Assembly (NCBI GenBank): GCA_028278645.1
Contig: JANQDZ010000017.1
Coordinates: forward strand, 1-47,782
DNA from: Longimicrobiales bacterium
GTDB taxonomy: Bacteria; Gemmatimonadota; Gemmatimonadetes; Longimicrobiales; Gaopeijiaceae
Direction: 5' to 3'
Length of the DNA stretch: 47,782 bases
The translations under genes were made by a program, and so were the position numbers. Numbering within the stretch: the stretch's first letter is position 1; every line of letters begins with the position of its first letter. Under the pieces are notes generated by a model. That model was not told the DNA's origin. It saw only the letters and a list, made by a program, of their open reading frames with translations, and made no database searches. This document shows positions 1-47,782 of the stretch, one piece after another.

Positions 1-973
<973 letters not shown>

Positions 974-1294
974 ATAGCTTGAAATAGCTCTATGTGAACG
1001 CCGATCGTTTGTAGATCGTCCGTTCGGAATCTACGTTTGAAACCCGTCCTGCCCGAAGGCAGGAATGCAGTGGGACGCAGTGCCCACCGCTACGGGACCC
1101 GTCTACTTTCTCATGACCTCAGTTTTCAATCAGCATTTTGTTTTGCGCTGCGAGGCAAACCCTCTTTTCGCGCAAAACGCAGCGGCCGCGACCTACCGGC
1201 TCGCTGCGAGGCCTAAATCATATACAACCCTGAAAGGGGTGTCAACAGATTGTAGCCTCTTTTTTCCCTAACTTTTTTGGATCTTCGATCAGAG
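974..1294 (-). other. 16S rRNA leader and upstream region, no protein gene
   Basis: This stretch between 16S and tRNA-His holds the rRNA promoter (listed separately at 1217-1245) and about 240 bases of transcribed leader. It is rich in short inverted repeats, as expected for the processing stem and antitermination region. A run of A residues at 1258-1266 on the minus strand sits just upstream of the -35 box and could act as an UP element. No coding potential was found. Confidence 0.6.
1217..1245 (-). promoter_or_regulatory. Sigma70-type promoter of the rRNA operon
   Basis: On the minus strand TTGACA (1245-1240) is followed by exactly 17 bases and then TATGAT (1222-1217). It is a near-consensus -35/-10 pair with ideal spacing, about 245 bases upstream of the 16S 5' end. 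An A-rich tract lies immediately upstream, as in UP elements of rRNA promoters. Confidence 0.85.
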
Positions 1295-1369
1295 GGTGAG
1301 CGACCGGAATCGAACCGGCGACCTCCAGGGCCACAACCTGGCGCTCTAACCGACTGAGCTACGCCCACC
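1295..1369 (-). tRNA. tRNA-His (GTG)
   Basis: It folds as a cloverleaf with acceptor stem GTGGGCG/CGCTCAC, the extra G at position -1 paired to a C discriminator that is typical of tRNA-His, and a seven-base anticodon loop TTGTGGC giving anticodon GTG. The T arm carries GTTCGATTC. The CCA end is not encoded. Confidence 0.96.
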
Positions 1370-1439
1370 AAAAACATCCTGCGAACCTGACAGACCTAAA
1401 TAATATACGGAGTTTCACTGGAGGTAAACCGGCCGCGGA

Positions 1440-1823
1440 TCAAGAAAAAACCTCTCGGTCCGTCATCCAATCCAGCCAAAGGCGAGCCGTGGCGATGTGC
1501 TCCCGGATCCTCGTTCTGATAACGGGATCGAGCTCCTTTCCATTGTCCAGATTCTGGAGTTCACCGAGCCACGCCTTCACGGTGGAGAGTGTCAGGTCGG
1601 GATAGGCGGGTGGCTCGGGAATCTCTGGCCTAGGCCCGATCTCTTCGAACTGGATTCCCCCATCCCCCGGAAAGGGGTCTCGGTGTTTGTGTTCTCCCCG
1701 ACGGATTTCGTCCGGGATCCCATAAGGGAATGCTCGACAGTTCCATTGGGGTTCGTCATAGAATCGGCACCCAACGCAGGGCCGAGGGGGGATCTCAAAT
1801 GGGGGCCTAGTGGGGTCGGGCAT
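1440..1823 (-). CDS. Conserved hypothetical protein with an N-terminal Cys motif
   Basis: About 127 residues, located alone between tRNA-His and tRNA-Arg. Near the N terminus is a C-x2-C-x9-C pattern (CVGCRFYDEPQWNC), followed by AFPYGIPDEIRRGEHKH and PFPGDGGIQFE. I recall similar small proteins of unknown function that share a Cys-x2-Cys-x-Phe-Tyr start, an AFP-GIP-I core and a PGD-GI-FE block. The cysteines could bind a metal, but no function can be given. The C-terminal half looks helical and charged. The start is uncertain: an ATG at 1823 just before the conserved part is preferred, and a GTG at 1877 would add 18 residues. Neither has a clear ribosome binding site. The call as a real gene rests on the motif and on open-frame length. 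Confidence 0.65.
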   Translation of the reverse strand: MPDPTRPPFEIPPRPCVGCRFYDEPQWNCRAFPYGIPDEIRRGEHKHRDPFPGDGGIQFEEIGPRPEIPEPPAYPDLTLSTVKAWLGELQNLDNGKELDPVIRTRIREHIATARLWLDWMTDREVFS

Positions 1824-1906
1824 TGGATTGAGGGTTTGGTTTTGGCCGAAGGATAAAAACCGGCCCCGCACGCTCACACACTGTACGGGGCCCTGGAATG
1901 TGAGAA

Positions 1907-1980
1907 CGCGCCCGCCAGGACTCGAACCTGGGACCCCCGGCTTAGAAGGCCGGTGCTCTATCCAGCTGAGCTACAGGCGC
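1907..1980 (-). tRNA. tRNA-Arg (TCT)
   Basis: Cloverleaf with acceptor GCGCCTG/CGGGCGC (one G-T pair), anticodon stem CCGGC/GCCGG around the loop CTTCTAA, so the anticodon is TCT, and T arm loop GTTCGAGTC. The discriminator is G and CCA is not encoded. Confidence 0.95.
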
Positions 1981-2089
1981 AAAAGCACGGCACCCGAATC
2001 CCCGAGGGGGGCGGGGCGCCGACAAAAGCTAACCGAGGTTTCGGAGGGAGGTCAATGAATCGTCGGGCCGGACCGGTTACTCCCTGTTC

Positions 2090-3292
2090 CTAATGGGCCA
2101 AGCGGGCTAGGAGGTCCTGGGCAACGAGGTTGAATACGTTCCGGATTTCCGCGGCCGTGGGGGCGAAGTACATGTTCCCCTTCGGCTGGTTGGGATCGGT
2201 CATGCCGTCGACGTTTGCCAGTTGTCTGAGGTAATCCTGGTCCGGTTGAAGAATGGAATTCGGAGGCTGACTGGTATCCCCGAGTCCGATGGTATAGACC
2301 AATATGTCTTCGCTACGGATCCGATCGGCCCAGAAGGCCCCGTTACCCCTGGCTTGGTTGAAGACGTCGTTTCGCCGATACCCGAAACAGCGTGACCATC
2401 CCCGACAGGTATCGGCACTGTGATTCCCGTCCAACGGTAAGGCCTCCGGGTTGTACCAGAGCCCTTGGACCCGGTTGCTACTCCAGGCGGCCATGACTGC
2501 GTCCCGGCTATTCACGGTGCCCCGGAAGCAGGAGGGTTGGCCGTCCGTGAAAAACACTACGACTTTAGCCGACCGCTCTCGGACGCCAGGCCCTTGGAAC
2601 TGTTCATAGGCCAGACGGAGCGCTTCACCGGTGTTGGTATAGCTTCTGAAGTGCAATCCGTCGATTTCGCTTCTTGCGCGGGATTGGAAGGGACGTCCGA
2701 CCTGGAAATGGTCCCGCGCCATGATGTTGAATGACACCATCCCCAGACGATCAATGTCGTCGTCGAAATGTTGGACGAAATCCTTCGCCGCGTTCTTCAA
2801 GTCGTCCATCGCATTTGCGGTGCGAATTGAACCGGATTGGTCGAGGACCAGGACCAAGTCCACCGGTGGGACAGCTGCCACGGCGGATGAGGAAACGTCC
2901 ATCCGATCCTGGCCGATAAGCCTCATGAGAAGGGTAGGAGTGTTCGTGTCGGCGGCCACCGTAACAGTCTCCTCGCCCCATTCGTTTGTTCCGAAAGAAA
3001 CGGTGAGGGTGGTCCCATCAGGGCCCGCTTTTACCCCGTTGGCTTCCGCAACAATTATGGCCCTCAGCCTAGCTTCAGTTTGTCCTGCGCGGAGAGATCT
3101 AGCGGCCGAGAGCGCGGCCGCGTCAACGGCCCGGGAGAGGTTGGCCTTCAGCACGTAGCCCCGCCCGGCGTCGACCGCCAGGCCACCGGCGAGGAGGATT
3201 GCCACCAACCCAACGAGGACAAAAACCAAGACCGCCCCGTTCTCATTCCCCCGTGGGAGACGGGCAATCCGATTTTGAATCGAACGTGCCAT
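2090..3292 (-). CDS. TadG-like pilus assembly protein with von Willebrand A domain
   Basis: About 400 residues. An N-terminal hydrophobic segment after NENGAVLVFVLVGLVA matches the Flp pilus-assembly TadG-like N terminus, placing the rest outside the membrane. A vWA domain follows from about residue 140: the MIDAS motif DQSGS in VLVLDQSGSIR, then the FTDGQPS strand. The first part, with DAGRGYVLKANLSRAVDAAA, is typical of pseudopilin-like Tad proteins. Such proteins are minor pilins or surface adhesion factors of Tad systems. The start ATG at 3292 overlaps the upstream stop (TGATG), so translation is coupled to the TadE-like gene before it. An upstream in-frame start at 3328 would lie inside that gene and is less likely. 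It is the last gene of a three-gene unit. No TadA ATPase, secretin or Flp major pilin is in the window. Confidence 0.85.
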   Translation of the reverse strand: MARSIQNRIARLPRGNENGAVLVFVLVGLVAILLAGGLAVDAGRGYVLKANLSRAVDAAALSAARSLRAGQTEARLRAIIVAEANGVKAGPDGTTLTVSFGTNEWGEETVTVAADTNTPTLLMRLIGQDRMDVSSSAVAAVPPVDLVLVLDQSGSIRTANAMDDLKNAAKDFVQHFDDDIDRLGMVSFNIMARDHFQVGRPFQSRARSEIDGLHFRSYTNTGEALRLAYEQFQGPGVRERSAKVVVFFTDGQPSCFRGTVNSRDAVMAAWSSNRVQGLWYNPEALPLDGNHSADTCRGWSRCFGYRRNDVFNQARGNGAFWADRIRSEDILVYTIGLGDTSQPPNSILQPDQDYLRQLANVDGMTDPNQPKGNMYFAPTAAEIRNVFNLVAQDLLARLAH

Positions 3293-3828
3293 CAAAAAAC
3301 CGCCCTTTCGTACATCTGGTCCACCCACCCGTCGGGAAGCAGACGCCCGATGGGTGTTAAGCCCTCGTATTCATAAAATATCTCGACCACGTAGAACGCT
3401 TGACCTTCCACTGTGTTGATGTCAGTGAGGGGGGTTGCGACGTCCCCAACCACCCCAAAGCGACTGGAACCGGAATAACTCCCGAATGCCACTTGCCCGT
3501 CTACTAACGGCTCACCCTCGTCGACAATGATCCGCGTGATCACCGCACCGCCCGTCTCGAGGAGGTTGATCTCTCCGCCCAGGGCCATGACGGTGTTCAG
3601 CGTCTCCTGAAGAGAAGATCCCCGTGAGGCGATGTTCGCCCCCTCCCGAGAGATGGTAATCATCTTGTGCTTAATCGAGAGGCCGTTCCCGGACTCGATG
3701 ACGCCCAACAAGACCACGAGGAGGAAAGGCATGACCAGGGTAGCCTCGGCCAGGGCCTGGCCCTTTCGGTTCCTAACACAAAGCTTCGCCGCGAGGGTAC
3801 GCCCGATCTTCTTCGAGAACCCTGTCAT
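3292..3828 (-). CDS. TadE/TadF-like pseudopilin
   Basis: 178 residues. After a basic start comes KGQALAEATLVMPFLLVVLL, the characteristic TadE signature: a Gly before the cleavage zone, Glu at the +5-like position, then a hydrophobic helix. The remainder is extracellular and contains no recognised catalytic motif. TadE-like proteins are prepilin-peptidase-processed minor subunits of the tight-adherence pilus. It starts two bases after the stop of the preceding TadE-like gene and overlaps the vWA gene that follows, so the three are expected to be one transcript. Confidence 0.85.
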   Translation of the reverse strand: MTGFSKKIGRTLAAKLCVRNRKGQALAEATLVMPFLLVVLLGVIESGNGLSIKHKMITISREGANIASRGSSLQETLNTVMALGGEINLLETGGAVITRIIVDEGEPLVDGQVAFGSYSGSSRFGVVGDVATPLTDINTVEGQAFYVVEIFYEYEGLTPIGRLLPDGWVDQMYERAVF

Positions 3829-3830
3829 GA

Positions 3831-4316
3831 CTAGTTCGCCTGCCCCGTGATGAAGGGCTCGTTTTTCATTGCCGTTGAGACTTCGAAATCGATTTTTCCG
3901 CCAGGAACAAGCTTATCGTAGAGAGGCACCACGAACTCGAAGCTGAACTCGGCGTTCACGGTCACGACGTCCCCCGGACCACCCGCGTCCGGCGGTGTCA
4001 GGGTGATCCTGTCCACATCGATGTCCAGTGTGTGGGCGTTCTTATGGATAACCGCGATGATTGATTGGGCCCTGGACATAGGGTCACCACTGTCCGGATC
4101 CGGCAGGACTTCCCCCGTGATCGCGAATCTAGCGGCTTCCGCTACCGCCTGTTGAAGTGTGACGCGTGTGAAATAGAAACGGCCGAACTCGAAGACTCCA
4201 AAAAAGACTAGGAGGAGCACCGGCACAATCACGGCGAATTCCAACAGACCCTGACCCGAGTCCGATCTCCGGAACCGCTTAAGAATGAGGAGCAAACGGC
4301 GGAAGCTCTCCATCAT
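3831..4316 (-). CDS. TadE-like pilus assembly protein
   Basis: 161 residues and first gene of the Tad unit. The N terminus SDSGQGLLEFAVIVPVLLL is the TadE motif with the conserved Glu within the hydrophobic helix, followed by FGRFYFTRVTLQQAVAEAAR, typical of the helix that extends from it. Two consecutive ATG codons (4316 and 4313) can start it. The AAAGGG just upstream fits the second one slightly better. The product is expected to be processed by a TadV-type prepilin peptidase and to sit in the inner membrane or pilus. It is preceded by a structured intergenic region (4317-4640). Confidence 0.85.
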   Translation of the reverse strand: MMESFRRLLLILKRFRRSDSGQGLLEFAVIVPVLLLVFFGVFEFGRFYFTRVTLQQAVAEAARFAITGEVLPDPDSGDPMSRAQSIIAVIHKNAHTLDIDVDRITLTPPDAGGPGDVVTVNAEFSFEFVVPLYDKLVPGGKIDFEVSTAMKNEPFITGQAN

Positions 4317-4640
4317 GCCCTTTGTGTTTTATGCGGTTTTTGGGACGGTCATTGGTGTAAACCGCCCCCGGGCAAACATGCCGGAAAAGTGGGCATGCCA
4401 GCCGCGGACCGCGTGACGAACTCTTGATAGCAAAACCTCGGCCAGAGGGAGCTATCTACCTAAGTGATGGCTCCTCATAGCTTTCGAAGATTTAATCTTC
4501 CGCGGGAACATCTGTTTAGTCAAGGATTTTTACGGCCAGGACGTAACGCTTCTTTACTGGTCACTGGAAAGAAACATGCCACTTTCGGTTGAAGGAGGGA
4601 GGATCCGATGTGCGCGGTGGCGGTTCTCTGGGGGTAGGGG
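4317..4640. other. Structured non-coding region upstream of the Tad genes
   Basis: 324 bases with no convincing protein gene. Several inverted repeats are visible: CATGCC 4377-4382 with GGCATG 4392-4397, GATAGC 4426-4431 with GCTATC 4451-4456 (enclosing CCTC/GAGG), and GAAGAT 4486-4491 with ATCTTC 4495-4500. GAGGGAGC 4445-4452 can instead pair with GCTCCTC 4470-4476, and GCTAT 4451-4455 with ATAGC 4477-4481, so some of the stems exclude one another. As the minus-strand leader of the Tad operon this could be regulatory. A weak minus-strand -35-like TTGACT is at 4521-4516. Confidence 0.4.
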
Positions 4641-5096
4641 TCAACCCCTGGAGAATCGGAAGGTACCCCTTCCCTTCCCGGTGCAGTCCGAGGCGTCAAC
4701 TGTCCCCTCATACACCATTTCGCTTTGATCCCACTGGCCTTCAAGGAGCATCCGGCCCGGGCATTCACCGCCATAGGAAAGGTCCAGCCGAAGGGTACGG
4801 CCCCGGATCTCCCCCGTACCTTCGGCCAGGATTCCTAAGTCGGTCTGGAGGGATCCACGTACACTTCTTCCGCCTTCTTTGATGATCTCCAAAGCCGCGG
4901 GAATGTTGCCTCCGTCCATCACGATGCTGCCCTGGTACACTATCCCTCGCCCTGATTTTGGGTCCGGTGCACCGGGACCCTCGGCCGATGGCCCTGACCC
5001 GCCGATAAGCTGACAACCCGCCAATCCGAGAACCATGGCAAAGGCAACCCAGAGGCCGCTTCTTTTCCGTACGCCAGGGGAAGTAGGGAGAATCAC
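4641..5096 (-). CDS. Small lipoprotein of unknown function
   Basis: 151 residues with a GTG start. The N terminus has basic residues, then GLWVAFAMVLGLAGCQL, a lipoprotein signal with lipobox LAGC, so the mature protein is lipid-anchored at Cys28. A Gly/Ser/Pro-rich linker follows, then a beta-rich domain of about 100 residues (GIVYQGSIVMDGG, SVRGSLQTDLGI, GRTLRLDLSYGGECPGRM, GTVDASDCTGKGRGTF). Two cysteines in the mature domain could form a disulfide. It begins six bases after the stop of the Lon-like protease and is probably cotranscribed with it. No family is recognised. The downstream side faces the 4317-4640 region. Confidence 0.75.
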   Translation of the reverse strand: MILPTSPGVRKRSGLWVAFAMVLGLAGCQLIGGSGPSAEGPGAPDPKSGRGIVYQGSIVMDGGNIPAALEIIKEGGRSVRGSLQTDLGILAEGTGEIRGRTLRLDLSYGGECPGRMLLEGQWDQSEMVYEGTVDASDCTGKGRGTFRFSRG

Positions 5097-5102
5097 CTCA
5101 GG

Positions 5103-7586
5103 CTACTCCTCTGGTTGGTCCGGGGCACTCTCCTCCGGCCCCTCCGAAGCCCCCTCCCCCGCAACCTCTGAGGCACCGTCCTCCGGCCCTTCCTGGGCAC
5201 CCATGGAGGACCACTCCCGGACGAATTCGTCCAACTGCCGAACAACTAGATTGTGCACTGTCCCTTCGGGGAAGGTCTCGTCCTTCTGGATCTCACCGGC
5301 GTCAAAGCCCGTGAGAATCGGCCAGCCCTCTTCGATCCGGTCGATGGCGTAGATATGGAACTGCCCCTCAGCCACGGCATCCCTCACCCTCCTTCGGAGA
5401 ACGAGGTTTTCGACGTTCCTCCGGGGAACGATGACCCCTTGATTCCCGGTGAGCCCGACCTGCTCGAAGGCCGAGAAGACGCCCTCCACCTTCTCGGTCA
5501 CGCCCCCTACCGGGAGGATCGTGCCGTCCTGGTTGATAGCGCCGGTGATACAGACATTCTGACGGATCGGGACCCCCGAGATTGCGGATAGAAGTGCGTA
5601 GAGCTCGGCGGCGCTGGCGCTGTCTCCCTCGATCTCTTCGTATAACTGGTCGAAAGACAAGCTGGCCGAAAGCAGGAGGGGTTTCGACCGTGCGAACGTG
5701 CGGCCCAGATACCCCTGCAGGACCAAGAAACCTTTGCTGTGGATCCGACCACTCAGGAGGGCTTCCCGTTCGATGTTGATCACACCCTCCGTTCCGAGGT
5801 AGGCACTACACATCACGCGGATAGGGCGACCGAAAGCTTCGTCGCTCACCTGGATCAGGCCGATGCCATGGATCTGGCCTACTTCCATCCCTTCCGGTTC
5901 GAACGACAGGACCCCCCGCTTGATAAGATCCAAGAGTTCCCGATGGGGTCGGTTGTTCCTGATGTGTCGGTCCCTCATCGCCCCCTCTACGTGGGCCTGG
6001 GAGACCACCTCAACTCCGTCCCCGCCGGCAACGTGGGCAGCTTCACGCACCAAGTCCCTGATGGCACGAAACCTAGTGGAGAGCTTCCACTGGTTGCTTG
6101 CCAAACGGGAACCTTCTTCCACGACCGCGGCCACTGCTGATGCGTCGAACGCAGGGAGGTCCTCCGTCTCGCATCGGGCGGCAACGAAAGAGGCGTAACC
6201 GTTCTCGGCTTCTGGAGTCCGATCCATGTGAGGCGTGAAGTCCACCTTCACCTTGAAGAGCTCTTCGAACTCCGGGTCGGCCTGCTGAAGGCGGTAGTAG
6301 GTGTTCGGTTCACCGATGAGGATGACCTTCACATCGAGGGGGATGGCCTCCGGCTCGATAGTTTCCGGAACCATCATCCCCGCCGTGGAAGCCGGATCCT
6401 CAGGCCGAAGCTCCCTGGTCCTCAGGGTGCGTTTCAGGGCCGTCCAGGCGAGGGGTCTCGAGAGGAGCTCCTCCGCGTGGAGGATCAGGTACCCCCCGTT
6501 CGCCTTGTGGATTGCTCCGGGGGCGATCCGGGTGAAATCGGTCACCATAACGCCGAACCGGATTTGCCCCTCGATTCGGCCGGTGAGGGTCCAAAGGGTC
6601 GGGTTCGATTCGATGATCACGGGTGCGCCGGAATTCCGATCTCGCGTCACGACCGGATTCACTCGGTAGCGGATGAAGAAGTCCTCCGGTGGCGGCCCCC
6701 CCATCAGCGCGGGCTGCGCATCTTTATCCTGACCTTCGGACGTTGTGAACTTCTCCCAGTTCTCAACCACGTCCAGGGCCATATCATCGAGATGGCTCAG
6801 AACTCGGGGACTTTCGTTGTAGAACTCTTTGAGGATGGAGAACCGGTGGTCCACAACGCTCCGAGTGACCTGTTTGTGAAGGTCGTCGGCGAGGTCCGAA
6901 GCCTCCTGTTGGAGCTCATGCATCCGCCGCTGCGTTTGAAACAGGGTCTTGCTGGCCTCTCTGACCGTCTCATCAATTGCCTTGCGGTTTTCGTCCGGGA
7001 GGGCGTTATATGCTTCCTTCGTTACGGGTTCTCCTTCCTGGGCCGGAACCACGACCACCCCGTCTTGCGCTCCGATGAGAGCCACGTTGGGGTCGTCTTC
7101 CACTTCCTTCCTGAACGCCTCCATGACCGTATTGGCTTCACGCCCTCTATCCTCGTAGATGGCGGCCCGTCGGTTTGTGACATCATCGGCCTCGAGGGCC
7201 TGGGGTATCGCTCTCTTCAGGTCCGTAACGAGGGCATCGAGACGGGCCCTGAGGAGGTCGCCACGGCCAGCCGGAAGCTCAAGAACAACCGGGTTTCGTG
7301 GCTCCTTGAAGTTGAAGCCGTAGCACCAGGATGACGGAGTGGGCTCCTTCTCGGCCCGGATCTCCAGTTCCCTTTTGATGAACGTTCTCCGACCGGACCC
7401 AGCTCTTCCCAGGGCGAAGATGTTGTATCCCTTCGATGCCACCGAGACCCCAAAAGCAAGAGCTTTCATGGCCTCTTCCTGACCGAGGGCTCCGGAAAGC
7501 GGTTCCACCTCGGCGGTGGTCTCAAATCCGAGGGAGTCCGGATCGCAGCAGCGATGAAGTTCGTCGGGTCTCAGTTCGGTGGACAT
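5103..7586 (-). CDS. Lon-like ATP-dependent protease (LonB/LonC-type, AAA + S16)
   Basis: About 827 residues. The N-terminal ATPase has a variant Walker A, GRAGSGRRTFI, typical of the Lon-like family rather than the GPPGxGKT of LonA. The middle holds a long coiled region. The AAA part around FTRIAPGAIHKANGGYLILHAE is the Walker-B-like segment. The C-terminal S16 protease domain has the serine block GDSASAAELYALLSAI (about residues 654-669) and GGVTEKVEG with the catalytic Lys near residue 700, which together form the Ser-Lys dyad. No LonA N-domain is present. Family members degrade misfolded cytosolic proteins. The start is ATG 7586 with an AAGGAA upstream. An extended frame to 7733 runs into a repeat and is rejected. 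The last 30 residues are a low-complexity Glu/Gly/Pro/Ser tail. Confidence 0.9.
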   Translation of the reverse strand: MSTELRPDELHRCCDPDSLGFETTAEVEPLSGALGQEEAMKALAFGVSVASKGYNIFALGRAGSGRRTFIKRELEIRAEKEPTPSSWCYGFNFKEPRNPVVLELPAGRGDLLRARLDALVTDLKRAIPQALEADDVTNRRAAIYEDRGREANTVMEAFRKEVEDDPNVALIGAQDGVVVVPAQEGEPVTKEAYNALPDENRKAIDETVREASKTLFQTQRRMHELQQEASDLADDLHKQVTRSVVDHRFSILKEFYNESPRVLSHLDDMALDVVENWEKFTTSEGQDKDAQPALMGGPPPEDFFIRYRVNPVVTRDRNSGAPVIIESNPTLWTLTGRIEGQIRFGVMVTDFTRIAPGAIHKANGGYLILHAEELLSRPLAWTALKRTLRTRELRPEDPASTAGMMVPETIEPEAIPLDVKVILIGEPNTYYRLQQADPEFEELFKVKVDFTPHMDRTPEAENGYASFVAARCETEDLPAFDASAVAAVVEEGSRLASNQWKLSTRFRAIRDLVREAAHVAGGDGVEVVSQAHVEGAMRDRHIRNNRPHRELLDLIKRGVLSFEPEGMEVGQIHGIGLIQVSDEAFGRPIRVMCSAYLGTEGVINIEREALLSGRIHSKGFLVLQGYLGRTFARSKPLLLSASLSFDQLYEEIEGDSASAAELYALLSAISGVPIRQNVCITGAINQDGTILPVGGVTEKVEGVFSAFEQVGLTGNQGVIVPRRNVENLVLRRRVRDAVAEGQFHIYAIDRIEEGWPILTGFDAGEIQKDETFPEGTVHNLVVRQLDEFVREWSSMGAQEGPEDGASEVAGEGASEGPEESAPDQPEE

Positions 7587-7908
7587 CTGCGGGATTTCCT
7601 TCCCAGAGATCGATTTGTGGATGAGCGGATAGCGGTTATGTTCGCACCCTGGAATTCTAACCTCCGATTGGGGTTTTCGCCTGGATGGAGCTGCGGTGGC
7701 TGGGGCTTCCTCGGAGATCCGGTCGAACACCAAAGAGATCAGCCCCAGACAGCTTTGCTGCCTGAGGCTGCTCGCCTATCGGGGCGCCCGGATTTGCTTC
7801 ACGGACTTACATCAGGATCTTCCCTCGCCCTATAGGCCGTGAACCGATTCGGTCGAACACCAAAGAGATCAGCCCCAGACAGCTTTGCCGCCTGAGGCTG
7901 CTCGCCTA
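7587..7908. other. Intergenic region between Lon-like gene and tRNA-Pro, filled by a duplication
   Basis: There is no protein gene here. It holds the distal copy of a tRNA-Pro 3'-flank repeat (7716-7794) and most of the proximal copy (7846-7924). Between them, TTCACGG (7798-7804) and CCGTGAA (7837-7843) form a perfect seven-base inverted repeat. The rest, 7587-7715, presumably holds the protease promoter and 5' leader. No consensus promoter is obvious. Confidence 0.6.
7716..7794 (-). repeat. Distal copy of the tRNA-Pro 3'-end repeat
   Basis: 79 bases that match 7846-7924 with two differences (7719 and 7759). It includes the last 16 bases of the tRNA-Pro sequence, so it is a truncated tRNA 3' end, plus 63 bases of flank. 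Within it 7740-7770 forms a perfect 14-base-pair stem with an AAA loop on the minus strand. The difference at 7759 keeps the stem paired (A-T here, G-T in the other copy). Confidence 0.9.
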
Positions 7909-7924
7909 TCGGGGCGCCCGGATT
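7846..7924 (-). repeat. Proximal copy of the tRNA-Pro 3'-end repeat
   Basis: It overlaps the last 16 bases of the intact tRNA-Pro and extends downstream. The offset to the distal copy is exactly 130 bases. The hairpin at 7870-7900 (14 pairs, AAA loop) begins 8 bases after the tRNA discriminator and could act as a terminator or 3' processing stem, although no T run follows it. Confidence 0.9.
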
Positions 7925-7982
7925 CGAACCGGGGACCTTCGGCTCCCAAAGCCGACGCGCTACCGGGCTGCGCCACACCCCG
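7909..7982 (-). tRNA. tRNA-Pro (TGG)
   Basis: Cloverleaf with acceptor CGGGGTG/CGCCCCG, anticodon stem TCGGC/GCCGA around the loop TTTGGGA giving anticodon TGG, and T arm CCCGG-TTCGAAT-CCGGG. The discriminator is A and CCA is not encoded. Its 3' end lies in a repeat that also occurs 130 bases downstream. Confidence 0.96.
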
Positions 7983-8187
7983 CTCTCTGGTCGTCTGAAA
8001 GATACACCCTTGGTCAGCCTCCGGAAGGCGTATCCCTTCTGGAGTTCCGCGATTTTCCGGATCCCGGGTTGCCATCCCGTCTCCCTCCCTAACCCCAAAA
8101 CCCACTTCCAAAACACACCAAATCCCATCCCTCGAATGAGTAAAGAGATCCCATCCTTAGATTTTGGGGGAAAGTCCTGGTATCCCT

Positions 8188-8508
8188 TCACTTGCACTCG
8201 GGGCAACGGCACAAGCCCCTGAGAGTTTCGAACGAGAAGAGACCAGTGTCGTGACCGTCACTCCAGACGAATTGAAGGGCGTACCTACCGACATAGTGGA
8301 TGGCCGTCGGATAGATGTCTTCTGGGACCTGGGACGGAAGGAGGGTCCTGATACCGGTCATCTCGTCCACACATCCGGCGCACGGGCAGTTGAGGCGGAG
8401 GTGCCTGGGCTGGAAAACAGAACTGTGCCCGTCTTTCCACCGGATCTCCAGGGCAGAAGCGTCCTCCGTGGGGCCCACGTATTCCGGCGTTATCGACTCC
8501 CGGCTCAT
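8188..8508 (-). CDS. DUF971 / GBBH-like N-terminal domain protein
   Basis: 106 residues, the usual length of stand-alone DUF971 proteins. It shows the family pattern: an early beta strand with IRWKDGHSSVFQPRHLRLNCPCAGC, a central YALQFVWSDGHDTGLFSFETLR, and a terminal CRCPEC. The domain corresponds to the zinc-binding N-terminal part of gamma-butyrobetaine hydroxylase. Stand-alone members have been linked to iron-sulfur or metal handling, but their role is unsettled. Cys residues in CPCAGC and CRCPEC could bind metal. The start ATG has GGAGAGG close upstream. It is the last gene of the long minus-strand train, 28 bases after rdgB. Confidence 0.88.
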   Translation of the reverse strand: MSRESITPEYVGPTEDASALEIRWKDGHSSVFQPRHLRLNCPCAGCVDEMTGIRTLLPSQVPEDIYPTAIHYVGRYALQFVWSDGHDTGLFSFETLRGLCRCPECK

Positions 8509-8536
8509 GTCCTCTCCTTCCGCTTCGACTCGGCGG

Positions 8537-9169
8537 TCATCCGGTGGACCCCGCCCTTGCCTTCAGGGCTTCTCCCAAAGCCCGAAAAGCCTTTCCTCGG
8601 TGACTTCGAGCGTTCTTTTCGTCCGCGTTGAGCTCAGCAAAACTTCGGCCGGAAGCCTCGTCCAGAATGATCGGGTCGTACCCGAATCCTCCGCCCCCCC
8701 TCGGCTCTTCCAACACCAGCCCGGGGGCCTCACCTCGGAAAGTCACGATCTCCTCGCCCTCTCCCGCCAGGGCTGCGACGCAGACATACTTGGCGCGCCG
8801 CGCCTCGTGAGGGTGCCCATCGAGCAAGGCCAGTAGGTGGGCGTTGTTCGCCAGGTCTCGGGCCTCTCCGTCCAGACCCTCTTCTGGTGCGAAGCGTTTT
8901 GTGCGGACCCCCGGCGCCCCGTCCAGGGCGTCTACCTCCAAACCCGAGTCGTCGGCGACCGTCAGGAGCCTGGTCTTCTTCTGGTAATACCTGGCTTTCG
9001 AGGCGGCGTTTTCCTCGAAAGTCTGGAAAGGCTCTAGGGCTTCTTCCTCCGGGTCGTACTCAACCCGTGCCTGGTCCAGGTCCATGACCTCCAACCCCGG
9101 GACATCGGACAGGATTTCCCGGATCTCTCGCATCTTATGCTGGCTTCTCGTGGCTACGACCAGACGCAT
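8537..9169 (-). CDS. rdgB: XTP/dITP diphosphatase (RdgB/HAM1 family)
   Basis: 210 residues. The family signature is complete: N-terminal VVATRSQHKMREI (the (S/T)xNxxK-like phosphate-binding start, here TRSQHK), TFEENAASKARYY, ADDSGLEVDALDGAPGVRT, and the C-terminal GFGYDPIILDE...FAEL...EKNARSHRGKA. The enzyme hydrolyses deaminated purine triphosphates (ITP, dITP, XTP) to monophosphates and keeps them out of nucleic acids. It starts two bases after rph, and the rph-rdgB pairing is a common bacterial arrangement. The TRSQHK start replaces the more usual TxNxxK Asn with Gln. Confidence 0.95.
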   Translation of the reverse strand: MRLVVATRSQHKMREIREILSDVPGLEVMDLDQARVEYDPEEEALEPFQTFEENAASKARYYQKKTRLLTVADDSGLEVDALDGAPGVRTKRFAPEEGLDGEARDLANNAHLLALLDGHPHEARRAKYVCVAALAGEGEEIVTFRGEAPGLVLEEPRGGGGFGYDPIILDEASGRSFAELNADEKNARSHRGKAFRALGEALKARAGSTG

Positions 9170-9171
9170 GT

Positions 9172-9885
9172 TCAGATTCCCAGTGCTGTGATCTGAGCTC
9201 TGATGAGGGTGGCGATCCCATCCATTCCCAGATCCAGCAGCTCATGGAGTTCTTCTAGTGCAAAGGGGTCCCCTTCGGCCGTTCCCTGAACCTCCACCAG
9301 CTTCGATCCCTCCGTCACCACCAGGTTCATGTCCACCTGGGCGCGAGAGTCCTCGTGGTAGTCCAAGTCCAGGATTGGAGTCCCATCCAAGATCCCGACG
9401 CTCACCCCCGCAACCAGTTCCCGCATGGGATTCCTGGGGACCTCCCCTTCCTGCACCAGCCATTGACCGGCTCGGAAGAGGGCCACCGCCGCTCCTGTGA
9501 TGGAAGCCGTCCGAGTTCCCCCGTCGGCCTGAAGAACGTCGCAGTCCAAAACGATCGTTTTTGGCCCCAGGGCCCCCAGATCGGTGACCGAGCGCAGTGA
9601 GCGGCCTATGAGTCGTTGGATCTCCTGAGTCCGCCCTTTGGGCCCTCGGCGCTCCCTGGAACCCCGGGTGTGGGTAGCCCTCGGCAACATCCCGTATTCC
9701 CCGGTAACCCATCCTTTGCCGGAGCCTGCTCTCCAGTCCGGGACCTCGTCCAACACGGATGCCGCACACAGCACCCGGGTGCTCCCAGTTGAGATGAGGC
9801 AGGATCCTTCGGCGTAGGGTACGGTGTCCATCTCGATCTGGGTGGTGCGGAGGGCCCCGGGCCCGCGACCGTCATTCCTGGTCAT
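9172..9885 (-). CDS. rph: Ribonuclease PH
   Basis: 237 residues, the standard length. Recognisable blocks are the N-terminal [11 protein letters not shown], the [11 protein letters not shown] strand, [17 protein letters not shown], the [22 protein letters not shown] motif that binds phosphate and RNA, and the C-terminal [18 protein letters not shown] with the acidic active-site residues. It trims tRNA 3' ends phosphorolytically and contributes to rRNA decay. The ATG overlaps the stop of rfaE2 (ATGA), so the two are translationally coupled. Confidence 0.97.
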
Positions 9886-10373
9886 GGCGCGTCCCCTCTG
9901 ATTCGGATCAGGAGATCGGTGGTGGATCGGCCGGTAATGAAGGGGATGAGCGTCACGGAGCCTCCTGCGTTTTCCACCTCTTCCCTCCCAACCACCTGGT
10001 CCAGCTCGTAGTCCCCGCCTTTTACCAGGACATCTGGTAGGAGGTCGGATATGAGGGCCCTCGGTGTGTCTTCATGGAACAAGGTCACAACATCCACGGA
10101 GCCCAGCGCCGCAAGAACCATTGCCCGATCGTCCTGGGGTACTACCGGGCGACCAGGACCTTTCAGACGTTCTACAGAACTGTCGGTGTTCACCCCAACC
10201 ACCAGCATCTCGCCCAACTGGCGGGCTCGATGCAGGTACTCCACATGACCCCGGTGGAGGACGTCGAAGCACCCGTTCGTGAACACCAAGCGGCATCCTC
10301 GAGGGCGGCCGAACTCCCTCAAGAGGGCCTTCCTGGGCAGTATTTTGTCGCCCGGCCATTGGTTCGTCGTCAT
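9882..10373 (-). CDS. rfaE2: D-glycero-beta-D-manno-heptose 1-phosphate adenylyltransferase
   Basis: 163 residues. A nucleotidyltransferase of the cytidylyltransferase-like fold: [18 protein letters not shown] contains the HxGH motif, and [13 protein letters not shown] resembles the ISTT block. It is the second half of E. coli HldE as a separate gene. The kinase half (rfaE1) sits 16 kb away at 26152-27186. The product makes ADP-heptose for LPS inner core. The start at ATG 10373 follows GAAGGG at good spacing. A GTG at 10385 would add four residues. It starts 39 bases after the last antiporter gene and overlaps rph. Confidence 0.93.
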
Positions 10374-10412
10374 GATACCCTTCACCTGCTGAAGAAACGC
10401 TTCCGGGCCGAG

Positions 10413-12119
10413 TTATTTGAGGAAATAGAAGATCAGGTAGGCCGCCAGCATCACCGTCACCCAAATCACCATGTTCCCGGTGGGCCACTGCCGGGCCATC
10501 CCGCGGGTCCCGTAGATGCGGGGGGCCACTCTCTGGAACGCATTGAACTGGCTCACGGCGGCGCTGCGGACCGTCCGGTTCACAAAGGAAATGGCAGGGA
10601 CGATGGCGCGGATCGCTTTGGGGGCCAGGCGCCGGTAGCTCCATTCCACGTCGATATTCACAGATGGGAGCTCCGGCGGATAAATCCCGGTCTTCTGAAG
10701 TCCCACGAAAGCCAGGGCCCCGAAGAAGAGCAGTTGCGTCTGGGTCAGCACATGGGTCACGTCGTACGGCCAATACCCGGTCTCGAACGGCAAAATGGCA
10801 TAGAGGAACTGAGGGAAGGTCCCGATCCCGATGCAGAGTACTGCGCCCAAGGACATGGCCAGGAGCATGTTTTTTGGCGGTTCCTTCGTTCGGATGCCCG
10901 AGTCGTGTGCAAAGAAGGCGAAAAACGGGATCTTGATCCCAGCGTGGTGGAATACACCCGCTGAAGCGAAGAGAAGAACTGGCCACACGGCCAGGTACCC
11001 CTCCTCAAGGAGCGCTGCCATGACCATGGACTTGCTCACGAAGCCGCTGAATAGGGGGAATGCGGAGATCGATGCAGCCCCCACGGTGGTTAGAGCCGCA
11101 GTAAAAGGCATGCTCTTATAAAGCCCGCCTAAGTCCGATCCGTTCATCCTCCCGGTTTGGTGGAGGACGGCTCCCATTCCCATGAAGAGCAGGCCTTTGA
11201 ACAGCACGTCGTTGAACGCGTGAGCCACGGCCCCGTTTAAAGACAGGGCAGTGCCGATGCCGATGCCCGTGACCATGAAGCCGATCTGGTTGATCATGGA
11301 GTAACCCAGGACACGCCGGAGATCGTTTTCGATGACGGCGTAGAAGATCGGAAACGCCGTCATGGCGGCACCGATGTAGATCAAAGCCTCTGTCCCGGGG
11401 AATGCCACGGCCAAGGCAAAAACGGCGACCTTCGTCGTGAAAGCGCTCAGAAAGACGGTCCCCGTGGCGGTCCCTTCCGGGTAAGCGTCTGTTAGCCAAT
11501 TATGCAGCAGCGGGAAGGCTGCTTTGATCCCGAAGGAGATGAAGAGGAGCCAGCCCGCCAGGCCCTCCAGCCCCACGTATTCAAACGTGATCGACCCGGT
11601 CTGATGGAATCTGATCAGCGCCCCAGCCAACAAAAGGACCCCAGAGAGCACGTGGATGACCAGGTACCGGAAGCCGGCCCGGACCGACCGTTCGCCACGC
11701 CTCGCCCAGATGAGGAAGACCGACGAGAAGGCGAGGAGTTCCCAAAAGATAAAAAGGGTGATGAAGTCACCGGCGAACACTGCTCCAAGGGCGCTCCCGG
11801 CGTAGACCAGGGCTGCGGATTGCTGGAGGGTGTCCTCGTCGCCTCGCTTCAAGTGGAGCGCGAAGAGATTCCCAATAAACGCCGCCAGGTGAAAGAGATA
11901 GCCGAAGAGAAGACTGAAGGTCCCGACACTGAATGGCGTCAGAGTGTACTGAAAAAGTTCGACTTCGAGGTGTGGACCGGCCTGGATCCCGATCAGGTTG
12001 ATCCCGCCCAAGACGGGAATGCCCAACAGCAGGGCGTTCCGCGCCCACCCCCGCGGCGCGAGGGCCACGAGCACAGCCCCGATGAAAAAGGGCAGGAAGG
12101 GCGGGACGTCAATCCACAT
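10413..12119 (-). CDS. Third ND2/4/5-like antiporter subunit of the Mrp operon (MrpD-like)
   Basis: 568 residues with about 14-15 predicted membrane helices, longer than usual MrpD (about 490). It keeps the proton-channel landmarks of the antiporter-like family: Glu in FIFWELLAFSS, Lys in FGIKAAFPLLHNWLTDAYPE, a second Lys in SAFTTKVAVF, and VLGYSMINQIGFM in the middle. The C-terminal roughly 100 residues form a soluble-looking segment followed by a final helix (WVTVMLAAYLIFYFLK), resembling the lateral extension seen in some ND5-like subunits. The gene overlaps the preceding small membrane protein by 11 bases. It is probably part of one complex with the upstream subunits. Confidence 0.85.
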   Translation of the reverse strand: MWIDVPPFLPFFIGAVLVALAPRGWARNALLLGIPVLGGINLIGIQAGPHLEVELFQYTLTPFSVGTFSLLFGYLFHLAAFIGNLFALHLKRGDEDTLQQSAALVYAGSALGAVFAGDFITLFIFWELLAFSSVFLIWARRGERSVRAGFRYLVIHVLSGVLLLAGALIRFHQTGSITFEYVGLEGLAGWLLFISFGIKAAFPLLHNWLTDAYPEGTATGTVFLSAFTTKVAVFALAVAFPGTEALIYIGAAMTAFPIFYAVIENDLRRVLGYSMINQIGFMVTGIGIGTALSLNGAVAHAFNDVLFKGLLFMGMGAVLHQTGRMNGSDLGGLYKSMPFTAALTTVGAASISAFPLFSGFVSKSMVMAALLEEGYLAVWPVLLFASAGVFHHAGIKIPFFAFFAHDSGIRTKEPPKNMLLAMSLGAVLCIGIGTFPQFLYAILPFETGYWPYDVTHVLTQTQLLFFGALAFVGLQKTGIYPPELPSVNIDVEWSYRRLAPKAIRAIVPAISFVNRTVRSAAVSQFNAFQRVAPRIYGTRGMARQWPTGNMVIWVTVMLAAYLIFYFLK

Positions 12120-12393
12120 CGTAGTAGTCCTCGTCCCGCATCAGGAGCTTCCGCATGCCCTTCGCAACGACCACCAGGGTCCAGCAGGCGACAAACCCGT
12201 AAAAGGCGTGGAACCCGAAAAACCGCTCCCACGGGTGGTGGACTTCTCGGTGGACAACCAAGTCCATGACCACCAAGCCCACGCAGAGAGCATAAAAAAC
12301 CCAGAGGAGTCGGCTCACGTTCTCCGGTTTGTCCCAGAGATGAGTCCTCTCCTCTGGAGCGTCAGCTTCCCGGTTCACGTCTCGCCTGCTCAT
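12109..12393 (-). CDS. Small membrane protein within the Mrp operon
   Basis: 94 residues with two predicted membrane helices, about residues 27-46 (SRLLWVFYALCVGLVVMDL) and 61-79 (FHAFYGFVACWTLVVVAK). There is a charged N terminus and an acidic C-terminal tail (MRDEDYYDVD). It does not match MrpA-G that I can recognise. It overlaps genes on both sides (4 bases upstream, 11 downstream), which argues for a stoichiometric partner of the antiporter, perhaps linking the third ND5-like subunit to the rest. The function is unknown. Confidence 0.8.
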   Translation of the reverse strand: MSRRDVNREADAPEERTHLWDKPENVSRLLWVFYALCVGLVVMDLVVHREVHHPWERFFGFHAFYGFVACWTLVVVAKGMRKLLMRDEDYYDVD

Positions 12394-13874
12394 GACCCCA
12401 CCACCAAGGACATGAGGTCGTAGAGGATCTTCGGTTGCAGGAACAAGATGATGCTAGCCAGCGCTGTGAGAGTCAGGGCGATCAGGGAGGTGAGGGGCGC
12501 TTCCTTGATGCCGGTGCTCCCCTTCCCCCCTTCGGGCGACAGGAAAAAGGCTTTCACTGGGATCTCGAGGAGATAAACCAGCGTCAAGAGGGAGCTGACC
12601 ATAAGGACCGCCAGGAGGCCCACCTGACCGGCCTCTAAAGTCCCCAGTCCCAAGAACCACTTGCTCCAGGCACCTCCGGCTGGCGGGACTCCGATGATGC
12701 TTAGGGCCCCGACGAAGAAAGCGCCGAATGTAATGGGCATGGTCCGACCCAGGCCCTTCATTTGGCTGATCTCCGTCTTATGGGCCGCGACCATGATCGC
12801 CCCGGCTCCGAAGAAGAGCGTGATCTTCCCGAATGCATGCATTGCGATGTGCATGCCCCCGCCCAGGATTCCCCATTCATTCGCCAGGAGCGCACCCAGG
12901 ACGATGTAGGAGAGTTGGCTGATAGTTGAATAAGCGAGTCGCGCCTTCAAGTTGTCCTTCGTGAAGGCGACGAGGGACGCCAGGATGATGGTGGCGGCGG
13001 CGGCCCAGATTACCAGATCAGAGGCTCCGGTGTCTGTGATGAACTCCCATCCGAAGGTATAGACGCACACCTTGAGGACTGAGAAGACCCCGGCTTTCAC
13101 AACAGCCACGGCGTGGAGAAGGGCGGACACCGGAGTCGGCGCCACCATTGCAGCTGGAAGCCACCGATGGAAGGGCATAACGGCCGCTTTCCCGATCCCG
13201 AACACGTAAAGGGCCAACAAGATAGCGGCGACGGTTCCGGACGCTCCGGTCCCCGCAAGGATCCCCCCGGGCCGGAACTCCACAGTGCCCGCCAGGGAAT
13301 AGGTCCAGATTATGGCCAGGAGCTGGAAGGCGATGGACGTCGAAAGGAGAATGCCCAGGTAAACCCGCCCAGCCTTCCGTGCCGCTTCCGTTTGGTGGTG
13401 CGTGACCAATGGGAATGTGCAGAGCGTGAGGGCCTCGTAGAAGAAGAAGAGAGTGAACAGATTCCCGGAAAAAGCCACGCCCATGGCGGCGGAGATGGCC
13501 ACCGCGAAGAACAGGTAAAACCGGGTTTGGTTCTTTTCGTGATGCCCCCTCATGTACCCGATGGAGTACAGGGACGTCACGATCCAGAGGGACGAAGCCA
13601 CAAGGGCAAACAAAAGCCCGAGGGGTTCCACCTCTAGATAGATCGGCAGGCCCGGTAAAGGTTCAGCCAGGACCAGTCTTGGTCTAGCCCCGTCGAGGAC
13701 GGGTCCAAGAAGGGAAAGAACCACCAGGAAAAGCAGACCCGATGTACCCAGGGTGGCAGCTTCCCTCCGGTTTGGGCGCTTCCCGAGAGCCAGGACCAAA
13801 CCGCCCCCAAACAAAGGGATCAAGACAGCTGCCAGGGCTGCCATGGGCTCGGATAACCCGAACAGTCCCGTCAT
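12390..13874 (-). CDS. ND5/MrpA-N-terminal-like antiporter subunit
   Basis: 494 residues, about 14 helices. It has the conserved Glu in FFFYEALTLCTFPLV, Lys in FGIGKAAVMPFHRWLPAAM, and SALLHAVAVVKAGVF. The last is closer to the His-x4-5-Lys-Ala-Gly block of MrpA and NuoL than to MrpD. RLAYSTISQLSYIVLGAL follows in the middle. No full-length MrpA is present in the operon, so this gene plausibly supplies its ND5-like N-terminal module, with the C-terminal modules encoded separately at 16127-16840. It starts inside the stop of the preceding D gene (ATGA overlap). Confidence 0.87.
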   Translation of the reverse strand: MTGLFGLSEPMAALAAVLIPLFGGGLVLALGKRPNRREAATLGTSGLLFLVVLSLLGPVLDGARPRLVLAEPLPGLPIYLEVEPLGLLFALVASSLWIVTSLYSIGYMRGHHEKNQTRFYLFFAVAISAAMGVAFSGNLFTLFFFYEALTLCTFPLVTHHQTEAARKAGRVYLGILLSTSIAFQLLAIIWTYSLAGTVEFRPGGILAGTGASGTVAAILLALYVFGIGKAAVMPFHRWLPAAMVAPTPVSALLHAVAVVKAGVFSVLKVCVYTFGWEFITDTGASDLVIWAAAATIILASLVAFTKDNLKARLAYSTISQLSYIVLGALLANEWGILGGGMHIAMHAFGKITLFFGAGAIMVAAHKTEISQMKGLGRTMPITFGAFFVGALSIIGVPPAGGAWSKWFLGLGTLEAGQVGLLAVLMVSSLLTLVYLLEIPVKAFFLSPEGGKGSTGIKEAPLTSLIALTLTALASIILFLQPKILYDLMSLVVGS

Positions 13875-15343
13875 GGCCCGACCCCCAGAAGCAGCTCAGC
13901 GGCTTGCCGGGCGACTCCCACCGTCAGGTTCGCGTCCACACCGAAGTAGAAGTTCGCGACCACCAAAGCCCACATGGGGACGAGGAGGCCCAGAGGAGCT
14001 TCTCGGACGTCCAGGTCACCGATGTAGTCTTTGAAGTATGCCGCCTCCGCAACCTTCCAGATGTAGGCCACCGCCAGGAGAGATCCCACTAAGACGAAGA
14101 ACGCCACGAGCCACATGTCGTTCTCAATCGCCCCGAGGACCAGGTACCATTTGCTCACGAAACCCACGGTCAGGGGGACCCCGATGAGCGAAAAGCCCCC
14201 CGCCACAAACGCGGCCATGGTCCAGGGCATGCGCTTGGCCAACCCTTGCATGGCTTCGATCCTCACAGAACCGACCCGGTACATCACTGCACCCATCGCC
14301 AGGAACAGTGCTCCTTTGATGACCGCGTGGTTGAAGAGGTGGAGAAGGCCGGCAGTCAAACCGGTCACGGTGGCGAGGCTCACCCCGAGGATCATGTACC
14401 CGATTTGGGCAACGCTGGAGTAGGCCAGAAGCCTTTTCACGTTCCCCTGATAAACCGCTGTAAGAGAGGCAAAAAGAACGGCCACGATGGCCAACGGCAG
14501 CAGAGCCCAATGTAGGCTCATAGTCTCAAAGGCGAACACCACCCCGAAGACCGAGAAGACCACCCTCAGTAGGACATAAAAAGCCACTTTCGTGGCGGTG
14601 GACGCCAGAAAGGCGGTGACGGTCGACGGAGCATAGGCATATGCGTCCGGCAGCCACTGGTGGAGCGGGAAAAGTGCGAGCTTCAGACTGATACCCACCG
14701 CCAAAAAGGCAAACGCCACAGTGACCGTACGACCCCCTACCGACGGCAAAAGCCGAGCTAGGTCAGCCATGTTCAGGGTCCCGGTCATCATGTACATCAT
14801 CCCGATACCGATGACGATGAAGGTGGCCCCGATGCTCCCCATGATCAGGTACTTATACGCCGCATGGAGAGCTCGCCGATCCGGCCCCATGGCGATGAGG
14901 GCGTAGGCGGAGATGGAAGAGATCTCCAGAAAGACGAAGAGGTTGAAGACGTCTCCCGTGATGGTGATCCCCAATAAGCCGCAGAGGCATAGGAGCAAGG
15001 CGCTGTAGAAGAGAGGCGCCTGTTTTACACCGATTTCACGGCGGACACTCAGAAGGGCATATGGGGTAACGATGGCCCCGATGCCAGCCACGATGACCAA
15101 CACATAGGCGCTGACCGTATCGACCCGGTATTCGATGCCCCACGGAGCGGCCCAACCCCCCAGGGCGTAGCGAATCGTCCCGCCGTCTCGAACATCCAGA
15201 AGAAGGAGAACGGCGATGGCAAGGGAGGCCCAGGTGGCGAGGACGGTGATGAACCAGGCCACGCCTCGCTTGCGCACGAGGGCAGCTACCGGTGCTGCCA
15301 TCAGGGGCACGATGACCTGGAGGATCGGGAGGTGGTTGATCAT
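13871..15343 (-). CDS. mrpD: Na+/H+ antiporter subunit MrpD
   Basis: 490 residues with the length and motifs of MrpD: Glu in NLFVFLEISSISAYALI, Lys in SLKLALFPLHQWLPDAYAY, PSTVTAFLASTATKVAFY, and LLAYSSVAQIGYMILG. It directly follows mrpC (one-base overlap), as in canonical mrp operons. The subunit carries one of the proton/cation half-channels of the complex in the inner membrane. Confidence 0.93.
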   Translation of the reverse strand: MINHLPILQVIVPLMAAPVAALVRKRGVAWFITVLATWASLAIAVLLLLDVRDGGTIRYALGGWAAPWGIEYRVDTVSAYVLVIVAGIGAIVTPYALLSVRREIGVKQAPLFYSALLLCLCGLLGITITGDVFNLFVFLEISSISAYALIAMGPDRRALHAAYKYLIMGSIGATFIVIGIGMMYMMTGTLNMADLARLLPSVGGRTVTVAFAFLAVGISLKLALFPLHQWLPDAYAYAPSTVTAFLASTATKVAFYVLLRVVFSVFGVVFAFETMSLHWALLPLAIVAVLFASLTAVYQGNVKRLLAYSSVAQIGYMILGVSLATVTGLTAGLLHLFNHAVIKGALFLAMGAVMYRVGSVRIEAMQGLAKRMPWTMAAFVAGGFSLIGVPLTVGFVSKWYLVLGAIENDMWLVAFFVLVGSLLAVAYIWKVAEAAYFKDYIGDLDVREAPLGLLVPMWALVVANFYFGVDANLTVGVARQAAELLLGVGP

Positions 15344-15708
15344 CAGAACGGGATCTGGTTGTCCATTGCCGAGATCTCGTCCCCTTCAATCGTGCCGTAT
15401 GCCTCCTTAATTCTTACGACGAGTGCGAGGGCCACCGCCGTGGTGGAAACGCCTACGACGATCGCTGTGAGAATCAGGACGTGAGGTAGTGGGTTCGAGT
15501 AGATCACCTCCTCCGATCCTTCGACAAGGATCGGAGGCGTCCCCCCCGTGATCTTCCCCATGCTGATGTAGAAGATGAAAACGGAGGTCTGGAAGATGTT
15601 CAGGCCGAGGATCTTCTTAACCAGGTTCCGGCGGGATATGAGGATGTAGAAACCCACCATCATCAGGAAGATGAAGATCCAGTAGTTATAGAGCCCGAGG
15701 ATTCTCAT
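15343..15708 (-). CDS. mrpC: Na+/H+ antiporter subunit MrpC (NuoK-like)
   Basis: 121 residues, three helices, NuoK family. LVKKILGLNIFQTSVFIFYI and DPLPHVLILTAIVVG-like NPLPHVLILTAIVVGVSTTA are typical MrpC blocks, the second carrying the conserved PLPHVLILTAIVV. It overlaps mrpB upstream by four bases and mrpD by one. It packs at the interface between MrpD-like subunits and the MbhD/E module. Confidence 0.93.
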   Translation of the reverse strand: MRILGLYNYWIFIFLMMVGFYILISRRNLVKKILGLNIFQTSVFIFYISMGKITGGTPPILVEGSEEVIYSNPLPHVLILTAIVVGVSTTAVALALVVRIKEAYGTIEGDEISAMDNQIPF

Positions 15709-16130
15709 AGATCTTCCCTCCCCCGGGCCGCAAAGAAATAGAAGATGGTCACCATCACTCCGAAAACGGTGATCATCACGCCGAGTTCGACCAGAAGGAT
15801 CCCGTAGTGTTGACCGTGCTCAGGATCGTGGGCGAGAACGTTGTAGTTCAGGAACTCCGCCCCTCCGATCATGGTTGCTAGCCCCACCCCGCCATAAAGG
15901 AGAACTCCGGCGCTGGCACAGGTACGGACCACCCAGGTCGGCAGTACCCTGTGTGTTCTCCGAAGGCCAAACACCAGGGCATAGAGGACAAAAGCGGCCG
16001 CCGCAATGACACCGGCCTGGAACCCTCCGCCCGGTCCGAAGTCACCGTGGAATTGGACATAAAGGGCGAATAGAAGGATGGTGGGGACGATGATCTTCGT
16101 GGCCACTCGGAGGATGATTTGGTCGCTCAC
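15705..16130 (-). CDS. mrpB: Na+/H+ antiporter subunit MrpB
   Basis: 141 residues, four helices, MnhB family (DUF4096-free, MrpB-type). The block FHGDFGPGGGFQAGVIAAAAF is the MrpB signature (Gly-Pro-Gly-Gly-Gly-Phe-x-Gly). It contains GILLVELGVMITVFGVMVTIF near the end. It overlaps genes on both sides through ATGA junctions. Confidence 0.93.
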   Translation of the reverse strand: MSDQIILRVATKIIVPTILLFALYVQFHGDFGPGGGFQAGVIAAAAFVLYALVFGLRRTHRVLPTWVVRTCASAGVLLYGGVGLATMIGGAEFLNYNVLAHDPEHGQHYGILLVELGVMITVFGVMVTIFYFFAARGREDL

Positions 16131-16840
16131 GAAGCTTTTCCCTCTCCACCCTCACCCGGCTCTTGGGGGGACGGCGGCGCACGCATTCGGCCGTCATCAC
16201 CCAACCAGAAGTTCGGGACAAATCCGCGGAAGAGGTTCGGTACGTCCTCTTCCCCCCAACGTTCCTCACCGTATCGGTCTTTCCGTCGGATGGCGGAGAG
16301 GAGGATCATTACTCCCACGGCGGCCGTGAAAACAACCGTGGTCTCGCCGAACGTGTCGAATCCGCGGTAAGAGGCCAGCACGGACGTAACGACGTTCGGG
16401 ATCCCTATCTCATGCCCCGATTCCTCCAGGTATCGCGGGGCTACGTGATGGTGGATCGGATCGGCGGGATCGCCGAACGGTGGCATGTCCCCGGTTCCCC
16501 AGATGAGAATGGCTCCGGTCACGAGGACTGCAAAAAGAGGAAAAAGTGGTCGCCGATCTGGAACCTTGGCCGAGATTTCGGTGATCCGAACCTGGGGAGA
16601 CTCTTCCTTCGACCCGATGAACGAGAGGGTCGCAAGCATCAAGACCGTCGAAATCCCAGCCCCCACCGCAGCTTCGGTGAACGCGACGTCCACGGCGTCC
16701 ATCACGGTGAATAACCCAGCAGTAAGGAGACTATAGATCCCCGCCAGCATCACTGCTGCGAAGAGATTGGTCGTACGGACGACAGCTATGGCCGTTGTCG
16801 CCAGGAAGGCCAGAAGGGCGAAGTCGACGAGGACGCTCAT
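16127..16840 (-). CDS. MbhD (DUF4040) - MbhE fusion, equivalent to the MrpA C-terminal part
   Basis: 237 residues. Residues 1-75 form a three-helix DUF4040/MbhD domain (FAAVMLAGIYSLLTAGLFTVMDA, DVAFTEAAVGAGISTVL with the conserved Ala-Phe-Thr-Glu-Ala). After a short linker come a single helix (FPLFAVLVTGAILIWG), a soluble stretch and the MbhE-like ending NVVTSVLASYRGFDTFGETTVVF. In classical Mrp these domains are the C terminus of MrpA. In MBH/MBS-type complexes they are separate genes. Here they are one free-standing fusion protein, with a charged 45-residue tail (EERWGEEDVPN...). It overlaps mrpG and mrpB. Confidence 0.9.
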   Translation of the reverse strand: MSVLVDFALLAFLATTAIAVVRTTNLFAAVMLAGIYSLLTAGLFTVMDAVDVAFTEAAVGAGISTVLMLATLSFIGSKEESPQVRITEISAKVPDRRPLFPLFAVLVTGAILIWGTGDMPPFGDPADPIHHHVAPRYLEESGHEIGIPNVVTSVLASYRGFDTFGETTVVFTAAVGVMILLSAIRRKDRYGEERWGEEDVPNLFRGFVPNFWLGDDGRMRAPPSPQEPGEGGEGKAS

Positions 16841-17220
16841 TCTGGCCCCCCTTCCCTATCAGGTGCCGGTCGCTGGGCGAATCCGGGGATCCGAGCGCTT
16901 GGCGGGAGATCCAGGTCTTCGGCCCAGAAAGGTTCCTCTCCGCTCGCCAAAGCCGCCCTTGCCAGCGCGTAGGTTGAGACCGGGCTGGAGAACCAGAGGA
17001 ATCCCAGGATCAGAAGGAGCTTCACGGTGATCAAAGAGATCCCTCCCTGGAACATCAAACCGACCAGGACCAAACCGGCTCCGCCCGTGTCCGTGACCCC
17101 GGAGGCGTGGAGGCGGGTGAAGAGGTCGGGCATCCTGATTACACCGATCCCCCCTGCGATGACGAAGAACGACCCGGAGAGGAGGAACAGCCAACTCAGT
17201 ACGTCCCCCACCACGCTCAT
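16837..17220 (-). CDS. mrpG: Na+/H+ antiporter subunit MrpG
   Basis: 127 residues, three helices. FFVIAGGIGVIRMPDLFTRLHASGVTDTGG is the MnhG/PhaG signature with the RMPDLFTRLHA core. The C terminus carries a soluble extension of about 35 residues rich in Pro and acidic residues, longer than the common MrpG tail. It overlaps mrpF and the MbhD-MbhE fusion by four bases. Confidence 0.92.
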   Translation of the reverse strand: MSVVGDVLSWLFLLSGSFFVIAGGIGVIRMPDLFTRLHASGVTDTGGAGLVLVGLMFQGGISLITVKLLLILGFLWFSSPVSTYALARAALASGEEPFWAEDLDLPPSARIPGFAQRPAPDREGGPE

Positions 17221-17504
17221 GGACCCCCCTCCGAGTGGTCCAGCCGCCGGCTCAGATCCCCGTACTCGAAGAATTTCAAAACCGCCAGTGTGCCGATGAA
17301 GTTGATCAAGGCGTAAAGGAGGGCCAGATCCATGAAATCCGGTCTACCAGTCAGAAAACCGAGGACCGCAATAATCAACACGGTCTTGGTTCCGAACATG
17401 TTTACGGCCAGCACCCGGTCATAAACCGTGGGGCCGAGGAGGGCACGGGCCAAGGCAAGAGCCATGGTTATCAGGATGGCGACGGAAGCCACCACGAACA
17501 TCAT
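17217..17504 (-). CDS. mrpF: Na+/H+ antiporter subunit MrpF
   Basis: 95 residues, three helices. ARALLGPTVYDRVLAVNMFGTK is the MrpF signature (Gly-Pro-x3-Asp-Arg-x3-Asn). The start is placed at ATG 17504 because it overlaps the mrpE stop as ATGA, matching every other junction in the operon. An in-frame codon 33 bases upstream would put the start well inside mrpE. Confidence 0.92.
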   Translation of the reverse strand: MMFVVASVAILITMALALARALLGPTVYDRVLAVNMFGTKTVLIIAVLGFLTGRPDFMDLALLYALINFIGTLAVLKFFEYGDLSRRLDHSEGGP

Positions 17505-17995
17505 GGCTTCCGGCTCCACGGGCACTCGAGCCCGCAAATCTGATCGGCCATGGCGTCTTCCTCCCGACCGTCGACGTCGTGCCAGGTCAGGGCGTGGATT
17601 CTCAGGATGTCTCCTTCGGTTCCTGTCGTGATGGTGCCGGGGGTCAGGGTGATTGAGTTGGCATAAATCATCCGCGCCAGGTCAGATTTCATGCAGGCGT
17701 GGAACGGGACCATGATCGGGCTGATGGGGAGGGACGGGGTCAGAATGATCCTGATCACGTTTACGTTCGACTTCAGGATCTCTTTGATCAGCCATACCCA
17801 ATAGCCGACCAATCGCCAGGTCATTATCAAGGGAAAGGTGTACCGATCCTGACGATCCATCCTCCACGCCAGGTAGGTCACGAGGAGGCTGGAGAAAACT
17901 CCGAATGCCAAAGTCAGGGGTTCATAGTGGCCCGAGAGGAGGAGCCACAATCCAAACATCGTCAGGCTCAACAGGACGTATCGAGTCGGCCGCAT
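17501..17995 (-). CDS. mrpE: Na+/H+ antiporter subunit MrpE
   Basis: 164 residues, first gene of the antiporter operon. Two N-terminal helices are followed by the MnhE cytosolic domain: KEILKSNVNVIRIILTP, ANSITLTPGTITTGTEGD, LRIHALTWHD. AGGAA lies just ahead of the ATG. A plausible promoter is found at 18013-18040. From here ten genes follow with overlaps, then rfaE2, rph, rdgB and a DUF971 gene, so housekeeping enzymes may share readthrough from the antiporter promoter. Confidence 0.93.
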   Translation of the reverse strand: MRPTRYVLLSLTMFGLWLLLSGHYEPLTLAFGVFSSLLVTYLAWRMDRQDRYTFPLIMTWRLVGYWVWLIKEILKSNVNVIRIILTPSLPISPIMVPFHACMKSDLARMIYANSITLTPGTITTGTEGDILRIHALTWHDVDGREEDAMADQICGLECPWSRKP

Positions 17996-18012
17996 TCGTT
18001 CCTAATCTTAAG

Positions 18013-18040
18013 ATTGTAGACTGGGTTTTCTGACGCTGAA
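18013..18040 (-). promoter_or_regulatory. Candidate promoter of the mrp operon
   Basis: On the minus strand TTCAGC (18040-18035), 16 bases and TACAAT (18018-18013) lie in front of mrpE. A palindrome CGCTGTTCAGCG overlaps the -35 box and AATCTTAAGATT lies just after the -10 box. Both are possible operator sites. The box match is only moderate. Confidence 0.35.
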
Positions 18041-18051
18041 CAGCGAAGAAC

Positions 18052-18609
18052 TTACCAATTCGACTGGGCACCGTCTATGATTCGCTGGACAAGGAGTTCG
18101 ATTGCCAGTGCCCGTCCGGTGTCCTCGGTCTCGCTCTCCTCCAAGAACTCGCCCCGGACGGAGACGGCACGACTTTCCCAGAGGATCTCGTTGTCCACCT
18201 GGTTGATGATCTGCACTTCTACGGTCAGACTCACCTGCCGTTGAAGGACCTGGGGAGCCTGCTGGGCTCCCCCCGCCCGGTAGCTGGGCGTGGACACGTC
18301 GTACCGGGTAATTTTCCCTCTGACTACCGCGTCCGCCACATCCTCCCCGGCTGGTTGAAGACCCTGGGATCGAGGGAATTCCCTCAAGAGCAGGTTAAAA
18401 ACCTCGTCGGTGATCTCGGGCCTCGTAGTGTCGTTCTCAAACGGAACGATGGCGACGGTTTTTACGTAGTCCGGGAAGCCGGCTCCCGCCTGAAAGCCAT
18501 AAAAACAGCCCGAGGAGACCAATACTACCCCGAGGGCGAAAAGGACCACCCGTCGCCCAGCTCGGGGCTTACCAGCCCGGATACCAGATGTCTGGAGGAA
18601 AGGACTCAA
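18052..18609 (-). CDS. lptE: LptE-like LPS-assembly lipoprotein
   Basis: 185 residues. The N terminus is basic then hydrophobic (VVLFALGVVLVSSGCFYGF), a lipoprotein signal with Cys at about residue 35. The mature part reads like LptE family members: YVKTVAIVPFENDTTRPEI near the start, TDEVFNLLLRE, DAVVRGKITRYDVS and SLTVEVQIINQVDNEILWES. LptE plugs the LptD barrel in the outer membrane during LPS insertion. The start codon appears to be TTG (18609) with a purine-rich stretch ahead, giving a 41-base overlap with the preceding gene. A later GTG would remove the basic N terminus. Confidence 0.8.
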   Translation of the reverse strand: MSPFLQTSGIRAGKPRAGRRVVLFALGVVLVSSGCFYGFQAGAGFPDYVKTVAIVPFENDTTRPEITDEVFNLLLREFPRSQGLQPAGEDVADAVVRGKITRYDVSTPSYRAGGAQQAPQVLQRQVSLTVEVQIINQVDNEILWESRAVSVRGEFLEESETEDTGRALAIELLVQRIIDGAQSNW

Positions 18610-19303
18610 CGTTCTCTTCCGATTTGAGTGTGAACGTCAACTCCACAAAGAGGGCCCGGTTCCTGTATACCGTTTCCACCACTCTCTGGGAGGACTCATC
18701 CAGCTCCAAGTCAACTTCTTCGATCAAATGGCCATCTTCCCGAATCTCGGCCCTTAGCAGAAGGTCATTCGCCAGACGGAATCGAAGATCCTGGCCGTTG
18801 TCTCCCTCGTATGCCAGGGCGATCGTACCGTCTCCACGGTCACGTCCTTCGGCCATCTGGAGTCCGGCGTCCGGCCGAAAAACCCCCAGAGCGGCCCACA
18901 GGAGGGCAGGAGGCGGTGCCAGGTCCAACGGGACTCCTGGCGGCACTCTGAGGTCACTCCCCACCAGGGCCGCCTTAAAAAGGGTTTCCCCCTGACCGGA
19001 AAATAGGTCGATGCGGACCTTGTAGGGGGGCTCCACCCGAGCTACGCCTTGGCCCGCGAACCTCAAGTCCGCCTCTCGAAGCCTGAACTCAAAAGTAATC
19101 TGAACCGGAGACCCCGGCATGGTCGCGAGGAGGGCGTTTTGGGCCAGGGAATCCAGATCCGTCCCAGGGGGCATTGGGTGGGAAACGGCTCCGGACCCTC
19201 CACAACCAGCCAGGAGGATGGTCAGGAGCATCCCCCACAATGGTGACAGACGGGTGGAACAGAAAATCGGCACGCTATAACCCTGAAAACGAGATGAACT
19301 CAT
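18569..19303 (-). CDS. Outer-membrane-type lipoprotein, LolB/DUF4292-like
   Basis: 244 residues. A lipoprotein signal ends in LTILLAGCGG (Cys about residue 34). The mature part is beta-rich: VQITFEFRLREADLRFAGQGVARVEPPYKVRIDLFSGQGETLF, which resembles the incomplete beta-barrel of LolA/LolB or DUF4292 proteins that carry acyl chains. It precedes lptE with overlap, so a role in lipoprotein or LPS transport is inferred from neighbourhood, not proven. It is divergently oriented from lpxH, with a shared 118-base intergenic region. Confidence 0.75.
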   Translation of the reverse strand: MSSSRFQGYSVPIFCSTRLSPLWGMLLTILLAGCGGSGAVSHPMPPGTDLDSLAQNALLATMPGSPVQITFEFRLREADLRFAGQGVARVEPPYKVRIDLFSGQGETLFKAALVGSDLRVPPGVPLDLAPPPALLWAALGVFRPDAGLQMAEGRDRGDGTIALAYEGDNGQDLRFRLANDLLLRAEIREDGHLIEEVDLELDESSQRVVETVYRNRALFVELTFTLKSEENVESFPPDIWYPGW

Positions 19304-19421
19304 AGTCCCCAGCGACCCGAAAGCTGGGGCCTGGTCCGGTGCGGGACAATCCCGGCGTCGCCGGGGTCGGTCACCATTGACCTTGTGACGCCCCGCTAGA
19401 GCCTTCTACCTTCAGTTTCCT

Positions 19422-20183
19422 ATGCAGGGTCCAGCAATCTTCCTGGCGAGTGACGTGCACCTGGGTGTGGCATCATCGGACACCGAGCAGGCCTTCCTAT
19501 CCTGGCTCGAGTACTGTGGCACCCAGGCCAGCCAAGTGGTCATCAACGGCGACCTCTTCGATTTCTGGTTCGAATACAAAAGCGTGATCCCCCGTGGGCA
19601 TACCCGGGTCCTGGGGGCTCTCTCGGCCCTGGTTGACTCCAACATCCCTGTGGCGATGATGGGCGGGAACCACGACTGGTGGGGTGGAGACTACCTGAGG
19701 GACGAGATTGGGGTGGAATTCCACCAGGAACCCACGACGATGGACCTAAACGGGTGGACCACCCTCTTAGCCCACGGTGACGGCCTTGGCTCGGGAGACC
19801 TGGGGTACCGGGTCCTGCGGTTGGTGCTGAGGGGCTCCCTTACCCGGTTTGCCTTCCGATGGCTCCACCCCGACCTGGGTGCATGGATCGCCAGGAAGGT
19901 CTCCAAAACACCCGTCCATCCCCACGGCCCCACCGGGAAGCACGAGGCCCGCTCCAAATTCCTGGAGGAATGGGCCGTGAGTCAGCTCGAGGCGTCACCA
20001 GAACTCGACATCGTTGCTCTGGGCCACACGCACATCCCGGTGCTGAAAGAAGTGTTCCCTGGCCGCCATTATCTCAACACCGGGGATTGGCTGGTGAACC
20101 AGAGCTACGCCGTGTTGAGAGAGGATGAAGGACCCCGGCTCCTGGACTGGAGGGACGGTTCGGGATCAGAACCCGACCGGTAG
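19422..20183 (+). CDS. lpxH: UDP-2,3-diacylglucosamine diphosphatase (LpxH family)
   Basis: 253 residues. Calcineurin-type metallophosphoesterase with all motifs: LASDVHLG (D-x-H), INGDLFDFWFEY (GDxxD), GGNHDWW (GNHD), a lone His in TTLLAHGDGLG, and ALGHTHIP (GHxH). The FDFWFEY and HGD blocks are typical of LpxH and related lipid A enzymes, which cleave UDP-2,3-diacylglucosamine to lipid X and UMP. It sits beside lptE. Its 3' end overlaps the convergent downstream gene by 18 bases. No good ribosome binding site is visible before the ATG. A broader YbbF-like phosphoesterase role is the main alternative. Confidence 0.85.
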   Translation: MQGPAIFLASDVHLGVASSDTEQAFLSWLEYCGTQASQVVINGDLFDFWFEYKSVIPRGHTRVLGALSALVDSNIPVAMMGGNHDWWGGDYLRDEIGVEFHQEPTTMDLNGWTTLLAHGDGLGSGDLGYRVLRLVLRGSLTRFAFRWLHPDLGAWIARKVSKTPVHPHGPTGKHEARSKFLEEWAVSQLEASPELDIVALGHTHIPVLKEVFPGRHYLNTGDWLVNQSYAVLREDEGPRLLDWRDGSGSEPDR

Positions 20184-20786
20184 GGAAAGGGCGATCTCCA
20201 TTCCTCCCGATTGATTCGGTTCGATGACCACGGCCGTGGGAAAGTCAGCGAGGTGCGCTGAGACGTAGCCGTCCACTCCGCCGATCAGCATGAGGAAGAG
20301 GGCCAAGGCGATCCAGTCTTCTCTTTGCCCTTTCCGAGTCTCCTCCAGGCTCCTCAGGTCTGCGATCTCCGGGTCCTCCGCCAGAGCTGTTTCAATTTCT
20401 GCTTCGGTGGCCCCTGTCGCCTCTTCCCGCGCGGTTACCACCGACTCCCTCAGGGCCAACTTCTGGCGGGTCCGGTCGATTCGAGTATTCGTTTTGTAGA
20501 TCATCAGCGCGCTGGTGGCTTCCGCAGCAAAATAGAAGGCTCCTCTCACGTGGGCTCCCACTTTGGAATGGCCCCAGCCAGGGAGGATGGCGGATCGGAT
20601 GAAGGCGCCGCGGGGGGAAATCCCTCCGGGTTCCGGCTCCACCTCCTCCTGTGCACCCTCTGTCTCTTGGCCTACCCGTGGGGCGACCAAAGAGTCCGGA
20701 ACCTGGCAGGAGGTTTGCCCAGGATCGACCAGAGACGCCGTGGCCACGGTCAGGACCAGGAAGAGCCGTGGGAGTAAAACCCTCAT
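20166..20786 (-). CDS. DUF5683-like membrane protein of unknown function
   Basis: 206 residues. A signal peptide (VLLPRLFLVLTVATASLVDP) is followed by a Gln/Glu/Pro-rich linker. SPRGAFIRSAILPGWGHSKVGAHVRGAFYFAAEA is the hydrophobic block typical of DUF5683 proteins (the LPGWGQ-type motif). A Glu/Ala-rich coiled segment and a final helix (DWIALALFLMLIGGVDGYVSAHL) come next. The start at ATG 20786 overlaps the stop of the lipid kinase (ATGA). The role is unknown, though the pairing with a lipid kinase hints at envelope biology. Confidence 0.75.
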   Translation of the reverse strand: MRVLLPRLFLVLTVATASLVDPGQTSCQVPDSLVAPRVGQETEGAQEEVEPEPGGISPRGAFIRSAILPGWGHSKVGAHVRGAFYFAAEATSALMIYKTNTRIDRTRQKLALRESVVTAREEATGATEAEIETALAEDPEIADLRSLEETRKGQREDWIALALFLMLIGGVDGYVSAHLADFPTAVVIEPNQSGGMEIALSLPVGF

Positions 20787-21721
20787 TGCTCCCTCCCGGG
20801 CAATAAAACAGGGAGCTTGGCCGGACAAACCTTTACCCGGAGGCGATCCACAGCTGTGGGCACCCGTTCACCGTCCATTTCGAAGAAAAATGGCTCCCCG
20901 TCGGTTCGGGTCACGTCAGCCCCGACGATGGTTCGTTGAAAGAGTTCAGGGACGTTTCCATGGGTTCCGCGAATGACCTTTGGGATGTAGCGAGCGAGCT
21001 TCACGATGCCAAGGGTCCGAACAAAAAAAAGATCCAGAAGACCGTCATGGGGCGATGCGTTCGGATTCAACAGAAACCCACCTCCCACGGATGGTCCTAC
21101 CGTAATGGCCATCAGAATGGTCCGGTCTTCCACCACTCCGTCGTGTTCCGAACCTTCGGCCGTCTTGAAGGAAACTCTGAATGAATCGGGCCGGAAGGTG
21201 GCCAGGGCGGAGACGAACGCTGCCAAATACTGTGGGAGTCCAATGAGCCTTCTGAACCTCCCCCGCCTTTGTAGTACCTCCACGTCGATCCCTAGCCCGA
21301 GAAGGTTCACAAAATAAGACTCGGATCCATCGAAATGGACATGGCCTACGTCGAAGGTTTCAGATCTTCCCCTTGTCAGCGCGTCGAGGGCTCTCGCGGG
21401 GTCTCTCTCACCGCTCACCATCCGATAGAAGTCGTTTCCGGTCCCCACAGGGACAATGGCAATTGAGGGAGCGGAGCGTCCCGATCCTAGGACTCCGTTC
21501 GCGACTTCGTGGAGAGTCCCGTCGCCTCCCACCACAAGAAGGGCTTTGGCACCGTTCGAAGCCGCCTCGCGGGCGAGGGCCGCTGCATGACCCGGTGCTT
21601 CGGTGCGGAGGAGGTCAAAGGAAATATTCCGTTGATCCAGCCCTCGCTCGACGGTGGGTTGGATCCGAGCTCCGGCGCCGCCACTGGCCTCCGGATTGAG
21701 GATCACGGTGATGCTCTCCAT
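20783..21721 (-). CDS. YegS/DgkB-type lipid kinase
   Basis: 312 residues. Diacylglycerol-kinase catalytic fold: VILNPEASGGAG at the N terminus, LLVVGGDGTLHEVANGVL (the GGDGT nucleotide site), IVPVGTGNDFYRM (GTxNDFxR), then a beta-sandwich C-terminal part with MAITVGPSVGGGFLLNPNASPHDGLLDLFFV and FFFEMDGER. It phosphorylates a lipid or sphingoid alcohol. The exact substrate is not readable from sequence. The start at ATG 21721 was chosen because any upstream extension (to 21919) would run through the selenocysteine tRNA gene. Confidence 0.88.
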   Translation of the reverse strand: MESITVILNPEASGGAGARIQPTVERGLDQRNISFDLLRTEAPGHAAALAREAASNGAKALLVVGGDGTLHEVANGVLGSGRSAPSIAIVPVGTGNDFYRMVSGERDPARALDALTRGRSETFDVGHVHFDGSESYFVNLLGLGIDVEVLQRRGRFRRLIGLPQYLAAFVSALATFRPDSFRVSFKTAEGSEHDGVVEDRTILMAITVGPSVGGGFLLNPNASPHDGLLDLFFVRTLGIVKLARYIPKVIRGTHGNVPELFQRTIVGADVTRTDGEPFFFEMDGERVPTAVDRLRVKVCPAKLPVLLPGREQ

Positions 21722-21826
21722 CCGAGGGTTCACTTCCTCACCGGGCCTCCCGCGAGTCGTAGGGAAATCTCCGAAACCGAGATGGGCCCGGCTGAGGAAT
21801 GTCCCCAGCCGGGCCCCCTGGGCAAA

Positions 21827-21923
21827 TGGCGGGGGCGTGTGGGAATCGAACCCACCTACCCGGGTTCTAGCCGGGCAAGCTGGTTTTGAAGACCAGTCGA
21901 GACACCAGTCCCGATCCACCCCC
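21827..21923 (-). tRNA. selC: Selenocysteine tRNA (TCA)
   Basis: 97 bases. The anticodon stem CTGGT/ACCAG encloses loop CTTCAAA, so the anticodon is TCA, which reads UGA. The D stem has six pairs (TCGGGA/TCTCGA), the variable arm is long (CCCGG-CTAGAA-CCGGG), and the acceptor GGGGGTG pairs with CGCCCCC. An eighth pair would be G-A, a mismatch. CCA is encoded at 21829-21827, unlike the other tRNAs here. The six-pair D stem and long variable arm separate it from a suppressor tRNA-Trp. It implies a selenocysteine system elsewhere in the genome. Confidence 0.95.
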
Positions 21924-21986
21924 GAAAGACCTGACGCTACCAGCAGACCGTTTTCGGGTCAATTCCCGATACTGGTTCCGTTTATG

Positions 21987-22021
21987 AAAAAAAAGAGCCT
22001 CCCGGGAGTACCGGGAGGCCC
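21987..22021 (-). terminator. Rho-independent terminator of the cold-shock gene
   Basis: On the minus strand GGCCTCCCGG-TACT-CCCGGGAGGC forms a strong stem, followed by T-rich TCTTTTTTTT. It lies about 25 bases past the csp stop. Confidence 0.9.
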
Positions 22022-22042
22022 TTCCATTCAGTCCTCTTCGGG

Positions 22043-22255
22043 CTATTCTCCTGCTCTCTGGACGTTCTCTGCCGCTGGGCCTTTTTGGCCCTGAACCAGA
22101 TCGAACTCGACCGTTTCCCCCTCGGTCAAGGTTCGGAAGCCAGTTCCAGTGATTGCCGAGTAGTGCACAAAGCAATCCTTGTCACTGCCTTCGGGAGTGA
22201 TGAAACCAAAGCCCTTTGAATCGTTGAACCATTTCACGGTTCCAGTGGTACGCAT
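22043..22255 (-). CDS. Cold-shock protein, CspA family
   Basis: 70 residues, normal size. [20 protein letters not shown] contains RNP1 (KGFGFI), and DCFVHYSAI is the RNP2 version of the FVHxS motif. [17 protein letters not shown] completes the five-strand OB fold. It binds single-stranded nucleic acid as an RNA chaperone. ATG 22255 has GAAGGAG at ideal spacing. The 48-base upstream extension is not used. It has a long leader with a small hairpin and its own terminator. Confidence 0.96.
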
Positions 22256-22530
22256 CCCGCACTCCTTCGACAGAATTCCCACACACGGCCCACAGACCCA
22301 CATCCTTCACCTGTCCTTTTCGACAAGCCGCTTCTTGCCTATGGGCAAGCACCGGAGCAGGTCTCGAGGTCCACAGCAGGATATCGGATAACACACTTAA
22401 CCCGGTTTGGAAAGGGTTTTGTTTAACGTCGTTGCCAATTGGCGATCCGAGCTGGAATAAAACCGATCGCCCGGGTTCCGTTCGGACCCCGAGCGGTCTG
22501 GGAATTCAGTAGACGATTGGTGAGGGGAGG
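22256..22530 (-). other. Leader of the cold-shock gene and downstream end of the BNR gene
   Basis: 275 bases without a gene. It holds the probable long 5' leader typical of csp genes, with a perfect hairpin CTTGCC-CATA-GGCAAG at 22334-22349, and a ten-base palindrome GCCAATTGGC at 22434-22443 that may be an operator. An imperfect GGGTCC-GAAC-GGAACCC hairpin near 22470-22495, followed by TTTTATT on the minus strand, may end the BNR-protein transcript. No consensus promoter is clear. Confidence 0.4.
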
Positions 22531-25500
22531 CTAGTGTTCCGAACCAACGGAGATCGGATCGAGATCCAGGTCCTCCAGCCTACCGTTGAGAGCGGCCAGA
22601 TCTTCCTGCAGCAACCCGTGCAGCGTCTCCATCTCTGCCCGGAGTAGTACGTCGAGGTAGTCGTACACGGCGAATGACTGGGCAGTGGGTCGGTTCTCGG
22701 ATCCCTCCACCACGCCCATGAGCGCGGCGAGCTTGTTGTTGAGCTTGATCGGGAAATTGAGGGGATCCTGGTTGCTCTGATTTTTGACCTGGTAGATCTC
22801 TCCCTCGACCGCGCTGACCGCGGCCTTGAAGTCCTCGGCAGCTCTCGCCAGGCCCGCGTCGTCAGATTCACTCAAGCGGTCGTCAACTTGAGCTTTGATC
22901 TCCCTGATGAGGATTACGGCCTCGTTGGCGTCACTGACCCGGTCGCGGATCTTAACCGCCAGGTCGAACCGAGCTTGGAGGTCTGCCTGCGTGACGCCCT
23001 CGATCCGCGGATCCAGCATGAGGTTGAAGGAGCTGGTGCCGATCACACTTCCGTCAACGCTCAGCCTCACCTTGTATTCGCCCGGGACCAAAGCCGGCCC
23101 AATGTTGCCGGCAGCCCAGAAGATCCGGCCTTCGAAGTCGGTGTAGCCATCCAGACGCATGTTCCATCTGAACCGGTTCACCCCATCCCGCGTGCTGGGA
23201 GCCGCCCGTTGTGGGAACCGGGCGAAGGAGGGTGCCTCTTCAGCTTCCTCCTCTTCCTCGTCTTCCTCCCTCGGGCCCGTGAACGTTTGGACTACGTCCC
23301 CGGCTTCATCCAGGAAGGTGATCTCGACCTCGTCGGCGTCCTCGGCGAGGTAGTACGTCACCTCGGCCATGGGATCCAACCCTCTTCGCACGTCAGTGGG
23401 CTGAAAGAGGAAGGCGTCTGATCCGAGGACGTCGGCGTTAAGCTGCCGAAGGGGATCGATTCCGTAGAGGACCCAGAAGGAACGACCGTGGGTGCCGATG
23501 ACCAGGTCGTCCTCTTTTACCACCAGATCGGCGACTTGAACGGTCGGGAGGTTGAGCGTGAGGGGTTGCCAGTTCGATCCGTCATTCCAGGATATGTAAA
23601 CGGTTCGTTCCGATGCCGCGTACAACATACCGGGTCGGGTGGGGTCCTCCCTGACGGCCCGGATGAAGTCGTCTTCCGGTATCCCGTTTACGATCTTGGT
23701 CCAGGTGGCACCGTAGTCTTCTGTCTTCCAGACGTAGGGGCTACGGTCGTTTTCGACCAAGTAGCGAATCCCGGAGACGTAGGCTTTTCCTGGAGTGTTG
23801 GGCGAAGCTTCCAACGTGTTGATCCGAACAAAATCCGGCGCGTCGGGCGGTGTCACATTTTCCCAGCTCCCACCGCCGTTCTGAGTAATGTGAACGTACC
23901 CATCGTCCGATCCGGCCCAGATTACATCGGGGTTGTGGACAGAGGGCGCGATGGCGAACACCGTGGCATAGGTTTCGACCCCTGTCTGATCCTTCGTGAT
24001 GGGGCCCCCGGAGGGCCCGATTGTGCTGGGATCTGCCCGAGTGAGGTCCGGGCTGATGGCTTCCCAGCTCTCCCCTTCGGTGGCGCTTCTCCAAACCTTC
24101 TGTGTGCCGGTATAGAGCACGTTCGCGTCGTGAGGGGAGAATACGATGGGAAAGGTCCACTGGACCCTTTCCACCAGATCTTCGGAGGACTGGCCCATGG
24201 GGTTCTCGGGCCAGACATTTACTGCCCGAGTTTGCCCGTTGGAGTGGTCGTACCGGGAAAGACTTCCACCATAACATCCGGCGTAGTAGATGTCCGGGTT
24301 TTCCGGGTGCGGTGCGATGTACCCGCTCTCACACCCGCCGACCGAGAAGAACGGTCGCCCCTGGGCCATGAGGTGATTCCAGCCCCGTGGGGCAACGCAT
24401 GCCGTGGAGTTGTCCTGCTGAGCCCCGCATACCAGATACGGTTCATGGGCGGTGGTGGTGACCCGATAGAACTGAGCTGTGGCGAAATCCTGATCGGTCC
24501 AGCTCCGGCCGCCGTTCACTGAGACGTTCGCGCCGCCATCATTTGCGTTGATCATCCGGTCGGGATCGTCCGGGCTGATCCACAAGTCATGGTTGTCCCC
24601 GTGTGGGACGGCGATGGTCCGTCCGAACGTCTCCCCACCATCGTCCGACCTGTAAAACGCGGTGTTCAGGACATAAACCCGGTCCACGTCGACAGGGTCG
24701 GCGTAGATCCTCGTGTAATAGAAAGCCCGCTGGCGGAGCTTCCGTTCCTCGTTTGTTTTGGTCCAGGTCTCACCCCCGTCCGCCGAGACAAAAACACCAC
24801 CCTCTTCATTCTCGACGATGGCGTAGACCCGGTTCTGATCGGCCGGTGAGACCGCAACGCCGATCTTCCCGATCAGACCGGCCTGAGGAAGGCCGGGGTT
24901 TCGAGTGATTTCTTCCCAGGTCTCACCCCCGTCCGAACTCCGGAAGAGCCCGCTTCCAGGGCCCCCGGAAGACATTCCCCACGACTTTCGCCAGGCCTCC
25001 CAGAGGGCCGCGTAGACGATATCCGGGTTGGTGGGATGGACCGAGATATCAACAGCCCCCGACCGATCATCCCGGTAGAGAGTTTTCTCCCAATTCTCTC
25101 CGCCGTCTGTGGTTTTGTATACGCCGCGTTCGGGGTTCGGCATGGAGTGAACACCGAAGGCGCCGACCCAAACGGTCTCACAGTCGGTGGGGTGGATCCG
25201 AATCCGAGAGATGTTCTGGGTTTCCTCGAGCCCTAGGTGGTCCCAGGACCTCCCCCCGTCGGTACTCCGGTAGACACCGTCCCCCTGTTGGATATTCCCG
25301 CGGATCTGGGTCTCACCGGTCCCGATGTAAACCACGTCGGGATCGGCTTCACACACGGCCACCGCTCCCACGGAAGCGGTGGAGATCTCCCCGTCCGTCA
25401 CCACGGACCAGGTGGTTCCACCGTCCGTGGTTTTCCATAAGCCCCCGCCTGTGGCACCGAAGTAGTACTCGAAGGGCCGGGCCGCGCTACCGGCAGCACC

Positions 25501-25680
25501 GATAGACCTTCCCCCTCGGTCTGGTCCCACGTTCTGCCACCTGAGGCCCTTGAAGAAGTCCTCCGGGACCTGCTCCTGGGCCCAACTGGGACTGGCTGTG
25601 AACACAAGCAGGAGCGCCGTCGCTACCAGAGAAACTCGGCACCAAGAGGACCACCCACGAGACCGGTCCGACGTATCCAT
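22531..25680 (-). CDS. Secreted sortilin/BNR-repeat beta-propeller protein (VPS10-like)
   Basis: 1049 residues. A signal peptide (VSLVATALLLVFTASPSWA) is followed by a long beta-propeller with many Asp boxes of the form S/T-x-D/N-G-G-x-T/S-W: TTDGGTTW, STDGGRSW, TTDGGENW, SSDGGETW, SADGGETW, SDDGGETF, SVNGGRSW and others, spread over about residues 65-720. The C-terminal 300 residues contain an acidic patch (REEDEEEEEAEE) and a predicted helical tail. Such proteins are common in Gemmatimonadota-like genomes, with no settled function; sialidase-like catalysis is not implied by Asp boxes alone. The start ATG 25680 has a GAGGGGGATGG site. It is monocistronic or follows ridA, separated by 88 bases. 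Confidence 0.85.
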   Translation of the reverse strand: MDTSDRSRGWSSWCRVSLVATALLLVFTASPSWAQEQVPEDFFKGLRWQNVGPDRGGRSIGAAGSAARPFEYYFGATGGGLWKTTDGGTTWSVVTDGEISTASVGAVAVCEADPDVVYIGTGETQIRGNIQQGDGVYRSTDGGRSWDHLGLEETQNISRIRIHPTDCETVWVGAFGVHSMPNPERGVYKTTDGGENWEKTLYRDDRSGAVDISVHPTNPDIVYAALWEAWRKSWGMSSGGPGSGLFRSSDGGETWEEITRNPGLPQAGLIGKIGVAVSPADQNRVYAIVENEEGGVFVSADGGETWTKTNEERKLRQRAFYYTRIYADPVDVDRVYVLNTAFYRSDDGGETFGRTIAVPHGDNHDLWISPDDPDRMINANDGGANVSVNGGRSWTDQDFATAQFYRVTTTAHEPYLVCGAQQDNSTACVAPRGWNHLMAQGRPFFSVGGCESGYIAPHPENPDIYYAGCYGGSLSRYDHSNGQTRAVNVWPENPMGQSSEDLVERVQWTFPIVFSPHDANVLYTGTQKVWRSATEGESWEAISPDLTRADPSTIGPSGGPITKDQTGVETYATVFAIAPSVHNPDVIWAGSDDGYVHITQNGGGSWENVTPPDAPDFVRINTLEASPNTPGKAYVSGIRYLVENDRSPYVWKTEDYGATWTKIVNGIPEDDFIRAVREDPTRPGMLYAASERTVYISWNDGSNWQPLTLNLPTVQVADLVVKEDDLVIGTHGRSFWVLYGIDPLRQLNADVLGSDAFLFQPTDVRRGLDPMAEVTYYLAEDADEVEITFLDEAGDVVQTFTGPREEDEEEEEAEEAPSFARFPQRAAPSTRDGVNRFRWNMRLDGYTDFEGRIFWAAGNIGPALVPGEYKVRLSVDGSVIGTSSFNLMLDPRIEGVTQADLQARFDLAVKIRDRVSDANEAVILIREIKAQVDDRLSESDDAGLARAAEDFKAAVSAVEGEIYQVKNQSNQDPLNFPIKLNNKLAALMGVVEGSENRPTAQSFAVYDYLDVLLRAEMETLHGLLQEDLAALNGRLEDLDLDPISVGSEH

Positions 25681-25768
25681 CCATCCCCCTCGTTTAGGAC
25701 AGGACAATAAAGTGAACACAGGGCTCTCTTCGCCCTCGTCCACGCCGATAGGCTTCGGAAATAGGGAA

Positions 25769-26155
25769 TCAGAAGAGCTTGGCTACTGCCTCGATCTCCA
25801 CGTCAACGTTCTTTGGCAGGGTCCGGACCGCAACGGCGGCTCTCGCCGGCCGGTGGTCCCCGAAGTGTTCCGCGTAGACCTCGTTCATCCCGGCGAAATC
25901 TCCCATATCAGCCAAGAAAACGGTTGTCTTTAGGACATTCTTGAGGGACCCGCCGGCCGCTTCCAGGACGGCTGCGAGGTTCTTCAAAACCTGGTCGGTT
26001 TGCGCACCGATGTCTCCGGACACCATCTCACCGGTGGCCGGATCGATGGGGATCTGGCCCGAGCAGAATACCCACCCATCCACGGCCACGGCTTGGGAAT
26101 AAGGTCCGATGGCTCCGGGTGCCTTTTCGGTCGCTACGAAACTCATCTCGCTCAT
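25769..26155 (-). CDS. ridA: RidA family reactive-intermediate deaminase
   Basis: 128 residues, standard YjgF/YER057c/UK114 length. It shows [12 protein letters not shown] near the start, [44 protein letters not shown], and [24 protein letters not shown] at the end, with the catalytic Arg in the RPARAAVAV block. It hydrolyses enamine/imine intermediates such as 2-aminoacrylate. The ATG overlaps the rfaE1 stop (ATGA), an unusual partner for ridA. Confidence 0.95.
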
Positions 26156-27186
26156 GTCGTTTCCTTCTCTGCGAACGCTCGTTGTTGTTCGAGGATTTCG
26201 TCCGGCGTCACGGTCGCCACACCGGCTTTTCCTACCTCTACCGCCGCCGCATGGTTGGCCAGGACCGCGGCTTCCATCGGTGTCGCGCCCACCCCCAGAG
26301 CGACTGCCAGCACCGCTGTCACGGTGTCACCCGCCCCGGAGACGTCATAGACGTCCTTGGCAACGGTGGGCACCCGCATGTAGTCCTGGTCCTTTCCCTG
26401 CAATGCCATCCCCGCTTCGCCCAGGGTAAGAAGGAGATTCTCGCACCCGACCCGGACCCGGGCCTCCCTCATCCAATCGGGATCGTCCGGGCGAAGGAGC
26501 TCACCTAGAGCATCCTCCAGCTCTCTTGAGTTGGGCTTAAAGACCGTGGCACCGCCAAACTCGAAGAACCGAAGCCGTTTTGGATCAACGACAGTAGGGA
26601 CCCCCCGGTCCTTTCCGGCAGCGAGTGTGGCACGGATGAGTGACGTGACCATTACACCTTTGTTGTAATCTTCCAAGGCAATAGCGGACGTTCCGGCACT
26701 CAGCTCCCGCACCGCATCAGCCAGGACTTCCGATTGTCTGCCCGATAGGTCCGAAGCCTGTTCCCTGTCCACGCGGGTGACATGCTGGTGCCGGGCCATG
26801 ATGCGAGTCTTCACGGTGGTCGGACGCTCAGCCATCTCGATAACCCCGGAGGTTCCGATACCCAACGAGTCCAGCTGATTCCTCAGGAGTTGACCCTCTG
26901 GATCTGCGCCGATGGCCCCTATGACATCACACCTGGCGCCGAGCGCCACGACATTCGCGGCCACGTTTCCAGCGCCACCGAGCGCCCAACTCTCGTCTTC
27001 CACCTTCACCACCGGCACCGGAGCTTCCGGCGATATCCGGTCCACGGTTCCCGTCAGGTAGCGATCCAACATGAGGTCGCCGACCACCAGAACTCCAGCA
27101 TCCGGCGCCTTGGAGAAAATCTCTTTGGCCCTGGCGGGGGAAATGCGGTTCACCGAGCGATCGTGGCCTGAGGAAAAAGGTTTCAC
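26152..27186 (-). CDS. rfaE1: D-glycero-beta-D-manno-heptose 7-phosphate kinase
   Basis: 344 residues with a GTG start. PfkB/ribokinase fold: [27 protein letters not shown] is highly typical of RfaE1/HldE kinase, [15 protein letters not shown] is the first PfkB signature, and [16 protein letters not shown] is the second, with the catalytic Asp. [21 protein letters not shown] matches the middle. It makes heptose 1,7-bisphosphate for LPS core. The E. coli enzyme is fused to the adenylyltransferase; here it is separate. It is co-transcribed with ridA. Confidence 0.95.
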
Positions 27187-27245
27187 CGAGGGCCGGAAGC
27201 TAGAGATCAGGCTCCCCAGTGTAAAGCGCCGAAGAGCGGTAGCCG

Positions 27246-28469
27246 CTAGTCCCGATGGATCCGCAAGACCGCCTTCCCTGTTCGAAACACGATATTGAGG
27301 GATTCGGCTCGTTCATCCGCTCCTCTAACGATCGTGATCTCTTGAGGACCGGGAAGGGAGTGGGTGAGGTGGCCGTCCACCGTCCCCGACCTGCCCAACA
27401 TGATATCGATCCGGTCCCGCTTCGGATCGTAATCCACGCCCCAAAGTGGGAAATTCCGTCCGCACTCCTGAAGCCCGAGCTCCGGGTCTTCCAGCTCGAG
27501 GGTCGTACGCCGACCTACGTTGGCTTTCGTGAAGTCGTTCAGCTCTTCGACCCAGGGTTTCCCGCTGCGGCCGGATGCGGGCTCGACGAGTACCTCCTCG
27601 GACGGCTCCAAGGGGGGGACCACCAATACTGGCACAATCGAGGACCTCAGGATCCTTGTGGACACACTCCCGACCAGGATCCGGCCCACGAAGGAGTGTC
27701 CGTGGCTTCCCGCAACGAGCAGTCCGGCAGAACGCTCGCTGGCGAACCCCTGGAGTTCATGGGAAGGCTCGCCTTCCAGGACATGTAGGTGGGTTTCACA
27801 TCCCGGGGGCGCATTCAGTCCCGCCGCGAAGTCCGTGAGGCGGTCCAAAAGCTCCTCCTCGTACCCTCCCCGCCATTCTTCCGAAAGGGTCGGTAAGAAC
27901 TCCATTCCGGACAGGACGTGCACCAAGTGGACATTCCACGGGGAAGCCAGAAGGCCAATGGCCGCGCGGGCGGCCCGTTGGCTGAAGAGGCTGAAATCTA
28001 CTCCCATCACGGCGGAATCCGGGAGGCTCTCGGAGGACTCGGGAACAGCGAGGACGGGGATATGGGAGACCCGAATGACCTGAAGGGCGGTTTCGGTTCC
28101 GAAGACTCTATCCATCGGGCCGTGTCGACCCAGGCCCAGGATGATGGTATCCGCGCCTACCTCCTCGGCATTTTTCACGATCTGGGTACCCGGGACCCCC
28201 GCCCTGATCGAAACAGGCCAATCCACAGCTTCTTGTCCGATGGAATCGATTTGGCCCCGTATTTCCTGTCTCAAAGCTTCCCTTCGAGATTCGTACAACT
28301 CCATCTCGGGCAGGGCCACCATGAACCCGGCGTCGAATACCGGCACCGGCTCGACCACGCCTGAGACATGGATGGAACAGCCTTTCACTTGTGACAAAGA
28401 CCGGGCGAATCGCAGGGCTCCCAACGCCGCAGGGGTCCCGTCCGTCGCCACAAGAATCGTCCGACTCAT
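27246..28469 (-). CDS. Tandem universal stress protein with a C-terminal DUF5335-like domain
   Basis: 407 residues. The first Usp domain begins TILVATDGTPAALGALRFARSL and ends near VLAVPESS. The second carries VMGVDFSLFSQRAARAA and ends with LLVAGSHGHSFVGRILVGSVSTRILRSSIVPVLVVPP, the GxxG-x9-G(S/T) nucleotide motif. The last 95 residues (LGLQECGRNFPLWGVDYDPKRDRI...) look like a DUF5335-type domain. The start is ATG 28469 with GGAGA upstream; a longer frame to 28559 lacks support. Two Usp repeats in one chain are common. The extra domain is unusual. Confidence 0.85.
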   Translation of the reverse strand: MSRTILVATDGTPAALGALRFARSLSQVKGCSIHVSGVVEPVPVFDAGFMVALPEMELYESRREALRQEIRGQIDSIGQEAVDWPVSIRAGVPGTQIVKNAEEVGADTIILGLGRHGPMDRVFGTETALQVIRVSHIPVLAVPESSESLPDSAVMGVDFSLFSQRAARAAIGLLASPWNVHLVHVLSGMEFLPTLSEEWRGGYEEELLDRLTDFAAGLNAPPGCETHLHVLEGEPSHELQGFASERSAGLLVAGSHGHSFVGRILVGSVSTRILRSSIVPVLVVPPLEPSEEVLVEPASGRSGKPWVEELNDFTKANVGRRTTLELEDPELGLQECGRNFPLWGVDYDPKRDRIDIMLGRSGTVDGHLTHSLPGPQEITIVRGADERAESLNIVFRTGKAVLRIHRD

Positions 28470-28801
28470 TGGAAATCTCCTATCGCGAAACGACGGTGGG
28501 CCAGCCTCCCAGCCGTCTGGCACAATATGTCTGATCCAGGGTCCCTCGGGCCAGGGCAATTGAAAGGGGCTCGCTCGTTAACGTATATGAGGGGAGGTGC
28601 ATCCAATGTGTGAGGCTTGTATAAACCAGGAGTCGGATGCCTTTTCAGGGCACGGCGGGAACTCTCTGGCCCAGGGACCGGTTCTGCAGATGGGACCAAT
28701 TGAGCACCGATACGGGTATGGGGTGGAACGGTTGGGATCCCGAGTCAAAGCAAAAAACAAGAACGAAAAAGCAAGAATACTTGTCGATACGAGGTGGACT
28801 C
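28470..28801. other. Divergent intergenic region upstream of the barrel-protease gene
   Basis: 332 bases between the Usp gene (minus) and the next gene (plus). It holds the candidate plus-strand promoter at 28560-28589, a strong ribosome-binding-like GGGGAGG at 28591-28597 before an ATG at 28606, and an A-rich stretch 28748-28780 just ahead of the next gene. A 102-codon frame from 28606 (MCEACINQES...) continues into the next gene in another frame and is treated as uncertain. Confidence 0.4.
28560..28589 (+). promoter_or_regulatory. Candidate sigma70 promoter
   Basis: TTGAAA (28560-28565), 18 bases and TATATG (28584-28589) lie upstream of the barrel-protease gene. If used, the transcript would have a 5' leader of about 205 bases. 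Confidence 0.4.
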
Positions 28802-31800
28802 ATGCAGGCGGCGAAAAGGACACGGAGCGGGGTGATGGACCTGGTGAAGGCGGGGCTACTCGGCCTGCTTTTGGCCACCACTCTTTCAGGAACCCTGGCA
28901 ACCCCGGCTGAAGCCCAATACTTCGGCCGGAACAAGGTCCAGTACGACGGATTCGACTTCGAGGTGCTGGAAACTCCGCACTTCGATATCCACTACTACC
29001 CTGAGGAGGGTGTGGCTATCGAGGATGTGGCCAGGATGGCCGAGAGATGGTACGAACGCTTTGCCCGGTTTTTCCAGCATGAGTTCGAGGGGCGTAAACC
29101 CCTCGTGATGTACGCCGACCACCCCGACTTCCAACAGACCAACACCCTCCAGTCGTTTCTTGGTGAGTCAACCGGTGGTGTCACCGAATCCTTGAAGAAC
29201 AGAGTGATCATGCCCATGACCGGGTCCTACCAGGACACGGATCACGTTCTTGGGCACGAGCTTGTCCACGCCTTCCAGTACAACATCGCACAGTCGGGAC
29301 CGGGGGGAGGACTCGTTGGCCTGACCAGGCTCCCCCTCTGGCTTGTCGAGGGGATGGCCGAATATCTGTCGGTGGGTCGTGAGGACCCGTTGACCGCCAT
29401 GTGGATGAGGGACGCCGTACGGCGGGACGACGTCCCGACCGTCCAGCAGATGGCCAGGGATTTCCGTTACTTCCCCTACCGGTTCGGCCAAGCCTTGTGG
29501 GCTTACCTTGCTGGGATTTACGGCGATGATGCTGTGGCCGCTTTGTTTCGCACTTCCCTTCGGAGGGGGTGGGAGCCAGCGCTGGCCATGACGCTGGGTC
29601 TGAGTTCGGATACTCTTTCGGCGGCCTGGGCCGAGGCCATGAAGTCGGAGTATCTCCCCCTTATCGAAGCTCGCGAAGCTCCGTCAGAGGTCGGCACCGT
29701 GGTCCTGTCTCCCGGGACGGGCTCAGGGTCCCAGAACCTGGCGCCCTCTTTGAGCCCCGATGGTCAATGGCTGCTCTATATCTCCGAGAAGGACCTGTTT
29801 TCGTTCGACATGTTCGTAGCCGAGACAGGTACCGGCGAGAAGGAACGGAAAGTTACCAGCTCGTCCACAAGCCCCCACTTCGACGCTCTGAGGTTCACCG
29901 ACTCTTCTGGATCATGGTCCTGGGACGGGACTCGGCTAGCCTATGTCGTGTTCGCCGACGGTGACAACCAGATGATCCTGGTGGACGCGGAAGATGGGAA
30001 GATCCTCGAGAAGATCGAGATTGAAGGGATGGGGGCTATCCAGGGTCCGTCATGGTCCCCTGACGGTAGGACCATCGTCTTCTCCGGGTCCAGAGGAGGG
30101 TTGAGTGACCTTTACGTCTACGACGTGGAAACCGAGATCACGACTCAACTCACCAACGATCGGTACGCGGACTTCCAGCCCGCTTTCTCTCCGAACGGTA
30201 GGACCATCGCCTTCGCGACGGACCGAGTCGAGTACACGGATTTGGATTCCCTCTCCTATGCCAAATTCCAAGTAGGCTTGATGGATCTGGATACCCGGGA
30301 GGTTCAGACCTTGGATCTCTTCGGTCCAAACGTAAAGCACATCAATCCCCAGTTCTCCCCTGACGGGAGGAAGCTGTACTTCATCTCCGACGTGGATGGG
30401 TTCAGCAACATCTACAGAGTCGACATCGAAACGGGGGCGATCGAGCGCATCACCAACGTATCCACTGGCGTGAGCGGGATTTCCTGGTCTGCGCCGGCCA
30501 TGACCGTGGCCCAGGAGACCGGCGAGATCGCCTTTTCCGTATTCGACGAGTTCGAGTTCCACGTTTACCGGTTAACTCCTGAGGAGGTAGAGGCTAGGGC
30601 TGAGGTGTTTGCCAGGGTGGAACCGGGTCCCGGCCGAAACCTGGTTCCCATGGCTCCTGCCGCGCCCAGCGTCGTTGCCGAGTACCTCGATGACGCCACT
30701 ACCGGGCTGGAGGCGCCGGGAACCTATAGTGTGGAGGACGCTGAAGCGTTCAACTCCGAACTCCAGCTCGATTTTATCGGACAGCCCATGTTGGGCGCAG
30801 GGGCCGACCAATTCGGGACCTATATCGGTGGAAGTGCTTCGGCCTACTTCTCCGACATGTTAGGAGACCGGCAGTTGGGCGTCGCCGTCCAGGCCTCGGG
30901 TACCGTGAAGGACATCGGCGCCCAGGTCTTCTATCTGAACTCGAAAAACCGGTGGAACTGGGGCTACTCCGTTTCCCGGATCCCCTATCAACTCAACTGG
31001 TACAACTGGGAGAAAGTCACCGACAACTCTGGTAATGAGCTGGACGCCTTAGCACTGAACCGTTACCGGATCTTCGCTAACAACGCCACCGGCCTCATCC
31101 GCTACCCGTTCTCAATGACTCGTAGATTTGAGGCCTCCGCCGGCTTCCTCCGGTATTCATTCGACCGCGAGCAGGATCAGATCCTCTACGATGGAGTGTT
31201 CCAGGTGGGGCAACGGAGAGTTCAGCTGGATTCGCTGGAGGCCGATCCCCTGAACCTCTTCGAAGCGACCGTGGCTTATGTAGGGGACAACTCCTTTACG
31301 GCCTTTACGTCTCCGGTCCGGGGTGGCCGGTTCCGGTTCGCCCTGACCACCACCCACGGGACGGTGGACTACCAGACGGTGAACGTGGATCTCCGGCGTT
31401 ACTACAGCCCGGACAGGAACCTGACCCTAGCGCTGCGCGGGTTGCACATAGGTCGGTACAACTACGGTAGAGACTTCCTGGAGAGCGAGACGTTTTATCC
31501 TTACTTCCTGGGTTATGAAACTCTTATCCGCGGCTATGCTTACGAGAGCTTTTCGTCCCGGGAGTGTGGAAACACCAGGGACGGGAGCTGCCCGGTGTTC
31601 GACCGAATGAGAGGTCACCGGCTGGCCGTAGCGAACTTCGAGGTCCGGGTGCCCTTCATAGGGACGGACCAGTTCGGCCTTATCAACCTGCCCTACATCC
31701 CCATGGAGCTCGTTGCGTTTACCGACGTGGGTGTGGCGTGGGATGACGAGAACCCGGTGGACTCATGGAGTTTCAGGAGGACGTCCACCGAACGGGTGCC

Positions 31801-31933
31801 CCTCTTTGCCTCAGGTGTTGGAGCCCGATTCAACATGCTCGGGATCCTGATCCTGGAAGCTTATTACGCCTACCCGTTCCAGAGGCCGGACAAGGGGTGG
31901 CACTGGGGATTCAACCTGGCCCCGGGCTGGTAG
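28802..31933 (+). CDS. Secreted metallopeptidase-like / TolB-type propeller / outer-membrane barrel protein
   Basis: 1043 residues. A signal peptide (LVKAGLLGLLLATTLSGTLATPAEA) comes first. The N-terminal domain resembles peptidase MA-like/basic secretory proteins: FEVLETPHFDIHYYPEEG, with the zinc motif HELVHAFQ at about residues 151-158 and WLVEGMAEYLS as the distal Glu block. Next are PD40/WD40-like repeats of TolB type (SPDGQWLLYIS, SPDGRTIVFSGSRGG, SPNGRTIAFATDR, SPDGRKLYFISD), about residues 300-570. The last 380 residues are beta-strand-rich with aromatic ends (to NLAPGW), like a surface-antigen/BamA-type barrel. ATG 28802 has GAGGTGG upstream; the 55-codon upstream extension is rejected. 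It ends at a bidirectional terminator. Confidence 0.85.
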   Translation: MQAAKRTRSGVMDLVKAGLLGLLLATTLSGTLATPAEAQYFGRNKVQYDGFDFEVLETPHFDIHYYPEEGVAIEDVARMAERWYERFARFFQHEFEGRKPLVMYADHPDFQQTNTLQSFLGESTGGVTESLKNRVIMPMTGSYQDTDHVLGHELVHAFQYNIAQSGPGGGLVGLTRLPLWLVEGMAEYLSVGREDPLTAMWMRDAVRRDDVPTVQQMARDFRYFPYRFGQALWAYLAGIYGDDAVAALFRTSLRRGWEPALAMTLGLSSDTLSAAWAEAMKSEYLPLIEAREAPSEVGTVVLSPGTGSGSQNLAPSLSPDGQWLLYISEKDLFSFDMFVAETGTGEKERKVTSSSTSPHFDALRFTDSSGSWSWDGTRLAYVVFADGDNQMILVDAEDGKILEKIEIEGMGAIQGPSWSPDGRTIVFSGSRGGLSDLYVYDVETEITTQLTNDRYADFQPAFSPNGRTIAFATDRVEYTDLDSLSYAKFQVGLMDLDTREVQTLDLFGPNVKHINPQFSPDGRKLYFISDVDGFSNIYRVDIETGAIERITNVSTGVSGISWSAPAMTVAQETGEIAFSVFDEFEFHVYRLTPEEVEARAEVFARVEPGPGRNLVPMAPAAPSVVAEYLDDATTGLEAPGTYSVEDAEAFNSELQLDFIGQPMLGAGADQFGTYIGGSASAYFSDMLGDRQLGVAVQASGTVKDIGAQVFYLNSKNRWNWGYSVSRIPYQLNWYNWEKVTDNSGNELDALALNRYRIFANNATGLIRYPFSMTRRFEASAGFLRYSFDREQDQILYDGVFQVGQRRVQLDSLEADPLNLFEATVAYVGDNSFTAFTSPVRGGRFRFALTTTHGTVDYQTVNVDLRRYYSPDRNLTLALRGLHIGRYNYGRDFLESETFYPYFLGYETLIRGYAYESFSSRECGNTRDGSCPVFDRMRGHRLAVANFEVRVPFIGTDQFGLINLPYIPMELVAFTDVGVAWDDENPVDSWSFRRTSTERVPLFASGVGARFNMLGILILEAYYAYPFQRPDKGWHWGFNLAPGW

Positions 31934-31988
31934 GACGAGGTGGGGAGGCGAAGGCCCGGCCTACCGTCGGCCTGTTGGCACAAACAAG

Positions 31989-32028
31989 AAGAGGGCCGCC
32001 ATGCGGCGGCCCTCTTTTCTCCTTTTTG
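31989..32028. terminator. Bidirectional intrinsic terminator
   Basis: AAGAGGGCCGCC (31989-32000) pairs perfectly over 12 bases with GGCGGCCCTCTT (32005-32016), loop ATGC. On the plus strand TTCTCCTTTTT follows. On the minus strand a T-rich TTCTTGTTTG follows. It separates the convergent barrel-protease and mlaD genes. Confidence 0.9.
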
Positions 32029-32039
32029 GCTCCTCGGGA

Positions 32040-32996
32040 TCAGAAGATCTCGATCTTCACGTAGTTCCCCGGATTGGCCTTGATATCGTCCGTCAGGGCT
32101 TTCACGCTCTCCAGGGTGGCCGTGAGGGTCTCATAGAGGGCCGGGTTCGCAGAGAGTTGACCCAGAGTCCCCTCCCCCGCCTCCATCCTGCGGAGGATGG
32201 TTTGGAGCGCTTCGGACGCGCTCAGGACCACCTGACTCGTCCTGTTCACCGTGGCCAGAGCAGAGTCTGCCCTTGCCACGGCTGTGGCGATGTCCTCACC
32301 GGAAGCTGCCGCGTCTTCCAACCCCGACGCAGACCGGTTCAGGGAAGCCGTGAGCTCGGCGATCTCTCGCCCTTGCTCCTCAGCCAATCGAGAAAGTTGG
32401 CCGAGGAGTCCTTGGAGTTCCTGGGCGCTTCCTTGAATTGCTTCCAGGGTGGGGTCGGCCAGGAGGCTTTGGATTTGTAGCAGGACGTTCTGGGCGTCCT
32501 GCCCCAACTCAGCAGGCATGTCGAGGAGGCCTTGGACGTTTTCTCCCGGCAACTCCGCGCCTCCGCGAATGCGTTCCGAGCTGGTCCCCTCCACGATCTC
32601 TACGGTCCTGCCCCCGAGGATGCCACCGGCCACCAGCCGTCCACGGGAATCCTCCGGGATGGCCCAGGCTCCCTCGATCTCCAGGGTGATACGGACACCC
32701 CGGGGAGCCATTGAGAAGGTCATCACCCTTCCGATGTTCACCCCCCGCATCTGCACCGGGTCCCCGCGTCGGATGCCGCCGGCGTCCTCGACTACTGTCG
32801 TGATTCTGTACCGCCCCCGGAACGTGCTCGGATCGGTCAGGAGGAATAGGGCCGTGAGGGTCGCCGCAATTCCGAGTAGTACAAAGATCCCGACCCGGAA
32901 TTCGAGGCGCCTCTTGTTTTGAGGCACGGCACTTCGAAGCTCTTCGTCGGTGGGCCCCTGGGGAACCTTTCGCGGTGCGGTATTGGATTCGCTCAT
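32040..32996 (-). CDS. MCE family protein (MlaD-like lipid transport subunit)
   Basis: 318 residues. One N-terminal helix (FRVGIFVLLGIAATLTALFLL) anchors the protein, then an MCE domain (YRITTVVEDAGGIRRGDPVQMRGVNIGRV, ITLEIEGAWAIPEDSRGRLVAGGILGGRTVEI) and a long helical C-terminal part (residues 150-318) that would form the pore or coiled coil of a hexamer. Together with the two upstream ABC genes it forms a Mla-type retrograde or anterograde phospholipid transporter between inner and outer membranes. The start ATG overlaps the ATPase stop (ATGA). Confidence 0.9.
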   Translation of the reverse strand: MSESNTAPRKVPQGPTDEELRSAVPQNKRRLEFRVGIFVLLGIAATLTALFLLTDPSTFRGRYRITTVVEDAGGIRRGDPVQMRGVNIGRVMTFSMAPRGVRITLEIEGAWAIPEDSRGRLVAGGILGGRTVEIVEGTSSERIRGGAELPGENVQGLLDMPAELGQDAQNVLLQIQSLLADPTLEAIQGSAQELQGLLGQLSRLAEEQGREIAELTASLNRSASGLEDAAASGEDIATAVARADSALATVNRTSQVVLSASEALQTILRRMEAGEGTLGQLSANPALYETLTATLESVKALTDDIKANPGNYVKIEIF

Positions 32997-33763
32997 ACAA
33001 CTTTCAACTGGTTATCGAGGGCTGCTTCGGCCCCCGCCCTGTTCACAAAAGATCGAACAACCGGGTCACTACTGTTTCGGAACTCCTCCGGGGAGCCACA
33101 AAACCGCAGCTTTCCGCTCGTGAGCATGGCTACCCGATCACAGATCAGGAGGCCACCCTCGATGTCGTGCGTAACAATGATAGAGGTCACTTCCAGCTCT
33201 TTGGATAGGCGAGCAATGAGCCTTTCTACCGCTGCCGAATTCACAGGATCCAAGCCTGTGGTGGGTTCGTCCCATAGAAGCATCTCGGGCCTTCCGACGA
33301 TGGCCCGGGCGATCCCCACCCGTTTTTTCATCCCGCCGGAAAGTTCGGCCGGGAGCTTGGAGAGCACCATTTTGGGTTCGAGATTGACAATCTCCAATGC
33401 CTCCCACGCTCGGCGCCCCGCCTCTTTTCGGGACATCCCAGCCAGTTCCCGTTCAGGAATTCCCATACACACGTTGTCGAACACCGAGAGGGAATCGAAT
33501 AGCGCCGAGTGCTGAAAGACGTACCCCACCTGCCTCCGCACCCGTTCGAAGGAGTCCGTTTCTCCGAAAAAGACCGATTCCCCCTTCAGGAGAACGTCCC
33601 CTCTGTCCGGGATGATCAGGCCGATGGTCGTCTTCAGAAGCACGCTCTTCCCGGTTCCAGACGGCCCAAAAAGGCCGAACATCTCCCCTTCGTTGACGGT
33701 TAGGTCGACTCCAGAGAGGACAGGCTCCTCGAAGGCCTTGTGGATTCCCCGATACCGAATCAT
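32993..33763 (-). CDS. ABC transporter ATPase, MlaF-like
   Basis: 256 residues. Walker A GPSGTGKSVLL, Q-loop VGYVFQHSALFDSLSVFDNV, signature LSGGMKKRVGIARAIV, Walker B MLLWDEPTTGLDP, and switch His in IIVTHDIEG. The Lys-Lys-Arg after the signature and the short MlaF-like helical domain fit the Mla/MkL family. It powers lipid movement with the permease 18 bases upstream. Confidence 0.93.
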   Translation of the reverse strand: MIRYRGIHKAFEEPVLSGVDLTVNEGEMFGLFGPSGTGKSVLLKTTIGLIIPDRGDVLLKGESVFFGETDSFERVRRQVGYVFQHSALFDSLSVFDNVCMGIPERELAGMSRKEAGRRAWEALEIVNLEPKMVLSKLPAELSGGMKKRVGIARAIVGRPEMLLWDEPTTGLDPVNSAAVERLIARLSKELEVTSIIVTHDIEGGLLICDRVAMLTSGKLRFCGSPEEFRNSSDPVVRSFVNRAGAEAALDNQLKVV

Positions 33764-33781
33764 CAGAGGGGTCGTCTCCGG

Positions 33782-34642
33782 TTAGTCCAGGAAAATCGGG
33801 GGGAAGAGGGCGTCGAGGATCAGAATGGTCAAGGTCATGAACATGACCGAAGCCGTGGTGGCCTTTCCAACTCCCGCCGCTCCGCCGGAGGTCCTGAATC
33901 CCATGTGGGCCGAGATCAGTGGGATGGCCAGGCCGAAAGCCGTGGCTTTCGACATGGAGTAGACCAGGTCCCAGTCGTGCCAGAACAGGCGGGCGCCATA
34001 GAAGAAGGCTTCGTGACCAAGACCCATGGTCAGCTTGGCGGAGTACAGGCCCGCATAAAGCCCGACGATGATGGCGATCCCATTCAAGATCGGGAGGATG
34101 AGAACACCGGCGATGATCCTCGGGGCCGCCAAAATCGCCACAGGATCGCGGCCCACGGAGTGAAAAGCGTCGATTTGCTCTGACACCTCCATGGTACCCA
34201 ACTCAGCCGTGATCCGTGCTCCCACCCGGCCGACCAGGACGATCGCTGTCAGGACCGGTGCCAGCTCCAGGACCACACTGGTCGTGACAATACTCCCCAT
34301 GACGTACAGGGGAATTGTGGAGGTGAATTGATACCCCCCCTGCTGGCTCGTGACAATCCCGGCCAGAATGGCCGTGATGATGACGATGGGCACACTCTGG
34401 ATGCCCATTACGTAGATCTGATTCAAGATCTCCCTGAAGGAAACCTTAAATGTCACCAGGTTGGTGATGACCTGCCAGAAAAGAAGACCAAGCTGTCCGG
34501 CATGCTCGGTGACGAGCCTGCTGGTCCGGCCTATAGTTTCGACAATTACCCGGGGAATGCGGAGGATAGGATTTCCCCCCGCGCGTTCCCGACCACCCTC
34601 CAAAACCGACCTCCCAAAACCAGGTTCAGGTGAAGAAGACAA
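33782..34642 (-). CDS. ABC transporter permease, MlaE-like
   Basis: About 286 residues with five to six helices. ELGTMEVSEQIDAFHSVGRDPVAILAAPRIIAG is the MlaE/DUF140 signature, and GIVTSQQGGYQF precedes it. The N-terminal amphipathic stretch fits MlaE. The start is not an ATG: TTG at 34642 (GAAGG upstream) or TTG at 34603 (GGGAGG upstream) are both possible. The three genes mlaE-mlaF-mlaD are adjacent. No MlaB or MlaC gene is in the cluster. Confidence 0.9.
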   Translation of the reverse strand: MSSSPEPGFGRSVLEGGRERAGGNPILRIPRVIVETIGRTSRLVTEHAGQLGLLFWQVITNLVTFKVSFREILNQIYVMGIQSVPIVIITAILAGIVTSQQGGYQFTSTIPLYVMGSIVTTSVVLELAPVLTAIVLVGRVGARITAELGTMEVSEQIDAFHSVGRDPVAILAAPRIIAGVLILPILNGIAIIVGLYAGLYSAKLTMGLGHEAFFYGARLFWHDWDLVYSMSKATAFGLAIPLISAHMGFRTSGGAAGVGKATTASVMFMTLTILILDALFPPIFLD

Positions 34643-34767
34643 CCATCAACCTTCGCCACTCCTTCCTTGCGGCGCAAGGCGTCACCCTGGTCTTGGAATT
34701 GCCTAAGCGAGGCGCCTGCCCTACCCTCCCGGAAAGACCTGGTCCCAATCCCGGAAAGTGAGCACGA

Positions 34768-36138
34768 ATGCAGCCGCGAAACCATGACCCCCGACGCCCC
34801 ACGAGACCAACCCTGGACCTACGTTCGACCCTCCATAGACCGACAGGTGCTCGTAACCTGTTTGCCTCGGGCTTCCTCCTTGGGGGCCTCTTGGTGGCCG
34901 CTCCCCCCTTGGGCGCTCAGGGGGTGGAGTATGATCGGGAGATTTCGACGCTCCTCTCCCGGGCAGACGTTCAGGGGGCAATGGCGGAGATCGTGAGGCT
35001 GGACGAGTGGACCCAGGAGCAGCTCGTGACGCTCACCGAGATTCCGGCGCCCCCGTTCATGGAAGCAGAGAGGGCGAGAGCCTTTGCGGCCCGTTTGGAA
35101 GCGGCTGGAGCCGACTCCGTCTGGACGGATGACGTGGGGAACGTCCTGGCCCTTCGGAAGGGACGTGTGGGACAAAAGATGGTTGTTTTGGGTGCCCATA
35201 TGGACACGGTCTTTCCGGAGGGGACGGATGTGACGGTGAGGGTGAGAGGTGACACCCTCTTTGCACCGGGAATCGGGGATGATACCCGGGGCATGGCAGT
35301 GATCCTGACGGTTTTACGGGCTATGAATGAGGCTGAGGTCAGACCCGATGCAGACCTTATCTTCCTGGGGAGCGTAGGGGAGGAAGGGTTGGGAGACCTC
35401 CGGGGGGTGAAACACTTCTTTTCCGGTACCGGCCGTGAAACAGACGCGTTTGTGGAGGTGGATGGCGGGGGGATTTCCTCCATCGTGAGCATGGGTCTGG
35501 GCTCCATCCGTTACCGGGTGACCTTCCGTGGCGAAGGTGGTCATTCCTGGGGGGCTTTTGGCTTGGTCAATCCAGCCCATGCCCTGGGCAGGGCGATCCG
35601 AGAGTTCGCCGAGGTGGCCGATACCCTAACCCTGAGGGGTCCCCGGACCAGCTTCAATGTCGGCAGGATTGGCGGAGGGACGTCCATCAACTCGATTCCC
35701 TTCGAGGCTTGGATGGAGGTAGACATGCGTTCGGAGAGCCCGAGCAGCCTGGAGAAGATCTCGACAGCTTTTTTGGACGCGGTTCGAAGGGCCGAGTCGG
35801 AAGAAAATCTCTTCGCCCGGGACGGTCAGCCCGTTGAGTTGGAAATTGAGCAAATCGGCCTTCGGCCGTCCGGTGAGGTCGATCCGACCACCCCTCTGGT
35901 CCAGCGAGCCATGGCGGTCACCCGGTACTTCGGCGAAGAGCCCTTCCTGAGCCGGTCATCGACGAACTCCAACATCCCCATTTCCCTGGGCATCCCCGCT
36001 GTCACTATCGGGAGGGGTGGGGCGGGCGGTGAAAACCACTCTCCCGGTGAGTGGTGGGTGAATGAGGACGGGTATAAGGCAATACAGCGGGCCCTCCTGA
36101 TTGTCCTGGCTGAGGCTGGCTTCTCAAGGCAGGATTAG
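34768..36138 (+). CDS. Secreted M20 family metallopeptidase
   Basis: 456 residues. A long N terminus precedes a signal-like segment (NLFASGFLLGGLLVAAPPLGAQG). The dinuclear zinc ligands are recognisable: GAHMDTVFPEG (His, with Asp two residues later), APGIGDDTRGMAV (bridging Asp), SVGEEGLGDLRGV (catalytic Glu and ligand), VEVDGGG, and GGENHSPGEWW near the C terminus (His). The lid domain holds GGHSWGAFG. This is an exopeptidase or dipeptidase working outside the inner membrane. It is convergent with the Tat-exported aminotransferase. An alternative start is not visible because no other ATG precedes the signal. Confidence 0.88.
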   Translation: MQPRNHDPRRPTRPTLDLRSTLHRPTGARNLFASGFLLGGLLVAAPPLGAQGVEYDREISTLLSRADVQGAMAEIVRLDEWTQEQLVTLTEIPAPPFMEAERARAFAARLEAAGADSVWTDDVGNVLALRKGRVGQKMVVLGAHMDTVFPEGTDVTVRVRGDTLFAPGIGDDTRGMAVILTVLRAMNEAEVRPDADLIFLGSVGEEGLGDLRGVKHFFSGTGRETDAFVEVDGGGISSIVSMGLGSIRYRVTFRGEGGHSWGAFGLVNPAHALGRAIREFAEVADTLTLRGPRTSFNVGRIGGGTSINSIPFEAWMEVDMRSESPSSLEKISTAFLDAVRRAESEENLFARDGQPVELEIEQIGLRPSGEVDPTTPLVQRAMAVTRYFGEEPFLSRSSTNSNIPISLGIPAVTIGRGGAGGENHSPGEWWVNEDGYKAIQRALLIVLAEAGFSRQD

Positions 36139-36221
36139 GAATGCGAAGGGCCGCCGGAGCGTCCGGCGACCCTCCCACCTTGGACCCCCTCAGGGAGACT
36201 TCGAACAACCTCAGGTAGGAG

Positions 36222-37355
36222 CTAGATCCAGCCCCGCCTTCGGAAATCTCGCAACGTTTCTGCGTGGCGCTCCATCTCCTCCGGCAGGCCGAAGGACAGG
36301 CGGTTGAATTCCAACATGGGGGGAAACGGCCTCCCCACCCTGATCCCAGCCTCCCTCATCCGGTTGATGTATTCCCTCAGATCCCCGGAGATGCGGTGCA
36401 TGACGAAGTTGGTGTGGGAGGGGAGGTACTCCAGGCCCAACTCGTCCAGCACCGCGTAGGTGACTTTGCGACTCTCGAGATTGGCACCGACGCTTGTCCC
36501 TACCCAGTCTCCATCTCTCAGGGCGGCAAGGCCGGCGACCAGCGCGAGATGGTTGCAGTTGGTGCCGGCGGCGAACGCCTGGAGGGCCCGGGCATTGTCC
36601 GGGTGAGTGACCGCGTATCCAAGCCGTATTCCGGCCATCCCGTAGACCTTCGAAAACGTCCGAGCCACGACCACGTTCGGGTTCTCGAAAGCCACCTTGT
36701 CCAGAGACCGATAGGATCCTGAGTCGACGAACTCGAAGTAGGCCTCGTCCACGAGGAAATGGACGTTGTCCGGGGCCCGCCGGATCCAAGCTTCGACGTC
36801 CTCCACCGGCGTGAGGGATCCCGTGGGGTTGTTCGGGTTGCAGACATAGACCAACACGGGTCCAGGAGCACCCCTCGTCGCTTCCTCCATGGCCGTCAGG
36901 TCATGAGCATAGTCGGGGAGAAGGGGAACGGGCTTCAGATCGATCCAGGGGTGGGGCTCCGAATACTCAAATACGTCTTCGAAGGTCGGAGCTGGTGCCA
37001 CCAGCCTCAGCTCTGGGTGGAGTTTCGCCTGTACCCCCATCTGGAGGATCTCGGTGGACCCGTTCCCGAGCACGACTGCGTTTATCGGGACCCCGTGGCG
37101 CTGGGCCACGGCTTCCTGCAGCGCGCGCCTGGAGTTCCCAGGATATCGATTCCCATCCCCGATTCCCCCGACGATGGCCTCCTTTGACCCGGGGGGAATC
37201 CCCAACGGATTCTCGTTCGAGCTGAGACGGATGAGGTCCCCGCTCTGCCGGCTCTGCCGGGGGGTCAGGAACGCTGCGTCTCCTGTGGTTACCGGAAGAA
37301 CAGCGGGGGCCCCGAGAGCCATGAGTCCATTTCGGAGAAAGGCGCGTCTTTTCAT
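36222..37355 (-). CDS. Tat-exported HisC-like aminotransferase (class I/II, PLP)
   Basis: 377 residues. The N terminus MKRRAFLRNGLMALGAP carries a twin-arginine RRAFLR motif followed by a hydrophobic stretch, so export through Tat is predicted. The rest is a histidinol-phosphate-aminotransferase-like fold: SSNENPLGIPPGSKEA, GNGSTEILQMGVQAKL, VCNPNNPTGSLTP, VDEAYFEFVD, and the PLP-lysine block TFSKVYGMAGIRLGY, then the substrate Arg region NRLSFGLPEEM. The start is ATG 37355 with GAGGAAACCG; a long upstream frame to 37529 is dropped. It lies 46 bases after the M14 gene. Its substrate is unknown. A biosynthetic HisC role would not need export. Confidence 0.85.
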   Translation of the reverse strand: MKRRAFLRNGLMALGAPAVLPVTTGDAAFLTPRQSRQSGDLIRLSSNENPLGIPPGSKEAIVGGIGDGNRYPGNSRRALQEAVAQRHGVPINAVVLGNGSTEILQMGVQAKLHPELRLVAPAPTFEDVFEYSEPHPWIDLKPVPLLPDYAHDLTAMEEATRGAPGPVLVYVCNPNNPTGSLTPVEDVEAWIRRAPDNVHFLVDEAYFEFVDSGSYRSLDKVAFENPNVVVARTFSKVYGMAGIRLGYAVTHPDNARALQAFAAGTNCNHLALVAGLAALRDGDWVGTSVGANLESRKVTYAVLDELGLEYLPSHTNFVMHRISGDLREYINRMREAGIRVGRPFPPMLEFNRLSFGLPEEMERHAETLRDFRRRGWI

Positions 37356-37401
37356 CGGTTTCCTCTCATATCCATGTGTCTGTTCCTTCCGAGGGTCCAC
37401 C

Positions 37402-40158
37402 CTACCGGAGTGTTGTCTCTCGAGAGTTGCTGAGGAGAATGCCATTAAATACGAGAGGGAACGTGGCATGCGTCTGTGCCCTGTAGGTGACCTGAGGCCC
37501 GAACAGGAACAGGGTCCCATCACCCACATCGGCTTCGAGCATTGCTATGCCGTCTTCCAGCTTCTCTTGCCCCCAGGCCCACCCGCTGCGGAGAGGAGTA
37601 GGCTCGTCGTAAACCGCCAGCGGACGGATTCCTTCAGCACCGGGCTCAAGGCCAAAAACGGGGCTCCGAGCGAAGTTGACAATCAACGGTTCCTGGAGTC
37701 CCTGGGTAACCAGGCTGCCGCCTGTTACCTCCACTTCCAGGAGTGAGCCGGGAACGAAGAATTCTTCGGACCGAAGGGGTGTCCCATCCGCGTCGGTCAG
37801 ATAATTCCGCATCGGGAGGCCCAAATGGTACCCCAGGGCCGTGGATCCTTCCAGGGTGATGATCGTTCCGCCGTCCTCCAGGAATTCCCGAAGTTGGGGT
37901 ACGGTAGCCTCGGCCGTTACGCTCCCTAGGCGGTCCCTGTACTCTTCCGGGAGTGTCTCGGGATCCACGGACCCGCTACCTCTCCCGTATCGCCCTGGGG
38001 CCGAAGGGCGTGGGGAGGGGATGGCCCCGTCCGGGAAGATCAGGACATCGTAGTTGTCCGACAGGTTCCCGGCATCGAGTTCCTGAGGGAAGACGAGGTC
38101 GAAATCCATCCCGAACTGGTCGAGAATGAACCGGACCCACCCTGAGGGCATCGATCCTCCGTACCGGTCCCAAAGGCCGATGCGTGGCTTGGTGAGCTCC
38201 AGAGCCGGACCGGCTGGGCTTTGAGACACTCCAACGAAAGTCAGGCCGAGTTCTTCTGCCAGGGAGGCGACCCGGGTCCTGACCTGGGAATTAGCCGGGA
38301 TCCAGAAAGTGCCTTCTGGATAGGTGTTTCCGCCGGCGGAGAACGAGCTGGTCAACCAGTAGACGTCCCGCCCCTGGGAAATCAGAGAGAAGACGGCGGA
38401 GAAAGAGTTGTTCACCTCATGGCTGAGCAGGAATCCCGCGGCCTGGCCCCCTCTGGTCCGGACCACTCCCGGGGGCACGTCCATCACGTCGGGCACGACC
38501 TGAAGTGGGCTTTGTACTCCTTCCATGATACGGTCGAATTCCACTCCCATTTGATAAGCCAACGTCCACCCTGTGGCGTCGTATGGTGCGATCGGCGGTC
38601 CACCCGGATAGGCGAAATCGTTCGGGTGATCCTGGGGCTCGAACATATCGAGGACGTGCGGACGATAGGCCTGTGCCGATTTTACGATCAGGGATCCTTC
38701 GGGGTAGGCGGTGCCACCCACGGAGAAATCTTCGGTGGCCCGATGGACGGTCACACCGTTCTTGATCAGGGCGTTGGCGAAGTGGACGGCAGTTGGGAAG
38801 TCCGGCTGGTCTGACGGGATTATGAAAGCCCTCGGATCGGCTTTGGACGGATCCCTCAAGAATCTGTTGAAGTCCTCTACGGACCCGGAGGAGTTCATGT
38901 CGCCCAGCTCCTCGGCGGCGGCGTAGATGTCGGCGGGGCGGACGGTCCACGAGTCCTTGCTGCCTTTCTCGATGGAGTTCATCCCCATGCGCCAGATGTT
39001 ATAGAGGAGCAGGTCCTTGTTCCGAGAGGCATAGTCCATGACCGCCCAGTTGGCTGTCATTGAGTACTCAATGGCCGTCCGGAAAAGGAGTTCTCCCGGT
39101 TCGACCGGAAGGGGGATGTCGGTGGTCGCCAGCTGCCGGCGGGGGATAAAAGGGATTTCCTGTGGGTTTGGACCACCCCTGATCTCCGACAGGAGCCCGA
39201 TGGCGTTGTGATAGTAAGGCGTGGTCCGGAGGCCACCGTTCCACCAAATGGAGTAGCTGGCTCCAGATCGCATCGTGGTTCCGCCCTTCCCTTCCCGAAC
39301 AAACCGGTGGTGCATCGCACTTCCGACCTGGTCCAGGGAGGTCATGATGAGCGGGTCCAGGAAGTGGTTGGGGGGATTTCGGAAGGGCGGCACGAACATG
39401 ATGGTGCCCTGGGGTCCCGTTTGGTGATGGTTGTAGATGATCTGAGGGAACCATTCGCGGTATTGGACCCGAAGGAGGTTCGTGGTTTCCTCCAGGTTGG
39501 ACATGTAGAAATCACGGTTGTTGTCGTGCCCTGCGTAGTAATGGTAGAGCACGGGGATCCCACCCGGGGTCCTCTCTTCGGGCGCGATGCCTTTCTCATC
39601 ATTCCGGTGGTACCAATTCGAGACCAGCTCCATCCCGTCGGGATTGCAGTGAACCGCCAGGATCACGAGGTCGTCCAGGAATCGGAGAGTCTCCGCGTCC
39701 GTGGCACTGGATAGGCGGTATACCAGCTCCAGCAGTTGTTGGGCGCCCACCACCTCGGTCGCGTGGAGGCCTCCATCCAACCAAACGACTGCTTTTCCCT
39801 CCTGCGCCAACCTGAGCGCTTCCTGCTCGTTCACCCCCTCGGCCAGGGCCATTCGCCGGGCGATCTCCTTGTATCGATCCAGGTTCTGGTGGTTGTCGGG
39901 GGAGGTGAGGATGGCCATGAGCTGCGGGCGCCCTTCCTCTGTGAACCCGATTGTGTCCAAGACCATCCGGTCCGATTCCCCGGCGAGCTTCTCCCAATAA
40001 GCCTGGAGTTCCGTGTAGTTCACCAACTCATAGTTGGCCCCTACCACGTGTCCGAACTCTTCCTCAGGGGTCGTGACTTGGGCTCCTAGGAGCCGTGGAA
40101 GGGAAACGAAGGCTGCGAGGAGAAGCACTCCAACTCGGGGAAGGCGATTCCTGGACAT
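37402..40158 (-). CDS. Secreted M14 family zinc carboxypeptidase-like protein
   Basis: 918 residues. A signal peptide (VGVLLLAAFVSLPRLLGAQ) precedes the catalytic domain. WLDGGLHATEVVGAQQ contains HxTE (zinc ligands His and Glu of HxxE), VILAVHCNPDGME is the third-ligand block, and NHHQTGPQGTIMF follows. The glutamate base is expected near PYYHNAIGLLSEIRGG. The second half (from about residue 480) is a long non-catalytic region with GATase-like beta elements (VLIFPDGAIPSPRP...ITLEGSTALGYHLGLP). The ATG at 40158 has AGAGGCC upstream; the 48-codon extension is not used. It is probably the first gene of an operon with the exported aminotransferase. Gene length is much above ordinary M14 peptidases. 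Confidence 0.88.
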   Translation of the reverse strand: MSRNRLPRVGVLLLAAFVSLPRLLGAQVTTPEEEFGHVVGANYELVNYTELQAYWEKLAGESDRMVLDTIGFTEEGRPQLMAILTSPDNHQNLDRYKEIARRMALAEGVNEQEALRLAQEGKAVVWLDGGLHATEVVGAQQLLELVYRLSSATDAETLRFLDDLVILAVHCNPDGMELVSNWYHRNDEKGIAPEERTPGGIPVLYHYYAGHDNNRDFYMSNLEETTNLLRVQYREWFPQIIYNHHQTGPQGTIMFVPPFRNPPNHFLDPLIMTSLDQVGSAMHHRFVREGKGGTTMRSGASYSIWWNGGLRTTPYYHNAIGLLSEIRGGPNPQEIPFIPRRQLATTDIPLPVEPGELLFRTAIEYSMTANWAVMDYASRNKDLLLYNIWRMGMNSIEKGSKDSWTVRPADIYAAAEELGDMNSSGSVEDFNRFLRDPSKADPRAFIIPSDQPDFPTAVHFANALIKNGVTVHRATEDFSVGGTAYPEGSLIVKSAQAYRPHVLDMFEPQDHPNDFAYPGGPPIAPYDATGWTLAYQMGVEFDRIMEGVQSPLQVVPDVMDVPPGVVRTRGGQAAGFLLSHEVNNSFSAVFSLISQGRDVYWLTSSFSAGGNTYPEGTFWIPANSQVRTRVASLAEELGLTFVGVSQSPAGPALELTKPRIGLWDRYGGSMPSGWVRFILDQFGMDFDLVFPQELDAGNLSDNYDVLIFPDGAIPSPRPSAPGRYGRGSGSVDPETLPEEYRDRLGSVTAEATVPQLREFLEDGGTIITLEGSTALGYHLGLPMRNYLTDADGTPLRSEEFFVPGSLLEVEVTGGSLVTQGLQEPLIVNFARSPVFGLEPGAEGIRPLAVYDEPTPLRSGWAWGQEKLEDGIAMLEADVGDGTLFLFGPQVTYRAQTHATFPLVFNGILLSNSRETTLR

Positions 40159-40440
40159 GAGGCCTCTACATGAAGTGAAGTCGTCTCGACGGAGCGGAAG
40201 CCATAAAGAAGACCGTTGCAGGTCAGCCAGGTGTCTTCCGACAAGCCCGCTTCCGATAGGATCAGGTTGATAGTCTGGGCCGGAGACCGCGGCGTCAACC
40301 AACGGCCTGAGGGCGGCCCCCCTGGTACCTCGATTGAACCTTCTCTATCTTCCGGCGCCTCGAGCGCCATATGCACGGGGCCCACTCCATCTCAATACGA
40401 AATCGAGCGACGTATCCGATGTAGCAAAAGGAGCGAATCC

Positions 40441-40869
40441 ATGGCAGTTCGAACCGCCAGCGCGGAATGGAAAGGGAATCTCCCAAAGGGGAGCGGCACT
40501 CTGGAGACGGAAACCGGGGCCGTCAAAGGGAACTACAGTTTTGCCTCTCGTTTTGAAGAGGGGGCGGGAACCAACCCTGAGGAGCTGATCGCGGCTGCTC
40601 ACGCGGGTTGTTTCTCCATGGCTTTCGCCAACGGGCTGGCCAAAGCCGGGTTCGAAGCCGAGAGCATTCGGACAACCGCCAAGGCTTACCTCGAAAAAGG
40701 GCCGGAGGGATTCGGCATCTCACGGATCGAGCTGGAATGTGTCGGGAACGTGCCGGGAATCGACGACGCCACCTTCCAGGAGCATGCTAAAGGAGCCAAG
40801 GAGGGGTGCCCGATCTCGAAAGCCCTCTCCGCAACACCTATCGAGCTCAACGCTACGCTGGAGAGCTGA
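40441..40869 (+). CDS. osmC: OsmC family peroxiredoxin
   Basis: 142 residues. GTNPEELIAAAHAGCFSMA supplies the conserved peroxidatic Cys, and GAKEGCPISKAL supplies the second Cys, the OsmC pair. The family reduces organic hydroperoxides. ATG 40441 follows AGGAG at ideal spacing. A 75-codon upstream extension is rejected. It is divergent from the M14 gene, with about 280 bases between them, and ends at a strong hairpin. Confidence 0.94.
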   Translation: MAVRTASAEWKGNLPKGSGTLETETGAVKGNYSFASRFEEGAGTNPEELIAAAHAGCFSMAFANGLAKAGFEAESIRTTAKAYLEKGPEGFGISRIELECVGNVPGIDDATFQEHAKGAKEGCPISKALSATPIELNATLES

Positions 40870-40916
40870 GGGCGGATTCTAGCCGAATCCACTCGGACAG
40901 ACTTCAGGCAGCTATG

Positions 40917-40946
40917 CCCCGGGGACGTCGGTCCCCGGGGCTTTCT
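40917..40946 (+). terminator. Terminator hairpin after osmC
   Basis: CCCCGGGGAC (40917-40926) and GTCCCCGGGG (40931-40940) form a perfect ten-pair stem with loop GTCG, followed by CTTTCTGG. The T tract is short but the stem is very strong. Confidence 0.75.
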
Positions 40947-41016
40947 GGTTCCCTGGTATTCGGGGGATGGGTGAGAACCACTTGTCCCGAGTCGGGCTCC
41001 CTTCGATAATCCGCTT

Positions 41017-42276
41017 ATGCTGGAAAACCCGGACCTGTTGGTAAAGCTCATCGGCATCGTTGGGATCTCCCTGGGGATCTCCTTCCTCTGCTCTATTCTG
41101 GAAGCGGTCGTCCTTTCGGTGACCCACGGCTATGTGCACGTACTACAGGACCGGAAGGCCAAGGCCGGCGAGATCTTGGTGAAGATGCAGAGAGAGATCG
41201 ACAAGCCCATCGCTGCCATCCTCGCCCTGAACACGATCGCCAACACTTTTGGGGCGGGTCTCGGTGCTGCCCTGGCCTACCAGATATGGCAGGATGCGGG
41301 AACGGCCGTCTTCTCCGCCGCTCTCACGTTGTCGATTCTCCTCTTCTCTGAGATCCTCCCGAAAACCCTGGGGGCCACCCTCTGGCCGAGGCTGGCACCG
41401 CCAGCAGCTTACATCCTCAGGGCTCTAATCATACTTACCTGGCCTATCACCATCCCCCTCACCCTTTACGCTCGCCTCATCACCCCCAGTAAGGGGCGGC
41501 CTTCGACGGTGAGCCGGTCTGAGCTGAGGGTCCTGGCCCGCATCGGCAGGACAGAAGGCGCCTTGGATGAGGACGAATGGCGGGTGGTGAGCTCCATGAT
41601 GACCCTCGACGAGGTCCCGGTGGCGGAGGTGATGACCCCCCGCACCGACATCGTGGCCATCCCGGCCCATTCCACTGTGTCGGAAGCCAAAGAGTTGATG
41701 CTGGACGAGGGCCACCTGCGTCTCCCGGTCTTTGAAGAAAACCTGGATAAGATTGTCGGCATTCTGCTGGCTCGGGACCTTTGGAAGGCGGACCGTGACG
41801 GTGTCGGAGAAATCAGCTCCATCGTCAGGCCCATCCAGTTCTCGCCGGCGACCAAGCCGGTGGACGATCTGATCTCGGAAATGCGCACGGAGCGCGTGAA
41901 AATGGTCATCGTCGTCGACGAGTTCGGAGGGACAGCCGGGCTCGCTACCCTGGAAGACCTCCTCGAGGAGATCGTCGGCGAGATCCAGGACGAACACGAG
42001 GACGATGAGCCGCCGGGGTTTACCCCGTTGGAGTCCGGCGCGACTAGGGTACACGGAGGCGTGCCGCTGCGAGAGGCCAGCGAAGAGTTAGGGTTCGACC
42101 TGCCTGAGGATGATTACGACACCGTAGCAGGATATGTCTTCGGGCGGTTGAATCGCATTCCGAGGGTCGGCGATGAAGTGCGGGTCGCCAACGGGTCCCT
42201 CCAGGTCCTCCGCATGAGTGGCCGGAGGATCGAATTCCTACTCTTCACCCCTTCCCATGAAGGCCTGGGAAGGTAA
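41017..42276 (+). CDS. CNNM/CorC (hemolysin C-like) transporter with CBS domains
   Basis: 419 residues. The N-terminal CNNM (DUF21) membrane domain has three helices and the LFSEILPKTLGAT motif. Residues 190-320 form two CBS domains (EVMTPRTDIVAIPAHSTVSEA, LPVFEENLDKIVGILLARDL, KMVIVVDEFGGTAGLATLEDLLEEIVGEI). The CorC_HlyC domain ends the protein. Family members export magnesium or cobalt-type cations or resist them; hemolysis is not expected. It is convergent with mscS. Confidence 0.92.
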   Translation: MLENPDLLVKLIGIVGISLGISFLCSILEAVVLSVTHGYVHVLQDRKAKAGEILVKMQREIDKPIAAILALNTIANTFGAGLGAALAYQIWQDAGTAVFSAALTLSILLFSEILPKTLGATLWPRLAPPAAYILRALIILTWPITIPLTLYARLITPSKGRPSTVSRSELRVLARIGRTEGALDEDEWRVVSSMMTLDEVPVAEVMTPRTDIVAIPAHSTVSEAKELMLDEGHLRLPVFEENLDKIVGILLARDLWKADRDGVGEISSIVRPIQFSPATKPVDDLISEMRTERVKMVIVVDEFGGTAGLATLEDLLEEIVGEIQDEHEDDEPPGFTPLESGATRVHGGVPLREASEELGFDLPEDDYDTVAGYVFGRLNRIPRVGDEVRVANGSLQVLRMSGRRIEFLLFTPSHEGLGR

Positions 42277-42342
42277 GCCCATTCCGCGACGGTCCCTTCC
42301 CCTTCCTCCTACGGCGTCTGATCCGCGGCCCAGGCCGAGTCT

Positions 42343-43404
42343 TCATTCCCCTGTTTCGACCTGGATGGTTTGGGTCGAGAGGGCGAATTCAATTCCCTCC
42401 TCGGAGAAGATCCTGAAAAGCTCCAGGTTGATGGCCTGCTGCACGTCCATGAACGCCCCATAATCCGGGACGGTCATGTAATACACGGTTTCGATCACCA
42501 GGGCGAAGTCTCCGAAGGTCTTGAAGTGAGACCGATCGAAACGGGTGAGGTCCTGGCCCTCTACCACTTTCCGGATCATTTCCGGAATCGCCTCGAGTTT
42601 CTTACGCGGGGTATCGTAGGTGACTCTTGTGGAAAAGACCGCCCGTCGTTCTTGCATTCTCTTGAAGTTTCGGATTCGGCTGCTCAGCAAATCCGAGTTC
42701 GAGAACACGAGCTGTTCCCCGGAGGATGACCGAATGTGGGTGGACTTCAGGCCCACGTGCTCGACAGTGCCCGAGTATTCGTCGACCACGATGAAATCGC
42801 CGATGACGAAGGGTTTGTCCAAAACGATGGACAGGGAACCGAAGAGGTCGCCTAGGATGTTCTGAACCGCCAAGGCGATGGCGATTCCCCCCACGCTGAC
42901 CCCGGCCAGGATGGCGGTGATCTCAACGCCCAGGTTTTGGAGAATCAGAAGGACAAAGATGGCCCAGACCAAAGCCTTGGTCACGAATCCCAAGGCGCCC
43001 AGGGCCGTAGCCATGGACGGATCCTCCACCGCCTGCTGCCGGCGGTACCGGGCAAGGAAGTAGTTGATGACAGCGGTAGCCCAGAGCCCACCCTGCACCA
43101 GGAGTCCGACCCCCAACGCACGCCGTAGCCAATCATCGTTTGCGGGAGAAAGTGAAAGGAAAAAGCCTCCCACCCATACGCCGAAGATCAGGATGAACAG
43201 ACCTTTCGTTTTCCTGAGAAGCTCCACGAGGAAGTCGTCCAGCTCCGGCCTGGTTCGTCTGGTCAGGTCACCCAACCGCCGAATCACGGCGGTAGCCACG
43301 AGGCGGAGGATGAATACAACTGCCACGCAGACGCCCAAAGCCACCAGCCATTGGCTGATGGTTGTATTCAGGATCACCTGGTCCAAAAAGTTGCTCCCGC
43401 CCAT
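42343..43404 (-). CDS. mscS: Mechanosensitive ion channel, MscS family
   Basis: 353 residues with four to five helices and the MscS core: VSVGGIAIALAVQNILGDLFGSL (pore helix), then IGDFIVVDEYSGTVEHVGLKSTHIRSSSGEQLVFSNSDLLSSRI (beta domain). The Gly/Ala-rich pore pattern is present. The C terminus (VETVYYMTVPDYGAFMDVQQAINLELFRIFSEEGI) matches the alpha/beta domain. It protects against osmotic down-shock. It is divergently oriented from glnA. Confidence 0.92.
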   Translation of the reverse strand: MGGSNFLDQVILNTTISQWLVALGVCVAVVFILRLVATAVIRRLGDLTRRTRPELDDFLVELLRKTKGLFILIFGVWVGGFFLSLSPANDDWLRRALGVGLLVQGGLWATAVINYFLARYRRQQAVEDPSMATALGALGFVTKALVWAIFVLLILQNLGVEITAILAGVSVGGIAIALAVQNILGDLFGSLSIVLDKPFVIGDFIVVDEYSGTVEHVGLKSTHIRSSSGEQLVFSNSDLLSSRIRNFKRMQERRAVFSTRVTYDTPRKKLEAIPEMIRKVVEGQDLTRFDRSHFKTFGDFALVIETVYYMTVPDYGAFMDVQQAINLELFRIFSEEGIEFALSTQTIQVETGE

Positions 43405-43493
43405 GAAGAGGGATCTCCTAGGTTGCTTCGGGGTTTACCCGCCTGAAGTGGGGCTCGCTCAGAAAGTATTGAGACGATGCCAGGAGGCAAACG

Positions 43494-43522
43494 GAGAAAA
43501 AGCAGGCTTGACGCTTTTTCCC
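43494..43522. promoter_or_regulatory. Inverted repeat overlapping the glnA -35 box
   Basis: GAGAAAAAGC (43494-43503) and GCTTTTTCCC (43513-43522) pair over AAAAAGC/GCTTTTT with a nine-base spacer. The -35 hexamer TTGACG (43508-43513) sits in the spacer and the first base of the right arm. A dimeric regulator could bind here. It could also be a weak terminator on either strand. Confidence 0.4.
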
Positions 43523-43536
43523 ATTTCATCTATCAT
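43508..43536 (+). promoter_or_regulatory. Sigma70 promoter of glnA
   Basis: TTGACG (43508-43513), exactly 17 bases, TATCAT (43531-43536). The predicted start near 43543 gives a leader of about 174 bases before the glnA ATG. It has the best box match in the intergenic region. Confidence 0.75.
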
Positions 43537-43576
43537 CGCGCGTGCCACACAAAACCGAAAATACCGGAGGGCCCCC

Positions 43577-43669
43577 ATGAGGGCCCTGTACCGTGCTTGG
43601 ATCCGAAAAGGCCAGGTCGAGGAAGCAGTGTCTCCCGAAGCCTGGCCTCTCTTTTTTGAAGCGGGTTAA
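43577..43669 (+). CDS. Possible 30-residue leader peptide upstream of glnA
   Basis: A short frame of 30 codons (begins MRALYRAWIRKGQ, ends FFEAG) with a good ribosome binding site GGAGG at 43566-43570, seven bases before the ATG. Hairpin AGGGCCC/GGGCCCT (43568-43587) would cover that site and the start. The terminator-like hairpin at 43609-43657 lies inside the frame, as in translation-coupled attenuators. It contains one Gln, two Trp and several Ala/Glu codons, with no obvious run of regulatory codons. It is unrecognised and may not be translated. Confidence 0.35.
   Translation: MRALYRAWIRKGQVEEAVSPEAWPLFFEAG
43609..43657 (+). terminator. Terminator-like hairpin in the glnA leader
   Basis: AGGCCAGG (43609-43616) pairs with CCTGGCCT (43641-43648), 24-base loop, then TCTCTTTTTT. 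A second small hairpin GGGTT (43663-43667)/AACCC (43674-43678) follows, and GGTTAA (43664-43669) could instead pair with TTTAACC (43681-43687). Placed between the promoter and glnA it may attenuate transcription. Confidence 0.5.
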
Positions 43670-43716
43670 CTAGAACCCTCTTTAACCATCATACCGGCTT
43701 GGGAGGTCGTACACTC

Positions 43717-45132
43717 ATGGATCAGGATGGATTCCTGTATTACGTCGAGGGGTTCCGCGAGGACATGGAGGACTACGTGGACGAGATGGATAGCACCCAG
43801 GGTCTATCCCTCTCCACACCGGAAGACGTCCTCAAGTACGTGGAGGAATACGGCATCTCCTCCATCCGGCTGTGGTTCACGGACATGATGGGCTTCCTGA
43901 AATCCTTTTCCATCACACCGAAAGAGCTCCCGGGAGCATTCGAAGAAGGGATGGGTTTCGACGGGTCTTCAATCGAGGGGTATCAGAGGATCCAGGAAAG
44001 CGACATGGTAGCGGTCCCCATCGCTTCTACCGCCCAGGTCCTACCCTTCCGGTCCGGGGGCTCCCGCACACTCAGGATGTTCGCAGAGATCCAGAACCCC
44101 GACGGAACTCCCTATGCGGCCCATCCACGCCTGGTCCTTCAGCGGCAGCTTGCCCGCCTGGAAGACCACGGCTTCACAAACATGTACCTGGGTCCGGAGC
44201 CGGAGTTTTTCTACTTCAAGTCCGAGAGCGAGCCGCAGATTCTGGATCGAGCCGGGTATTTCGACATCAACCCGGTGGACATCGGCGACGACATCCGTGA
44301 GGTGACGGTATTCGCCCTCGAGGCCATGGGGATTCCGGTGGAGTACCACCATGCCGAGGTGGCTCCCTCCCAGCATGAGATCGACATCCGGTACCAGGAT
44401 GCCCTCCGCATGGCCGACTCCCTCCAAACTCATAAGTACCTGGTGAAAGAGATCGCTCGGCGATGCGGTGTATACGCCACCTTCATGCCGAAGCCGTTGG
44501 AGGGGGAGAACGGAAGCGGGATGCACGTTCATCTCTCCCTATTCAAGAATGGTACAAATTCGTTCTACGACGCCGACGATCAACATCACCTGAGCGCCAC
44601 AGCGAAGCAGTTCATTGCCGGGATCTTGGACCATGCTCGGGAACTAGCCTTTGTGACGAATCAGTGGCACAACTCCTACAAACGGTTGGTGCCCGGATAT
44701 GAGGCCCCCGTCTATATCGCGTGGGCGGAGCGAAACCGATCCGCGGCGGTGAGGATTCCTCTCTACAAGCCCGGGAAAGAGGTGGCGACCCGCATGGAGC
44801 TCCGGTTCCCGGACGCTGCCTGCAATCCCTACTTCGCATTTGCTACCATGCTGGCGGCGGGTTTGGACGGGATTGGTCGTGGCCTGAGCGTTCCGGATCC
44901 CATGACGATCGACCTCTACGGTATCACGCCCATCGAGAGGGAGGAGATGGGGATCGGGGCCCTTCCCCACGATCTTTTCGAGGCGGTTCAGGTGGCCGAG
45001 GGGAGCGCCTTCATGAAGGAGGTTCTCGGTAAAGACGTTCACCGGAAATTAGTCGAGACAAAACTCAATGAAGTCGACGAGTTCCGGCTCAACGTGTCGA
45101 CTCTGGACCTGGAGAAACACCTGGTGCTTTAA
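43717..45132 (+). CDS. glnA: Glutamine synthetase, type I
   Basis: 471 residues. The beta-grasp N-terminal domain (LWFTDMMGFLKSFSI, MGFDGSSIEGYQRIQESDM with the Asp-latch region) and the catalytic domain are complete: GPEPEFFYF, EVAPSQHEIDI, GSGMHVHLSLFKNG with the active-site His, NSYKRLVPGYEAPVY, and AVRIP. It forms a dodecamer and makes glutamine from glutamate and ammonia. ATG 43717 has GGGAGG upstream at ten bases; an in-frame TTG at 43699 is unlikely. A strong promoter and structured leader precede it, and a bidirectional terminator follows. Confidence 0.97.
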   Translation: MDQDGFLYYVEGFREDMEDYVDEMDSTQGLSLSTPEDVLKYVEEYGISSIRLWFTDMMGFLKSFSITPKELPGAFEEGMGFDGSSIEGYQRIQESDMVAVPIASTAQVLPFRSGGSRTLRMFAEIQNPDGTPYAAHPRLVLQRQLARLEDHGFTNMYLGPEPEFFYFKSESEPQILDRAGYFDINPVDIGDDIREVTVFALEAMGIPVEYHHAEVAPSQHEIDIRYQDALRMADSLQTHKYLVKEIARRCGVYATFMPKPLEGENGSGMHVHLSLFKNGTNSFYDADDQHHLSATAKQFIAGILDHARELAFVTNQWHNSYKRLVPGYEAPVYIAWAERNRSAAVRIPLYKPGKEVATRMELRFPDAACNPYFAFATMLAAGLDGIGRGLSVPDPMTIDLYGITPIEREEMGIGALPHDLFEAVQVAEGSAFMKEVLGKDVHRKLVETKLNEVDEFRLNVSTLDLEKHLVL

Positions 45133-45172
45133 GCGCTTGGGTCCGACTCAGACGACTCTGACAACAAAGAAA

Positions 45173-45212
45173 GAGGAGGCGGAGCTCTCAGCTCCGCCTC
45201 CTCATCTTTATG
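45173..45212. terminator. Bidirectional terminator between glnA and lspA
   Basis: GAGGAGGCGGAGCT (45173-45186) pairs perfectly with AGCTCCGCCTCCTC (45190-45203), loop CTC, 14 pairs. Plus strand: ATCTTTATG follows. Minus strand: TTTCTTTGTTG follows. Confidence 0.88.
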
Positions 45213-45247
45213 AGCCTATTAACCCTTCTAAATTCCCTGTCGCCGAG

Positions 45248-45778
45248 CTAGCTGGTGGTCTCCCCGCCTGGCTCGGGTTTCACCTCGGGAGATGGTACCG
45301 GTTTCTCGGTTTCCTCCATCCAAAAGGAGATAGCCAAAGCCACGGCTCCGCACGAAATGGCCATGTCAGCGACGTTAAAGATCGGCCAATCCATGAACCC
45401 AAGATTGATGGGGCCGATAAAATCCACCACTCCTTCGTTCCACCGCACCCGATCGATCAGGTTTCCGATGGCTCCCGCCATGACCAACGAAAGAGCGAAT
45501 ATTCTGAAACGGTCCGAGCCCTCGGTCTTTGCCAGGAGGTAGATAAGAAGGGCCAGGGCCACCAAGGTCACCGGTATAAAAAACCAGCGGGGATCGTTCC
45601 CGATGCTTAGCCCGAATGCGGCGCCGCGATTGAAGGCCAAATTCAACGGAATGAGGCCGCCGAAGAGCTCGGAACTTTGATAATTGGCCAGAGCACTCAT
45701 TGCCCAACGTTTGGTAATCACGTCGGCAATGAGCACCACGGGGAGAATCGTACCAAGGAAGTAGGCTTTGGTTCGCAC
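45248..45778 (-). CDS. lspA: Lipoprotein signal peptidase (LspA)
   Basis: 176 residues from a GTG at 45778. Four helices and the two catalytic aspartates: GAIGNLIDRVRWNEGVVDFIG (first Asp block) and IFNVADMAISCG (second Asp). NLAFNRGAAFGLS is the family's first conserved block. It cleaves prolipoproteins at the lipobox Cys and would mature the lipoproteins seen in this window. The open frame continues to 46081 through a repeat-rich tract and the 3' end of ssrA, with no homology, so that extension is rejected. No ATG is near the first helix. A C-terminal Glu/Pro tail is a minor oddity. Confidence 0.9.
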   Translation of the reverse strand: MRTKAYFLGTILPVVLIADVITKRWAMSALANYQSSELFGGLIPLNLAFNRGAAFGLSIGNDPRWFFIPVTLVALALLIYLLAKTEGSDRFRIFALSLVMAGAIGNLIDRVRWNEGVVDFIGPINLGFMDWPIFNVADMAISCGAVALAISFWMEETEKPVPSPEVKPEPGGETTS

Positions 45779-46036
45779 CGGTATCTTTCGTCCCAGGAAA
45801 TGGGGGCCATCTCTGGCCCCCGTCGTTTGCAATGGATCTTCGGCCGCGCCGAATCCCCTCGGTCGTTTCCTCCCGCCGGTTCCGCCGGCAGGCTTTCTTT
45901 CCATGGAGGCGGCGGGGGTGACCTGCGGCGGCCCTCGGCCGTCCTCGGTCGTCTCCTCGGGCCTCCGGCCCTCGTCGGCTCGACCCGCTACGCGGGTTCG
46001 CCTCCCGGCAAGTATCTGCCAGGTATTCTCTTTCCA
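45779..46036 (-). other. Hairpin-dense, high-GC segment between ssrA and lspA
   Basis: No gene is supported here. Perfect hairpins: GGGGGCCA (45802-45809)/TGGCCCCC (45814-45821), GCCGG (45875-45879)/CCGGC (45885-45889), GGGCC (45959-45963)/GGCCC (45967-45971), and ACCCGC (45983-45988)/GCGGGT (45992-45997). Motifs such as CGACCGAGG recur on the minus strand. The distal copy of an ssrA 3'-end repeat (45896-45916) lies inside. It may be a decayed repeat element or a processing/termination region for ssrA. Confidence 0.5.
45896..45916 (-). repeat. Distal copy of ssrA 3'-end repeat
   Basis: 21 bases identical to 46029-46049. Minus strand CCCGCCGCCTCCATGGAAAG plus one base includes the last 13 bases of the tmRNA. 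The offset is 133 bases and the orientation is the same as the ssrA end. Confidence 0.85.
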
Positions 46037-46049
46037 TGGAGGCGGCGGG
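46029..46049 (-). repeat. Proximal copy of ssrA 3'-end repeat
   Basis: It overlaps the last 13 bases of ssrA (46037-46049) and eight bases downstream. It is identical to 45896-45916. Such an arrangement matches attachment-site pairs at ssrA, but no integrase is nearby. Confidence 0.85.
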
Positions 46050-46387
46050 AGTCGAACCCGCGTCCACGAAAGGTTCACCAAGAGCCTCTACGTGCGTAGA
46101 TCACTGTGAGGTTTCGCCCCTGGTGGCCAGTAATCAACCGGTCCTGAGGCTAGCTGCCGAATAGTCTCGATCAGCTCACGGCAACGAGGAGACTGATCCA
46201 GCCCGACTTATCGTCGCCTCAAGTCACGCCTCGGGCGGGCGAGTCAGGAGGCGGGCATGCGTTTAGTTACGCAGCCAGTGCCATTTGGTTGTTGGCAATT
46301 GTGTGTTCCCGGACTTTTTTCGAGGATCCCGGGGTCCTCGGCACGCTACTCCAGATTTGCCAGACGTGTCGAAGCCGTTTCGCCCCC
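46037..46387 (-). ncRNA. ssrA: Transfer-messenger RNA (tmRNA)
   Basis: 351 bases. The 5' end GGGGGCGAAACGGCTTCGACA and the 3' end (GCGGG-TTCGACT-CCCGC T arm, then CGCCTCC-A) form the tRNA-like domain with seven acceptor pairs. Pseudoknot 1 is visible: CGAGGA/TCCTCG, with loop CCCGG pairing CCGGG after an A run. Eleven bases later the tag frame starts at GCC (46296) and ends in TAA (46267), encoding ANNQMALAA. CCA is not encoded. It rescues stalled ribosomes with SmpB. A possible minus-strand promoter is TTGAAC ... GATCAT just upstream. Confidence 0.96.
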
Positions 46388-46458
46388 TTTTTTCATGATC
46401 AAAAAACCAGCTACGGCCGGTTCAAATATACACTTTCCACGTCCCGAAAGCTCCTGGG

Positions 46459-47454
46459 TCAGGTGGTTTGAGCCAATGCGCCGTCCAGATACCCTGAGAG
46501 GAGCGATTCCATCTCCTCCAGCTCCGTCACCTGGAACAGCTCCGACCGCAGCTTCTTTCCTCCAGGTAACCCTTTTGTGTACCACCCCAGGTGTTTCCTG
46601 AACTCGATGGCGGCCTTTTTCGGATCCCCACCATAGGCGATGGAATTCCGGGCGTGCCTTAGGCACACCTCGAACCTCTCCTGGACCTCCGGATCGGGAG
46701 GAACCGGGTCACCTTCGAGGGCGGCTCGGGCCTGCCTGAAGAGCCAAGGAGACCCGTGTGTTCCGCGAGCCATCATGATCCCTTGGCAACCTGTCTCTTC
46801 CTTCATCCTCCGGGCGTCCTGCCCCGTGCGAATATCCCCGTTTCCTACGACTGGGATCTCCAGGGCTTCGACCAGAGCCCCGATTTCCAACCACTTCGCT
46901 TCTCCGCCGTACATGTCCGCTCGGGTCCGGGGATGGAGCGTGATCATCCTGGCGCCCGCGTCCTGGATACGGAGCCCGATTTCCACCGGGTCCCTCGAAG
47001 CTTCGTCAAACCCGCTGCGGGTTTTTGCAGTGACCGGCAATGGGGTAGCATCAACCACCGCCCTGGTTATGGATTCCACGAGGGAAAGGTCGCGGAGACA
47101 TCCGGATCCGCCGTTCTTCTTTACCACCTTTTTTACCGGACAGCCGAAGTTGATATCCACAAAATCCGGGGAGTACACTTCGGTTACGAAAGCCGCCGCG
47201 TCTCCCATCACCGTTGGCTCGGATCCGAAGATCTGGATCCCGATGGGCCGCTCATCATCGTGGAATCTCAGGTAGGTCTTGGTTTTCTCGTTTCCGCGAC
47301 AAATCCCTTCGGCGCTCACGAATTCACTCACCACTACATCGGCGCCGAACTCGCGGCAGAGCCTGCGGAACGGGCTCTCGCTGACTCCGGCCTGGGGAGC
47401 CAAGAACAGGGGGACCCGATCGTGGTCGAAGATGGACATGAAGGTGTCAGCCAT
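46459..47454 (-). CDS. dusB: tRNA-dihydrouridine synthase, DusB-like
   Basis: 331 residues. FMN-binding TIM barrel: LFLAPQAGVSESPFRRLCREF at the N terminus, IQIFGSEP, DINFGCPVKKVVKKNGGSGCLRD with the catalytic Cys in NxGCP, PVTAKTRSGFD, ITLHPRTRADMYGG, VVGNGDIRTGQDA, and GIMMARGTHGSPWLF (FMN phosphate). It reduces uridines of the tRNA D loop. An internal ATG at 47439 is an alternative start. Its position immediately upstream of ssrA on the same strand is noted. Confidence 0.94.
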   Translation of the reverse strand: MADTFMSIFDHDRVPLFLAPQAGVSESPFRRLCREFGADVVVSEFVSAEGICRGNEKTKTYLRFHDDERPIGIQIFGSEPTVMGDAAAFVTEVYSPDFVDINFGCPVKKVVKKNGGSGCLRDLSLVESITRAVVDATPLPVTAKTRSGFDEASRDPVEIGLRIQDAGARMITLHPRTRADMYGGEAKWLEIGALVEALEIPVVGNGDIRTGQDARRMKEETGCQGIMMARGTHGSPWLFRQARAALEGDPVPPDPEVQERFEVCLRHARNSIAYGGDPKKAAIEFRKHLGWYTKGLPGGKKLRSELFQVTELEEMESLLSGYLDGALAQTT

Positions 47455-47615
47455 GAATAGAAGCTAAAGAGGGTGAAGCCGGTGCCAAGGGCTTTGGATC
47501 TTGTGTCTGGCTCCGAAGGCCGGAATCGCTTAGCATGGGGGGGCTACGGGGAAAGCCCCGAAACCATAAAACGCCAACCACCGGCGCCGACAGCAAGCAC
47601 AAGGGAGGCTACCGG

Positions 47616-47782
47616 ATGAAGCTTAGAGAGTTGTTCACGCCCGACGTCGTGAACTTGGAAATAGAGTCGGAGAGCAAAGACGAGATCTTGAAGGAGCTGA
47701 TCGGGCTCCTGGGGATGGATGAGAAGTCCGAGGCCATTCTCTTCAAGACGCTCAAAAGACGGGAAAACCTCGGATCCACTGG
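47616..47782 (+). CDS. PTS EIIA domain protein (PtsN-like), 5' part
   Basis: The first 55 codons run to the window edge. MKLRELFTPDVVNLEIESES is typical of the EIIA-fructose/Ntr N terminus, KDEILKELIGLL is helix 1, and KRRENLGSTG is the block just before the active-site His of GxxIAHP, which lies outside the window. GGGAGG sits seven bases before the ATG. It could be a nitrogen-PTS regulator or a domain of a larger transport protein. Confidence 0.85.
   Translation, partial: MKLRELFTPDVVNLEIESESKDEILKELIGLLGMDEKSEAILFKTLKRRENLGST

Follow-up and report, generated by a model that had tools for sequence, protein, structure and literature searches.

The glnA locus and its leader

The window analysed here is contig C43 of the Gemmatimonadota genome G000, a stretch of 47,782 nucleotides that carries glnA and its leader near the 3′ end. 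The gene located 5′ of glnA lies on the − strand with its start at 43404 and is transcribed away from glnA, and the interval 43405–43716 is a divergent promoter and leader region. Since the upstream gene diverges on the − strand, the hairpin P2 of this leader cannot terminate an upstream + strand gene. The features of the region are as follows.

43508–43536, + strand: sigma-70-type promoter, TTGACG (43508–43513), 17 nt, TATCAT (43531–43536), with 10 of 12 consensus matches
43531–43545, + strand: conserved TATCATCGCGCGTGC block over the −10 box and the probable transcript start
43566–43570, + strand: ribosome site GGAGG, 5′ of the ATG at 43577
43568–43587, + strand: hairpin H1, AGGGCCC-CCATGA-GGGCCCT, with the ATG of the upstream frame in the loop and part of the ribosome site in the stem
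43577–43669, + strand: upstream open reading frame (uORF) of 30 codons (MRALYRAWIRKGQVEEAVSPEAWPLFFEAG), passing through the terminator hairpin P2
43595–43617, + strand: candidate antiterminator GCUUGG-AU-CC-GAAAA-GG-CCAGGU, mutually exclusive with P2
43610–43647, + strand: hairpin P2, lower stem GGCCAGG/CCUGGCC, an upper stem and a loop containing AGUGUC, −19.5 kcal/mol
43648–43657, + strand: U-rich tail of P2, TCTCTTTTTT, which makes P2 intrinsic-terminator-like
43663–43678, + strand: third hairpin GGGTT-AACTAG-AACCC, followed by TCTTT
43717–45132, + strand: glnA, glutamine synthetase of 471 amino acids, with its ATG at 43717

A sequence-only reading of this DNA had described a promoter upstream of the leader, a ribosome site with an ATG and a 30-codon frame whose stop ends at 43669, a hairpin over the start region, a terminator-like stem with a T run inside the frame, and a further hairpin with an alternative pairing. 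Each of these was located at the positions listed. Its count of eight pairs for the P2 stem holds for the lower stem; P2 has further pairs in an upper stem, and its loop is conserved in part.

The promoter is the sole promoter-like site within 42500–46000. A TTGAC(A/G) with a −10-like hexamer 15–18 nt further on was found in all nine genera that keep the leader and also in the leader-poor L006; most genera with the leader have a 17-nt spacer and a TAT(C/G)AT −10 box, mostly TATCAT. The transcript probably starts at about 43540–43544, within the conserved 5′ block. An exact match to TATCATCGCGCGTGC occurs once in the entire window genome, and GCGCGTGC or GCACGTGC is found at the equivalent place in genera g1, g7, g15, g31 and g54. 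This block may be an operator or a 5′-end RNA motif. In the form TATCATCGC(G/A)CGTGC (window 43531–43545; L012, L016, L024, L031) it is common to five genera, and in some genera the palindrome GCACGTGC lies within it.

P2 has the make-up of an intrinsic terminator, a stable G+C-rich hairpin followed by a U run. The third hairpin is possibly a second, weak terminator or a spacer. Folded as a single sequence, the whole leader gave a minimum free energy z score of −1.27, and 24 of 200 shuffled sequences folded equally well. The leader is thus not unusual by its own fold, and support beyond chance has to be comparative. A search of the window leader against the Rfam families gave no match up to E = 10, in agreement with the sequence-only reading, which had seen no resemblance to the glnA or Downstream-peptide riboswitches. 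With the comparisons given below, we conclude that a real and conserved regulatory leader, not in Rfam, precedes glnA.

Two other RNA genes were observed in the window. A tmRNA gene (46034–46387, − strand) lies shortly 3′ of glnA, and tmRNA is near glnA also in L014. A selenocysteine tRNA gene (21831–21923, − strand; RF01852, 75 bits) suggests that the genome may use selenocysteine.

Conservation of the hairpins and the open frame

Among 154 genomes sampled from the order, 25 carry this GlnA, all of them in the family of the window, and a scan of the phylum revealed it in five more genomes of another family (f9). Upstream DNA was compared for all carriers except those cut by contig ends or gaps. 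Eight genera have, between the promoter and glnA, a hairpin with the P2 consensus GRCCRGG...CCYGGYY that continues into an upper stem and is followed by a U-rich tail. U occupies eight of the best ten tail positions, and the run is weaker in g7, g2 and g17. The lower stem is near-invariant, with one A-U/G-C double change and three of eight pairs that never vary, while the upper stem differs between genera in sequence and register with its pairing kept. No significant covariation was found in the columns of the MAFFT alignment, as there is little variation in the lower stem and the register of the upper stem is not the same from genus to genus. Column covariation being uninformative, we swapped the 3′ arms of P2 between genera. 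Native pairs had a mean of −24.9 kcal/mol versus −21.3 kcal/mol for swapped ones, and a fraction of 2.5e-5 of the 40,320 permutations was as good, a value that flatters P2 since the arms were picked after folding. The z scores of the P2 segment are free of that flaw; the window gave −2.3, and the remaining leaders with P2 ranged from −1.7 to −4.5. RNAalifold, applied to the alignment of whole leaders, recovered P2 alone; H1 is entirely different from one genus to the next and was missed for that reason.

A covariance model of P2 (R1) matched 18 genomes with E < 1e-9, each time directly upstream of glnA; the L012 and L039 leaders scored 47 and 63 bits. Training sequences match by construction, and the search is informative on the lack of other confident copies: none was found outside glnA leaders in 150 genomes. 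The weaker matches that were inspected (E about 1e-4 to 1e-3) lay in open, coding-like sequence. A second match in the genome of the window itself, on contig C50 (L078), scored 26 bits.

Additional hairpins were observed in two genera. In g12 (L014–L022, L037–L039), P2 is immediately preceded by a hairpin that overlaps its 5′ arm and carries a GUGUCUCC motif resembling that of the P2 loop, which gives the appearance of a duplication. In g7 (L031, L032), a strong second terminator-like hairpin (GGCGCCGG...CCGGYGCC and a U run) stands between P2 and glnA.

We then compared the start region of the uORF. An NUG-A is located 36–39 nt from the conserved 5′ motif in six genera (g1, g7, g12, g15, g31 and g54). 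Its first letter is A, U or G and never C, varying between A and U within g1 and between A and G within g12, where L039 starts with GTG. AGG precedes the start in five of the six genera, the exception being g15, and the start codon lies inside a hairpin loop in five of the six. The stem of H1 has a different sequence in each genus yet is still paired (combined p = 3e-4 over six genera, from an arm-swap test that is flattering here too, as the arms were chosen after folding).

In the window the uORF spans P2 and its U run, and in all six NUG-A genera the frame is open past the position of P2 (joint chance about 0.012); in g15 it is open past the site where P2 would be. Among the eleven species of g12, insertions and deletions between the start and glnA are of 45, 6 and 3 nt, and the phase is always kept. 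Ten of these eleven species have the uORF stop 2 nt 5′ of the glnA ATG; in L038 a stop lies 17 nt before glnA. The frame reaches or enters the glnA start in five genera; those of g7, g15 (L023) and g17 end overlapping it (TCATGA, CAATGA), and that of g54 continues in frame into glnA. In the window and in g31, about 50 nt separate the end of the uORF from glnA. The U run of L028 has lost one base, which puts the frame out of phase 3′ of P2.

The peptide itself is not conserved. Its amino-acid sequence differs across the genera compared, with mostly nonsynonymous changes, and no codon-level selection was detected on the uORF, synonymous versus other changes being 2 versus 11 in the g7 pair and 2 versus 9 in the g1 pair. 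The phase of P2 relative to the uORF start is 0, 1 or 2 depending on the genus. Judged from these alignments, the genera share a start site and a frame that stays open across P2 but no common peptide. The expectation that relatives would show compensatory changes and a conserved frame was therefore borne out for paired changes, the start codon and the open frame, and failed for the peptide.

The leader element is common in the lineage. It is not obligatory, because exceptions exist. P2 is present in g16 (L011), where no frame from the first 62 nt passes it. In g2 (L013) a frame runs past P2 from a UUG just 10 nt into the leader, and g15 keeps the start and the frame with no clear P2. G002 (L006), of the same genus as the window, has the promoter and a short leader without P2, and G060 (L007) has neither P2 nor a recognisable leader.

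A possible translation-coupled attenuator and its alternatives

These features are best read as those of a translation-coupled transcription attenuator of glnA, laid out like that of E. coli pyrBI, an explanation to which we give close to an even chance of being correct. An intrinsic terminator can be repressed by a ribosome stopping nearby (PMC4824070), and the pyrBI terminator lies inside a 135-bp leader gene, where a closely following ribosome prevents it from folding (PMC4824070, PMC5021804). In the glnA leader, RNA polymerase would start near 43540 and the uORF start would be presented in the loop of H1, which would gate initiation. A ribosome on the uORF close behind the polymerase would cover the 5′ arm of P2, so that no terminator forms and glnA is transcribed. 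If initiation fails or lags, with the start held in H1 or the polymerase not pausing, P2 would form and transcription would stop near 43657. Translation through P2 would matter and the peptide would not, and the mostly nonsynonymous changes in an unconserved peptide are what a pyrBI-type leader predicts. Nucleotide supply, initiation at H1, or a protein at the 5′ motif are candidate signals. We infer from this layout that P2 terminates transcription in vivo, that the uORF is translated, and in which direction the effect goes. For E. coli, repression is described as far less frequent where a terminator lies in the first 100 bp of a frame, since it escapes the ribosome there unless the polymerase pauses (PMC4824070); the window leader would therefore need a pause or fast initiation. 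The main counter-evidence to the translation-coupled reading is g16, with its P2 and no uORF.

The same g16 leader fits an explanation by protein-mediated antitermination or termination, in which the uORF is incidental and a regulator recognises either the near-invariant CCAGG/CCUGG stem of P2 with its loop or the candidate antiterminator. Conservation of the lower stem of P2 letter for letter also points this way, as a plain terminator needs pairing only. In the window, GCUUGG (43595–43600) can pair with CCAGGU (43612–43617), part of the 5′ arm of P2, and overlapping alternative pairings, which would place mutually exclusive hairpins upstream, can be drawn in several other genera. The arm-swap test of this pairing gave 0.003 with g15 and 0.02 without it, a weak result that counts against such a regulator. 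The best known nitrogen-linked class of such proteins, ANTAR, is absent from the window genome and from all leader-bearing genomes except G061, and binding at P2 leaves the kept start codon in the H1 loop unexplained. We regard a protein regulator as unlikely, though the most credible of the alternatives.

Somewhat less probable still is a plain intrinsic terminator with constant read-through, which would yield an RNA of about 115 nt, perhaps a small RNA, and let a fixed low share of transcription reach glnA. The arrangement of a strong promoter and a strong terminator with a U-rich tail in series would suit it, as would the second terminator-like hairpin that stands before glnA in some relatives (g7, g12). 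The near-invariant stem of P2 and the fixed start codon, however, exceed what a plain terminator needs, and the window has no second promoter-like site between P2 and glnA. Furthermore, glnA is normally a regulated gene.

The sequence-only reading had proposed translation-coupled or ligand-responsive control. The former part is the best-supported layout: the terminator lies inside the frame, a hairpin loop presents the start codon, and relatives retain both, with stems that differ yet remain paired. The latter part found no support. A metabolite riboswitch controlling P2, for glutamine as an example, would agree with a conserved leader preceding a nitrogen gene, and glnA-motif RNAs precede nitrogen genes in cyanobacteria (PMC2864571). 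Besides the lack of an Rfam match up to E = 10, the region 5′ of P2 lacks a conserved core resembling an aptamer, its folding does not exceed that of shuffled sequences (mean z −0.5), and the kept parts are the 5′ motif, the NUGA and P2 only. We consider a riboswitch very improbable. Attenuation of the trp type, with ribosomes stalling at Gln or Glu codons of a leader peptide, can be practically dismissed: a leader peptide is encoded, and a CAG codon lies in the 5′ arm of P2 in g1, g17 and g31, but it is not kept in g7, g12 and g54, because P2 stands in phase 0, 1 or 2 to the start in different genera; Gln or Glu codons do not occur in a run, the peptide lacks conservation, and the one Gln codon of the window is not kept across genera.

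If the translation-coupled reading is true, glnA of this lineage is controlled by coupling of translation and transcription in its leader, a logic best known from the pyrimidine genes of enteric bacteria, and a mode of glnA control is added that is independent of both glutamine riboswitches and ANTAR antiterminators. We found no description of glutamine synthetase control in Gemmatimonadota in the literature. A bolder extension, which we put forward as speculation with a low chance of proving right, is a lineage-wide attenuator based on ribosome–polymerase coupling, with the start codon in a hairpin loop, that might sense CTP, GTP or translation capacity instead of glutamine or PII/NtrC. Both of these nucleotides are made from glutamine. 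The leader is small and lends itself to reporter assays.

Comparison with known systems

Like the glnA RNA (RF01739) and the Downstream-peptide RNA (RF01704), the element is a leader upstream of glnA. It differs from both in giving no match at E up to 10, in lacking an aptamer core, and in that P2 is a long terminator-like hairpin. The Guanidine-I/ykkC RNA (RF00442) offers another parallel, as a ykkC-like RNA and a terminator precede a different glnA in another Gemmatimonadota family; the window leader has no ykkC core, as seen from the lack of an Rfam match. In that family (f8), a ykkC/Guanidine-I-like RNA followed by a terminator was observed 5′ of the different glnA in three species, at 1285–1440 in L047, 1270–1440 in L088, and about 1295–1450 (reverse strand) in L046. 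A scan of 298 genomes with RF00442 at E 1e-3 under strict filters gave no match, and these leaders were therefore located by pattern. L047 scored 38.7 bits against RF00442 (E 1.2e-5), below the gathering score of 63. The f8 RNA may represent a variant of ykkC that binds a different ligand and regulates glutamine synthetase.

The two-hairpin antiterminators recognised by ANTAR proteins (nas, eut and other nitrogen genes related to them) share with the leader a nitrogen gene and hairpins before a terminator. In such RNAs both hairpins carry a hexaloop with A1 and G4. The A..G pattern is seen in a few P2 loops (for instance AGUGUC and AGCGUA), whereas the window has no pair of hexaloop hairpins, and neither its H1 loop CCAUGA nor its P2 loop AGCAGUGUC fits the A1/G4 rule. 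Control by an ANTAR protein was considered and rejected, since the domain (PF03861) is absent in G000 and was found in one leader-bearing genome of the scan (G061). The trp-type attenuators resemble the leader in having a promoter, a leader frame, a terminator and a candidate antiterminator. The window, in contrast, has no control codons or conserved peptide, and its terminator lies inside the frame, not after it.

The closest likeness is to pyrBI (pyrL), whose promoter and structural gene are separated by a short leader frame with an intrinsic terminator in it, much as the terminator-like P2 lies within the uORF of the window. The pyrBI attenuator does not depend on which peptide is made, and its leader frame stops beside the structural gene. 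Further traits of that attenuator are a nucleotide-sensitive pause of RNA polymerase ahead of the terminator, a U-rich pause cluster and the sensing of UTP. The two systems concern different genes in different phyla and have no sequence relation, and the glnA uORF is distinguished by a start codon in a conserved hairpin loop.
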